From NCBI GenBank assembly GCA_014871385.1, contig CM026426.1:53805477-53869476 (forward strand): 64,000 nucleotides of DNA, given 5' to 3'. This document shows positions 1 to 64,000 of this stretch, piece by piece. The notes under the pieces are model-generated. The model was not told the DNA's origin and ran no database searches. It saw nothing but the letters and a program-made list of their open reading frames with translations. Within the stretch, counting starts at the first letter, position 1, and the number at the start of each line of letters is the position of its first letter. The stretch comes from Ceratodon purpureus (Eukaryota; Streptophyta; Bryopsida; Pseudoditrichales; Ditrichaceae). Made by a program: the position numbers and the translations under genes.

Positions 1-1
1 T

Positions 2-3000
2 CCTCAGCCGAATTCTTTGCCCAAGACTTACCGGGAGGCATCGGAGTACCTGCGTAGACTGGGCCACACATACAAGACCTACGACGTTTGTCCTAATCAC
101 TGCAAACTCTTCAGGGGGAGTTTGAAGAATGCAAGGGTCTGTCTTGATTGTCGTGCTCCAAGGAAGAGACAGGTAGGGCGGTCACAGGTACCGTACAAAG
201 TTTCGAGAGTCTTTCCTGTGACGCCTCGCCTTAAAAGGATGTTCAGGAGCCCCATGCAGGCCGCTGCCATGACATGGCATGCAACTCTCTTGCACGAAGA
301 CGGTATCATGAAGCATGTCTCGGATTCAGCTCAGTGGAAATGGATTTCCCGTCGGTACAGGGAGGAGTTTGGATATGATGACAGAAACGTCCGTCTGGCA
401 TTAGTCACCGACGGATTCAATCCCAACTCTGACAAAAGAGGAACGTATTCTATATGGCCAATACTCCTGATGAATTATAACATAGCTCCATGGTTAACAA
501 CCAAAAACTACTTTATCATGCTAGCTGTCTTGATTCCTGGTCCTAAGTCTGTGACAGCAGAGCACTTCGACGTTTTCATTGAACCACTGATAGATGAACT
601 ACTGGATCTTTGGACATACGGTGTATACTGCATGGATGTTGCGCAGTACAAGGAGTCTAGTCACTTTGTCTTAAAAGCAATGGTGATATGGACGATTGGA
701 GACTTCCCTGCGTACGGGTTGTTGGCCGGTTGCACGACAAATGGTTTCGTGGGGTGCCCAGTTTGCGGGGAAGGGTTCAGATCAAGGAGGTCGAAAGCGC
801 TTCACAAAAATATTTTCTGTGGATGCTCGCAAAGGTGGTTACTGGAATTGGATCATCCTATGCGGTTCGATGCAGAACTCTTTGGCGCGGTGGAAGAGAG
901 AGTGGCACCGACACCTGTAACCGGAGAGACTGCGCTTTCGCATGGCATTGAGAGAATGCGCTGGCAGCGAGAGGAAGGAACACCGGCGAATGAAGACCCT
1001 GTCCGACGCAATGGAATAAAGCGAGTTTCTGCCCTGTTTAGGTTGCCTTACTGGAAGGTATGCTTTCTCCGATTGGCCATTTTAATAAAATTGATTATTT
1101 GTGTTTGTTTCTCGAAATTACCATATGAATGACTATCAGTACGTTAGTCTTATTGCTATTCTGACCGAGCATGTGACCATTTCCTGTTGCTGAGGTCCCA
1201 TTGTACATGTCATTTAAGTAAGCTAACGTGAAGATGTATTTAAAATCCGAATAATAAATTACTCTTCTTACTTATTCATTATTTATTTCTGAAAAAGGTT
1301 ACAGTATGGGAGTTCATAACTATTCATATGTTTTGTGGTGTGCAAGTCCGCCTAAAGTGCGGTTGTTGGCTACCTGTTGTTTTGTAACGAGTCAGTCAAC
1401 TCTTGTTATCTTATTCTGCCAATTCTTGAAGCGAGTTTTCTTACAAATTCGTCGGATTTAATCTATTTCTATGATCATCGAGCGGTAGTTTCTGAGTTCA
1501 GAGGTACTGATAATGTTATGAATAACACAGTGTACATGGACTGCAGTAGACAGTGATTTTTATAATCATTTATTCTGTCACGTTTATCTAATTTTTAAGA
1601 AACACATGTTTGCTGTCTATCAGGTGTAAGCTTATGTCATTTATTTTAAACATAACCCCCTTTCATGATCTTTGTAAAAGATGCATACTAGGGGGACTGT
1701 GAGAGTTGTTCGTTAATTTCTCTGCCTCTCTATCAGTTGTATTTGCTTTCTCGAAATGATGACCCTGAACTCCCGAAATATACTGCTGATTAATTTGAGG
1801 CTAATCATGTTTCCTGTTACCTACATACTGATACTTGTGCCGGGCATGTGATAACTCCTTTCAGATTTCTTGAGCTAATTGTTTCCCTCATATTTATTTG
1901 CAGGAGTTACCAGTGCGTCACACGCTGGATGTCATGCACGTAGAGAAGAACGTAGCTGCCACCTTAGCCGGATTTCTTCTAGGTGAGGATGACACAATAG
2001 CTGTTCGGCGAGACATGCAGGAGAGCTCGGTGATGCCAGAACTTCACCTCGTGCGTCAGGAGGATTCCGAAAACTACTTGATGCCGACAGCTCCTTACGT
2101 ACTGCGTCCAGACGAGAAGAGGAAGGTCCTGGAGACCATCAAGAACGTTCGAGTACCGACGGGCCACTGTGCTAACTTTTCAAAGCTAGTTAACCTCAAG
2201 AAAGGTAAACTTCAGTTCTTGAAATCACACGACTGGCATGTTCTCCTGGAAGAAATTCTCCCGGCGGCGATTAGAGGATCAATGGGAGAGGGTCCGCGAG
2301 CAGCAATCATCCGATTGGGGCACTGCTTCAAGAGATTCTGTGATAAGGTGATTACTGTGAGTGACTTAGAGCACCTACAGACGTATGTAGCAGAGACTTT
2401 TGCAATGTTGGAGCTTTATTTTCCCCCAGCGTTCTTCAACGTCATGGAACACCTGCCTCTACACTTGCCACGTGAATTGTATTGGTGTGGGCCAGTCCAC
2501 GCACGTTGGATGTACAGCGTCGAAAGGTACCTAGGTCACTTGAAGGGTTTGGTGAGAAACAAAGCTCGTCCGGAGGCCTCCATGGCCATGGGGTACATGT
2601 ACGAGGAGGCCCTCGGATTCGTAACGGAACACTTTCGGATGTATCCAATTGCGGCAAGACTCATTTGGGACATGGATGAGGATGAGCAGGACAGCGGAGA
2701 GGTGTTGGAGGGACACGGACGAAATTCTGAATGGAACGATGAAGAGCTCGATAATCTGCATGAATTTATCCTTCGAAACTGTGATGTCACGGATGGCCAT
2801 TACAAGTAAGCATCCCCTTTCATTGGTCATGCAGGTGTATGTGACACCCCTGTTGCTTATATCATATAAATGATTAGTATCCAAGTAAAGTTATATTGCT
2901 TACTTCAAGATTGTTCTGAACATCTTAATCTGTTGGGTCCTTATACAATCGTTTCTTTTTTCTCACAGTGAGTACACTGCATTGCAATCGGCTCTTAATC

Positions 3001-3974
3001 CTCGTGAGCGGCGGAGCTTTCCTTCGTTTTCCATGTGGCTTGAAGACCGCGTTCGGTACATGAGCAGCACAGGGCAGAGTCCCAGCGAAGACCTCAGAAC
3101 TATGTCACGTCAACCATCGCCGATAGTAGCACACCACCCGTCGATGTGGGCCTACGGATACCACTTACGAGCAGAAGAGAACAGTGGAGGTAATAATGTC
3201 TCGTACGATTCGGGAGTAGCAGCGATCATAAGTCAGTCGTGCCGCTCGACTAGGGCAGACAGGCATCCAGTCGACGCCGAACTGCTCTATGTAGGTGTTG
3301 TTCAAGACATTCTAAAAGTCGATTACGGCCACATTAAGCACAATGTCCTCAGATGCTCTTGGATAAAACCTCATCTAGAGGGGGTGCGCACAATCAAACA
3401 GGACACCGATGGTTTCTGGTCGGTTAAGTTTCGGGCCAGGCAGCCACCAACTTCAGAGCCTTACTTGATGCCGGCTCATGCCAGACAGGTTATCAACGTT
3501 GATCAACCAACTCGACATCTATAGCTAATACTGTTCTTGCTTTTCTTTCTTCGTGAATGCATTACACTGATCGTGTAATGGTGAAACCACTTACCCTGAT
3601 CAATATTTGAATGTGCGCAGGTATACTTCATCGACGACCCATATGATCGGGAATGGAAAGTTGTTCGGTACAAAATGCCTCGGTCAAGGAGGGTGACTGA
3701 TGCACTCTCGGAAGGGTCTCTGTCAGCTCCAGGTCGACCCTATGCCGCCCATGTCCTGAGAAGGTTCAACGAAGCGAACCAGGAAGTTAACAGATTGCCC
3801 CCAGAAAGAGTTCCAACTAGAGATGTACAACATGCTGTGGCCGAGGAGGAAGACGACGATGACGCAGCACATTGCGAATTGGATCACCCAGACATGTCGG
3901 AAGATGAGCAGGAAGAACCGACTGTGGCGTTTGGAGATACAGAGATTATCGACAACCCAATAGACGATGCATAA
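2..3974 (+). CDS. CACTA (En/Spm) transposase, TNP2/TnpD type, 5'-truncated by window edge
   Basis: Transposase of a CACTA DNA transposon, which cuts the element at its CACTA ends. Four exons join cleanly: 2-1057, 1904-2805, 2969-3488 and 3621-3974 (donors GTATGC, GTAAGC, GTTATC; acceptors TTGCAG, CACAG, GCGCAG), giving about 943 codons without a stop. Exon 1 holds the Transposase_21 core: DGFNPNSDKRGTYSIWP, the LIPGPK motif, LWTYGV, and the Cys pair VGCPVCGEGF. The junction LPYWK/ELPVRHTLDVMHVEKN is the family hallmark. Exon 2 continues into a DUF4218-like part (FPPAFFNVMEHLPLHLPREL, then WMYSVERYLGHLK), exon 3 into a DUF4216-like part (VDYGHIKHNVLRCSWI), and exon 4 into VYFIDDPYDREW and an acidic tail ending at TAA. 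The N-terminus lies outside the window. No CACTA terminus was found to the right, so the element boundary is unknown. Domain assignment is by remembered family motifs. Confidence 0.9.
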
Positions 3975-6523
3975 CACAATCCGGTGAGTGTCTAAGCATA
4001 TAGTACGTGCTGACGATATTCCAGTTTCTAACCCTGTTTACCATGTTTTTTCATTTACATTATTGTCCTCCCATGCAATTAAGAAACCCACAGTCAGCCA
4101 CATCTGTCCATGTCTACATGCATTCACGGCTTCGCATAATTCAGTCCAGGCAATTTTATGTTATGTCCTAAACCAAGGTTAATGTTTATGGTGGATAATA
4201 CCTAGGATGTCTATATCATGGCTTGCAGGACTTTACATTAATCAGCACAAGATTAAACAGTGGAGAATACTGCACTGGCATTATGAAAGAATCCGCTCAA
4301 CGAATGCGGCGGTTAATCAAATGCAACGTGACAGTAAGCTGAATTGTTTTACACATAGAAGATGGATGCTAGGATGATACTAGACGTTGTTCCGGAGTCG
4401 ACTATCCAATGATGATAAAGGTTATACAAGTGCGAGTTGCACCTTTATGACTGTCGAGGGAGCTTCAGAGTTTACCCTGTATCCAATGCTTTCCACAATT
4501 TTTTGCTTCACCAGTCTATACCTTAGCATAGTAGTCTGTGGCTAGAGTAACCTGCAATCCTATTCCGACCTCACTGTCTTAGTTTCTCTAATCTCCCCTG
4601 TCCCATATTCCACCTAGCGTAACTCACATGTACGTACTCACTTGTTCTTCCCATCCTCGACAGATTTTAATGTTCATTTCTGTCGTATCTTCCCTTTTTA
4701 ATTTTTTAATTTTGAGTCAGGTTGCCGAACTGGAGTGCTACATTTTACGAGGTAATAGTTGGAGTAGTTTTTTCCCCTTTTTTTAATTCATTTCACTTTT
4801 TATGGGGAAGATTGGATACATGGGACAGTCGAGCTCCTATCTGAGGATACGAGAAAGAGTTTAGAACACGTGTACAGTAATGGAAAACTGGGTACATGAT
4901 GATATGTTAGAACTTACCCGCATGCTGAACGCAGTCTGGTACTTCTCCTGGATTAGTGACCAACGGAGTATATTCATGTCCATAGCCCTGGATGATTTTC
5001 CACACTTAATGAATCCATAGTGCGAAGTTTTGGTTTTATAATTCACTGTGCACTTCATACAGAACAGTAGTCCCTAGTTTATCGAACGAAGGAATGATTT
5101 CGAATTGTATCCAATTACTCCAGACTGCCGTAGAGGTTTAATTGTCTACCTTGTGATTGAAGTACTCCCTTGGGAATGAACCAGTTTCATATGACTCACT
5201 TTCTATTGGTAACCGCATGTAGACTCTGTAACACTTTTAATTGGAAAATGTATATGTTCTTAGATCACCGAAGATGCCAGATAATATTTCTGGTTTTCCC
5301 TACGCCGTATTCCTATGTATGACGATCTGAATATCTTCGGTATTCCACGTATGTTTCGTGGTGGTATTTTTCAAAATGATTTGAAGTGCTAGGTACCAGT
5401 GATCTCAGTCGTTGGTTCAATGAAGTTACTAACACGACGGATTAGACGTTCAAGTAATCTTGATGTTACACTGCCCAGGTATCATCGGATTATGATGAAT
5501 CTGAGTTACTTGTCTAGACGTCACCGGAGATGGTCATGTCAAATCGCAGCTGATAATGTTGATTACTCATTCTAGTTGGGCAGGCGAGGTGATTGTGACT
5601 GGACTGGTGCTCTGTGATGGGGCCGGTATGGCGAGTCTGATTAGACTTAGCGGGTGCGAAGAGGTGACACCACGAGCGAGATAATCACTCAACCAGGTAA
5701 CCCTAATTCTCTCCTTCTTAAGGACCTGTGTCTTCTAAAAGTTTGCCATTTCCAAGTACTCAGCCGACTTCAATTGTTGGAACATGCACATAGTGAGACA
5801 CCATGCCTTGCACTCTACATTGTCGCGAATGATAGTCACTTTGAAACAACAGTTCTTCCAGAGAAGTTGTGTTACAGACCACTCGTCCTGAGCGGCTGCG
5901 ATTGCTGTGGCATTTTCGTAGTGTGACCTTGGATTTCCATTTCGTTCCGTTGTGCATTACATCCCTGCCCTGCGAAGACATTATCTGTGTTTCGACCGCA
6001 ACGACTGAAAGGTATGCCTTGTTCAGTCCTTCCGTTCCCAGTATTGTCAGTACTTCAATCCAATTAGAATAGAAAATTTCCGATGGTTTACACTACTTCA
6101 GGGTCCGTTGTTCTCTTTGCTCTTTAAATTTCGAGACATTGTCGTCCAAAGTTTGTAACGTACTGCTACATTTATGAGTGTCCATCCGCCATCGGCATCG
6201 CCATGTTAATTTGTGCTCACAATGTTACTGAAGGGATTGCTAGTGTTTAGAGAAGTTGAAGTCGGATGGACCGCATTTTCCTGTTCATATGGAGTAGTTG
6301 TTGGCGCAACGTGATGTCCCTCGTCCCCGGGAATTGATATCGGGATAATCCTGGGTAAACCTAGATAGTTATGTTCAGAGTATGGGTAACCCTGTAATTG
6401 CGTGTCATGTTGATCCATTCAAACTCCTCCCTCTAACACCTATCCTCACAGTATCTGTTTCCCAAGAAGTAGTGACAGATTATGTGATTTTTAGAGGACA
6501 ACGTTCAGGGTCGATGCTAATTA
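3975..6523. other. Spacer without a recognised gene
   Basis: About 2.5 kb between the CACTA transposase stop and the first paralogous gene. Only short unrelated reading frames are present and none shows a recognisable domain or convincing splice structure. It may hold the promoter and 5' exons of the gene that follows. Confidence 0.5.
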
Positions 6524-6557
6524 GGTCTATGTATGTAACGATTCTTCAATTGGGTTG

Positions 6558-8472
6558 ATGGCCAAGCAGATGTTGACTTCCCGTCTGCGAGGACGCGGCA
6601 CACCAGCGAAGGGGGACGCCCGATGGTTCTATGAAGACAAAGGCTTAAACGACAAAGGATACGTCCCGGGAGCGGCTGCGAGCGACAGTTTCTCGTTGCC
6701 TCACAGTGTAGCCTCGAAGTCCATGTGCGAGCAGCGATGGGGACCCATGAAGGCGGGCAAGTTCTGGTACGCTAAGCCCGGCAGGAGTGAGAGTCCCCGG
6801 CAGTGCTACAGAATAGAACGTCTCTTTCAGATTACCCACCAAAGACCAATTGGGAGGTACCGGTACATTGGAGTAGCTTTTGCAAGGGGTATAATCGCAG
6901 AGAAACGTGGCTTCGCAGTAGATTGGGCGACGTTCGCTGCGAATAAGTGTGCCCGCGGAAGGAAGGATTTCAGGACGTACGAGGAACTACGAGAACATTG
7001 TCGAGATACTGGTGAGCAGTTCCCTCCAAACCGATTACACAATCTTGACGTCGACGATGATAGCCTGCCTGGTGCTCCAGATGATTGGGTGCTAAATCGG
7101 AACCCTGACCTACTGGACCCTAACCTTCTACAAGGCTTTGATCTGACATTGGCGCTGCCGGAGGTTCCTTCGAGCGCTGTTTCCCGACCTCTCTATGGCT
7201 CACACCCAGCGAGAGAAGGTAATAGCAAGCCCTCACCTAGGTTGTACGTTAGTGGTGAATTTTTGAACATATAAATCAGTCATCTTATTTTATAACGAGT
7301 TGCCTACTCCTGTCCAGTCAAATCCAGCGACACAGTGGAGGATAGAGCGGCCAGTCAGGACGGGAACATCTGCCAAAAAATGCCCCAAGGTACTTAAATC
7401 CCGAACCTATTAAGCATCTGAATGTACATGATTTTTCCTTTGTTAATTCAATCGCCACTGATGTCTGTCTGTTCTGGTACTCTCGTATTATTTCCATGGT
7501 CGTCCATCTGTCACTCTACCTAACCATTATTACATGTACATGCTCAGTGGCAAACGAGACCACACCAACTGATGGAGGAGGTGACCTGAGCATGGACAGT
7601 GCCCGCTACGGTACAAACCACGATTACACTCCTTCGACGATGAAAGGGAAGCGTAAGCATGATGAGGACATAACTATTGTCGAACAAAGTAAGACTTATA
7701 CTATATCCTGTAAAGAGACATAATATTTAGATTCTGTGCGGTTGCATTAACCTGTGGTGTTATTTATCAATGCAGTGAATGACCGTGCGAAGGTAGATGG
7801 CTACGACCACATGACCTCCTCTCAGAAGCTGCTTTATCTCTACGACCGTGAGGAAGAGCTGGACGAGGAGAGGCGGAAGAGAAAGGCAGTTGAATCCGTG
7901 CAGGAAGTGTGGCTACAGAGGGAACGAGCGAAAGCAGTGCAACGAGGAATTGCGGAGCTCCGCCCAATTCGAGGACCAAGCACATCCCAAGCCGAACCAG
8001 ACCGTGACTCCGATTATGGTAATTTCTTTGAATAATGTATTTAGCATTGGCTTGGCAGGATTACAGTTTGTTAGGTGGCATGGTATTCATGTAATATTTG
8101 ACCTCAGGGATTACACTTTTGCAGAGTACTGTTTTTCACCACCACGACAGCTGAACAAAATGAATGAAAACGATGGCCTCGAAGACGATGTAAATCCGGA
8201 TGCAGAGTATATCACCACACCGTATTCACCCCTACGTTTCAAGAGTCTTCCCCTGAATTTCCCAAAAGGTAATACAATATTCTGCCATGTCAGTTCATTT
8301 TTCGAATCTTCTACAATTATGCATATTAATCACATTTCTTTTTATTGCGCTACATTAGCTACTTCATGTGTCGACCATTATAGACTGACATGTGAATGCC
8401 GCAGGATCGACTGATTCCACTCCAAACACAACCCCGGTACTCTCGGACAGCGAGGAATACAGTGGGAGATAG
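6558..8472 (+). CDS. Unknown-function gene, paralog A (six exons, all introns phase 1)
   Basis: I do not recognise this family. A six-exon model joins without a stop: 6558-7218, 7318-7389, 7548-7688, 7776-8018, 8125-8268 and 8405-8472 (TAG). Every intron is phase 1 with GT-AG ends, so internal exons are multiples of three (72, 141, 243, 144). Exon 1 carries the conserved block: RWFYEDKGLNDKGYVPG, CEQRWGPMKAGKFWYAKPG, SESPR, FQITHQRPIG, and FARGIIAEKRGFAVDWATFA. Exons 2 and 3 are acidic or Ser/Thr rich; exon 4 is a charged coiled-coil-like helix (LYLYDREEELDEERRKRKAV). No membrane segment or signal peptide is seen. The ATG at 6558 is the first in frame after a TAG at 6522, but an upstream exon is possible. 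The same gene recurs as a broken paralog at 10.3-12.5 kb. It could be the TnpA-like second gene of the CACTA element 2.6 kb upstream, or a host gene family. Confidence 0.7.
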
Positions 8473-9540
8473 TGATGCACTGCCATGAAGAGTTTGCTTC
8501 TGCAATATGGGGTACGGCTGGCAGCGCAATCCTCGGAGCGTCTTGACACACACGGTTTAATTGCAGACAACCGATTTTGGATACCCCGTGGAGGACAGCT
8601 TTGATAGTAACATTACGGTGTACCTTTTCCTAAATAGCTGTAGGATGACCTATGGCGATTTTTGATTAACAAGGACTGCTGATATGGATTGCAAAGTATT
8701 ACGTCCATAAGTTTTTTATAGAGTAGTTATTGGGCTAGACCTTATGGATGGTATACCAGATACAGCTCAGGAGTATTCTAGGCCTTCCTTCGCCGAATCT
8801 GATGTCAAAGCATGCAAACGCAAGACTTTGAGTGCTTTCATTCGGTCTTTTGTAATGTAGAACACTCAGCATGTTGTGCACGAGGAATGATACATAAGTT
8901 CAGGAATTCCAACTCGGATTGTTTCTCATGCTTAAACAAATACCTGTCATCTTTAATCACCGTGTATGCTGCGTACTCCCATTGTATGCACGAACAGTAC
9001 ACATTGAAGGGGGAAAACAAAACAACGTAGTTGGAGGCCAGAGCATGTAATAGGCGTCATTTACATGTAGAGAAATCACCGTAGGGTTAAAATGAGGACT
9101 TACGACAACGCCATACTTATCCCGAACCCGTTAAGCACAAGTTAAAGAATGTAACACTGCGCCCGCCAATTTGGGGTCCCAAATGACATCTTCAGCTTTT
9201 CAGCTCTCCCATGTATGACCGGTAATAATTACAGTAAATTACACTGGCAAAAACACAAAGTAAACACCCCATTTCGGTGACGTGGCCGGGAAAACGAACA
9301 AGAAGGACACGGTGGATTACCTTTCCGGAAAAAAAAAATCACACCCGGAGTCCCATTGGTCACAGTCCCGTATCAGTCGTCAGAAAGCTCGAACGAGTCC
9401 CTCAAGATCTTGGACAGGGCCCTTGTGCGCTACGAAGAGTGAAAAACGACTGCACCCGTCATCGCCGGAGTGATGGACGACAGGTTCGCTACTAGTGCAG
9501 CCGTCAAACCATGCAGGCAAATCTGACTGAAACCCTAGTT
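8473..9540. other. Intergenic spacer between the two paralogs
   Basis: About 1.07 kb with only short, unconvincing reading frames. Its right end leads into a TATA-box promoter for the second paralog. Confidence 0.5.
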
Positions 9541-9547
9541 TGTACCA

Positions 9548-9556
9548 CTATATAAC
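9548..9556 (+). promoter_or_regulatory. Probable TATA box of paralog B
   Basis: CTATATAAC lies in an otherwise mixed-composition stretch on the strand of the downstream paralog, about 740 bp before its first recognisable coding exon. This would require a 5' untranslated exon and intron. The assignment rests on the motif and position only. Confidence 0.4.
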
Positions 9557-10293
9557 TGTGGAACTTGTGTTTTCACTGTCTCCGTCGCTTCTGTCGTGAG
9601 ATTCCGGGTGAAATTGTAGAGAGTTGCAATCCGCCGGTGCCGTTGTTGATACCGCACGAGGGATTTCTGTTCATTTCGACAGAGTCGGAGAAAGCCATCA
9701 CAGGCAAATTTCTAAATTTCTGGACTCATCGCTTCCATTGTGACTTTATGTGCCGGTTTTCGTATTTGCGTCTATGTATTAGAAGTGTTGTGTCGTTTTT
9801 GGAATGAAATTTGCACGATGTAGTTCAACGTCATTAACGTTCCATGTCTGATCCATATAGTGTTATACACGATGAAGTACTTAGGAACTGGTATCATTTG
9901 CAGAATGACGGTCAACCGGGGTTCAGTATTTCACATACGGTGATATGTTTTGACGTTGTACTCCTTCGTTCTAATGGGAGATCCTCCGAAGCTTTGATTT
10001 GGAGATTCGCGGGACCCTTTCCGACTGGACTACATTTCAGCAGTAAGTTAATTGGAGTGTGAATTCTAGGTCTCAAGGGATGCTAATAGTTTAATTGTTT
10101 CGGTAAAGTGTCATGCCTTTCACATTAGTAACAAAACATGTAGCGCGACATGGCACTCTGTACAGGGAAGCTTCACATTTCTCTAGCTTAATCCAGCGTG
10201 CCTTAGGTCACATTCAAGTTATGTAACCGATTTCTGTTCTACAATGTTCTGTACAGGTATGGCGTATCTTCGTAGTCACACAGCAGCAAACAG

Positions 10294-12546
10294 AGATCGT
10301 GGTTCCCGAATTGGTTTTTCCTCGAGCTGAAGCTTAACAACTTTGGCTATATCCCTGGAGCGCCGAGAGGAGAGAAGAATGCACTGCCTGATAACATCTG
10401 CGATGAGGCGTTGTGTACACGGCGTTGGGGACCGAAGACCGGAGGCAAATTCTGGTACGCGAGGAAGGGGTGGTCTGAGAGCCCGCGAATGCGTTACCGT
10501 GTGGAAAAACTATATCAGGTCACCCACCAACGTCCAATCGGAAAAGCCAGAGGGTTCGGTTTAGGATTCGCCAGAGGCCTCTTAGCTGAGAAACAGGGTT
10601 ACGCCGTGGACTGGGCCTCATTCGCCGCGAAACAGTGCAAAAGAGGAGGGAGACCCTTCGAAAGCTTCCAGGAGTACAAAGCACGGACGAGGGCAAAATA
10701 TGGCTGGTCCGGGCAAAACGAGGTTAACAAAGAAGACGAAACACTTTTTGAAGGCTCTCCGGACGACTGGGAGGTCAACATTATGGTGTGCGACCTGAAC
10801 AAGCGACTTGTTTGTGGCTTCAACTTCAGGAACGCTTTGCCAAGTAAGCATGACACAGTCATCAGACCACCGAAGTACAGCGTGCCGGATTGCAGAGAAG
10901 GTACCATAACCTATAGTGGAATGTATAATTATTTCTGAAATCGAGTTGTTGATGAAATTATCAAATTCCTGTGACCGTCTGCTCCATTAAAAGCCATTCC
11001 TGAGAAATGTTGTTGTCGCAGACGCAAGAGGTAGCGGGAGTGAAGAAGAGAATGTGGAGGAGGAATCAGATGAGCAAGAAAGAAATGAGTCAGGTGAGTC
11101 TGAATTCAAGGGAATACTCTCAGAAGTGTAATGTTTTGATCATACAATCGTTCTAAAAGCTATGATTAGAGAAACTTTAAGTAAGTTTGAAAGGGAAACT
11201 TACATGTCGTGGTATTAGGTGACGCCGGTGAAGATGCACAGACAGCCGAGATTACGGTGACAAAATCGACAAACAAGGGTGAATCATCGAAAGGACAGAA
11301 GCGCATCACAGATCCAGGGAAGAAGTGGAATAGTTGTCCTCTGTCCCCGGATATGTCCGCTGGATTCTCACATGGAGCACGGCTCCTTGTAGTAGAAAGC
11401 GACGACGAAGGGTGGGAGACTTCCAACGAATCAAAGGAAAAAAACGAGGGTATAGCAACGCAAAACTCTCCGAAGCCAAAAACAATGAAGACGTACCAGA
11501 GACGGGGCCTAACTCGATATTTCAACCGGTAGATCCATATGTGACAAGTGAACTGGAAATGGAAGTCTACGTATCGGTTTGCAATGAAAGTGAGTACTCA
11601 CAATGTCGTACTCCAGTCCCATGAAAGCACAGATTTATGTGTAATTGCAATTTACATGTGCGAGTTCCTTCTGTGTATATAAAGTGAGGTTAACAACTGA
11701 ATTTCCATTCCTCTTTTTTGCAGTGGACATTCAAGCGGACCACGATGGACTTGACTCTCTCGGGACGGAGGAGAAGCTTGATTATTTACTGAAACGGGAG
11801 ATAGAGTACGAAAACAGATGTAGGAGACTACTTGCCAAGGAATCTGCTAGGGCGCAGTGGATATCAAATTAGCGAAGGAAAACAGTGTGCCAGGATTCGC
11901 CAACGAGCGTGGGAGCTGCACAATCGCCAATCAATGCGGAAGTGGAATATGCGTCGGGCGAGGACGACATGTACGGACGGCCAGGTAAATTTATAGGGGC
12001 TTATTATGCAGAGGATGTTCGTTTTGTAGAGTAACCACTTCTACTTAGACTATTCCTACCTGCGAAAGTTTAACATGTAACCTGAAACTGTGTACAAGCT
12101 ACAGGATGCCGACACTCGGAATTGGCAATAGCGGGTGCATCGGATTCAAGCTTGGAGGAAGCACTTCGGGTGTCTACAGAAACAAAGAATCCTGGGGAGG
12201 GAGGATCTGCTGGTGGGGGCGGATTAGAGCGGAGAACTTCACCGACTTCGATGTCGCCGTTGCGATGCAACCATCAACCGTCAGTCACACCAGAAGGTAT
12301 CGAGTACTGTCATGCATTTGAACCCTGTGAGTACTATTTTTCACATTTTCCCACAATGTTGATTATTAGTGCTTCCGCTTACGTTTAAGAAGCACTCTGT
12401 TGTATCCCTCATCTCTATTCAATTCCTTACACATTCTCCTACGCGTCGCAGATATTGAAATTCATCTGCAGGAGACGAAAAGAACAAGTTCGGAGGAGTT
12501 TTGGCCATCAGGTAGGATTATCGTCACTGACAGCGACACAGACTGA
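10294..12546 (+). pseudogene. Unknown-function gene, paralog B (broken copy of paralog A family)
   Basis: Clear paralog of the gene at 6558-8472. Exon 1 (10294-10900) repeats its block: NWFFLELKLNNFGYIPGAP, CTRRWGPKTGGKFWYARKG, SESPR, YQVTHQRPIG, FARGLLAEKQGYAVDWASFA. Further exons are 11022-11093 (72 bases, as in paralog A), 11219-11589, 11724-11984, 12105-12296 and 12452 to a stop at 12544-12546; all introns are phase 1, GT-AG. Exon 4 again begins with the charged helix (LGTEEKLDYLLKREIEYENR). Two defects are visible: exon 3 is 371 bases long, not a multiple of three, with the frame changing between its ends, and exon 4 has an in-frame TAG at 11870-11872 after which the same frame stays coding-like up to a correct phase-1 donor. 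Identity to paralog A is moderate, so the duplication is not recent. The true start is unknown. Confidence 0.65.
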
Positions 12547-15294
12547 ACAGATGAAGAAGACTGCCTACGACTCAGCGCAGGGGAGAAGGCATTGGGTGAA
12601 GCAAATATCAAACCAAGGGATAGGAAAACAAAATAACAGGGAGTTCTGGGGCCATGGTAATCTTAGTCAGACGTAGGGTCAAAGTCCAAATTCTCGTATG
12701 CGTATATCGGATTCGTTCTTATGTGTTGTGTACATCTATTCAATGCTGCTATATTTACATGGAGAGGAAGCTTGAATGATTAGAGACTTCATTGTAATGC
12801 GGATTTTTTGGAAACAACGCTTTGTTGTATAGATCCGGAAATTGACAGATAACAAGCATATTGCCGAACATATCGCCTAATGCATGTATGGTTTTGGAAT
12901 TTTTTCAGTACAGCGGGGTTGACGTGACAGATTAGTCACTTACAAATTCCTAACAAACGTCTCTGCACATGAATAAACCTTGAAGCTTACCACCTTCTTA
13001 GTTTAATCAAATTGTATTACAGGACCCAACCTGGTGCAACCAAAACAGAGCATGTAATCCCAAACTCTGTACATCTCCCTCTCAGAGTTTGTTAGTTTTC
13101 AAGACCTCGAATGTCACTTCGAACGAGCGTGCAAACGCTACAACAGAACCCAACAGCCCCTCGACATACCGGGCCCCACCTTTGAAATCCCAAAAAGAAC
13201 ACTAAATCCACACCCTAAAGTAATTGTGTGCACAGTAATATATGAAATATCGGTTACTGAGTAAATCTGTGGAATACCAGCCAGCGTGGATTACAGCAGT
13301 TTAACCCTTCCACTCGAATGTGTTCCGATTGGCCGAGCTAGGATTTGGGCCCACAAACGCCACTTAAGCCGGCACTTCTTAGGGATATGAGACTCCACTG
13401 CCTCCGCTGCTCAAAAAGGAAGCCTTCCTACATCGTCGGAATCACGGGCGACAGCCTTGCTGGTAGTGCCAATATCTAACAAATGGAAGTAACACAATCT
13501 AGATTTTCTGCAATTACAAAACATCTTAACAAAATAATTGGTGTGAATACTAATATCTAGTACACATACACAAGCTTGCCCTAGCTTATTGCTCGTGGCA
13601 AGTAAGACCAGTCCATTGTTCATAATAGTGCACAGATACACACATCCCAATGTTGGTGTGTAGGATATGCAAACAGAAGACATGAGAAAACAAAAACCTG
13701 TTCGAATTTCGGGAGCTGCAGTCTAGCTGACTTTCTACCACCAACCTCAGCAAACTAACCTGCTTCCTCCCTCCTCGTGCTGTAGCCACCCTCCTCGTCC
13801 TCCGCCGCCTCATTTCGGTACTCCGACTCCTGTTCTCGGTACAGTTGATTTAGACTTTGCCGTGGTCACCTCTGCCGAATCAAGCTTCGTCACTGCCGGG
13901 GTTGAGTTGGCCGCTGCCGATGTAGACTTCGCCACCACTGGGGTTGCCCTTGCCGCTGCCAAAACTAACAGTGTTATCTTCTTTGTTTGACTTATATTCA
14001 GTTGTATCCTCATGGTACAGAGCCTGTGCCATCGGCTCTTGCTGTTTGAGATGTATACAACTATATCCACATGATACAGATCTTGTGCCATCGTCTCTTG
14101 CTGGTTTTTGTGTTTTAGGGCGTGATAAATACCTCCATGTTCACCATTGCTGTGGGTGGGTGCTACTTGGAGTGAGCGTTGGTGGTGCATCCATTGTTGT
14201 TGTTGCTGCAATGGCAAGGAGCTTGTACTGCAGTCTTGATCTTGATGTTGGCTTTGGAGGCGGCAGGTTGAGAAGCCTGGATTCTGAGTGTAGTCCTTCA
14301 AACAGATGCCGTGTGGACCTCTTGTTCTTGGGCTGCAATCATTCTAGTTGATGCCATCTTGTATCTTGTTCCTGGTTTGTGTTGACTTTCTGTATGAAGT
14401 CAAGTGTGTCTGCTGCAGCGGGATAATCCAGTGTAGATGGGCTTCGAAGTGGTCTGTTGTTTGCAGGTTCTCTTGCTTGGATGAGCTTGTTTTGCTGGCT
14501 ACTTGAGTCTTGAGGTTGTGGAGACAGCCTGCCTGTGTTTTGACTGGGCTGCAGAGCTGGATCCTTCGACAGCGTGAGCATTGGCGCTTCAGCTTGCAGA
14601 TTGTAGTTGTGTTGATCTCCTTCTGTTGGTTAGGTTCCTGCATCACTGATAGCATGTACGGAAGAGTAGAGGGTCCTATTGTAGCATTTAGTTTTTGAAC
14701 TTTAGATCTGAGGGGACTATTGTGTCTATGTTCTGCAGATGGTACAAAGATTGTGCAGTGTGATTATGTGGGTATGGTGCAAATACTGAAAAAACATAAT
14801 GAAGAGAGTTGGTGAGAAACATGTCACTTGGAATTGTTGTCTTTGGTGCCCTTGTGTCTGATGTAGAGTGGCTGACTTGTGTTGCTCCTTGTATGCGGAT
14901 TGCTGCTTGTTTGAAATGGTCATATTGCTATAATAGTGGAGTGGTATGGAGCTAACTATGACTGGTGAGTGTTAAGGTAGGAGAAAGAATGAGAGTGCAA
15001 GAGTTCTAATATGTAGTACATCTAGAAGTTTGTGGTTGGTCACCATTCCTTTGCGGCCAACACATCTTTCCACCAGCCTGCTTCAGATCTCAGAGCGCAG
15101 TTACAGGCATACAATTACTTGTAGATCTGGATCTACATTTTGACTTATCTTACAACTCCCATTTTTCACAAAGAACATCACAGAACTATGGAATCACCTT
15201 CTTTGCGACGTGTCTGTCTACCTCCATTCACACTAATCTTAGCAGTCCTCCATAGCCACCCTCTCCTCTCACTCAGCTCTTCTCAGCCCATATG
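12547..15294. other. Spacer, no confident gene; contains a short direct repeat
   Basis: About 2.7 kb. Around 13.99-14.10 kb two copies of a roughly 50-base sequence (GTATCC.CATG.TACAGA...TGTGCCATCG.CTCTTGCTG) lie in tandem. Gln/Thr-rich reading frames on the - strand (14.3-14.7 kb) look compositional rather than coding. No CACTA-type terminus could be recognised here. Confidence 0.4.
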
Positions 15295-15319
15295 CTTGTG
15301 CATGTGCCCACCCTTTGTT

Positions 15320-15651
15320 GGAGAACGTTATATTGCATGTAGGGAAGGGTAAGGTGGAAGTGCCGCGCAGTGGCGTCTATTGTGCTGCTCCACGCTGGTA
15401 TCCAGCGTTTCCCCCCGCCCTGCCAGCTTTGGAAAGTCGCAATTCCGGTAAATTTCATCAAATGGGTGAAACTGTCCCGTGACACCCCGACACCCGTGAC
15501 ACCTCGACACCCGAGGAGCATGTGACACTAAACACTGCCTGATCACCGAGACACTGAAACCCCCAAACTAACCGTAACCCCAAATATTTTGACGTCACAA
15601 TGATGTCAGCCATCCGGATCGCCTTGCTCCTCCCGAATAGGGTTTCCAGTG
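15320..15651 (+). repeat. Left terminal inverted repeat of the MULE
   Basis: 332 bp, matching the reverse complement of 27952-28269 with scattered mismatches and small indels. Shared landmarks are GCATGTAGGGAAGGGTAAG, the GC-rich block near 15410, AAATTTCATCAAA, GACGTCA, and CGAATAGGGTTTCCAGTG at the inner edge. Three copies of GTGACAC occur within it. Confidence 0.93.
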
Positions 15652-15949
15652 GATTAGGTATCCAGTGTTCTCCTCATCGGTTTTCGGCTTCCTCTTGCTC
15701 GGTTCTGGGTTTTGATATGTTTTATGTGTCGATTTATCCATTTCTTCAGATCCCAGTACTGCATTGCGACTGTCATGTTTATGGGGACATTCTTCACTGA
15801 TGAGATCTGACCTAGGCATGCAGATGAGCAATGTCACTAAGGTAACGCTGTAATGTTTAGGGTGTTCTAACCTAACACTCATTTGCTCTAAGCTGCATCT
15901 TTGTTTCGCTTGATCGATAGCGGTTTCGATCACCGTTTGCATAATCTCA

Positions 15950-18900
15950 ATGGACGCCATGGATGGCATCGATGTGGAGTTACTTGGTGCAATGGAGGTC
16001 GACAGTTTTGGATCTGAGGTAGATCTAAGTGGTTTTGATATTCATAAACTCCAGCTACAGGCAATCGAGGACCGCGTTCAAGACCCTCCTCCTAGCTTTT
16101 TCGGACCACGCGATGTGAGGTGGGACCTCGAATACCGTCCCCTAAGAGGGGAGTACAAGAAATCTCACGTTGTTCAACAATGTTTTGTACCGATTGATAG
16201 GGTTCAGGACTTCATAGAAGGGATGCAGTGTGGGCGGGAAGGGGCTTAGTGTAAATTCCGCGCGAACAAGGAGAATCGGAAACCCAACCTAAGTAGAGAT
16301 GGACACAAAACTTCTATGGAATTCACAAGGTACGTGCCTCACTGTCACAGTGTACATTCCAATCTTTCATGTGTTGAGCTTTCATAATGTGAAGATGTTT
16401 AATTATTACTGCTACATGCGCAGGTTTAGATGTGAATACGGGCCGAAGGACTTCTCTGGAATTGTGAAGCCAATGTCCAAGGACCTACTCCCTAAGAAAA
16501 AAAAAAGAATAGGATTCCTGACTGTGTTCCTGAAGGTAGCACTCTGGCTCCGACTAGGAAAGCTAGAGCGAAAAGGACAAAGGCTGCGCCAGGAAGGAAT
16601 CCCCCTCGTAGATTCAAGTCAAAGACAGGTACGTGTGTCACTGACGCTATGGACTGGATGGTCCAGGACCCAATTCCGTCTCCGAAGAAAAGACGTACGA
16701 GGAAGGTGAAGGGACAGGGTGTGCCACCGGCACCATGCCCAGATAGTTGCAACAATCCACTTGTATGTGACATTCCTGACTTGAATGAACTCCCAGTGGA
16801 CGAAGTGCAGTCCTCCGGATCCCCTGTACCTGCGAAGAAGAAAACAAGTCGTAAGAAGAAGAACGCCATCGACTCAGAGGTTCCTAGTATCACAATAGAG
16901 GGGCCGCCTGCCCCAAAATCGAGATGGAGAGTTCAACGTGTTAAAGGGTAGGCAGGAGTAGTCGCTGAAGGTCCGACTGTATCCGACAATGGTTGTGTAA
17001 CGGACGTTGCCCCACCTAAGAAGAGAGCACCCAGGAAGAAGAAGGGTTTCATGGACCTCTTGCAGAGCGGTGCAGTGGACAAAGCGCTAGACTCGGCTGT
17101 CGATGCAGGGATTCTCCCACCCCCACCCCTTCTTCATAGCGGTGACACTACTTCAGTGGAGGTGAATTACTTTGTTCTCCATCCCCTTACTGTCCCTGGA
17201 ACTCTAGTGCCGTGTGAACACGTCGTTTCAAATGCCTCAAAGACTACTAAAAAACCAGCTCGTAAATACGCTCCTCGAAAGAAGAAACAGTCTCCTGTGA
17301 CAGAGACAGCCTTGCCGCAGTGTCACGCACACGCATCTCCGAGTGAGTTCACTGCGGCTTGCCCTACTTATGACCAAGCGTGTGCACAATCTTGGGAAAG
17401 CTCTATGCTCGCGATACCAGAGTGTGTCTTCACGGTTGAAATTTCTCACGGCTATCTGGGGCTCCCACCTTTACTCTCGGTTCTCTGTGACACTGCAGAC
17501 GCTTCTAGAGAGGAAATCGCAGCGTCCGATGGACAGAATCTGATAGACCTGGGTTCCGACGGACGAGGGGAAGTAGTCGACCCTTCTGGAGGCAATGGAA
17601 AGGCGGGAGACGGCAACCAAAATCCGCAGGCCCAAGTACCACGACCCCGCTCGAAGATCAAACGGGATTCTAAGAAGAAGTGGGGGAACTCCATCAAGAG
17701 GGGTTGTCAAGCACAATTCACGGTAAAGCGCCTTCTCTACTTACCCCACGTTTCAGAGATTTGTATTATCCAAGAGAAGCACGTAAACCGGGACGGTTTA
17801 ATAGTACATGGTGGTATGAAGAATGGAGATCGGAGTGCATTCTCAGCCCATCTTTCACCTGAAATTTGGTCCTTTGTTGAGGACTGCCTACGTAGAAAAG
17901 ACACTCCCATCCAGATTATGAAGAAGCATATAGAACTGCTGAAGCAGTACGAGGCTCAAGGGAGGGACATAACAAGGGATTTGTTCCTTACAACTAAAGA
18001 CATTCGCAATATTTCTGGTAAGTTGGCGCAAGAAACGTACATGCTGCACAAAAACAATGCACAGAGTGTCCATATGTGGGTCCAGAGAAATCCTGAAAAA
18101 GTATTTTACTACACTGAGTCTAATAAGGAGAAACCCGTTCCTGTGCCGGGCGAACTTACTGGATCCAACATGCCATTCACGATCGAAATTCAGACTGAGT
18201 GGCAACGTAAAATGATGTTGGAGCATGGACATCGAAGTGGAATTTCAGGGGACGCCACTTTTGGGACAAACGAGAAAAAGGTAAGCATCGTAATGCATTA
18301 TCTTCTGCTGGGTCAATGCATGTTATGTATCCATTGAAACATATTGTGTAGCCTTTGTTCCTTATGCTGAAATATATGTCAAATTATTCACCTGGGGTGT
18401 CGGATACATACACTGAATTGTTTCTGTGTGGTCTGTTCTGATCGGTTTAGTTTCCATTGTATACGCTCATGGTATTTGATGAGTGGCACAATGGAGTGCC
18501 TGTGGCATTCGTACTTACATCGAAGTGCGCGGAAGTGGACCTCACCCGTTGGATGAGGGCGCTGAATGCAAGAATGGTTCAGGAGAAACCAGATTGGGAA
18601 CCAGCTGCATTCATTGTTGATTGCGCCCTAGGCGAAATTAATGCTATTAAGTGAGTCACTGTTGCCTCTCTTATTTCGAGTGACATCACTGAACGGACTG
18701 TATGAGATGTGAAGTGACAGTGTCACAAGAAATACTATAGTGTCACAATTCTGGTATAGTACTCTAGTACTCTGTTGTACTGTCACAGAATGAATTATGG
18801 ACACTTTCCACTTCGTACGATCATGTTAATCCACTTGCAAACACAATGCTATCTTAATTATCCTTACACATAACCTGTGACTCTTTCTGCAGTGACGTGT

Positions 18901-20012
18901 GGCCAGAAACTGCGATTTTCCTCTACCTATGGCATGTGAGAAGAGCCCGGCAGAAAAATTTGTGCTATAAAATAGCTGATCATGGAAGGCGTGCAGCTAT
19001 TATGAAGGAGTTGGGGTTAATGATGTATGACAGAAATTCAAGGCCGGGGGTGGAAGGACAAGAATGGGCGAAATCAAGAATCGAAGATCTAGAAAAAAAA
19101 TACCCTCAAGAAATGGAGTTCTGGGCCTACATGAAGGAGTACTGGGTTGATAAAGCACACATGTGGGTTGTCGGATTCAGAAATCTGAAATACTGTGGTC
19201 AGGATACGAATGCGGCCATTGAGGGATACCACGGTTTTGCCAAATCTATTCTAAAATCCGAGCGCAGTAGGATGATTGGGAGGCGAGTGGATTGGTGCAT
19301 CACAGCCCTGACCGAGGATGTATTGGATCACTATTGGTTCAAGGACGTCCGTAAAGAGAACGGCTTTGTCGACAACAAAAAATTGCAGGATACGGTTGTA
19401 GACTCTATTCTGAAGGCTAGACAGATACCGGACATTGACGTGACACTGCCAGAGACTGAGGGTGGATTTGCTATGGTGACATCCACTTCACATCGACATT
19501 TACAATACACTGTTCATAACCCAGATTCGGAGTGGGGAGTGTGTAATTGTATTTGGGCACAAGGGGGTAACATGTGCAAACATCACGTGAAGGTTCTGTT
19601 GATGATGAATCCAGATCTAGCGGAAGGAACTATTGCAAGGTACTGTGGGAGGCTCGCTGGCACCGTGAACGGAGGCCTTAAACAGATACTAACCCCACGA
19701 CGCCAAAGCCAACCCGAACCAGAATGCGCTTTCACCCCTGCTCCGGAATTTGCTTCAGTGCCCGTGACACCAAGTTATACCCCTCAGGCGTGTCACCGAA
19801 AGGATCTTCCAAGCCCATTGATACAGCAAGTGACTATGCTGACGCAGGAGGTAGATGGAGATTCCGTCATGATGGAGCACCTCGTTGCGGAGTTTAATTT
19901 GACGCTAAGCAGATTGAGAAAAATTAAAGCCGAGAGACGAGATGGAATATTACATCCCGTGGTTGGTGAGCCCGAATTTTTCCCGTATACGATGGTATGG
20001 GATTCAAGTTAG
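15950..20012 (+). CDS. MULE transposase (WRKY-GCM1-like N-domain, DDE, SWIM zinc finger)
   Basis: Transposase of the surrounding element. Exons: about 15950-16329, 16424-18280, 18451-18650, 18893-20012 (GT-AG, framed across junctions). Order: acidic N-terminus and an EYGPKDFSG block; Lys-rich low-complexity linker; KRGCQAQFTVKRLL, resembling the WRKY-GCM1/FAR1 fold; catalytic DDE residues in GDATFGTN (Asp codon 18251), FIVDCALGEINAI (Asp codon 18619) and NAAIEGYHGFAK (Glu codon 19221); and a SWIM finger CNCIWAQGGNMCKHH (CxCx8CxH) near 19.54-19.59 kb. The catalytic and SWIM portion is open. In the N-terminal third there are in-frame TAGs at 16246 and 16948, and the frame changes across a run of ten A (16497-16506). 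Homology with the relic at 58-60 kb supports reading through these points, so they look like real damage or sequence error rather than introns. Stop at 20010-20012. Confidence 0.88.
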
Positions 20013-20238
20013 GTTGTAGGAAGGACTTCCTCGAGCGATCAGGTCCCTCTTGCGCACGTCGCCTTTGAGTTGATAGGTTTAGACGCTCTGACCAAGACCA
20101 AAGCTTGCACGTCAAGCTATAGAGAATATTCCTCTCTAATGTTGTATTCCTAGGGTATTTAAGCATGTGTTCTCCTTTGTGGAGCGTCTTCCTTCATATC
20201 TTTGTTTTCGTTTGAGTCTTTTCTAGTGCTGTGCGAAT

Positions 20239-20649
20239 ATGTTTCGTTTTGGCCTGATGTTGGAGATGGGTTTTAGCGAGATAGCGATTATGGATTTAAC
20301 GTTGTTGCTATGCGTCATTTTCCGAAGTTATCTACACAACGTAGATATGATTCAAGTTCTAATCGCTGCGCGTTCTGTTGGAGACTCCGTCAAGACCGGC
20401 GCTGTACCCCGTGTTCATCGGACGTGCTCAAAGCGTAGTTTCAGAGGACTTGGGCTGAGGGACACACGCATTGTGGACAACAGCCCAGTAGACGATATTG
20501 GGGACGACCGTGACTCTGTGACGGACTCAAACATCAAGCGGGAGTTAGCCGAGAAGAACGCAGAGGAGTCGACGTGGATTTTGAGACAGTACTACGGTGG
20601 TATGTGTGAGGAGGAGGTTGATAACATCAGCAATTACAGTGCAAAGTAG
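20239..20649 (+). CDS. Hypothetical 136-aa protein inside the MULE
   Basis: An ATG-initiated frame 226 bp after the transposase stop, preceded by a possible TATA sequence (GTATTTAAGC near 20154). The N-terminal half is hydrophobic (AIMDLTLLLCVIFRSYL, one possible membrane helix); the C-terminal half is charged (DDIGDDRDSVTDSNIKRELA). I recognise no family. It could instead be a 3' exon or untranslated part of the transposase transcript. Confidence 0.35.
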   Translation: MFRFGLMLEMGFSEIAIMDLTLLLCVIFRSYLHNVDMIQVLIAARSVGDSVKTGAVPRVHRTCSKRSFRGLGLRDTRIVDNSPVDDIGDDRDSVTDSNIKRELAEKNAEESTWILRQYYGGMCEEEVDNISNYSAK

Positions 20650-21697
20650 GGTTGGATCTGGTAGTTTGTTAAGTGCGGCGTAGAAGTATTTCGACGTTTA
20701 CTCCTGTTATAAATTTCAGTTTAATGTACTCGGTGTTCTTTACCGAAATCGTGACACTGTCCAGCGTTTGTATTGTGACATTGGTTTCTATGGTAATTAC
20801 AGTGCAGAAATTTTCCATAACAGCGCCATTCTATCTGACTATTTCGTGAAATACAGAGGTCATGAACAAAGAGAAATTTCTCGAGTCCGTGTTCCCAACA
20901 TTCTTACTTAAAGTTAAAAATATACGCTCGAGTAGAAACTAAGAAAAACTTCATGCAGTGTCACAGAGTCGATGAACAACTTAATCTGGTGTGAAATAAA
21001 CATATAGAGGATCCCGTCGACCGTCGACTACCACTCTTCTCGAATTGTTTTTCTGGAGTGTAAGTTATTTAAAATTAAGTTTCCATTTCTTTCAGGTTAG
21101 AAGAGTAAACATATGTACGAATTTATACATATCACGCCTAATGTATAAAGAAATATTCGACAAGGAATATCGTGACACTTGAAGAATGAAATATTCATTA
21201 GGGGATTAAGATTCATTACGCTCCACACTAAACCTACGATAATTTCAAATTACTCATTATTCAATATATAGGAAATAATTTCGGCGTAGTACTCCACATA
21301 GTGAATTTTATAAGGTTTTTTTTTTTTTTATTTTTTTTATTTTTTATTTTTTAAATATTACACTTTTTACGTCGCCTCAATAACCCTACTCATACGCATA
21401 TAAAGATGAGAGTTACTAGAGATTTAGTATAGTATCTATTTGCAATAAATTTATTTTGACTCTTTTTAGGCTGCGTAGTCGATTATATTAATAAGAAAAT
21501 TGTATTCTTATTCTATATGTAAAATTAATATAATATGTTGTTAAGAAGTTCAGAAGTATAATGACTTTATTTATTCCATACTACAAAATAACTTACATCC
21601 ACTTTATGCCCTTGTAGTATTTTTGTCAACTTTGTTTCCAGAGTCACATTCCAATTCTAATCATTAATATGCATTCTTGGTATTTAATTTCTCTTTA
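20650..21697. other. AT-rich centre of the MULE between the convergent genes
   Basis: About 1 kb without a plausible gene. It contains a long T-rich tract (about 21316-21352) and several GTGACAC/GTGTCAC motifs (near 20749, 20958, 21171). It is where the two convergent transcription units would terminate. Confidence 0.5.
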
Positions 21698-21913
21698 TTA
21701 TTTTAATTTCTTCTCGACCATTAAGACAGATTCTGCTGCTTGGGTCGGTTTAGGGTAGTGGGTTAAAGTAGCATACATAGGTGAAACAAATCCGGATCTG
21801 TAAATCAAAAATATACTGTCAATGTCACTAAATACTCCATCTCCAAGTGGGTCGCCAATGAACATTTCTGTGTCACTATTCTGTGAAGGGTCTGTCTCCC
21901 GTAGGGAAATCAT
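21698..21913 (-). CDS. Hypothetical 71-aa frame, possible 3' exon of the protease gene
   Basis: Frame on the same strand and just downstream of the Ulp1-like gene, ending at TAA. Composition is acidic in its first half (DPSQNSDTEMFIGDPLGDG) and looks coding. It may be a last alternative exon or a separate short gene; no domain is recognised. Confidence 0.3.
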   Translation of the reverse strand: MISLRETDPSQNSDTEMFIGDPLGDGVFSDIDSIFLIYRSGFVSPMYATLTHYPKPTQAAESVLMVEKKLK

Positions 21914-22020
21914 GTGCTCTTAAATTTCAATACCAAAAAAAGAAAATTACAACGTAATCCGAGAGAACTCTAAAATCCTACTTCACATTAATTCCTATGG
22001 GGTAACTCTACACCTAGGGG

Positions 22021-24409
22021 TCAGTCTTCTGGAGAAAGTGATTTCTTGTTTAGAGGAACAGAGAATGGGGGCTTGTAACGAATGTCACGTTTTTCTAGAT
22101 CCAGTTCTCGAGCGAGTAAGCACATGAGCTCTACATTAATGTTCTTCGGCTTGAATGGCTGCAACAACGCCATCTTCAGCAGCTCCTCTCTCCGTGAAGA
22201 TCGCCATGCCCGGAACTGATTCCCAAAATCGACAATACACACAGGCGAATTAACATCAGAAACTTAGTCTCACGCCACGTGAAATAAGAGTCGGCGCTAA
22301 AAAAATGTGCTATGAGAATATAGTGTACGCATGTAATTTAGATATATATATTGAAGTTAAAATAGACGCTGTGGTTAGAATTACCTTTATGTACAATAGT
22401 CCGTGGTGTATAGTGTAGTGGCTACACTCATACGTCCCTGCCTGTCGTATGACGTCCAGTGTCACCACAGGCACGTCGTATGGCTCGACTCCTCGTACGT
22501 GTTGCCACGCATGACATATCCCCTTCACGAATCCGTAATCCTTACCCTCCGGATAGTGATGATCACCCTTTCGGGAATCTAGATGATATACGCGGTCAAA
22601 CCTAAACACTAGAAGTGACCAGTGGTCCCTTCCTACCCAAGGTACAATGATTTCCCTAACCTGATGCACCTCTATTGGTGCGGGAGGCTTCAAATAGATA
22701 GATGCAAACCGAAGAAGACTGTCCTCGTCTGAGTCCACGGGCTTGGCCGTCGAACTTATGCGCGATGTCACTACCAAGATTTCATGCCGATCGCTAGGAG
22801 GGTACTGAAAATACAGCCGTGAAAAAACAAGGTCCACTAGATCATTACCTAGTCTATCCCTGACGCGTGTAAGTGCCTTTATCGCCTCGAAACGAACCTC
22901 AAGCTCTTTACCCTTTTTGTTGTAGAAAATTACCTCCTCAGCTCCATCCTTTTTTCCTTCTCGTCCCGGCAAACTCTGCAACAAGTCACCTATGTATAAG
23001 AAGCTGTATGCCTGTGGTAGCGTCATAATACTAACATCTTCAACTCTTACTATGGCACCGCCAGCCCACGGGGGCAGTGCCATTGCAGTCGCGAGTTCGT
23101 TTTGCGTTCTAGTGTCTAGGGTTGACTTCTCCTTACATTGGATGTCGACCCGTTGGGATAAATCCACCAGTTGCTCTGCCGTTGCTTCGAGTTGTTGTTC
23201 CTCTTCAAATGTTTCATGCAGATTCCTCACCGTTGAATCTTTCGCTAACGCTTCCACCACACCTCTAGTCTGTCCCGTGACATCACCCTCGATTCCCGAT
23301 TGCCCTGTGACAATGGAAACTCCTTTGTACGGTGTGTGGACAGAAACATCTGCGGGCGCCTTCATCCATTGGACGAAACTGGGATCCTGTGAGAATCCGA
23401 GCGAATCCTCTTCCACCATGTCGTCACCGGCGTGTGCGGTATTCTGGAACTGACTCAATGTTATGAGCGGTGCTGCTCCCGGGGACGCCACGGATTCCTC
23501 AAAGAAGTTTCGAATCTCCGGAAACACAGTACTGGCAGTTGGACATTCAGTATCGCTCGTCACAGTTGCTCCCGTTGATGTCACATCCCTTATAACTGAC
23601 CCTAATTTGCCTGTACCTGTGGGCCCTACAGAGGGCACACCCTTCACCGAACTGTAGCCTGTACCATCCTCCATCACATCTTCGATTTTTCTACCTTTCA
23701 CATCCGACAGAAGAGTCTGATCCTCATTTCGTGTGCCCTCTGCAGTGTCACCCTCTCTTGCAGCGAAAGGAAAGTTTTCCGGGAGGTCGACATGGTTCGT
23801 GTCCCGCTCTGTCTGAGATGCGAGTATTGCTTCGCCCACAGTTCTGGTGTCACAGTCTAATTTTAGCCCCAGAAGAGTGTCACAGAGATTTTCGCAGTCA
23901 GTGACATTGAGAATGATTCCTTCGACCTTGTCTTTGATCGTGGGATCGACAATACTGTCGTTCAGTACATTGGCCGTGATATTGGATGCCTTTGCTTCGG
24001 GGGCTTCCACGACCTCTGCTTCCACTGTTTTTTCTTCTCTGGCCTTCGACCCTTCTGACCTTGAAATCACCTTTGCATGCATTTCTGCTCTCAACGAGTC
24101 CGTCGCAATGAACTCCCTAGCACAGGACGACCAATATGCCTCGTCTTCTCTCGTTAGAGCCTCCCCTATCTCCCCAACCCCCTTTTGGATTCGCAAACGT
24201 ATAGCCGCAACACCTGGGTTCCAAGTGGGTGTGTCGATCGCAGGTACCCAACCAACGTCATGCTCTTCTCTCGTCCTCATTACCCAAGCCCAAGTAGGTG
24301 CGACCTCTACCCACAAGTCGTGTCGAACCGTGCACCAAGCAAACTGAAAACCATAGCGTGACACACCGCTAAGTCCTGCAATGCTCGTTTCTGTACGCAG
24401 CGCACCCAC
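22021..24409 (-). CDS. Ulp1-like (C48) cysteine protease carried by the MULE
   Basis: Likely deSUMOylating or deubiquitylating-type protease of the C48/Ulp1 family. The main exon (24409 to about 22383, donor GTAATT) encodes roughly 675 residues, most of it Ser/Thr/Glu-rich and disordered-looking, with the protease at the C-terminus: IIVPWVGRDHWSLLVFRF supplies the His (about residue 596), YHLDS the Asp (about 611), and RQAGTYECSHY the oxyanion Gln (about 656) and nucleophile Cys (about 662). The Gln-6-Cys spacing equals that of yeast Ulp1 (Q574/C580), but the usual DCG is ECS. A following frame (22242-22021, GNQFRAWRSSRREELLKMAL) is probably the last exon; the exact splice is unresolved. The frame is open at 24409 without an ATG, so an upstream exon must exist near 24.4-24.5 kb. 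Known precedent: ULP genes captured by plant MULEs (Kaonashi). Confidence 0.8.
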
Positions 24410-24542
24410 CCGAGCACCTCTTCGATTAAATCCTCGCCAGCCCCTTCGTTTATTCTCTGGACTTCTTCTTGGACCCGAGCACGCAGTGTCTCACCTAACC
24501 CGAAACGAATCCCTGCTTAATGATAAGAACCCTCCGATATAA

Positions 24543-27136
24543 ATATAGAGAGGGCCCTCTAAATATTAATCCCACCTCTGCACTCTTCGTAAATGACGTC
24601 CTTCGTTAAACCGTGCATAGGGTCGGACAGTAATCTGAACTGACCAAATTGGCATTTGAAGAGTATGCAGAATATGTATACAAGTGGTATCGGTCGAACA
24701 CACTGTACTCTAGTTTGACAGAGCACCTTCCTGACCTCCTTCGCTTCCACGACTGCAAAAGAGTACCGGCGGAGGTCGTGAGTAACGTACCAATAACTAA
24801 GCCACAACAAAAGGAAATGTAATTTACATTCACCGTACGAAAAGAAACTAACCATCATGCCGCCAAGGGAGTTCTGGTAGCGTTGCAAAGAGATCCTTTT
24901 TAGCGGAGAGAAGTCTCCATATGGGAGACCACGCCTACCTTACTTCTTCAAAAAGCATCCCATGATGTTTCTTGAATTCAGCGTGTGCGGTGGCTTTCCT
25001 TGATTCCTCCGCTTTTTTTAAGTCATCGTCGTATTTGGCCAACTCTTCTTTGTAACATCTGTAATCAAATGTACACTGGACGTAATCCTTCATTGCGTCG
25101 ATATCTTCGTATGGCACACCTTCTTCGACATTGAGCACGAGTGCATCAATACGCTTGCTGACTTCCTCAATCACTTCCGGAAGTACGGGATGTTTTTTGT
25201 CAACCTGCACAGTGACACGTTAGTGTGACAGTATACAGAACAGAAACTGATATTGTAGTTCTTCGAAAAATAGAAATAAGAATACATCATGGTAAGTAAT
25301 GGACAGTGTCTCTAACCTTTTTTCTTATCCACCAGTAAGCAAGCTCTTTAAGTGTCACCCGGAACTCCTCCTTTGTGATGGAAGTGTTCCACTTGTCCAA
25401 GAAGTCCAGTCCGCTCTCACAGTCCCAACTCCATGGCAATTTTACGTCTCCCCCAACGTCTCCTAGGTGATACAGTCCGGGTTTGCGTGGTTCTTCCGGA
25501 CGCTTTGGAGGCGATGGATACCGTTGAGCCAAGTCGGCATCCCAGAGGATTTGGAGACATTGTTCACCTCTACCTCCTGAAGCATACTATAACGTCTAGT
25601 AAACCTAAGTAAAGTTTCCGGGTGATAAGTGAAGGGCCCCGGGGACCCCTTTCCTTCGGCCCAGTACCGTCTTAGTTCTGAAATGCTGTCACCATCCCCG
25701 ACCCACACTCTTTCTGCGCGCACTCTCTCCAGAGTGGGTTCTGAACTGTCCGAATCAGGAAGGGGAGTCGTTGGTTCTGCCAGTAGCGACTCTTCGTGTG
25801 TCATATCGTCACCGTGACTTTGCAGTAAAACATCTCCGACATTACGATGATTGTGCATCTCATTACTATCTTTGATGGCTATGCTAGTGTCACAAGAGGA
25901 ATCACGAACATTTCTGAACGTGCATTGACTATTACAACAAGAGTGTGAACATTCCCTAGAGTAGTATCCCGCAAACTGTCCTCTGACAACATTTCGTACT
26001 ACTTTTGAGAACCTCTCACGTAATGTGTCGATAGCTTCTTGTTGAGCACGTACCTCGTTATCTGATTTGATCAAAATTGTGCTCTGGTTTTCTACACTCT
26101 TGTCCCTTGTCTCCCGATAGGCCACGTGAAAACTAATATCCCCCTTTCCAGAATGTACGTCTTCAGATCGATTACCCCGTATAAAAGGCACGCACTCCAC
26201 GTTGTCATCACTCTGTGACCCCTGATCTTGCGCATTAGTGTCACAAGGCATCAGACTTGCGGACTGCAATACCCCTCCTGGAGTCATCGGCAATGAGCTG
26301 TCGCTCCCCTTTCTCCCCGTCTGGTCTGTGTCACCTTGCGACAGTAGTCGCTCCAGAGCGTCAACCTGAAAGAACACGGTACGCCTTTTCTTCACTCCAT
26401 TCGCAACCGCCCCCTCCCCGGCCACAGTGTCCTCTTCTCGGAGTTCCTGTTCGTGGTGACACTCCCCTTCGGCCTCTCCTAGGTCATCCTGAGTGTGATC
26501 CAGTGACACAGTTGTTGGATGCCTTCTACAGCTACGGAATGGGGGGGCCGCTCCAGTAGCAACTGGCTTCCTTTTCCTCTTCGAATCAACCCCGCCCTCC
26601 GCATCTCCCATGACCCCTGAGACTTTCCCGCAGTACAGGTCCGCGGCCGGCGCGACATTATGCCCGGCTGTGCTCATCCCTCCCGTCTGCTTACCTAAAA
26701 TCCCATTTGCCTTCGTCAATTTCTCTTGTGATTTGCTCTTTACAGGCACAGCTCCTCCCTTCACAGACCTTGTAGTTGCTGCTGCAATCTTCGCCTTTGT
26801 TGCCGCCGTTGTCTTCCCGAGGACCTCAACTCGCTTCCCCTCTCCACGTTTGAAATCCGGGTACGGTAGGAGTAAAGCCTGTGTACCATCCGGATGCTTC
26901 GCGGCTTTGCATCCCTCAACATAGCGGTGTTTGTTTAACATCATTTTGTTGGAGGAGTCCCCCTTCCCGCAATGGATGCAAACAAAGTATTTCCTCACCC
27001 CGTTCGGCTTCACCTTCCCCTTACACACAATTGCAAACTCCGCCATTAGGTCCTCTACTCGCTTCCGACTAAGGTACGTGACCTCGTAAGTTATCCCGTA
27101 CATCACACAGTGCAGTGTCACTGGCTCCTCCGCCAT
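24543..27136 (-). CDS. Zinc-finger-like accessory protein of the MULE (multi-exon)
   Basis: I do not recognise a named family. The ATG at 27136 starts a long frame (to 25463). Residues about 49-75 hold YFVCIHCGKGDSSNKMMLNK followed by HRYVEGC, i.e. CxxC then His and Cys, resembling a BED/C2HC-type DNA-binding finger, followed by Lys/Ala-rich basic linkers and a long disordered region. Near 25.53-25.58 kb the coding-like frame changes (intron or frameshift) into DADLAQRYPSPPKRPEEP and SGLDFLDKWNTSITKEEFR, ending at a GTTAGA donor near 25316. Another exon follows (about 25208-24945, VDKKHPVLPEVIEEVSKRI, then a charged helix). A further frame to 24543 (VVEAKEVRKVLCQTRV) may be the last exon. It lies just upstream of, and in the same direction as, the Ulp1-like gene; one joint transcript cannot be excluded. 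It could correspond to a mudrB-like helper by position only. Confidence 0.6.
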
Positions 27137-27350
27137 GTGGCTGGCCCTGTAAATCTACGTAGAGTTGCCACACTTTGGAAAACCGGAAGGAAAAAAATTG
27201 AGGAAACAGTACTTGTTCAGGACTCCGACAGATGCTCCACACTTATTCTGGCAATAGACAGGATGGTGAAACCAATCCTTGTCGTTCCTTTCGACGTCAT
27301 CCCTATGCAGGTACTGATCTGTACACTCTAGAAACCCTTATGTAATCAAC

Positions 27351-27360
27351 CCTATATATC
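27351..27360 (-). promoter_or_regulatory. Probable TATA box for the leftward MULE genes
   Basis: GATATATAGG on the - strand, about 215 bp upstream of the ATG at 27136 and about 590 bp inside the inner edge of the right terminal repeat. Motif and position only. Confidence 0.45.
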
Positions 27361-27951
27361 GTGTGCTTCAACGCTCTAACCCTGAGGTTCGAGAGAAATG
27401 ACTGGATTTTTTTAAGCAATCGTAAACCCTAATGACGTTGGTGAACACTAGAAATTGGAAAACGACATGAGAAGTGTCTTACCTTAGAATGCTCCAGAAA
27501 ATACTGTCCGTCTCCACGGGCGCTTCCGCGGTGCTCCTGCTCACAATGCAGAGGTCAGCCAGATGGGCGGTAAACGATCCCATCCCGCAAAAAAACAACA
27601 AGAGAAATAGAAAGGAGAATAAGGCTCTACCGGAGTCCGGGATACGTACCTCCATAACACTGGAAACTCCCACAGATAACAAGAGACTCCTTGAAAGCTC
27701 TGCTCCAGCGCGTTGTGTAAGGTGTCAAGTCGGCAGCAATAACCATGTTGAGGGCGCAATGATGATTTCGTCTCCAAATCGGCGTGATGTGACTTCTTGC
27801 GACGGGGAGTTGAAGACGCTACTCAATATCGTACACCCATAAATCAATGTTCCTTGAAACCCTACAAATTCCACCCCCCCAAAACGTCCAGAAACCACAT
27901 TGCGCCATGAATTCTCCAGAGACCCTAAACCGCAACAAAGCACTCTCGAGA

Positions 27952-28269
27952 CACTGGAAACCCTATTCGGGAGGAGCAGGGCGATCCGGATGGCTGACGT
28001 CATTGTGACGTCAAAATATTTGGGGTTACGGTCAGTTTGGGGGTTCCAGTGTCTTGGTGATCGGGCAGTGTTTAGTGTCACATGCTCCTCGAATGTCGGG
28101 GTGTCTCGGGCAAACAGTGTCACCCGTTTGATGAAATTTACCGGAATCGCGATTTACCGAAGCTGGCGGGGCGGGGGGAAACGCGGGATGCCAGTGTGGA
28201 GCGCCACGATGGACGCCACCGCGCGCCGCTCCTGCCTTACCCTTCCCTACATGCGATATAGCATTCTCC
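27952..28269 (-). repeat. Right terminal inverted repeat of the MULE
   Basis: 318 bp, inverted partner of 15320-15651. It begins inside with CACTGGAAACCCTATTCGGG and ends CTACATGCGATATAGCATTCTCC, immediately followed by the target duplication CCCTTTGTT. Confidence 0.93.
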
Positions 28270-28503
28270 CCCTTTGTTTTCCAATGAGTGCAAGGTTTTC
28301 AATGCAAGATGGAGTAGGTATGTGCTTAGCCCTTTATTTCAATATAAAAGGTTTTTGATGCAAGATAGGGTGGGCACATGCCAACCACTTCTTTTCACTG
28401 AAAAAGAGTGATTTTTGATGCCTGATGAAATGGATATTGGGTAGACATGTGCCCATCCCTTATTTCCAACATGTGCAAGGCTTTCCATGCAAGATGGGCC
28501 ACA
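28270..28503. repeat. Degenerate minisatellite flanking the MULE
   Basis: About four imperfect units of 45-70 bp, each with the elements CCCTTTATTTC, GCAAGG or AGGTTTTT, and ATGCAAGATGGG, followed by ACATGTGCCCA. The left flank of the MULE (GTGCATGTGCCCACCCTTTGTT, split by the insertion at 15319/15320) is the missing half-unit. The MULE therefore inserted into this array. Confidence 0.6.
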
Positions 28504-30598
28504 ACATTATCCAAAGATAACCTTATTGAAGTCGTTTATAGATACTATACATTTTCCTTTATAAAAAAAATTATAAAAATAAATAAAAATAAAAAGAGAA
28601 ATAAAAAAATGCACATCAATGTGCACTTTCAATGGAACAAATTTTATTACAACAATCACTGCTCAAGCCTGGGTGAAGAAAGTACTTACAATGTAGTGTG
28701 TCACATGCCCTCACCATGGGCCACAATAAATGCTCTCCTAGAACTCTCAATGACCGTAAACTTGATCTAAAATATTTGCTCATCAGGACTCCGCCAATAC
28801 TCGGCTTTCAGACCACACTCCCTATTTTTCCACATAGTTGCGGATCCTGCTTTAGTACACAATTGGATCCCTCTACATCACTTGCAGACATAATATGGTA
28901 GCTCATTATATGTATAATCTGATCACTTATATTGTGGACTCTTGACATAACTTGAATGCTATACATAAATCAACAACATCAAAGCCATTGTTTTGTCTCA
29001 ACAGCTGGCCTTAAACGGCTATCACAACCAAATAGGAACTCAGTTCTCACGCATAACAAAACTGAGAGGAGATTAATTGCATCACACTTGATGACCATTC
29101 GTCAACATACACAAAAGAAAGGTCTTCAAAGTTGTGAAAGAATCGCTCTGATTCCCACAAACAGAGACAACACAAAATCAAGACCATCAGCTTTTGCAAC
29201 CACCGGATATTTAAATAGAATAGGCCGACAAGGAGGAGGATTTTGAACCCCTAATGTCAAAATCAACCCGATCAGGGTCAATTTCGGTTTGGTCAGGCTC
29301 GTAGTTACTAAATTTAGATCAATTGAATTTGCTGATTTTGGCAAATTACAGATTTTTTTTTATACCTTTCCGAAAAGTCATCTCATGCTTCAAAATTTCT
29401 CATACTTTAGGAGATATTTCCAGTCAAAGTTAGATAACATTATTTGAAATTTGCCCAAACTCCAGTATATGCTCATTTATTCTCAAAAACCGCCCAGAAT
29501 CAATTAAATTGTAGAAACTTCAAAAATTCACTAGAAATTGAGATGTTACTTTTTTTCAAGTTTTGTTTTTTTTCGTGTAAATAAGGTTTTAACACATAAT
29601 CTCACCGTTTGGATTTTCAATGTGATTATTCATCAAATGCCATTTTTATTGTCAAAGATTGGCCTTTGTAGTTGAATTTCACCATACCTCTAAGTAAATA
29701 ATCAAGCATTTCTTTGGGTTTTAAAGGTCGTATGACGGTAAAAATTGCAAAAGTATGTTCCTAACTCATCTAAAAACAAGAATTTGAAGAGCCTCATATC
29801 AAATTTTCTACCAAAAATGGTGTTTTGGGCCCTCAAAAAACTAGTCATCCTTTTTTCAACAAGCAAAAAAAACTTTTTTTCCATCTTTAAACATTATGAT
29901 CTCACAATTGGTACGGAATTTGGATTTAAGATTTGACATACGTATGCACATACAAGTTAGGTACACAATCTTATGGTTTCATATTCAAAAATACATCAAA
30001 AATTAAAAATTTGCACCTTGTATTTCAAGAGGGCAGTTTTGAAGGTATTTTGGAATTTTGAGGGCATATGACATTAGAGGTTAATACACCACATTATCAC
30101 AAGATCGTTTGCACGTGACTCTTGAAAGAAAACAAGACACTTGTTAAACATAGGATAATATCGATATTTTGGGAGGTTTGTCATCTCCCAATTTAATGCA
30201 TCTGGTACAATGTAGGTAAAGTACACATGAGGTTCTAATACTTGTCTAGAAATGAGCCCAACTAGAAAATTTCCATTAAATTGGGAGACGGTCATGCATT
30301 GAGAATAGGAAATGAAACCAACGGATAATTTATGCAAACATATATTAGATTTTTAAGACAAAATACAATTTAGGTCGAACCGACCTAAATTCACAATATG
30401 TCACTGGCCCAAATATAAATGTAGAACCATTTAGGTTGCCTCAACCTAAATTGTTGCCTATAGTTGATGATAGATGACACAAAATCAACGGAAATCAAGA
30501 ATTTTGTATAGTTGCTTTCCACACAAAAAAAACATATAATCCACTGGCATTCAAAACCTTCACACTATCAAATTCAATGCTATATGTCTATTTTGATT
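28504..30598. other. AT-rich stretch without genes; two short hairpins
   Basis: No convincing coding frame. At 30368-30392 and 30432-30455 two palindromes (TTTAGGTCGAACCGACCTAAA and ATTTAGGTTGCCTCAACC...) lie about 64 bp apart; they resemble in design the palindrome array at 34.1 kb. Confidence 0.5.
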
Positions 30599-33500
30599 CC
30601 GTGGAAACAAATCTCTCCATGGAGGCCTTTATAATGTCCGCTTGTTTCTGCAAGATCTTCATTGTGGGATCCTTTCTGCTTCTCCGTTCTGTGACATCGT
30701 TCTTCACTTTTAATTTCCAAGCAGTTAGAACTGTATCGGTACTCTGCCATGATTTAGGCACATCCTTTTCAACTCTCCAATGGAGTCTCCCATCTACATC
30801 CCAGCCTGTATAAAATTTTAAAACATCTTAATCTCGCAAAATTGGACAGTAGAACTCTTCTTGGATTGTGTTTGGCAGATCGGGGATTGAATTAGGGTCA
30901 GTTAGGGCCCCTGCAAGCTAGAAAGAACGGACATCTTCATCGTAGGGTCGTAATGCTAGGAAGTATTGTGCAAATAGGTCTCGGGCAGCACAGGAATAAA
31001 GGTCCAGGCCAATCTCATTTGTGACCAACAAAATGATCATCTTCAGCGTATTCTTTGCGCGGAGCTCCATCTTCCTCAACACATCTTTGGCAGAATGGGC
31101 AAGCTGAGTGGACGGCCAAAAACCGTGTTGCAAAGCGGGAGGAGCATCAAAAGAAATTGCCAATGCATTTTTTATATCGTTCCGATAGTATGCTTGAGGT
31201 GCTCATAGAATTGTCTGGACTTGCATTAGGTGCAAAATGGGGTCATGAAAAGGCCGTGTAAGCCTGCCCAAATTAGGTGAACTTCTTGCCCAAAGCCCCT
31301 CTGCCGCTGGCAACGGATGCCAGAATCGCTGCCCGCAGGGTCCTCGGTGGCGCACTTTGAACAAAGGTCCTTGGAATATGCGAGCTGACATGATTGGGTC
31401 GGCTCGAGGTTTGGTCCCAAGTGGGCAGAATGCTGTCAGCCCGCCACTGTAGCAGCTCCCTCCACACGCCTTGCGGGGAGGTCATTGGTTCGACCCCCGG
31501 TGGCGTTTGCTGGCACCACAGTGGCACCTTTGGTGCCTTGTCAAAAAGTATGCGGGCAGCGGCCATTTTTTTCTCTCACGTGCTACTTACACGGCCTTTT
31601 CATGACCCGATCTTGCACCTAATGACTGAATCAATTGATAACCTCTCCTTATGATCAACAAAGCCTGACAACTCCTTAACCACATCGGATAGCTGCCGCA
31701 TCTCGCAAGGCGCCTTGGCACCAAGAACACTACGCGGCCATAAAGATCAACCTCCTGAATCCTCCTTCCACAACTTTATGCCACATCCATCGCCTTTAGG
31801 CAACCAGTTGTCGTCGTGGCAGAATATCTTATACTTCATGAATGGGCCTCCAGTAGAATCGACATAGAACTTGAACTGATGAGCTTTTGTATGACCCATT
31901 AATGTGTCGTCACCACTCACCATCCAATCCGCGTGGAATTTCTTGAAATCTGGGGCCTTTTGAATGAGGTGCAGAATGGTTGGAACTGTTTCATTCTTCA
32001 TGAAGAACTTCATTAGGAGAGGAATTGTGGAGAAGTCCTCCCTCCGCAAAGCCATGCTCGATCGACCAAAGAAGGCATCTATATTGTCATGTGTGTCACC
32101 GACCAACATGAAGTTTACATATACTACGCAAAACACATGCTTCGCTACTTATAGAGATTAAAATGAGAAAAGAAATATGTTCTTGTTATCGCTAACAACA
32201 TTATCCATTTGCACATTAAGGTTGGAAGGTAATGGTTTTGCTGATAGAGCAACCCTCTAAGGGGGGCCAAGAGGATTGAGGCAAATCTCTTACCCATGTA
32301 GCAGAGCGGCATATAGAGGAGGGGAAGGGTCTTTTGGAAAGAGTTCCCTGAAGGATGACTTAGGGGGTGATTCCTGATTGCGAAGGAGCTTTGCAAAGGA
32401 TCCAACCATATAATTAGCATTGTGGGGAGTAAATGTCAAGGCTAAAATGAGCATAATGCTGGTCTAAATGTCCATGAGCTAGCATTCCCGTGCCAATGAG
32501 AGGAAGCTTCATGAGACCATCTAAGTATTTAACCTTGTGGGATAACATCAGCAAAGCCATCTTGGAGTGGTCCATTTTATCATGCATAATTGTGAGAACT
32601 TCATGTATTGTAGCCTTCGAACTAAATTGATTTAGGTAGTACAAGTCTCTATGCACTATGGAAGAGTCCATGTAGACCTTCATCTTCCTGGATCATAAGT
32701 AAGATGCTTGAGAGCGAGTTTGGATCAACCTCTTCCAAGACTAAAACTCATCACATATTGAGCAACGAGCAAAGTTTTCTCCTGCTTGTTTATTGTAATA
32801 TTTTGGATAGCTAAGCCTCCTAATCTTGCTGAAATTAGAAGTCGACATTGGGGGCAAACCACAATTCGCTAGCACTCACCCAGAAGCAGAATCTGTTCCT
32901 TCCATTTGAATTTGGATGGAAGACCTTAGCAACATCCGTCTCTCCTATAAGAAGAACACGAGTCTTCTGGGGCATGTGGTCGGCATGACTATCAAGAATG
33001 GCGCCTAGGACTGTAATTGCTACAATAGTGTGATTTCTAGGTTTTCAAAGACCAGTGTTCTTGTCGAATTGAACTTCAAACACCAGCGTACTTTGCACTT
33101 CAATATAATGTATTGGAACTGACACCTATGATCATCCACGCGAAGGAGCAAACATCTATATCCTCCAGAGTCACAACATTCCTCCCTATGGCATTTTTGT
33201 GGATCTGTCTATGAACGTCTAGTTTGATATGGTTTGAAACGGCAGGCTAGTCTTGTTATACATATGAGACCGCAGAGTAGAGATTTTATTTCTAGGATAG
33301 TGTTGGACACAATGTTGTGCACAACAAGTATTTGACGCTACTAAGTTGATTGATGGCTAGGTCATGTGTATTTGGAGGCGTATTATGAAATTGGAGGCAA
33401 CATATTCTTAGAAGTATTGTCATATGATTGGGCATGGTCACCAATGGATCTGTTATGCTCTGCAACCCACAGGTTATAGACATCACCTTCACTATAGTGT

Positions 33501-33660
33501 TGCAAACTAACTCTGTCAAGATAGACGCGATTGATTTGCCACGTCTTGAATGAGTACTTCCAATCATCCTCTCCCTCCTCTTTGATCAACAATCGCGAAA
33601 CATGGACTACGACAACTAAATTACTTAGGGGACCGACCGAATCAACAACCATGCTCGACC
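30599..33660 (-). pseudogene. Decayed DUF7869-type gene
   Basis: Pieces of one leftward gene. Recognisable parts in order: LLIKEEGEDDWKYSFKTWQI (33.6 kb); IMHDKMDHSKMALLMLSHK and GTGMLAHGHLDQHYAH (32.5 kb); VNFMLVGDTHDNIDAFFGRS and STIPLLMKFFM (32.1 kb), the signature I associate with DUF7869 proteins; then EMRQLSDVVKELSGFVDHKE (31.7 kb), RNDIKNALAISFDAPPAL (31.2 kb), and a last exon 30804-30599 after a TATACAG acceptor, WDVDGRLHWRVEKDVPKSW to a TAG. Frame changes and stops separate the pieces, e.g. a TAG after DEDVRSF near 30918 beyond which the same frame continues coding-like (AGALTDPNSIPDLPN). A 401-bp inverted-repeat element (31224-31624) interrupts an exon. Whether this family is host or transposon-borne is not known to me. 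Confidence 0.6.
31224..31624. mobile_element. Non-autonomous inverted-repeat element, family X, copy 1
   Basis: 401 bp with about 39-bp terminal inverted repeats: CATTAGGTGCAAAATGGGGT continuing to CATGAAAAGGCCGTGTAAG at the left, and its inverted partner ending CTTGCACCTAATG at the right. The interior is GC-rich and holds a perfect Pol III B-box-like GGTTCGACCCC (31487-31497) preceded by a tRNA-like D-arm/anticodon-like stretch. A second, inverted-orientation copy lies at 57343-57731. No clear target duplication is seen here. It sits inside the DUF7869-type pseudogene. Confidence 0.8.
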
Positions 33661-34075
33661 TAGGATTACGGATTAAGCCCTCGGATAATGGAATATTGTT
33701 GGCATTGCAAATCGTAAAAATCTTGTTTTACCATAATCTAAAGGGGACCACCAAAAAGTCAAGAAAGGTCTAGGTTGACTGATGCTTCAACCGGCACGTC
33801 ATTGTCTGAAGAGTAATGCATGATTAATGACATAAATCAATCAGACGTAGGTAAGTATACATTTGACTACTAAATACAATTCATTTGGAAGGTGTAAGGA
33901 CAAGTCAGAAGTTATAAACAAATCATGTCTACTAAATAAATAGCTAAGCTCGAATTGAGCTAAAAAGTTGATATCATAACATCACAATGAGACAATGACG
34001 TGATCACTATATACATGTCTATTACTCATAATAAGATCTTTAATCTTATCTCATAGTCATATACACAACATTCCG
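33661..34075. other. Spacer before the palindrome array
   Basis: No gene seen. One divergent palindrome of the array type occurs at about 33942-33964 (TAAGCTCGAATTGAGCTAA). Confidence 0.4.
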
Positions 34076-34356
34076 AGTCGAGCTAAAGTGATTCCATTGA
34101 ATGCAGAGCAGTTTAGCTCGACCTGAGCTAAGTACATCTCATGAATGCAGATAAGTTTAGCTCAAGTCAAGCTAAATTGCATGTCATGAAAGCAAAGCAA
34201 TTTAGCTTGAGTCAAGCTAAATTGCCAAACATTCATTAGATGTAATTTAGCTCGACTCGAGCTAAACTGATATGCATTCATGACATGTAGTTTAGCTCAA
34301 CTTGAGCTAAACCGCATCTACTAAATGCAAAGAATTTTAGCTTGACTCGAGCATAA
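34076..34356. repeat. 45-bp tandem array of 21-bp palindromes (TTTAGCTCGACTCGAGCTAAA type)
   Basis: Six palindromes begin at 34112, 34156, 34201, 34246, 34291 and 34335, a period of 44-45 bp; a half-unit precedes at 34076. Each is a near-perfect inverted repeat around TTTAGCTCRA..TYGAGCTAAA with compensating changes (e.g. TTTAGCTCAAGTCAAGCTAAA). Linkers share the words GCATTCATGA/TCATGAATGCA and ATGCAAAG. No gene overlaps it. Confidence 0.75.
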
Positions 34357-34660
34357 CTGTAGTCCGCAAAATATGGCGGGATTATAGGGCTCTTAATTGG
34401 CGCCCTTCTTACAACCAGATTCCTAGAGTGGGAAGAAGGCAATGCCTGCTTTGATGTAATGTGATCAAAGTGCTTACAAGCACAGGCTGGATCGTCTAGT
34501 CATACACGGAGCATAAACAACTATCGCAATAGAGGAGATCAATACACAGTCAAGTGTGATGAATTTTCAAGTAACTCAAGAGAATATGTATGCGAGAGAA
34601 GGCGCAATATAGCTTTCGGTTAAAAACCTTGAGCTCCAGAAGAGTAGTGGACGCTACCAC

Positions 34661-34966
34661 TTGCGCAAGGAGCAAAAGAGATTAGAAAAGACTTCAAGCA
34701 ACAATGATTCCAAAGGTTATTCTCTAACCTGTGACCGTTTGAGAGGGGCTCAGATTTTAAAATTAGGCATGAATAAAGCCGAACAATTCTCCCATCAACA
34801 TTATGTGGTGTTGGAATCCTTAAGAAATCCAGCTTTTCTTAAACTTCGACAATTCTTACTTGATGCTGAAACAGGATCTCCAGTTTTGGTGAAAGACAAC
34901 GAGACACTTGGTAAATATAGGATAAAAGGTAAGATGCAACTTCAAATCATCTTAACCTTCAAATAG
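34661..34966 (+). CDS. Hypothetical exon-like frame, 101 codons
   Basis: In an AT-rich region this frame stands out: it has balanced codon use (SSNNDSKGYSLTCDRLRGAQ, AFLKLRQFLLDAETGSPVLV) and reaches a canonical GTAAGA donor after YRIKG at about 34930, where the true exon would end. I recognise no domain and found no convincing neighbouring exon, so it may be a gene fragment. Confidence 0.3.
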   Translation: MRKEQKRLEKTSSNNDSKGYSLTCDRLRGAQILKLGMNKAEQFSHQHYVVLESLRNPAFLKLRQFLLDAETGSPVLVKDNETLGKYRIKGKMQLQIILTFK

Positions 34967-37900
34967 ACAAACAAGCTATACTAATAACAATGAAATAGTA
35001 TTGCTCCCAATTTTCATATTTTTGAAAAATCTTATTGATGATTCTATAGACACACATCCAACTAGATTAATATTCTTAAATACGTATACAATAGGGAATA
35101 GAGACACTCAACAAGTGACTTTTTACGAGCAAATTTTATTTGGACCTACATTAAAAACTAACAGCAACGAGAATCAGCACCACCATTACAACCCTAAATT
35201 GAGATATAAGCAAATGGAGCTATAGATCCTCATTGATATACAAGGAATTCTTTGAAATAATCATAGTAAACAACATCCTACAGGATGCGGCACTCAAGTG
35301 CATACTCACCTCAATATTCTGCAGGCAATCATCGCACAGTCAACTCATGGAGCACATTGTTTGCAAACAAAAGAACAACGGACATCCAATTTGCATGGTC
35401 AAGCCAAAAAAATTTATAACTATGTTCTCTATACTTTGGTCTACACTCCTTTGCTAAATCCATATAGTCAAAGACATTTGCACCAAACTTAAGAAGACTA
35501 TGCACAACTACCACAACCGTACAACTCATATAAGCTATAGAATCAAGGCCAATTGTTATTTTATTGGACAACAAACAATAACACAACTTGTAGGTGTTGG
35601 CTATTTGCATTTATTGAAATGACATTTATATATTGCTATAATGACAAGTTGGTACATTGCTATAAATGTTTTCTCAGTGGAGAAAAAAACTAGCTTTTAG
35701 TTGATGTAGTTACTCATAGCTTTCGGAAAATTGTTGTTAAGTGCTCTTCAACATCATACATCTCATACTATTTTAAACTCACCTACTCCTCTTAAACCCT
35801 AAAGTTCCTTGACTATGTTTCACCAAAAAACGCTTCAAAGTTGCCATTTTCAAATCAAAAAGCATGAATGAGTAGAAAAGCATTATTTTTTAATTATAGC
35901 CGTAAGATCTTTAAATAGATTATTTTAGTAGATAGCTCAATAAATTTCTTCATAATTGACCATAGAGATTAGAAGATTATAGCAACTGACATTTGAAAAC
36001 ATAAGTTTCCGACTAGGTTGACACACTCTAATTTTTTTTTCTTAAATTTGGTGCATGTCAAAGATGACTAAGGTAGCTAATTGTATAAAAACCAATTACA
36101 CACAAAAGACAAGTGTAGCATGTTGAAAAAAAAAAATATTAAGTTGAAAACAAAAGAATGTTGTTTCATATTTATTTCCTCAAAACTCTATTATGTTATA
36201 GAGTCCCAATTTAAACGGTCAAAGTAAAGATTGATGTCTATACTTTGAGTGGAAAAAATAAAAAACTTAAAATAACAAATTTTCTAACTTTTATGAAGGA
36301 AAGAAGGTTTTTAGTACACTACCTGAAACGGTGAGAAAACTTTGATTTTTTGTGGAGTGAACCTTTTGTCTGAAAGAGGTTATTTTTTGGAAAATCTCAA
36401 AGATGACAACATTAAGTATTCATAAAAAACTTCTCAGACATATCAAATATATTTAGCATGGCTGCCCGAACTGCTCGCTGAGCACCAAATTTCACTTTGG
36501 ATACCATAACTATTTTATAAAATGTCTATTTGGAAGAAAAAAAAAAATTTTAAAAACAAATTCCTTCAAAGCACTTGCTATGGCAAACATTCACAAAAAA
36601 TCTCAAAAAATCTCGACTTAAATTGAAGTCACGGTAATTTGCCCACATTCAAAAAAAGCTCAAAGGAGGCAAATTGTGCTTCCATCCATGTCTTCTAAAT
36701 TGATCCTTTATTCTTTCTCCTTGTGTTTCCTTCTTTATTAAATTTTAAAGCCTAAAATGATACAAAAATAAGAAAATCAAAAATATAAAAAAAATAGAAA
36801 GATGAAAATATAAATTTGAAATATCTATTAGATTTCTTTCCACTTGAGATCTGGAAATGTTGTTAACTTTGGTGATGTTATGGTGTTGTCTTAAGTTCAA
36901 AGACATTGAGGTTAGTGTAGTTTCCGCAAATTAAGGAGAAAGGTGAATGATCAAATTAAACAAAATATGCAATAATTGTATATGGCATATAGCATCTTGG
37001 TATAGGCAAATTTTTGTGATTGTTTATTGTGTTTATCAAATTTAAACATTTTAATTTATTATGCTGATTATATGTGTTACAAAGTTTATAGAACTAAATA
37101 TATTGCAACATACTATACATGTAGGGTCTTAACAATCATCACAAAAATATGAATCTTTAAGAAATTCCCTTTGATTTTTTTAATTTAAGAATATAAAAAA
37201 TAAGCTAATGCAGGACTTTTATATTATTATACCACAATTCATCTCATCAAAACTACCGGAGCTCCAAGTGAATTAAGCCCAATAGGTCAAGCAGGACATT
37301 ATTTGTGTCAAGAAATGATGTCTTCTTTCTTCATATTTTAACCAATGTCTGAATAGTTTATTATTCTTTTTGAGGTTACTTAAATCATTTAGGTATGTAC
37401 AAAAATTGACAAATGCATGCTAAATTACATAGTTAAATGAAAATTTATTCAAGGTGGTTTAATCAAAGATGTTCAAAGAGAAATATTGGCACATTCATAT
37501 CATCTAAATTGCTAGTTGCTCATTAAAAATGCAAAGAATTATGAAACTATTTAGAAAGATGAGTCGAATAATCTTTTCGTTCTAAAATTATCTTATGCTC
37601 TAAAATATTGAATTCTTCATGTTCAACTTATATCACATAGAAATCACTGAAATGAAAGTTTTGTTATAAAAATGGAATGTTGTACTATATAAACATCCAT
37701 CATTACCATGGTCTACAGTATAGAGAATGGTAAATCAAACATTTTGTTGGTCATCTCTTGTTGGTTCTTGGCAATTTTTTACTTGTGAAAATATTATCAA
37801 ACATCTTCATTCCCTTGAGAACACGAACTGCTGAGTTTGCCATAAGTTGGTTACCTGCAACCATTTCTAATTTCTGCTTCTCCTGCAAATTCCAAATAAT

Positions 37901-38635
37901 TTTTATGATTTTTATTCGTCAATTGAAAAATATGAAGTATTTTAATTTAGCATATCTATTCAACATCATGAAGTAAATAGATTGTAAATTACGATTCCCT
38001 AAAAATAGAAAAAAACAATAATTTTAGCCAAGGACAGTTTTAGATATAGATACGAAAATTCGGGAGGAAGATTTCTAACAAAAGAAAAATTATTTTATAA
38101 ATGAATTTCTCTTCATATAAGATATGTTCTATTTTTCAAAAACAAAGCAGGCGGTTGTTGTTTGTAAGGTATCTCTTGTATCTAACACATTTGATCAAGA
38201 CAATGGATAATGTTAATATGCTGTTCTGCTAATAACATTTAAACAAAGATGAAATGTATACTATATACTGTTAAATTTAATTTTAAGAACTTTTTCTATT
38301 TAATCATTATTTGGAATTCGAAATCTATCAATTTTGTTCTTACATCAACTCTAAATTTATTTTTAAAATTAAAATATATATTATATGATTATGTATATTC
38401 AAATCAGAAGATGAACACAATTCTTATGTAAATTAATGGACAGAAGCATTCTTCTGTTATATAAAATACTAGTGGAACCCGTGCCGTTGAGCACGTTGAG
38501 CTTGGATTGTTGAAGGCCATAACATTCATCAACATGCATTGAAGTAGATAGTGGGACATGTGCTATTGACCACATTGATATTAGTTTAATGTTATGAACT
38601 TTTATGTTAAAAATAAATCTATTATACAAATGAGC
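34967..38635. other. AT-rich gene-poor stretch
   Basis: About 3.7 kb of strongly AT-rich sequence with only short frames dominated by Phe, Leu, Ile, Asn and Lys. Nothing recognisable. A frame at 35329-35610 (-) and one at 35233-35457 (+) overlap and neither is supported. Confidence 0.5.
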
Positions 38636-38842
38636 ATGGATGTCTCACTCGACGGTTCCAGGCCAGAATCCGTCGAGGAGACAACCATGCTAAGACACGT
38701 CGACATGCAGGCCGAGGTACCCTCATGCAAGCTGCAATTCCCCATCTCTGTTGCTCTTTCTGAGGCGATTCTCGACGATTCTGTATCTAACTTCGTCATC
38801 TTTGTGTAGCATGCAGGGGCTTCTGCGAAGATTATTCCTTAG

Positions 38843-39277
<435 letters not shown>

Positions 39278-39388
39278 TGAAGATTTTGTTTGTTGGGTGG
39301 TGATTAATGTATTAATTTTGTAAGTGATGAGTTTTTTGCTGATACATTAAGATGAAGTTGACAGAGGTTTTTGGTTTGTTGATTGCAG

Positions 39389-39580
39389 ACTGCCGCAAGT
39401 TACCACGCCATCGCGATTGAGCTCTCCTTGATGGAAGCTTATTCACTCAGTGTCCAACATGAACAAACGACGTTGCAGATGTTGCAGGCTAAGCTTGGTT
39501 TAGACAATCTTCGAACTCAAGTTCGTCTCTTGTTGCAGAAGCATGGCGGTGCGATGGTAGAGGATTCAAGAGCTCGGTGA
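39389..39580 (+). CDS. Hypothetical exon downstream of the GAPDH fragment
   Basis: After a possible intron (GTATGTAGTTACC near 39244 to TTGATTGCAG at about 39388) a short frame runs to [22 protein letters not shown] and [20 protein letters not shown], a helical, Leu-rich sequence. It may belong to the same chimeric block as the GAPDH exon. No family recognised. Confidence 0.3.
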
Positions 39581-39664
39581 AGAGTTTACACCATGACGCC
39601 TAAACCTGGGGCAGCTCTGAAAACCCTTGAACCCCTATTTCCTGGGTTTTAACTGCAAGAAATG

Positions 39665-39694
39665 AAAAAAAATAAATAAATAAATAAATAAATA
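39665..39694 (+). repeat. (AAAT)n microsatellite
   Basis: A-run followed by about six AAAT units. It lies about 80 bp past the stop of the preceding frame and might be the 3' tail of a retroposed block. Confidence 0.7.
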
Positions 39695-40598
39695 CGATTC
39701 CAAATTCACTCCACATGCACCTATTCGCAATGGGACCCCATGCTACTGTTCACGACCTTGCAAAAATGCTAAGTTTGGAAATATCAATTTGACTGAACCC
39801 GAAAGGCAGATGACGAGGGAACGAACTTGGTCACGAAACTCAAAACTAGTCACCATTTTGGTCATAAAATCAGTCAAATTGGCAATCCTCCCCACTAGTG
39901 CATTTCGGGTTGCTTTGTGATTTTGGGTAGGTTTGTATGACTTATCTTTGAATGTGATGATCTTTCATTTGACATAAAACCTACCTTTAAAATTTGGAGA
40001 CGTATTTCAGGTTAAGATAAGTGTCAGATCTCACTGTACCAATAACTAAATTTAGTACTAAAGTTCTTTAACAACTCATTTTTCATACATGACCACAAAA
40101 TGGTAGTCTTTGCTGGAAAAACAATTTATCCTTATGAGGACTAAAAAAAATAACTAAAATAAAAGCATTAAATATTACATTAATCTCAATCATGATATTT
40201 ATTCTCAATCCTTAAAAGCAAGTTTTATTTAGTTTTCACTAATTTGGACAGGTTCTTGTAAGTTCAATTTTGATTCCAGAATACTGAGACTTTTTGACGA
40301 CACACTAGATTGCAAGAGCTTGATGGTGACATGATTTGTGTTTGCAATGGACACTAAAAACTGTATGCTACGGTGCCCTAAGAAAAAAATTGTCCTACCT
40401 CTGTGATTTTCGTTGTTACAGAAAAGTATGGTACAAAAAAGATTTCCTTGCTTTTCACATGAAATTTTTAAATTTTTCTTTTCTTACTTCTTCATTTCAT
40501 TATAAGACAATAATCTTTGTATTAACCATTTGAAGTCTGATTTTACAAGACTTGAATTCACCAAGAATTAAAACTTAAATTAATACATTTAGGACCTC

Positions 40599-40665
40599 CA
40601 CTAGTGGAAACCATGACGCATTTGACCAAAACTTTTGGTCAGATGCGTCATGGTTTCCACTAGTG
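40599..40665. mobile_element. Minimal CACTA-type MITE, 67 bp
   Basis: Starts CACTAGTGGAAACCATGACG and ends with its inverted partner CGTCATGGTTTCCACTAGTG. The arms are 33 bp with one mismatch and virtually no loop. It is flanked by the 3-bp direct repeat CTC (40596-40598 and 40666-40668). CACTA start, TAGTG end and 3-bp duplication are the CACTA superfamily hallmarks. It has no coding capacity. Confidence 0.85.
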
Positions 40666-41791
40666 CTCCTTGCATTGTATTATTTTTTTTTAAATGTTGG
40701 ACTTTACTACTACACCTAGAATTTGGTACAAGGAGCTAAATGGTCTCCTTCGAGATTCTTAAAGAACCTTAAACTAATATGTGTACAAGTTTCATTATTA
40801 TATGTACAAGTTTCATTATTCAAGGAATAAAAGGCAAGCTGCTTTTATATTGTGGGGTCAAAAAAAACATTGGTTCTTCATTTTAACCTCCAAAAGCCAA
40901 AGCAACCAAAATGTGATTGCAAGCTATTTGGAGCAACTTTCCATATTGTAAAAAAGAAATTGCTTGTTTTGTTTCCACAGTGTTTGGAAAAATGATTACC
41001 AGGTATGTAGACTCTAAAGGTCATTATGTACATGTGAAGCTTTGTTTCGGAATATCAATGAATGGTTGAAGGTTTTAAAAATAAGTGTAGGGAGCCACAA
41101 AAAATTTCAACTATTTTTTTAAAAAATAAATGAAAACATCACAATATTGCAAACATTCATACTTACATATGAAGTTTTAAGTCAAATTATTTCGGTAAGT
41201 GAGGTAAAAGATATAGAAAGTCACATTATACAGACAGTTTGGTCAAACATTTCATGAAAAACAACATTATCACTCATTTGGAAATTAGTCTTAACAATTA
41301 TCCAAAACAAAATCTTGCATAATTTTCTAGTTACAAGTACCGTCTTTTAAACATTGGATAAAAAATTATCTAATTTTATGTAGACATAATTACCAATCTA
41401 CTTTTTTCTTTTATTTTGAGTTATATATCTTTTTAAAATGGGAGGTTTTGTCTTTCGGAATCTTTTGTGTTCATAGACAGTGTTTTTGGATGTGAAATTT
41501 ATTTATAGCAACTGGAAAGGAGAACAAGAATATAGAAAGGATTGGCAAAATAAGAGAAAGTGATGGTCATGCACTTGGGGAGGGAGAGGGAAAATTAATT
41601 CTTGGATTCTTAAAAACAAATCATATTAAGATTTATTTGTCATATTTATGATTTGTTTTTACAAAATATGAAGTTTTTAAACATGAAATCAAAGTTATTT
41701 AATTTGAAGTTAAAGAAAAAAAAATTCCCATCCTCTTATAGTAGTGCGTTCCAACATATACAAGGGCCTTAAAATAGTAGCAGATCATATA

Positions 41792-41898
41792 TACAACTAC
41801 ACCAAAGATGAACAATAAACAATGACCAATTACACGACAAAATTACATCTTTTGGTGGAGTTGGACACATCTTGGTGTTCATCTTTGGTGTAGTTGTA
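41792..41898. repeat. Foldback repeat
   Basis: Perfect 22-bp arms: TACAACTACACCAAAGATGA.. at 41792-41813 and the reverse complement at 41877-41898, separated by 63 bp. No clear target duplication. Possibly a small MITE. Confidence 0.6.
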
Positions 41899-44732
41899 CA
41901 CCTTTTCCATTAATAAAAATTTCATGACTCCATATTCTATTAAATGCATTGGATGACTTGCATTGACCCTAAAAAGTTCAAAGTGTGATTTGTTTAACTT
42001 TCAATTATAGTTGGTTGAAATCAAAATCTTTGGTGTAAATGTGGTTAAATTTTAAAATATTGTAATGTATATCTATCAAGGACTTCTAATATATTTTTGA
42101 ATTTATTTATTATGAACTTCTAAAAATCTCCGAGAAAATATAAATCAAAAGATGAAAGAAAGAGTAGAGAATGGAGAAGAATGGGAAAACAAAACCACAA
42201 AGACTCATATGCCAAAGTCTTAGGCTCCAATCAAGTTGACTATGTAATCTAGTGGAGTATGTAGTGCCATCAATATGGTGATACTTATTTGATGGATGAC
42301 ATTCACACAAAAATTGATAACTACATTGAAGAATACAATAACATGTGAAGATTTTGTATTAATGATTCATTTGAAGTTTATCATAAGTCATTTCTTAAAT
42401 CAAAACCTAGATTAGTACTTCTTATTTGGAATCAAACTTATACATTTTTGGAAGATTAGATAAGCATTTTTTCAAACACGTTGCATGACTTAAATTGACG
42501 AGAATAGTATCATATACTTTTACTACGCTAATTTAATCTAACAATATAACCAAAGTTTATTAGGCTCACATTTGTTCTTCAAATCATTATGGAACTTAAA
42601 GTCAATCATTTTGACATCAACATGACAAATATAAATACTTTGTTACTTTGATACCATCTTAACATCAAAATTATGAAATAATGAGATCAGAGTATCTTAT
42701 GGTAGAATAATGTAAAAAGGCCATGAAAATAACACAAGTGAGAATAATGTGAAAATGATATAAGTTGAAATAGCTTTAACATGAGGTCAAAGCAGCATCT
42801 AAATGGCATATCATGTCATTTTGTAGTCATCACTACTTGTGTCATTGCAATACCATTTTCTTATCGTTTGGCATCATTTTAACCTATGTAATTCTAAGTA
42901 TGGTATTGCATTGTTTTTATTTGTATCTTTTTGATGGTAATTTTTATGCCATTTTAATTATATATTATTTTCATGCTCTTTGGATACCAAAATGACATCA
43001 ATTTAATGTTACATCCTTCACTTGCGCGTTCTCGAGTTTTCACTTGCAAGTTTGATGTTTGACCTTGTGTCAGGTTCACAAGACAAGTTTCCTGATGCCT
43101 CAGATACATTATAAATGTATGGTATCTAATCCACATACCCTTTCATGTAGGTGATAAGCTTACCCTATGGAGCATGGCAATATGATGTTGCCTGTATACT
43201 CTTTGAATGATACGAGCTGCAAAGTCCTGCACAGACGTCATAAATTTTGATTATTGTGGTTCAGTGAAAGTCTAAAGACATCTGATTGAGGAGCCTATGG
43301 AACTTACAAACAAAAATTATTATAAACTTGCTGTACTGCAAAGATCACAGGTACTAAGGGACAGGGAAGGATGTATTCTGGAAAATTACCCTGGCAAGAT
43401 CAGTATTCAACAAATGAAGTGGTGCAATTTGAATATGCAGGTTTTCTGCATTCTTCAATCTAGCCAATTCAACTTGTAAGTTCTCTATCCTCTGCTTAAG
43501 CAAACACAATGCTTAAATTATAATTACATGTTCAAATAAAAATGTCAGAAGTAGAAGTTACTAATTATTATCATTTCCACAACCACATTCCAAATTTTTC
43601 ATGTTTCTGACTTGTGGTACATGAAAAACCAAAGGCAAAACGGACTCCATGCAATGGTGGTCACTTGAATAGGATTGGTAAACCTTTAAAGTTTCTTTAA
43701 TCTCTAATTTGTCCAAACAATACCAAGCACCTTAAGTGAAGTAGTAACAAGTAATATCTTGGCGTGGAATTATTTGTGAAGCAAGATTTTGCAGCAACGT
43801 AACCGTATGATAATTTTTGGTCAAATTATAATTTTGGAAAAGTTCTTCAATGAAGAGCTTTTTTCACTTTAAATTTGGGCGGCTAAAGAAATCTTATTTT
43901 TAAGATATCTTTAAAAAATTTATTGTAAATTTTTTTTAACCAAATTCCTACTCAAACTACCAACTTATCTAAATTGTAATATATATGAATTTTATAAGGA
44001 TAGGTTTCAAAGTTTGACCAAGAAAAGTTCCACATTTGTTGAATACAAATTTCAGCCTCATTTGATCTTTATGATTTCACAAATGAAAATAATCAACAGT
44101 CTAATTTTGCTATGTATAGTAAATCAAGTTATTTTAAATATATTATAGTTAAATTTAATAAAAATTGGCTAATTGAATTTTTTTAAACCTAAAGCATTTA
44201 GTTTGACAATCTTGACCATTTTGCAACAAGGATCTTTTAAGGTTAAAATTTTTAGTCAGATTAAAAATATATGTTTACAAGATACTATTTTATGCACAAG
44301 GAGGCATGCTCTAGAGCCTTAAAGGCATTTAAGGTGTGTTTATAGAAAAATTTATTGGACTTTAACTCAAGGACAAAAGTGATATCTTGATTAAAACCAT
44401 TCTTAGTAAGGTACCATCTTTGAAAGAATGAAGTCATAAATGAGTTGTTGTTCTAAAGTAGCAAATCCAATCAGCAAGACCCCAATCCAATATAGAGTAA
44501 TAATAAAGATACCAACATCCAAAGTATAGCATCCAAAAAAAAAAACTAATTGTAAAAATATTTAGATGGTGGAAATATAGATTTCTCAAATAACTATTAA
44601 GACATTCCATAAATTCCAAGATTGGAACTTCTTGTTGGACTTTTAAAATAAAAAGCTCTACAAGGTTTGAACAAAATGTTTGATTGAAGTCAAAGGAGAA
44701 CACTCTTCACTTTTATCATTTGAAACATCAAA

Positions 44733-45963
44733 AACTTCCCTACCCCTAAGGGTGGGTGGGCGGGACATCCCTTTACAGGGCAGGTTTTATCACCTTCCTC
44801 ACCAAATTTCTTTCTAAATCAGCCCATTCTCAATTCAAACCAAATCAAGTCTATGCACTCTTTTGTAATTCCAAATTACCAGTTTAGTCACATAGTGTTG
44901 TTCACTAGAAAATTCACAATCAACACACTACTTACAATATAGTAGTGTATGACAAAACAATCTCAGGTAGTTCCAAAATAGTCACATAGTGCTTTACACC
45001 AAAGAATTCTCAATCAATTCACTACTTACATATAGTAGTGTATGATAAATCAATCCATATAGTAGAGAAAAGTTTGTCTTAAAACTGACAATACAAGATC
45101 ACACACAAAATAGTTTGAGTTTCCAGAAATCTTCTCATCCCTTGAATGTTGGTGTAGTAAAGTAAGAAAAATCCAGAGGTAAAGGACCTCACCTGTCCCC
45201 ATAAACACAACCAAAACCACAGTTAGGATTATGTTTGTAGACAAGGTGTCAACAGCCCTTTACAGCTTGTTATTGCAGTCACAAGAAAAATCAAACCCTA
45301 CACCAAACATATAAATCAAAGGGAGAGATGAAAGAGTCTAATTGCAAACATAAATTAGAGGACCTGACTAGTAGTTCCACCAGACTCAGCCTTGTTGCAC
45401 TTCAGCTCCACACCACCATAAACCAAAACTTCACAAGCTCTTAAAATCTCTCACACATGTAGCAAACTAGAATTACTTTCAAAGCAGACAAGTAAACAGA
45501 TGCATATGGCAAAGAAACTCCCAAGGTTTTATACCCTCAAAGGAGTCTCTAGAGATTCACTTGTTCATTATATGGAGAGTCTGTGCAAATGAACAGCCTG
45601 TAATAATGAACAGCCTTGCAAGACCAATCATCTCTGACCCTTAGATGAAGGTTAACCTAGATCAAATGGTCATAGATTAGTGCCTCGCAAAGAATAAAGT
45701 TCAAGCTTGTAGTAAGCCCCAAGTAAAGTAAGCTTCAAGTTTGGAGTAATTACCAGCAAGCCAGATGTAAGGGAGGTGGGTGGGTTTCACTAATTTACAC
45801 CTTAGTTAGCATATCATGCCATAATAAAGTGACTATGTAATTGCTTGCACACTTTTTCAAGTAATGTGCAAATTAATTTGCAAGCCTACATAACTGAAGA
45901 GTGCAACTTCTGTCTAAATCATTGTGATAGAAACCTTATTTATTAGCCAGAAAATAAATTCTA
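44733..45963 (-). repeat. LTR-like direct repeat, downstream copy
   Basis: Begins AACTTCCCTACCCCTAAGGG and ends AGCCAGAAAATAAATTCTA. Internally it contains two tandem related units of roughly 110 bp, each with a small hairpin (CACTACTTACATATAGTAGTG type). Nearly identical to 49588-50818. Confidence 0.9.
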
Positions 45964-47658
45964 CGCAAGAGGCTGTTCCACATTAATCCAACATAAGTCA
46001 TCTATGTATCTAAATGCAGACTTAAATTGTTGCATAATATCTGAACGCCCTAGTTTGGCCAGGCGAAGCATGAACTGGATTTCGTAATGTAATAAGTATA
46101 CATTACACCAGAGTGGAGAGCACGAAAATCCCATTGGGATGCCAAGGGTCTGTTTCCAAACTCGATCACCAAGTTGTACGTTGCAATTTCTCATCAACCA
46201 GCAGTGTTAAGAAATTAACCGTTCAGCAGGCAATACAAAACAGTCACCATATGCAGGCTTACTGGAACTCCATTGAGCATGAGCTGCTTGGCCTTCTACA
46301 TTCACCCTAATCCATATTTGAGGTGTAGAACGAGGGTGATGTTTCTTGGCTTGACGATAACCAATGTGTATGATGTGTGACACAGCTTCAATCAAATTGT
46401 CATCACCATCTAATGGTATCGACTCATAACACCGCGTAATATCAGCCACAAAAATATTGTAAATCTTGTTGGGCAAATTTAAAGCTACCTCAATGGAAGA
46501 ATTCACCAGCCAATAGATTGAACTATTGCATCTCAGAAATTTGGAGAAACCATTGGTAGTGTCTGAAGCCCAAATTCGAACTTGTTCTAGTACCAACATG
46601 GTTGCTATAGTTAATAAGTGAGCAAGATTTGAATAAATTGTCTGGAATGCATTTGTAAGCCAACGGTACCTGTTTTTATGTAGCTTGTAGGTAGCCATTA
46701 GATATGGCAAGGCTTCAAAGGAAACCCGTACTTCTGGAAGCAAATGAGAAATCTCAGAAGACATATATCGGAGAACATGAGAAGGCAGCAGCCAGACCTC
46801 ACCTTCACATCTAGGACTGAAATCTGACCCACTAAGGCGTTCCAATGCCATAAAATGAATGTGACGAATGCATATAAAGCAGACATTATTGGAAGCCTTG
46901 TCTAGACCTGCACAATAAAGGTGCGAAGTCAACCAGCTAAGTTCATCCTTTACAGCATGTAAAGATAACAAGTCAGGTCTTGAGCTTCGAAATCCAAAGA
47001 GATTGGAATGTGAAGCTAATTTCAGCTTGGAAAGGCATGTGTCCCGAAACCATTGAGTGGCTTGCTCAAGAGGGAAACCAGTAGATTGTAAGCCAAGAAT
47101 TTCCACAATCTGCTCAAAAGCTTCCATTACCGTAGCCATGCAAGCAGATAATTTAGAGGTGGGCCTAGGCGGTATATGATTGAGGCCTTTAGCCACAGCT
47201 GATCTCAGGTGCAAGTAATGGATTATTCCAGTATCCATGGTTTGTACATGAACTTGTGGATCAATAAAGCTCGATGTCTCAAGTAAGGTCCGAGGATCCA
47301 AGAAATGAGCAAATCATTTAATGCTCAGAAATTCACATGTCACAGAAGAGTCCAAAAGTTCCAAGAACAAAATTTTTTTGAAGACAAGAGAAGGTTTATA
47401 TAGCACTGTAGAAAGAGGAGCATGGTATTTCCATGCGAACATAACTTCTTCAATCAAAGGTACCAAATGTGCATGATCAAACTGTATGAGTACTTCTGCA
47501 AACAGTTTTCTAAGATGCAGCCATTCAATGGACCTGCATGGATAGGTGAGAATAACATAACCGATGGTCTTTCTCTTACTACCTCGTTTCAAAATCCTTC
47601 TACCAAGCTCATCAATGGAAAGAATGCGATCAATATCCTGAAAAGCACAGAAATTCAC
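45961..47658 (-). other. Reverse transcriptase region of the fossil retroelement
   Basis: Signature blocks of an RT are present in order: DKASNNVCFICIRHIHF, LPYLMATYKLHKNRYRWL, FVADITRCYESIPLDG (first catalytic Asp region), QTLGIPMGFSCSPLWCNVYL, and FRYIDDLCWIN (catalytic YIDD). This GIPMG...RYIDD pattern is unlike Ty1/Ty3 RTs and resembles a group of RTs known from animals, protists and algae. No GIY-YIG endonuclease was recognised. The region is part of an element judged broken. Confidence 0.75.
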
Positions 47659-47732
47659 AAGTTCAGCTCAGGCTAATCATCATCATCAAAGCTGCAAAAC
47701 TTGGTTTTGATTCACAATTAGTTCAGCTCAGA

Positions 47733-49361
47733 CTAATCATCATCATCAAAGCTGCAAAACTTGGTTTTGGTGGCAGGTGCACGAATATCCTTGATCAGAA
47801 CACTTGAAGGTTGAGGCACAAATGTATGAATGATCGTTGGAGTAGCCAAGACAGGTTCAACATGTCTGGGTGTTGGAGTTTGCATGTTGTAATGGCGAGG
47901 AGAGTTGTCACGGGGATAACGTCCACGACCACGACCACCATAACCTCCACGAGCATACTGTCCCCCGCCACGGCCGCGACCAAAACCAGTGATGGGTGGT
48001 TTGCACCTGGATTGGTTTGGAGCAGATAGAGGAGCATTCACGTTCAAACGTGTTTTCTTCCCAAGAGGTCCTAACGTTGGAATCATGGGGTTTGCAATTG
48101 AAAAACTGGCGGGTTTGAGCAATCGCTCAATCTTTTGCAACCCAGGCATATGATTGTTGGCCTGGAACAATTCGCCCTCAGAATCATGAGCCATCTGTAA
48201 GACACCTTCTAGCATCCAAATTCGGCTTTGCATGAAGGTAAGTTGGCATTTAACTCCTGAACGACCTGCTGTACCCATCCATATAAGAAAAGCCCCATAT
48301 TTGGAGACTAAAGTTGGGTAAGTAGAATCAGGGAAGAACTTGTCCAAATGGTTGAGCATGTAATAGACAGCATGATCAAACCAGATGATGTTCCCAGTGC
48401 ATCCATTAACAGCTCGATAATGGCAAAGACATCGAAGATAAGGTCTGCTCTGGTTCCATAACTCTTGAGCATGTTTTTCATTACGATCACCTTGTGTAGG
48501 CAAGTCCAACTTAACATGCAATTTCACGTCAGGTGTGGAACATTTGCCATGGTCGTAAGTGTAGAGAGAGAACGCACTGATCAAATCCTCTGATTTACCA
48601 ATGCACTGGGTTCCTTTCAGAGAGTGCTCCTTACAGGCAGACACCTCCTCCTTAGAAAGACCAGCCCAAATGCGCCATGCAGCAAACGGGACTGGAGCCA
48701 ACAGGTTTATGTTGCCATGAGCCCAGACACGATGGTCTTTGTAAGTAATGGTTTCTTCCACAGCACGTGCAGGTTCAAAGGGAATAGCCAAGCTCTTGCC
48801 AGTGGCAATAAGAGCAGCTTGGTCTTTCTCAATCTGTGTAGACTTAATTGACTCCTAGAAATCCTCAAGCGCAGCCTTGCTCGGTCCAGTAACGACCATA
48901 TGTTGCTGAAAAGGGTGAGAAAGAATGTTCCCCGAAGCGACAGTACCTGTAGCTACAGTACCTGAGGTTCCCTGTGAAGCTAAATCAGGACCAGTCTCTG
49001 GTGCAGCCAAGCAATTTGCTTTGCGAATGGCATGTTCAGCCTTGGCAGTATCTGAAATAGCCTTCTCCAGTTCTTCCGTGTCCAAGATCATGCGCTCAAT
49101 TAATTTGTCCTTTAGTTCACCAAGGCGGGCCAGTCCACTTGCAAGATCACAGTTGGCCACCTCAAATATTCGAGTCCATTGGCCCAGATCAAGCACAGCT
49201 AGAAAAGTTGGAGCCTCACCTTCCTCGGAATTTGCTCCAAGTGCTTCTTTATCGTGACTCTGAATAAATTCGTGAATCTCTCTAGGATGAATAGCAACAA
49301 GGATGGCTTGAATAGCAGGGGTGGGGACAGGTAATGGGTCCTCATACCCAATTGCAGTCAA
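47733..49361 (-). other. Gag-like region of the fossil retroelement
   Basis: Upstream coding region of the element. The first part is helical and acidic (EGEAPTFLAVLDLGQW, ELKDKLIERMILDTEELEKA). The second part has a folded-looking domain with several Cys and Trp, ending in an RGG/RG-rich basic stretch (GFGRGRGGGQYARGG) suited to RNA binding and a terminal acidic tail. There is no CCHC knuckle. The gag role is inferred from position and the RG-rich tail. A short tandem duplication lies at its 3' edge. Confidence 0.5.
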
Positions 49362-49587
49362 GTCTTGATGCCAGATTGGACCCTCTTTGGGCTCCTAAAA
49401 TAACAACCATTCAGGTTAAATTAGAGATAGGAAATGAGACAAAAGCTCAAAGAGAAATCATATCCTGTTACCAAAATGGACCCTGTTAGGCCTTCTAAAA
49501 GAACCCACAGTACAAAAAAAAAAATGATAAGAAAAGAAATAAAAGCTGAGAGAGATTCAATCGTCTCTCTATGGATAGATGTAAAAA

Positions 49588-50818
49588 AACTTCCCTACCC
49601 CTAAGGGTGGGTGGGCAGGACACCCCTTTACAGGGCAGGTTTTATCACCTTCCTCACCAAATTTCTAGCTAAATCAGCCCATTCTCAATTCAAACCAAAT
49701 CAAGTCTATGCACTCTTTTGTAATTCCAAATTACCAGTTTAGTCACATAGTGTTGTTCACTAGAAAATTCACAATCAACACACTACTTACAATATAGTAG
49801 TGTATGACAAAACAATCTCAGGTAGTTCCAAAATAGTCACATAGTGCTTTACACCAAAGAATTCTCAATCAATTCACTACTTACATATAGTAGTGTATGA
49901 TAAATCAATCCATATAGTAGAGAAAAGTTTGTCTTAAAACTGACAATACAAGATCACACACAAAATAGTTTGAGTTTCCAGAAATCTTCTCATCCCTTGA
50001 ATGTTGGTGTAGTAAAGTAAGAAAAATCCAGAGGTAAAGGACCTCACCTGTCCCCATAAACACAACCAAAACCACAGTTAGGATTATGTTTGTAGACAAG
50101 GTGTCAACAGCCCTTTACAGCTTGTTATTGCAGTCACAAGAAAAATCAAACCCTACACCAAACATATAAATCAAAGGGAGAGATGAAAGAGTCTAATTGC
50201 AAACATAAATTAGAGGACCTGACTAGTAGTTCCACCAGACTCAGCCTTGTTGCACTTCAGCTCCACACCACCATAAACCAAAACTTCACAAGCTCTTAAA
50301 ATCTCTCACACATGTAGCAAACTAGAATTACTTTCAAAGCAGACAAGTAAACAGATGCATATGGCAAAGAAACTCCCAAGGTTTTATACCCTCAAAGGAG
50401 TCTCTAGAGATTCACTTGTTCATTATATGGAGAGTCTGTGCAAATGAACAGCCTGTAATAATGAACAGCCTTGCAAGACCAATCATCTCTGACCCTTAGA
50501 TGAAGGTTAACCTAGATCAAATGGTCATAGATTAGTGCCTCGCAAAGAATAAAGTTCAAGCTTGTAGTAAGCCCCAAGTAAAGTAAGCTTCAAGTTTGGA
50601 GTAATTACCAGCAAGCCAGATGTAAGGGAGGTGGGTGGGTTTCACTAATTTACACCTTAGTTAGCATATCATGCCATAATAAAGTGACTATGTAATTGCT
50701 TGCACACTTTTTCAAGTAATGTGCAAATTAATTTGCAAGCCTACATAACTGAAGAGTGCAACTTCTGTCTAAATCATTGTGATAGAAACCTTATTTATTA
50801 GCCAGAAAATAAATTCTA
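49588..50818 (-). repeat. LTR-like direct repeat, upstream copy
   Basis: Same 1,231-bp length and same ends as 44733-45963, in direct orientation. Few substitutions between copies are visible. Confidence 0.9.
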
Positions 50819-50825
50819 AATCAAA

Positions 50826-52881
50826 TACGGGTATAAGAGCAACCCAATATTTAAAAAAGAAAAAAAGAAAAAAAAGAAATAAACAAACAGTCTTGAGCTC
50901 CAATTGGATTATATCTTGGTGTAAACCCAAAGTTGGGTACCAATGCTATCTACAGATAAAATTTCTCAATTTTCTTAGGCTCCTATCTAATGTTTCTTTG
51001 TGTAAATAGACCAGCAGTCTTTCAATATTCTAACAAAGAAAGGCAGAAAGCTTGCTCCACTACATTTAACCACTTTCTCCCAAGTCTAATGGTGACTGTT
51101 TCCAAAAAATATTTATTTTGTTAAAGATTATTCACAATCAACAATTCCTAGTAGGAACAATTTGGAGTTGGTGTGTAATAAGGCTTTACAATTCTAAAGT
51201 ATGGATTACATTTGTACAACTTGATTCATCGTATCTATCATTCATATGTTTAAAAAACAATTCAAGCTGAAAATCTGTTCTGCTTTCCGACATTGACTAT
51301 GTGCCCAAAATTGCAAACCACCCCACATTAACATTAATTAATTAACGCGGCCGCGGAGGGGGGAGGGGTTACGTGGCGCAGCTGGGACGATCTTGGGATT
51401 GGAGGATCTTTGAGGCGTCTAGAGGGGTCTTGGGGGGTCTTGGAGAAGCGAGTCTTGAGGGCTTTATACCATAATGTTTGCAGCTCCTCACCTCCCCTGA
51501 AAAATACAAGAGGGCTAGGGGTGGGTAGGAAAATAAATTTTTAAATATCAATTGCACGTAGGAGTCCATGTGGCACCTCCTCAAGGGAATCCATGTGGCA
51601 GAAATGTCCTTGGTGACTTTTCTGCATTAATTTATTAATACAGAAATGTCACATGGGACACTATCAGGGATAAACTACTACCGTTGACTACTAAGAAAGT
51701 ATTGACAATTCTTAAGTGAAATTTTTGAGAGTTGTTCTGAATTTGACTAATCTCAATGCAATGGTATCTATAAAAAGATTATATTCTTATAAACTAAATG
51801 AATTTGCAATTATCATGAATATTTTTAAAACTAAATATGATAATTTTGACATATTGCAGTCTTCTTAAATATTATGGGAAATTCACACAATGATTTTTTG
51901 AAATTAAAACCATTTACATATTGGGTAACAACGACAAGAATCCATCAGGACTCTTGAATTAAAAAAGATGGGTATAATGGATAAGCAAGTCAAATATGTG
52001 ACTTGGAAGAATTTGGAAATGTGAGCAATGAGGGATTTATTCATAAGAATATGTGCTTAAGTGCTCATTTTTTTTATTAGAATATATTCATTTACGAAAT
52101 GTAAGCAATTTATTCATAGTGTCGTAGAGCATTTAAGAACAAAAAATGGCAGAAGACCATATTGAAAAATATATTGGTATTCACACAAATGGTTCTCTAC
52201 GCACTATCGTATTGTGAATGCATAATTTTTGCTATAACTAATTATTGAATTATGGTTGCCAAAGCTCTTTTACTGCGTTGATTATCATCATAGAAAGAAT
52301 CTTATGAACTATAGGAAAAATATGCAAAGTAATCCTACTAACACACCTCACAGATCAAGCAGCCCAACAATGTGGCTTCTTTTCATGTAGAGTATTTAAA
52401 CCATGGATAAAACACCTAGCTATGTATAACTTAATTTAAGAAGCTATCTATATTACAATAAAACACCATAACTAACAAATACACCCTATCTTAAACAAAA
52501 TACGAGATCACCATCATATACAAATCCTCAACTTATCAACAACGAACATTCCACTTGCTGAAAAGATAGATGAAACTGTTGCAATTGCAAAAAATGCTAA
52601 TAAACGTTCCAAAGACATAACTACAAAATACATTCAAGAATATGTGGAAAAAGCCATATCAAGATATAGACAATCATATGAAAAAACATTCAAGAAAGTG
52701 AATGAAAAAGTCTTCAGAAACGATGAATCATCACTTCTAGATTGCATAAGTGACAAACATAATAATTACATACATGCCACTATCAATTAAGTGATCTACC
52801 ACATTGTACATGCAGTGTGAGACAATACAAGTGGCTTGACTTAAATGACTTCACTATAGACAAAAGAAGAGAATAAATATC
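50826..52881. other. AT-rich spacer with a GC-rich patch
   Basis: No convincing gene. A GC-rich patch at about 51346-51440, beginning GCGGCCGCGGAGGGGGGAGG just after ATTAATTAATTAAC, contrasts sharply with its surroundings; the short frame across it is not recognisable. Confidence 0.4.
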
Positions 52882-53577
52882 TCACTTCACAAGTACTTTT
52901 AGTGAACCATTTCCCTTGGGTATGTATGGTTCACTTCCTCTGTCTCCAGTAGGACCAACTTCAGATATCAGTCCCTCAGCATAACAGGTAGCCGGTCGAT
53001 CTCTCTCTGAGTTCATGTCTTCATCATCTTGCCTTCCATGACCGGGATACCCTTCATGTCTCCTACTGTTGGCCCCTTCTGCAGTATTATAGTCTGCGTC
53101 GTTAATAGCGAAAGGCTCTTGGTTTATTCATGTGATGTTGTCCAATGTTTGCATAGCCTCCATTGCGACGTCGTTCATCCGCTCTTCTCTTGCCGCAATC
53201 TCTTCCACTTGTTGATACATGTCATGCATCAATTGCCTCATTTGCAATCCATTATCACGGTCAGATGGTTGTCAGGACGTCTCTGCCTGCCTCGAAGAGT
53301 AATTTTGGTTCCATTCATCATCGGAAGAATCAGGATCCTGGGGTCCTCTCCAGACACGGCAATCAGGCGATCTTTCGTAACAAATTAAATGCTTCTGTAT
53401 CTCTTCTAAACTGAAAGGAAGACCGACGCCTTTGTGCTTCTTACATGGGCACTGTATTCTACTAAAATTGTATGTTTTAGCTCGTTGTTTTTCCCTGTGC
53501 CACAGCTTGTTGTCCCTAGCTTTAATTCTTTGACTGTCAGAAATTGGTAACCTCTTAGACATCCTGTCGATAAACAC
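52882..53577 (-). pseudogene. Second CACTA transposase, N-terminal part only
   Basis: Leftward frame with the transposase-associated domain that starts many CACTA TNP2 proteins: FSRIQCPCKKHKGVGL, LEEIQKHLICYERSPDC, VWRGP. It continues as MRQLMHDMYQQVEEIAARE and, near the end, SEPYIPKGNGSLKVLVK, the expected segment before the catalytic core. Two in-frame TGA codons (near 53270 and 53113) interrupt an otherwise continuous frame and it ends at TGA 52882. The catalytic part is absent here, so this is a truncated copy. It covers exactly the portion that the element at the window start lacks, but nothing shows they are the same element. Confidence 0.65.
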
Positions 53578-55318
53578 ATAGACAACATTATCCCGTCACT
53601 GTCTTTCTGAATTGCAAGATATTACCTGAACAATTAGATTCGTTATAAAGAACACATAGTGAAGATTATAAATAAATCGTAATTGTGATGAGGATGTCTA
53701 TAAATCACAAAAGAAAGCGATGACGTTGTCTGCTTTGGAAAGAATTGAACACAAAATATTCTGCTAACCATTCATATGTATACGAGATTTTATGAATACA
53801 GACAGGAAGGGAGTATGCACACTAGGTTGAACCCAGTGACCGTTTAGGATTTGAGTACCTTACTTGACTGTGATGTTTCAGATGGATCTCGGATACAAAG
53901 CCGCGGTGGAGGACTGCGTTCCAGCTCTTCTTTGTTGAGTACTTCAATCCTAAGTAATTCGAAATTCGGAGAATGGTGAATGACTCCTCGCAGTACAACA
54001 AACATCGGATAATGTTATTTGAACCGTGGATCCACAGTCTGGATATAAACAGATCAGAACAAAAGGATGAATTTCTCTATCACAGCGGTTGTCACCTACT
54101 AAGCAAAATGAGTTCCGTAGTTCAACTATTGCATAAGTAAACCAAAAAAAAAATTAAAAAATTAAAAAGTTAAAAAGAATTTCCAAGTATAAAAGAGAGG
54201 AAGGGGAACATATCAAACAAACATGATCTATTGCAACAAATTGTAATTAAGAAAAGTATATCTTTATGATATGACTAAGAATTTTACGTACCTTTAGTGA
54301 TTCAGTCCGCAAAGTCATCCTCTGAACTCAGTGATGTACAAAATTCTGATACACGTAGGGATGGAAACTAAAATGAGCAAACGTGTCATTGAATTTAGGC
54401 TTCTCAAATCCTGTGACACGAGAACAGATGACCGATATCAAATTAGAAAAATCAGTTAACATATCATTAACAAAACAGAAGCACAAATTCCCCGAAACCT
54501 GCAACCCTAACAGTGACATCAATCCTAATCTACACAGTATTACATATATTGTTCGATCTTTCGACGCGTTTCATGAGCGTGAAATAGGATAATGAATACA
54601 ACTACGCAAAATTAACAATACACATTTACAATATTACAACAAGATTTACTAGAAAACCATATACCTAATGAGATGTCTGTACCTAATTTGCCGCGCCATA
54701 TAACGATGCATCAATTGTTTGTTGAACGTCAGCTGCAGAACGAAATAGCCCTATTAGTACATCGTAATGTCAAAGACCCATATCCTACCCCAAACATCTT
54801 TGGAACCGTAACGTAGAAATGGCTGAGGTAGTCGAGGAGTCACAGTTATTGGGAACCCACTTTTGCGACGTCCTATGGAGTGACGTCAATGTATAGTCAA
54901 CAGTGGAAGGTAGTGAAGGGCAACAAATTCTCGATCTCACAGTTGACCCAAGTGGAATACCAGCAATGCAACGAAGTTCACAACACCCAATTACAGTCTC
55001 AACAGTTTCTTCGACTATGTCGATGAGATTGCAACCTCGGTATACTGTCAAAACGAACCGCCATCCCACCGAAGTGAAGATGTCATGTACATACTGGTCC
55101 AATCAACACAAAAATATCGAAAATAACGTTCCAAAATAACTACTACAGAACTTTACCGTTGCGACGAGTACTTTCCAAAATAACTACTACAGAACTGCTA
55201 GTTTAGAGGAACACGTCTGCCGTTCAACGAGCTTTTTACACTGAGTTGGAAGAAGCCCCCCAACGTCGAGAAAATAGGCGGGTTGATGTATCCGGCATCT
55301 CACTTATCAAGTGTACAC
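53578..55318. other. Spacer, possible 5' region of the truncated CACTA gene
   Basis: No confident gene. A 24-bp direct repeat containing CCAAAATAACTACTACAGAA occurs at 55129-55152 and 55173-55196. An A-rich tract lies near 54147-54178. Confidence 0.4.
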
Positions 55319-55329
55319 AACTCCTCCTT

Positions 55330-55338
55330 CGCTATTTA
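55330..55338 (+). promoter_or_regulatory. Possible TATA box
   Basis: CTATTTAAG, about 80-90 bp upstream of an ATG at 55419. Spacing and motif fit a plant core promoter; nothing else supports it. Confidence 0.35.
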
Positions 55339-55418
55339 AGGCACTGTCTCCATTCTTAATCGATTGTCAGTATTCTCACCATCGGTTACAAAGAGAGTGC
55401 ATTTTCAGGTCTTTCACG

Positions 55419-57129
55419 ATGTTGCGGAAGAGGAGTATTGACGACTTAGAGGAAGTAGATTTGGAGGGTATGGAGTCGGAAGAGGAGCCGTCGGCATGAA
55501 CAAATACAAGAGACTCAGGCAGGCCAAGATCGCACGGAACAACTCTACCTTCAGCAGGCTGTTGACGCTTCTAATGCACTGTAAGTGATTTATGTAGTCA
55601 TAACCCTAGTGCTTTAGCGATTGAATTTACCGATGTCTGCCACACGTCAATTTGAACGTCATAGATTTGTTATAGAGTGATATTGTACTCCTCTACGATT
55701 CCACGAGGGTATTGTTTATTGCGACTTACGCCGCCGTTCCTGTTGCTCATTTTGTGTGCTTGTTACAGTTTCGGATCTCTCCCTAGCAAATCTGCTGCAG
55801 GTGAGAAAAAGAAGAGGATACAATGAGGTCGGAATGTGGAAAGTGGAGGAACGAAACGGAGAAGTGCGCGACTAGATCATGCAGGATCAGGTGGGCTTGA
55901 ACATTTACCATCGTCTAGCATCCAGGTACGCTGTAGAGACTATGGCGGAGAGAGGGAACGGAGTTCATCGGAGCGTTCATCCTCAGGTGATTTTCAAATT
56001 ACCCTACATTTAAACCCTAATTACAGTATGCTTGATCACTTTGGCAGGACATCCCCACGCTGGGACTTACCAAGTGCTACAAGCGTTTTTCGGAGGGGCA
56101 GGGTTGATGAGCCCTTAGTTTTTGGTTTTTTATTTTAAAATTCCCAAGAGGGACTCTCTAGAGTAATTCGAGGCCGCAGGCCCCATTTTTGAATTCAAAA
56201 TTACCAAAAATGGCCTTGGGGGGGGTCCAAATTGAAAATTTTAGGGTTTTGGAAGAAAAAAGCCAACCAATGGGAGTGGCTCCTAAAAATGCTCGTAGCA
56301 CTAGGTAAGTCCCAGCGTGGGGGATGTCCTGTCCACGCCATGCTTGATATAGTTGGTTTTACGTGATTGTTACTTCCCAATTTTTACAGAATAAATAGGG
56401 TTTCTTGTCCATGTCAGAGTTCACGAGTGTTCTATGTTGGAAACTACATCAGGAATTATGCTTTCACTGTCGTTACCTACGTGATCGTGGTTGGAGTAAC
56501 ATATTCAGTAAAAAAACGTCATTTATTGCTCAGTATGGGAGAAAAGCATTACTCTATGCAAATCTGAATGGAAACTTCTTGAAGGGTGCGGAATTTTACC
56601 ATATTGATGTTGTTGTGTACTTTTTCTAGCGCAGGCTGCAAGTGCATCACCATTGGGGAATACACTGGATGTGGGCCGTGAGGAAGAGAGGACCACGGAA
56701 CTGAACTTGACGAGGACAAAGTCAACAGAAACAATACCACACAACGATTTAAATAGCTCAAATCTACCCAAATTGAATAATGCTCACGGTTTGGGGAGAT
56801 ATCCGACTAACCCTAATGAGGGAAGGGGGTCTCTCTATTTTGCCCCATCGAGCGTTGCAGCCGCCCCTCACGCGGGTAGGGGCAGCGCAACGCCCTTCGA
56901 CCCTCCCCCTCCCCGAACCAGGCCGTCCCTGACCCTGGGCAAAGCCTCGCGCGCCCGTGGTGAGCCCTCGCACCCTAGCTGCAGCTCCCCGCCCTGTCTG
57001 TCCGTCACCCATTCTTCATCCCGGTCCCGTCACCCTCGTCGAGCGTCCACCCCTGCGCCCCGCGACGTCTCTCCCGTTGTACCATCATTATTCTCGCTGT
57101 CTCTGCTGACGGCGGCTGCGCAGTTTTGA
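55419..57129 (+). CDS. Unknown gene fragments (acidic/Ser-Arg-rich exons) interrupted by a MITE
   Basis: Not a recognised family. A short first frame (KRSIDDLEEVDLEGMESEEE) follows the possible TATA box, then coding-like exon pieces: QAVDASNAL before a GTAAGT donor (about 55590), a piece 55801-55988 with RRSARLDHAGSGGLEHLPSS ending at a GTGATT donor in phase 1, and a frame after TTCTAG (about 56629) with TLDVGREEERTTELNLTRTK that turns into a Pro/Ser/Arg-rich low-complexity stretch to 57129. A 303-bp MITE sits between the last two. Exon style (acidic, phase-1 donor) is reminiscent of the paralog pair at 6.5-12.5 kb, but no shared motif was found. Frames do not all join, so treat it as a hypothetical or broken gene. 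Confidence 0.3.
56037..56339. mobile_element. Mutator-type MITE, 303 bp
   Basis: Long inverted repeats: CAGGACATCCCCACGCTGGG continuing through ACTTACCAAGTGCTACAAGC at the left, mirrored at the right by GCTCGTAGCACTAGGTAAGT and CCCAGCGTGGGGGATGTCCTG. It is flanked by the 9-bp direct repeat ATGCTTGAT (56028-56036 and 56340-56348). The 9-bp duplication fits the Mutator superfamily. No coding capacity. Confidence 0.8.
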
Positions 57130-57342
57130 ACGTCGGGGCGACACTATGAGGCAGAGCCAGAGGCGAATTCATGAGTTTGTAGGGAATTTGGATCGGACAT
57201 GGCAGGGGAAGGTTGGGCGGGGTTGGGGATGGTCGAGCTTGTGTCATTTGTGCGAAAACTTTGCATGAACATGCTGTGTTGTAGTTGCCGGGATTATGCG
57301 ATGCATGGGGGAGGGTGAGCGGTATTTGTAGCGCGAGCTTCA

Positions 57343-57731
57343 CATTACGTGCAAAAACAGGTCTAGAAAAGGCCGTATAAGCGGCACGTGAGAGAAAAAA
57401 AAGGCCGCTGCCCGCGTACTTTTTGACATGGCACCGAAGGTGCCTCCGTGGTGCCAGCAACCGCCGCAGGGGCTCGAACCAATGACCTCCTCGCGAGGCG
57501 TGTGGAGGGCGTTGCTACAGTGGCGGGCTGACAGCATCTGCCCACTTTGGACCAAACTCCGAGCCGACCCGATCATGTCAGCTCGCATATTCCGAGGACC
57601 TTTGTTCAGGACGCGCCACCGAGGTGCGTGCGGGCAGCGATTCTGGCATCTGCTGCCAGCGGGGGGCAGGGGGTTCACCTAGAAAGGGCAGGCTTAGACG
57701 GCCTTTTCTAGACCCCGTTTTGCACGTAATG
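57343..57731. mobile_element. Non-autonomous inverted-repeat element, family X, copy 2
   Basis: 389 bp with terminal inverted repeats CATTACGTGCAAAAACAGGT... / ...ACCCCGTTTTGCACGTAATG, homologous to those of 31224-31624 and in the opposite orientation. The interior B-box-like sequence is GGTTCGAGCC (reverse strand, 57471-57480), and the tRNA-like core is also kept. A 4-bp direct repeat TTCA flanks it (57339-57342, 57732-57735). Confidence 0.8.
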
Positions 57732-58084
57732 TTCAGCATGAGATGACGGTTGCTAAGTGAATCACTTCGGATTGGTGTGACTCAATTCTGCCCCTATTAT
57801 GCAAACTCATCGGATCGGGAGCGCGATCTAGACCTCGCAGACACTGTAGAGATGCATGATGTCTAGTTTGGGGCGGACGCTTATGCGGTGGGCTTGGGCG
57901 CGGTCGGTGAGGACAGCACCTGAGACTTCCAGGAGGCCGGGGGCGATGCAGCAGAAGATGAAGGAGGGAGGGGAGTCCCGACATCGATGTCGGTTGTCGA
58001 CAAGGCAGATGGGCAGTCCACTCCGATGCAGCAGGGCCTGTTTTCGAGCGGCTTGAACAGCTTGTCGCATCAGTAGACTACGGA

Positions 58085-60180
58085 ATGGACGATCAGTGCG
58101 ACGAGGAGATGGAGGACGGGGAGGATAGGGCCAGCCCGGAAGAAGAGCGAGTATTGAGCGAAGGTGAAGACTCTCTCAGTTTTAGGACAGAGCCCGTCTT
58201 AGAACCAAGTGGTGATGAACCCGAAGTCGAGGAGTTGGGCGTCCAGAGTGCTGTTCTGGACAAGAAGATCAAGAGGCCCTCCTGGCGGAGGGTGGCAGAC
58301 AAGGTTAGAAGGTCTGTCTAGAACCCACCCCCCAGGCCATTCTATAGGACAGATCTGCGGTGGGAGTCCAAGTGGAACCAGGGGAATGGGAAGCGAAGGG
58401 AGACGCAGAAGGTCACTATCCCATGGGATAGGTTGGAGGACTTCCTCGAGGGTGAGATGTCTGCCCGTCAACATCCCTGTACCTTTGTGGAGGAGTCCCG
58501 CCGATGCATGAAGAGGGATGCTAGGAAACAGATCAGGGCTGACTCGGCTGTCCAGGAGATAAGGTAATGCCTGGCTTGAAGTGCTTCCTTGCTTAGGACA
58601 GTTCAATTCGTTTGCAATTTCTATCTATTGCGATTTTTTGAGTCCCTTGCTGCCGCTGTGCAACCTCGAACAGTAGGACAGATTCAGCTCACTTTACATG
58701 CCCCTCTCAGTGTACAGTGCAGCTATTGGTGTCAATATGGGCCGGTGGACTACAGTCGGCAATACAAAGCCGAAGTGCAAAAGGTCTTCTCTCACTGCCT
58801 CACCCAGAGAAAGGACTCCACTAATCAGAGGAAGGCCGTGAAGAAGGCTTAGAAGCTTGTAGAGAAGGCTGCAAAAGATGCTGAAAAGGCTACAAAAGAT
58901 GCTAAGAAGAAGGCCGCAAAAGATGCTGGGAAGAAGGTGCGGCCTAAAAAGAAAGGTAAGACAGAGACTGTCTCTGTTCCTGACCTTAATGTTGAGGCTG
59001 TGGATGAGGACGCAGAAGAGCTTGCTCGCCTACAGGAAGCACATGAGAAGCTACAGCAGGCGCAGGCCTTGATCGAAGCAGCCTCAAAGCCGAAGAGAAA
59101 GACCCGGGTGAGCAAGGTCCAAGCCGGGATGTCAATCAAGCGCGGCTGCCAGTGCAATTTCGTTGCAAAATAGCTACAGTGTGATGAAAAACTTTGTACT
59201 ATTCAATTCCACTGCATGATCCATATTAACCGGGAAGGAGTGTCATGGAGCACAGTTTGGAGGCCACAGAGCTGGCCTATCGGGTCATTTGTCAGCAGCC
59301 AGGAAGAAGTGGATAACAGACTCCTTGAGGTCAGGCAAGTTGCCTGCCCAGGTCATGGCCGAGCACAAGGCGGAAGTAATGCGATGTGCGCAAAATAACC
59401 TGCCAGCCACGAGGGACACATTCATTATGCCGTCCGACGTATATAACATCGCTAACAAGCTTGCCAAAGAACTGTGGGAAAAGCATCCGTCCGATGCCAT
59501 GAGTGTCCGTATGTGGACAGACGAGAATGCAGACTGTCACTATCACTACCGTGAGTATGGGACTGTACAGCTCAATGAGCCGCCGCCTCCTAAGGACGAC
59601 CCATTCTGCCTGGCCATCCAAACAGAATGGCAACTTCAGATGATGGTCAGACATGGCCACATGAGGGCTCTCTCTATGGATGCGACTTTCTCTACCAACG
59701 CCCCCAAGGTTAGCACGTCGGTCACCCTCCTTGAATTCTGTACACATGAAGCCCTGTTTGCTGTATATGAGTTCAATTGCCTGTCCTACTGTCCAAGCCA
59801 TCTCTGATATTGTTCTCTCTGTCTTCTGGTGTAGTATCCACTATATACGGTGATGGTGTTCAACGGATGGGAGCAGGGGATACCAGTAGCCTTTACAATC
59901 CAGGGTAGGTCACGGGAACAGGACATCACACCGTGGCTTACGAAGCTGCGGGATCGTTGCATAGCTGTGAAGCCTGATTGGAGACCAAGCTCCTTCTTGG
60001 TTGACAACGACGAGGCTGAACTGAATGCAATTAGGTGAGGACACAGACTACATTATCTTGAGGGGAGTTTCTTTAATATGTTTAGGACACGCAGCAGTTT
60101 AGGGTTCATCACGTCCCTGAAACAACCCGCTTTCATGTGACTTTGCAGGAAGGTATGGCCAGAGGCCGATGCTGTTGAGG
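58085..60180 (+). pseudogene. Truncated MULE transposase relic, homologous to the one at 16-20 kb
   Basis: Diverged homolog of the first MULE transposase. Matching blocks: FYRTDLRWESKW and WDRLEDFLEGEMSA (exon 1), CQYGPVDYS, IKRGCQCNFVAK, a long block to SMDATFSTN with the first catalytic Asp (exon ending 59708), then 59835-60034 with VFNGWEQGIPVAF and FLVDNDEAELNAI (second Asp), and the start of the last exon KVWPEADAV (60149). The homology stops at about 60180 in a G-run, so the catalytic Glu and SWIM finger are missing. Intron positions match those of the first copy. In-frame TAGs occur at 58319 and 58850 and near 59171, and the frame is lost between about 59200 and 59290. No terminal repeats were found. 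Confidence 0.82.
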
Positions 60181-60189
60181 GGGGGGAAA

Positions 60190-60250
60190 GTTCGTATGTG
60201 AGCGGAGAGTGTAGAGCGGAGAGCGGAGAGCACAGAATGGAGAGCACAGA
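60190..60250. repeat. Purine-rich short repeat (GAGCGGAGA/GAGCACAGA)
   Basis: Imperfect copies of GAGCGGAGA, GAGTGTAGA and GAGCACAGA in a row at the break point where the MULE relic ends. It may mark the junction of a deletion or later insertion. Confidence 0.5.
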
Positions 60251-60881
60251 ATTGACAATTAGCCAAATTTTCAAAAGCAAAGTAGACCCTATAACAGTGG
60301 AAAATTACTAAAATAAGGCACGATTTTGTTACTTTTTTTAGGAAAAGAGTATATTACCGTAGAATTCAAGGTTTTCTCTGGTAAGAATATCTTAAGTTTG
60401 TTCACAGAGTTACAAATTGGGGCTGATGTCATGATGACGTCATGCATACAATCCTTTAGATTTGGTCCCTTATTGGATGTAGATACGACTATTCTTGCAT
60501 GATGTTTTTAAATCACAACGGTTTAGATTGAATAGATAATGTAGATAATTATAAGGAATAAGAAAACTTGAAACCGGCAAAAAGAAATGGTCTTAAAAGT
60601 TCGTGGAATATTTCAGAGTTCGTGTACAATAATGGAGTAGCTGAAACCAAGATGTACACCAAGTCAGACTGCTTGTCTTCGTCGAAGAATTCTCCATCTT
60701 TAGATAAGACCATTCCTAGTTTAAATGTCAAGCAGCAATCTATATAAACCTTAGCAGACGTCCTTGAAGTTGTATTAGCTCAATGATTTATGTAGAACTT
60801 AAGCTTGTTCTTGCTAGGGAGTTGTTTGAAGGTATGGGAGAATCATTTGAGGTCGTTGCGTGTGAAACGATTTAACAGGAT
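60251..60881. other. Spacer without a gene
   Basis: About 630 bp, AT-rich, no plausible frame or known motif. Confidence 0.5.
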
Positions 60882-60893
60882 TTGCTTAAGCGG

Positions 60894-61346
60894 ATGGCGG
60901 ATGGGCCTAACCCCTGGGATCATATAGGTAGTAGTGCAACGCAGGCTTGGACTCCTTCAACTGTTATCACGTTTGAAGACGTCGAGAACGTTGGTGCTGT
61001 GTCGAAGAGGTGGAACCGTGAGATTGACAGCAGTCCTGAATACGCATGCCTTCGGCTAGCGAGGTGGGATTACTTTTCGTACGAGGGTCGCCATTGGAGT
61101 CCGAAGGACGACTACGAAGTTAATCGGTTCAACATCAACTGGAGTGTTTTTAGGAGTTCTTGGAAACTTGCAACTCCAATTTACAAGGAGAGGTTAGAGA
61201 CAGCGTCCCTTGGAGAACTTAGTTGCGTTGAGTTAGATCAGTTGAGGACATTGCTATGGGCCAATGGAAATGAGGCCTTGGATGTGCCGGAAAAAGAGAA
61301 AATTTCTCCGAGAGATGGTATCTGGATCTCTTCCAAGAATAGGTAA
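60894..61346 (+). CDS. Possible F-box-like protein, 150 aa
   Basis: ATG at 60894 lies 26 bp after a possible CAG acceptor, so an upstream exon is possible. The segment TFEDVENVGAVSKRWNREID followed by SSPEYACLRLARWDYFSY has the spacing of an F-box-like motif (VSKRW, then a Pro, then a leucine-rich stretch), suggesting a substrate adaptor of an SCF-type ubiquitin ligase, but the first F-box half is weak. Later residues (WKLATPIYKERLETASLGEL) are helical. The TAA at 61344 overlaps a potential GTAACA donor, so the gene may continue. It converges on the - strand methyltransferase-like gene. Confidence 0.4.
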   Translation: MADGPNPWDHIGSSATQAWTPSTVITFEDVENVGAVSKRWNREIDSSPEYACLRLARWDYFSYEGRHWSPKDDYEVNRFNINWSVFRSSWKLATPIYKERLETASLGELSCVELDQLRTLLWANGNEALDVPEKEKISPRDGIWISSKNR

Positions 61347-61691
61347 CATGGCTATGAAAATGTGAGATTTTGTTCATTGAGAAAGGAAAAAATTAGAGAA
61401 CTCTATATATTTTGAGCATTTTAGTTGTTCATGTTTGTATTGTCTAGTGTTCTGAACAGAATATGCAGACTAAAATAACTTCATCACTGAAGTGGTTTTC
61501 CCTTCAAGCATATGAGAATTGAGAGCTAAAAAGACTTGCAATTGTAGACCTTTACATACACGAATATAAACTGGAAATGAGAATCATGAATACTTTAAGT
61601 GGTTTGCAATAGAGTAGACGATGGAGTATGTAATCAACTTCAATGAAATCAAATCAAATCAAATGAAAACAATGATAGACCGAGGCCTCTT

Positions 61692-64000
61692 TCAAACTGA
61701 GAACATGCTACAATCACTACTTCCACTCTCAGATCCCGATGACTCAGAATCTCCTTCTACAGCCTCTTCATTGACAAATAGAAGGGCCCTGGGATCAAAA
61801 CTAGTGGGCCGACTAGGAACATATCTAAGTGCACTAGATTCAAGCGCTTGTGCTAAGCCCTCTGCATAGTCCGGAAGTACATAAGGCTGAATTGGGCTGG
61901 AATGAAGACGCCACGATGGAATAAACACGGGTGTTGGCCTACATGGCGGTGTTGCCGCAACTACTGCAAGAGAAAATCGATAGTGGTATGAATGAGTGGG
62001 TGAAGAGGGAATCGATAAAGAAGCAAAGAGAACTAGCTATGAAGTTAGAAAATGTAAAGTAGAACTTACAGTACTTATCTTGTCGTGGTCTCTTTGGAGG
62101 TGCTTCTTCAACTGCTGCCGGTCTAGGATGTTTAGGAGGGCCCATGGCGGATGACGTAGCCATATACGGTTTGAGAAGGGCGTTGAATATGCCTTCGTCC
62201 TCCTCACAAGCTATAATATGACGACCAATACTCTGGCAAGCCTTGATGGAGGCCCCTAAAACATATAGCACAAGTATAAAAAACTAAGACTCTGTGGAAA
62301 AAATCATAGGAACGGAAATGCAGAAACAGTTTATATAAGATTACCTGTTGCAGCCTTCCACTCAAAGACTATGTCTCCGGGCTTGGACATCTCTTCAATT
62401 ATGGTCTGCATCATCTCATGGGCTTTCTTTCTTGGCCCTCTCCATGGTACGTCCCCATTCATGTGCTGCGATTCCAAATCGGTGAAGTTGAGAATGGCAT
62501 CACTCTCGGTAATGTGGAGGTCGCTGTATACGACATCGGATTTCTTCGTTTGAAAAGAAAACTTCAATGGGGGATGGCCACCACGGATGAAGACGCGCAC
62601 CCAGAAGCGAAGGGAGTGCGAGACACCAAAACATGTGAGTGTAAATATTAAGAAAGTTTAGCACAATGCAAAGACGAGGAATGACTATGATGTACATACC
62701 AAGGATCCGGGGATCGTAGGGTGAGCCAAGCCTAGTGCATTGAAGCCCCATTAGTCTCGGTACTGCACAAAGGAATTGTCCTTAGCGTGTACAGAAATAT
62801 GCGCAGCCAGGTCTTGGTCGTTGTTGTGGATTATGCAAAGAGCACCATCGTACTGCAAGTAATGTCTAGCGAATTCGAAGATGTTCCACACATAATCCTT
62901 GTCACAAGTGTTCCAAGGTGGAATGACGTCGGGGGGATCGGACACCGAAGGGACGGGAAGATTCTCAAGGATGTCGGCAATGATCAAGTCGAATCCCAAG
63001 TGATTCTGCTGTTTGCAACGATCAGAAACTCGGTTTTGGCGGCCTGCTCCAAACTAGAGGAACCATGGAAACAGAGTTAGACACTATAAGATTTACAGTA
63101 AGGTACGAATTAAAGGGAAAGCAGTAAGCAACGGATCATACCTTTCTAACGATGTCTAGAGCCTTATTCCATTCGTGATCGCCACCCATGTCTGAGAGCT
63201 CCATCTGTCGAAGCATAACTGAATCCACAGAGGAGTTGATGACATAAACCTGTGTAGATAGCGGAGTTCCAGCGGATGAAGTAGTCTGCGGAAACTGCTT
63301 CGCCTTCCTTTGCTCAAGGAGACCTCTGGTGACCTCGGAAGCACTGATCGAGGAAGGAGCCGGCGAAGAAGTTGGAGAAGGCTTCGTGATGACAATACCT
63401 GGAGAGGGCTCTGGTGCCTTCTCAACTGGCGCGGAAGACTCCGCCCAAGTCTGATGTGATGCCTCAGACTGAGAAAGCAGAGATTTCAGCCGCCTTCCTC
63501 TCCCTCTCTTGGGTGGAGGAACAGAAGACTGATCCTGCTCTCCTTCACGACCTTCTGCATCATCCACGGAGTCCTCCACCACAACCTCACCTCCATCATC
63601 TAGAGTCTTGATGTCCGCCTCTGAGTCAATCGTGAAACCACGAGAGCAATCAAGATACCAGCATTCCTCAACCAAGTGAGGAGCTTTGTACCTTTTCAAC
63701 TGTTGGAGAGAATAGATACACTGGTCCGAGGTTCTCGACGTCCAAGCACTAAATTACTTAAGGAGCTGCTGAACCTTGATTGCCCCCTTCAGAAGAAACT
63801 CTCGCTTGAAGTACCTAAGGAAACCAATATGTAGAAGGTTAGTATCAAGAAGATAAAGAGACCTCATTCTGGAATTTGAATCTGATAAAGGTATGTATCG
63901 TACCGGTAAGTAACCTGCTTGACAACCTGAGCGCTTCCAGGAAATTTAGCAAAAATGAACTTCTTGTCGAAGGGTTTATCAGCCGATTTTCCAATGAACG
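61692..64000 (-). CDS. Degenerate N6/N4 DNA-methyltransferase-like protein, 5' end outside window
   Basis: Leftward multi-exon gene. Pieces: FDKKFIFAKFPGSAQVVKQV (about 63.95 kb), YFKREFLLKGAIKVQQLLK (about 63.8 kb), a long exon ending at 63142 (KRYKAPHLVEECWYLDCSRG, then an acidic and Pro/Ser-rich linker with KRGRGRRLK), 63053 to about 62.70 kb (LGFDLIIADILENLPVPS, then FARHYLQYDGALCIIHNND), about 62.64 kb to 62345 (RVFIRGGHPPLKFSF, MSKPGDIVFEWKAATG), 62255-62070 (GASIKACQSIGRHIIACEED) and 61963-61692 (TGA). The order motif IV, then PGD.V...G.....A...GR.I..E, matches PF01555-type methylases. The catalytic DPPY is ADIL and the FxGxGT AdoMet loop is WKAATG, so enzyme activity is doubtful. One in-frame TAA (62751) sits inside exon 63053 before coding-like WGFNALGLAHPTIPGSL and a GTATGT donor, and the next acceptor lacks a clear AG, so this copy may be broken. 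Confidence 0.6.

What the first reader, a model, noticed from the sequence alone, without database searches (positions are those of the whole stretch)
15311..28278. Complete 12.95-kb MULE with convergent transposase and protease/zinc-finger cargo
Long terminal repeats, a perfect 9-bp target duplication and three or four genes in two convergent units are all visible. The layout is MuDR-like, but the second arm encodes a zinc-finger-like protein followed by a Ulp1-like protease instead of a mudrB homolog. ULP capture by MULEs is known in angiosperms (Kaonashi). The pairing with this particular finger protein, the SWIM-type transposase and the small + ORF may define an undescribed subfamily.
Basis: partly seen in the sequence, partly recalled or inferred. 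Interest (0 to 1): 0.75.

Follow-up and report, generated by a model that had tools for sequence, protein, structure and literature searches.

The report
Moss transposon with self-targeting SUMO protease
This is a large plant jumping gene whose second gene joins a DNA-binding-type zinc finger to a SUMO-protease-like domain, and the element carries dozens of copies of one short DNA word, even inside its protein-coding sequence, which suggests a self-addressed way of escaping host silencing.

Summary
In detail: a 12,950-bp Mutator-like element (15320-28269) with 318-332-bp terminal inverted repeats (TIRs) and a perfect 9-bp target duplication. Nine further copies with the same ends, in two subfamilies about 65% identical, carry the same gene set, several decayed.

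The interpretation needs correcting. The 'zinc-finger gene' and 'Ulp1 gene' are exons of ONE gene; in one copy five spliced exons read as 1,675 aa without a stop. It joins an N-terminal C2H2-like finger to a C-terminal Ulp1/C48-like protease with invariant His-Asp-Gln-Cys. Transposase, finger and protease show purifying selection, so they are not passengers.

New here: an element-wide motif, AGTGTCAC/GTGACACT, 20-29 copies per element (about 0.7 expected) and none in 51 kb of flank. It is enriched in exons beyond what protein and codon usage explain, conserved above local background, and recurs in three more distant subfamilies. Of 100 listed genome-wide motif pairs, 75 fall in the 1.1% of the genome near family hits.

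Best reading: a transposon-encoded, sequence-addressed deSUMOylating anti-silencing factor, analogous to VANC/KIU of Arabidopsis but with other parts. DNA binding, SUMO cleavage and anti-silencing are inferred. Host probably the moss Ceratodon purpureus (inferred).

The parts
15311..15319 (.). left 9-bp target site duplication CCCTTTGTT
15320..15651 (+). left terminal inverted repeat (starts GGAGAACG)
15950..16329 (+). transposase exon 1 (start codon; this copy has a stop here)
   Evidence: part of a 1,192-aa frame in the C8 copy
16424..18280 (+). transposase exon 2 (first catalytic-type Asp codon at 18251)
18451..18650 (+). transposase exon 3 (second Asp codon at 18619)
18893..20068 (+). transposase exon 4 (Glu codon at 19221; SWIM motif 19542-19586)
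20239..20649 (+). small ORF, 136 aa, hydrophobic N-terminus, conserved C-terminus; possible third gene under weak constraint (open in 6 of 10 copies)
27483..27583 (-). gene 2 exon 1 (start codon at 27583-27581)
25317..27302 (-). gene 2 exon 2: N-terminal Cys-rich region, C2H2-like (C2HC) finger at 26909-26986, variable linker
22385..24752 (-). gene 2 exon 4: linker and Ulp1/C48-like protease; His 22622-22624, Asp 22577-22579, Gln 22442-22444, Cys 22424-22426
22021..22215 (-). gene 2 exon 5, C-terminal end of the protease protein
15479..28123 (.). dispersed array of GTGACA (49), GTGACAC (31), GTGACACT (20) sites, both orientations, in TIRs, introns, exons and the middle region
27952..28269 (-). 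right terminal inverted repeat
28270..28278 (.). right 9-bp target site duplication CCCTTTGTT

Best explanation
The element is an autonomous-type MULE family with a DDE/SWIM transposase, a small hydrophobic ORF, and a single long gene (1,675 aa in one copy) that fuses a zinc-finger DNA-reading end to an Ulp1-type SUMO protease. The zinc-finger end most likely recognises the word GTGACACT(G), which the element carries along its whole length, coding sequence included. Many protease molecules would thereby be loaded on family members only. The protease would strip SUMO from silencing or chromatin proteins there, keeping the element unsilenced so that transposase can be made. Shown here: one spliced gene (by frame and splice-site conservation), intact catalytic-type residues, purifying selection on finger and protease, and a DNA-level constrained motif array concentrated in the family. 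Inferred: that this protein, rather than the transposase, binds the motif; that the protease is active on SUMO; that the outcome is anti-silencing.
For: One gene: 10 of 10 copies keep donor GT and acceptor AG at the exon 3/4 junction, and in the C8 copy the five exons read as 1,675 aa without a stop; the same exon order is seen in more distant members L065 and L067. Protease: His, Asp, Gln, Cys (catalytic roles recalled) invariant in 5 of 5 members aligned; one of five passes the PF02902 cut-off (24.8 v 20.7 bits); the only PDB hit for the C8 exon is an Ulp1-like SUMO protease, E 0.0099, with those four residues aligned. Selection: dN/dS 0.13-0.22 (N-terminal finger region) and 0.12-0.38 (protease) over four pairs. 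Motif: AGTGTCAC 20-29 per element in 10 of 10 copies, 0 in the window flanks (51 kb) and 0 in 16 control loci, 51.8 kb. After synonymous-codon shuffling of long frames GTGACACT still stands at 18 v 1.5 (C8), 16 v 2.3 (C6_110), 11 v 1.9 (window), 10 v 1.5 (C6_85), above all 500 shuffles each; it ranks first of the eight exonic 8-mers that occur five or more times in C8. 12 of 31 GTGACAC sites are identical in C8 v 2.1 expected locally, 0 of 5000 permutations; C13 16 of 36 v 2.4, also 0. Same motif in three more distant subfamilies. Of 213 genome-wide motif pairs 100 were listed; 75 of these (40 of 60 clusters) lie within 15 kb of a family hit, i.e. in 1.1% of the genome. Precedent: VANC21 binds a short motif enriched in its own VANDAL family and VANC expression removes methylation (PMC5735166); KIU are VANC genes with an Ulp1 domain (PMC13317346).
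Against: No binding, protease or methylation data exist for this family. The transposase could be the motif reader, because both proteins are conserved across the subfamilies that share the motif. Four of five protease members scanned stay below the Pfam cut-off; the finger stays below Pfam's cut-off too. The profile search of PDB found nothing at E 0.1, and both structure predictions were unusable. Split by gene and strand, only the sense sites of gene 2 exceed all 1000 shuffles in C8; the other three classes are at or below the shuffle maximum. 25 of 100 listed motif pairs (20 of 60 clusters) are not near a listed family hit. VANC motifs sit in tandem repeats in noncoding DNA and change quickly; here they are dispersed, partly exonic and conserved. 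DUF1985 was not found in gene 2. 30 of 93 listed transposase loci had no protease hit in the (truncated) lists.
Confidence: 0.5

Rival explanations
1. The transposase, not gene 2, reads the GTGACACT sites, as subterminal repeats are read in other DNA transposons (recalled: Spm TnpA, Ac). The array would assemble a transposition complex, and the protease would separately regulate transposase or repair.
For: In the window copy site density is highest in the transposase introns and left TIR (11.9 and 9.0 GTGACA per kb v 3.8 overall; small numbers: 6 and 3 sites). The transposase is the more strongly conserved protein (dN/dS 0.03-0.29 in exons 2 (3' part) and 4).
Against: Sites run through the whole 13 kb including the exons of gene 2, unlike a subterminal pattern. 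Eight loci around PF10551 hits in the genome hold no AGTGTCAC.
Confidence: 0.25
2. Gene 2 is a transposition or integration helper (a role proposed for mudrB, and for Ulp1 in transposition or repair) and has nothing to do with the motif array.
For: Ulp1 domains are attached to several transposon types, and roles in transposition or repair have been proposed (PMC2836005 passages; mudrB: PMC6446971 passage).
Against: Does not explain the motif array or the conserved DNA-binding-type finger.
Confidence: 0.13
3. The motif array is a binding site for a host transcription factor (for example a TGAC-core homeodomain or bZIP protein, recalled) that drives element expression at a chosen life stage.
For: GTGACA resembles known plant factor cores (recalled, no call).
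Against: In the window copy sites are spread through exons and not concentrated at promoters: 1 GTGACA site in 298 bp 5' of the transposase and 0 in 368 bp 5' of gene 2. The window flanks show no enrichment (29 observed, 28 expected).
Confidence: 0.09
4. Finger and protease are accidental passengers of this copy.
For: Gene capture by MULEs is common (PMC2528002, section read). 30 of 93 listed transposase loci had no protease hit in the truncated lists.
Against: Present in all nine other copies fetched and under purifying selection; at least 63 of 93 transposase hits have a convergent protease hit within 18 kb (62 counted, one more).
Confidence: 0.01

Closest known systems
KIU / Kaonashi (KI-MULE), VANDAL elements with an Ulp1 domain on the VANC gene (Arabidopsis)
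   Same: MULE with three genes; Ulp1-domain gene in reverse orientation to the transposase; acts on own family through short motifs (PMC13317346 and PMC2528002, passages and one section)
   Different: KI-MULEs are non-TIR, this has 318-332-bp TIRs; VANC proteins are drawn with DUF1985 (PMC5735166 legend), none found here; here a C2H2-like finger; motif dispersed, partly exonic and shared between subfamilies
VANC21/VANC6 anti-silencing system of VANDAL21/VANDAL6 (Hiun)
   Same: transposon-encoded protein plus a short motif enriched in its own family and rare in other transposons (PMC5735166)
   Different: VANC targets are tandem repeats in noncoding regions that change fast; binding and hypomethylation are shown there and only inferred here
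MuDR (mudrA/mudrB)
   Same: long TIRs, 9-bp duplication, two convergent units, MULE transposase (layout of MuDR recalled)
   Different: second unit encodes a finger-Ulp1 fusion, and there is a small ORF on the transposase side; mudrB itself was not available for comparison
Ulp1-containing MULEs of melon, rice, grapevine, maize, hydra and lancelet
   Same: Mutator elements carrying an Ulp1 domain (PMC2528002 section 10; PMC2836005 passage)
   Different: in grapevine and melon described as present in unrelated families and absent in close ones, read as repeated captures or losses; here one gene fused to a finger across a large diverged family. The hydra and lancelet elements were not examined
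Ginger1 transposons with C-terminal Ulp1
   Same: Ulp1 domain tied to a transposon, in one listed family with a PHD zinc motif (PMC2836005 passages)
   Different: different transposase type; Ulp1 sits on the transposase itself

Membership tests
Mutator-like (MULE) DNA transposons | MULE-type DDE transposase domain | tested here: met
   spliced C8-copy region v PF10551: 52.3 bits, cut-off 27.6, E 7.8e-14; the window exons scanned singly miss it and C8 exon 3 alone is below cut-off (E 0.026)
Mutator-like (MULE) DNA transposons | 8-11 bp (mostly 9) target duplication (range recalled) | tested here: met
   perfect 9 bp in the window copy and in 7 of 9 other copies; C13 ambiguous by one base, C7 none
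Mutator-like (MULE) DNA transposons | long TIRs | tested here: met
   332 and 318 bp
Mutator-like (MULE) DNA transposons | SWIM finger | tested here: inconclusive
   CxCx8CxH pattern at 19542-19586, but Pfam SWIM stays below cut-off (E 0.16, 12 v 19.6 bits)
KI-MULE / KIU VANDAL elements | Ulp1-domain gene opposite to the transposase | tested here: met
   convergent in the window and at 63 of 93 listed transposase hits; the other 30 had no protease hit in truncated lists
KI-MULE / KIU VANDAL elements | non-TIR ends | tested here: not met
   TIRs of 318-332 bp
KI-MULE / KIU VANDAL elements | DUF1985 (VANC) domain | tested here: not met
   no DUF1985 at E up to 1 in the gene 2 exons scanned; the genome search for PF09331 gave 0 but also rang in no control genome
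VANC-type anti-silencing system | short motif strongly enriched in own family, rare elsewhere | tested here: met
   75 of 100 listed genome-wide pairs near a family hit, 25 not
VANC-type anti-silencing system | motifs in tandem repeats of noncoding DNA | tested here: not met
   dispersed, including exons, all frames
VANC-type anti-silencing system | encoded protein binds the motif and causes hypomethylation | not testable with these tools
   no binding or methylation data
Ulp1 / peptidase C48 | His-Asp-Gln-Cys catalytic set in Ulp1 order (recalled) | tested here: met
   H623, D638, Q683, C689 invariant in 5 of 5
Ulp1 / peptidase C48 | PF02902 curated score | tested here: inconclusive
   over cut-off in 1 of 5 members scanned (L067, 24.8 bits); L066 below at E 0.21; window copy, C8 and L065 not listed
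MuDR two-gene elements | mudrB homolog | not tested
   no mudrB sequence available

The most novel reading that the evidence does not exclude
An early land plant lineage carries a transposon-encoded, self-addressed SUMO protease: a zinc finger-Ulp1 fusion directed to one conserved 8-9-bp word that the transposon has written throughout its own sequence, including synonymous positions of its genes, as a family-wide address code against host silencing. It arose separately from, or long before, the VANC/KIU system of flowering plants.
Probability: 0.42. Interest if true: 0.85.

Novelty: new variant of a known kind. Interest (0 to 1): 0.7.

Why it matters
What the Ulp1 domain does in plant MULEs, and how VANC-type proteins remove silencing after binding, are stated open questions (PMC13317346 and PMC5735166, passages). 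Here the DNA-reading part, the catalytic part and the candidate target word are all conserved and visible, so the link can be tested directly: bind the finger to the word, kill the catalytic cysteine, read methylation. It would also give a sequence-addressed deSUMOylation module and show selection writing a regulatory word into a transposon's coding sequence.

Tried and rejected
Passengers of one copy: rejected for the copies examined. Two separate - strand genes: rejected; the window copy's stop that separates them is TGG in the other nine copies, and the spliced C8 frame is continuous. Motif as a codon or protein effect: rejected by synonymous shuffles and by its presence in all frames and both strands. 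Motif as RNA-level signal: not favoured, both orientations occur in exons (GTGACAC sense 13, antisense 6 in C8), though the sense bias is unexplained. Motif as general genome feature: rejected. DUF1985: none found. Structure: both AlphaFold jobs (single window sequences) came out at mean pLDDT 40 and 35 and were not used; no fold search was run. PDB profile search: nothing. Paper searches (I saw the listed rows only: 25 of 412, 15 of 2,105, 6 of 6, 15 of 92, 8 of 460, 7 of 7, 12 of 112) listed no paper whose title or abstract start describes a moss MULE with a finger-Ulp1 fusion or such a motif array; the library lacks most subscription journals and all preprints, and the primary Kaonashi and melon papers were not seen, only cited in others.
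Full report
Setting. The window is G000:C6:53805477-53869476 of a 362,488,568-base genome in 151 contigs, C6 being 110,524,308 bases. Fire moss Ceratodon purpureus is described as a 360-Mb genome with U and V chromosomes each over 100 Mb and about 30% of the genome (PMC8000587, passages). C6 is 30% of this genome, so I take the host to be C. purpureus and C6 a sex chromosome. This is inference; the record is unnamed.

Observation. The element spans 15320-28269 with a perfect 9-bp duplication and TIRs of 332 and 318 bp. A TIR search found 38 matches; I fetched nine further copies bounded by both ends and left other pairs (C1, C148) unfetched. Subfamily A (window copy, C6_110, C6_16, C13, C9, C6_93, C6_81) is 89-98% identical inside; subfamily B (C8, C7, C6_85) 88-98%; A to B about 65%. 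Of the nine copies seven have a perfect 9-bp duplication, C13 is ambiguous by one base, C7 has none.

Gene content. The A copies align with the window element over its length at about 90-94% per long aligned piece, with some insertions and deletions; the three B copies contain frames matching the window's transposase, finger and protease frames. Exon structure came from the alignment of ten copies. The transposase has four exons and reads without an internal stop in C8 and C7 (1,192 aa) and C13 (1,204 aa); the other seven copies have stops. Its spliced DDE region scores 52.3 bits against PF10551 (cut-off 27.6), and it has Asp-Asp-Glu spaced 66 and 120 residues apart and a SWIM-type pattern. 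Some splice sites other than the exon 3/4 junction of gene 2 are lost in single copies, and intron 2 of gene 2 starts with GC instead of GT in B.

The finger and the protease are one gene. In the window copy alone a stop codon interrupts that exon at that place; the other nine read TGG there. In C8 the five exons give 1,675 aa without a stop; C7 has one stop inside, C6_16 two, and the rest more. More distant members (L065, L067) show the same exon order. No transcript data were available.

Domains of gene 2. The N-terminal region is Cys-rich and contains a C2H2-like finger, C-x2-C-x13-H-x5-C (26909-26986 in the window). It is below Pfam's C2H2 cut-off (zf-C2H2_11 E 0.0022, 18.1 v 27 bits) and weakly matches C2H2 fingers in PDB (E 0.14 and 0.16). 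It is conserved in the distant L065/L068 member. The C-terminus is Ulp1/C48-like: His, Asp, Gln and Cys (roles recalled) invariant in 5 of 5 members, PF02902 over cut-off in L067 only, and an Ulp1-like SUMO protease as the only PDB hit for the C8 exon (E 0.0099).

Selection. Over four pairs dN/dS is 0.03-0.29 for transposase exons 2 (3' part) and 4, 0.18-0.39 for exon 3 (three pairs), 0.13-0.22 for the finger region, 0.12-0.38 for the protease, 0.21-0.36 and 0.13-0.78 for gene 2 exons 3 and 5, and 0.36-0.75 for the two linkers; for the small ORF it is 0.30-0.72. The A-B comparison has near-saturated silent sites, so those ratios are rough. A six-frame scan points to the same frames. The small ORF is open in 6 of 10 copies, interrupted in C6_16, C13 and C6_85, and partly deleted in C6_81.

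The motif. Counting all words, AGTGTCAC/GTGACACT is the most over-represented 8-mer in the four copies examined: window, C6_93, C8 and C6_85 (20, 23, 28, 26 against 0.6-0.7 expected). All ten copies hold 20-29; 16 control loci (eight around PF10551 hits, eight around PF02902 hits, 51.8 kb) and the window flanks (51 kb) hold none. GTGACA is 3.4-3.9 per kb in the ten copies against 0-1.6 in the controls. Third- and fourth-order Markov simulations (100 each) stay below the observed AGTGTCAC counts (maxima 5 and 10 v 20 in the window copy; 4 and 11 v 28 in C8).

The motif is constrained at the DNA level. Sites lie in TIRs, introns, middle region and exons, in all three frames and both orientations. 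With the protein and codon usage held fixed, long frames still carry 18, 16, 11 and 10 GTGACACT against 1.5-2.3 expected in four copies, above every one of 500 shuffles. In the spliced C8 genes AGTGTCAC ranks first of the eight 8-mers seen five or more times, and its sub-words lead the 7-mers (120) and 6-mers (807). Split by gene and strand, only the sense sites of gene 2 (9 v 1.65, maximum 5) exceed all 1000 shuffles; the other three classes reach at most the maximum. Of 31 GTGACAC sites in the window copy 12 are identical at the aligned place in C8 against 2.1 expected from the local background (0 of 5000 permutations). The totals stay at 44-51 GTGACA per copy in both subfamilies although about half of the places or fewer are shared between them. 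This is conservation plus replacement at nearly constant number.

Family breadth. A transposase search scored 93 of 828 candidates. Three protease-exon searches scored 51-58 of 566-587 candidates and give 97 loci together by my compilation; 62 of 93 transposase hits have a convergent protease hit within 18 kb, and the only two non-convergent close pairs come from adjacent copies on C1. A fourth protease search (49 of 561) adds one more. 30 transposase loci remain without a hit; with such truncated lists this is not evidence that they lack the gene. DNA from three more distant subfamilies shows the same word enriched (14, 18, 22 copies in 8.0, 8.0, 8.8 kb against 0.4-0.5 expected; in L066 only poly-A ranks higher). 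A genome-wide pattern search for two nearby motif copies gave 213 matches against 66 for the reversed control. Only the first 100 places were listed (C1 to part of C6); 75 of them, or 40 of 60 clusters, are within 15 kb of a family hit, an area of 1.1% of the genome; 25, or 20 clusters, are not, and may be unlisted members or something else.

Mechanism. The precedent is VANC: a VANDAL-encoded protein that binds a 9-base motif concentrated in its own family, whose expression removes methylation (PMC5735166, Results part 1 and passages). A review states that KIU are VANC genes with an Ulp1 domain that act on KIU-carrying elements, the function of the Ulp1 domain being unknown (PMC13317346, passages). 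The present family has the same logic with other parts: a C2H2-like finger and no DUF1985 found, a motif that is dispersed, partly exonic and shared between subfamilies, and long TIRs. I therefore propose that gene 2 is loaded on the motif and deSUMOylates local silencing factors. The strongest rival is that the transposase reads the motif.

Limits. No expression, binding, methylation or protease data; no other plant genome to compare; structure predictions unusable; protease homology rests on catalytic-residue conservation, one member over the Pfam cut-off and one weak PDB match.

Noticed in passing
G000:C1:13951597-13977265: Three TIR matches (+, +, -) about 12.7 kb apart and two transposase and protease sets: adjacent or nested copies of the family. 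DNA not fetched.
   Followed up: no
L053:170-197 (flank of the C7 copy, near G000:C7:5759480): The C7 copy has no target duplication, and its right flank reads as another element end (CGTTCTCC) only five bases away: two ends abut head to head.
   Followed up: no
window 15493-15651 and 27952-28110: The inner part of the TIRs, with a TTTGACGTCACAATGA block, is better conserved between the two arms (94% over 159 bp) than the outer part (85% over 156 bp), and it is the part still matched by many weaker hits. Candidate transposase-binding or promoter core.
   Followed up: no
window 27651-27746 (-): An upstream start codon and short frame (MVIAADLTP...) ahead of gene 2 is conserved in A and B and ends at a donor-like GTACGT/GTATGT: possible upstream ORF or alternative first exon.
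   Followed up: no
window 20239-20649: Small ORF of 136 aa with hydrophobic N-terminus and conserved C-terminus; the stretch is 414 nt long in 9 of 10 copies, open in 6. It may be the counterpart of a third gene such as vanB.
   Followed up: partly
G000:C4:7.46-7.73 Mb; C6:59727080, C7:2013625, C10:268045: Other Ulp1-domain frames: a cluster with 712-744-aa frames on C4 and a 239-aa frame at three places with equal scores, possibly other transposons carrying Ulp1.
   Followed up: no
genome C6: 46 of the 93 listed transposase hits lie on C6, which is 30% of the genome: more than its share on the presumed sex chromosome; not tested further.
   Followed up: no
window exons: GTGACAC sites in exons lean to the sense strand in most copies (for example 13 v 6 in C8); unexplained.
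   Followed up: no
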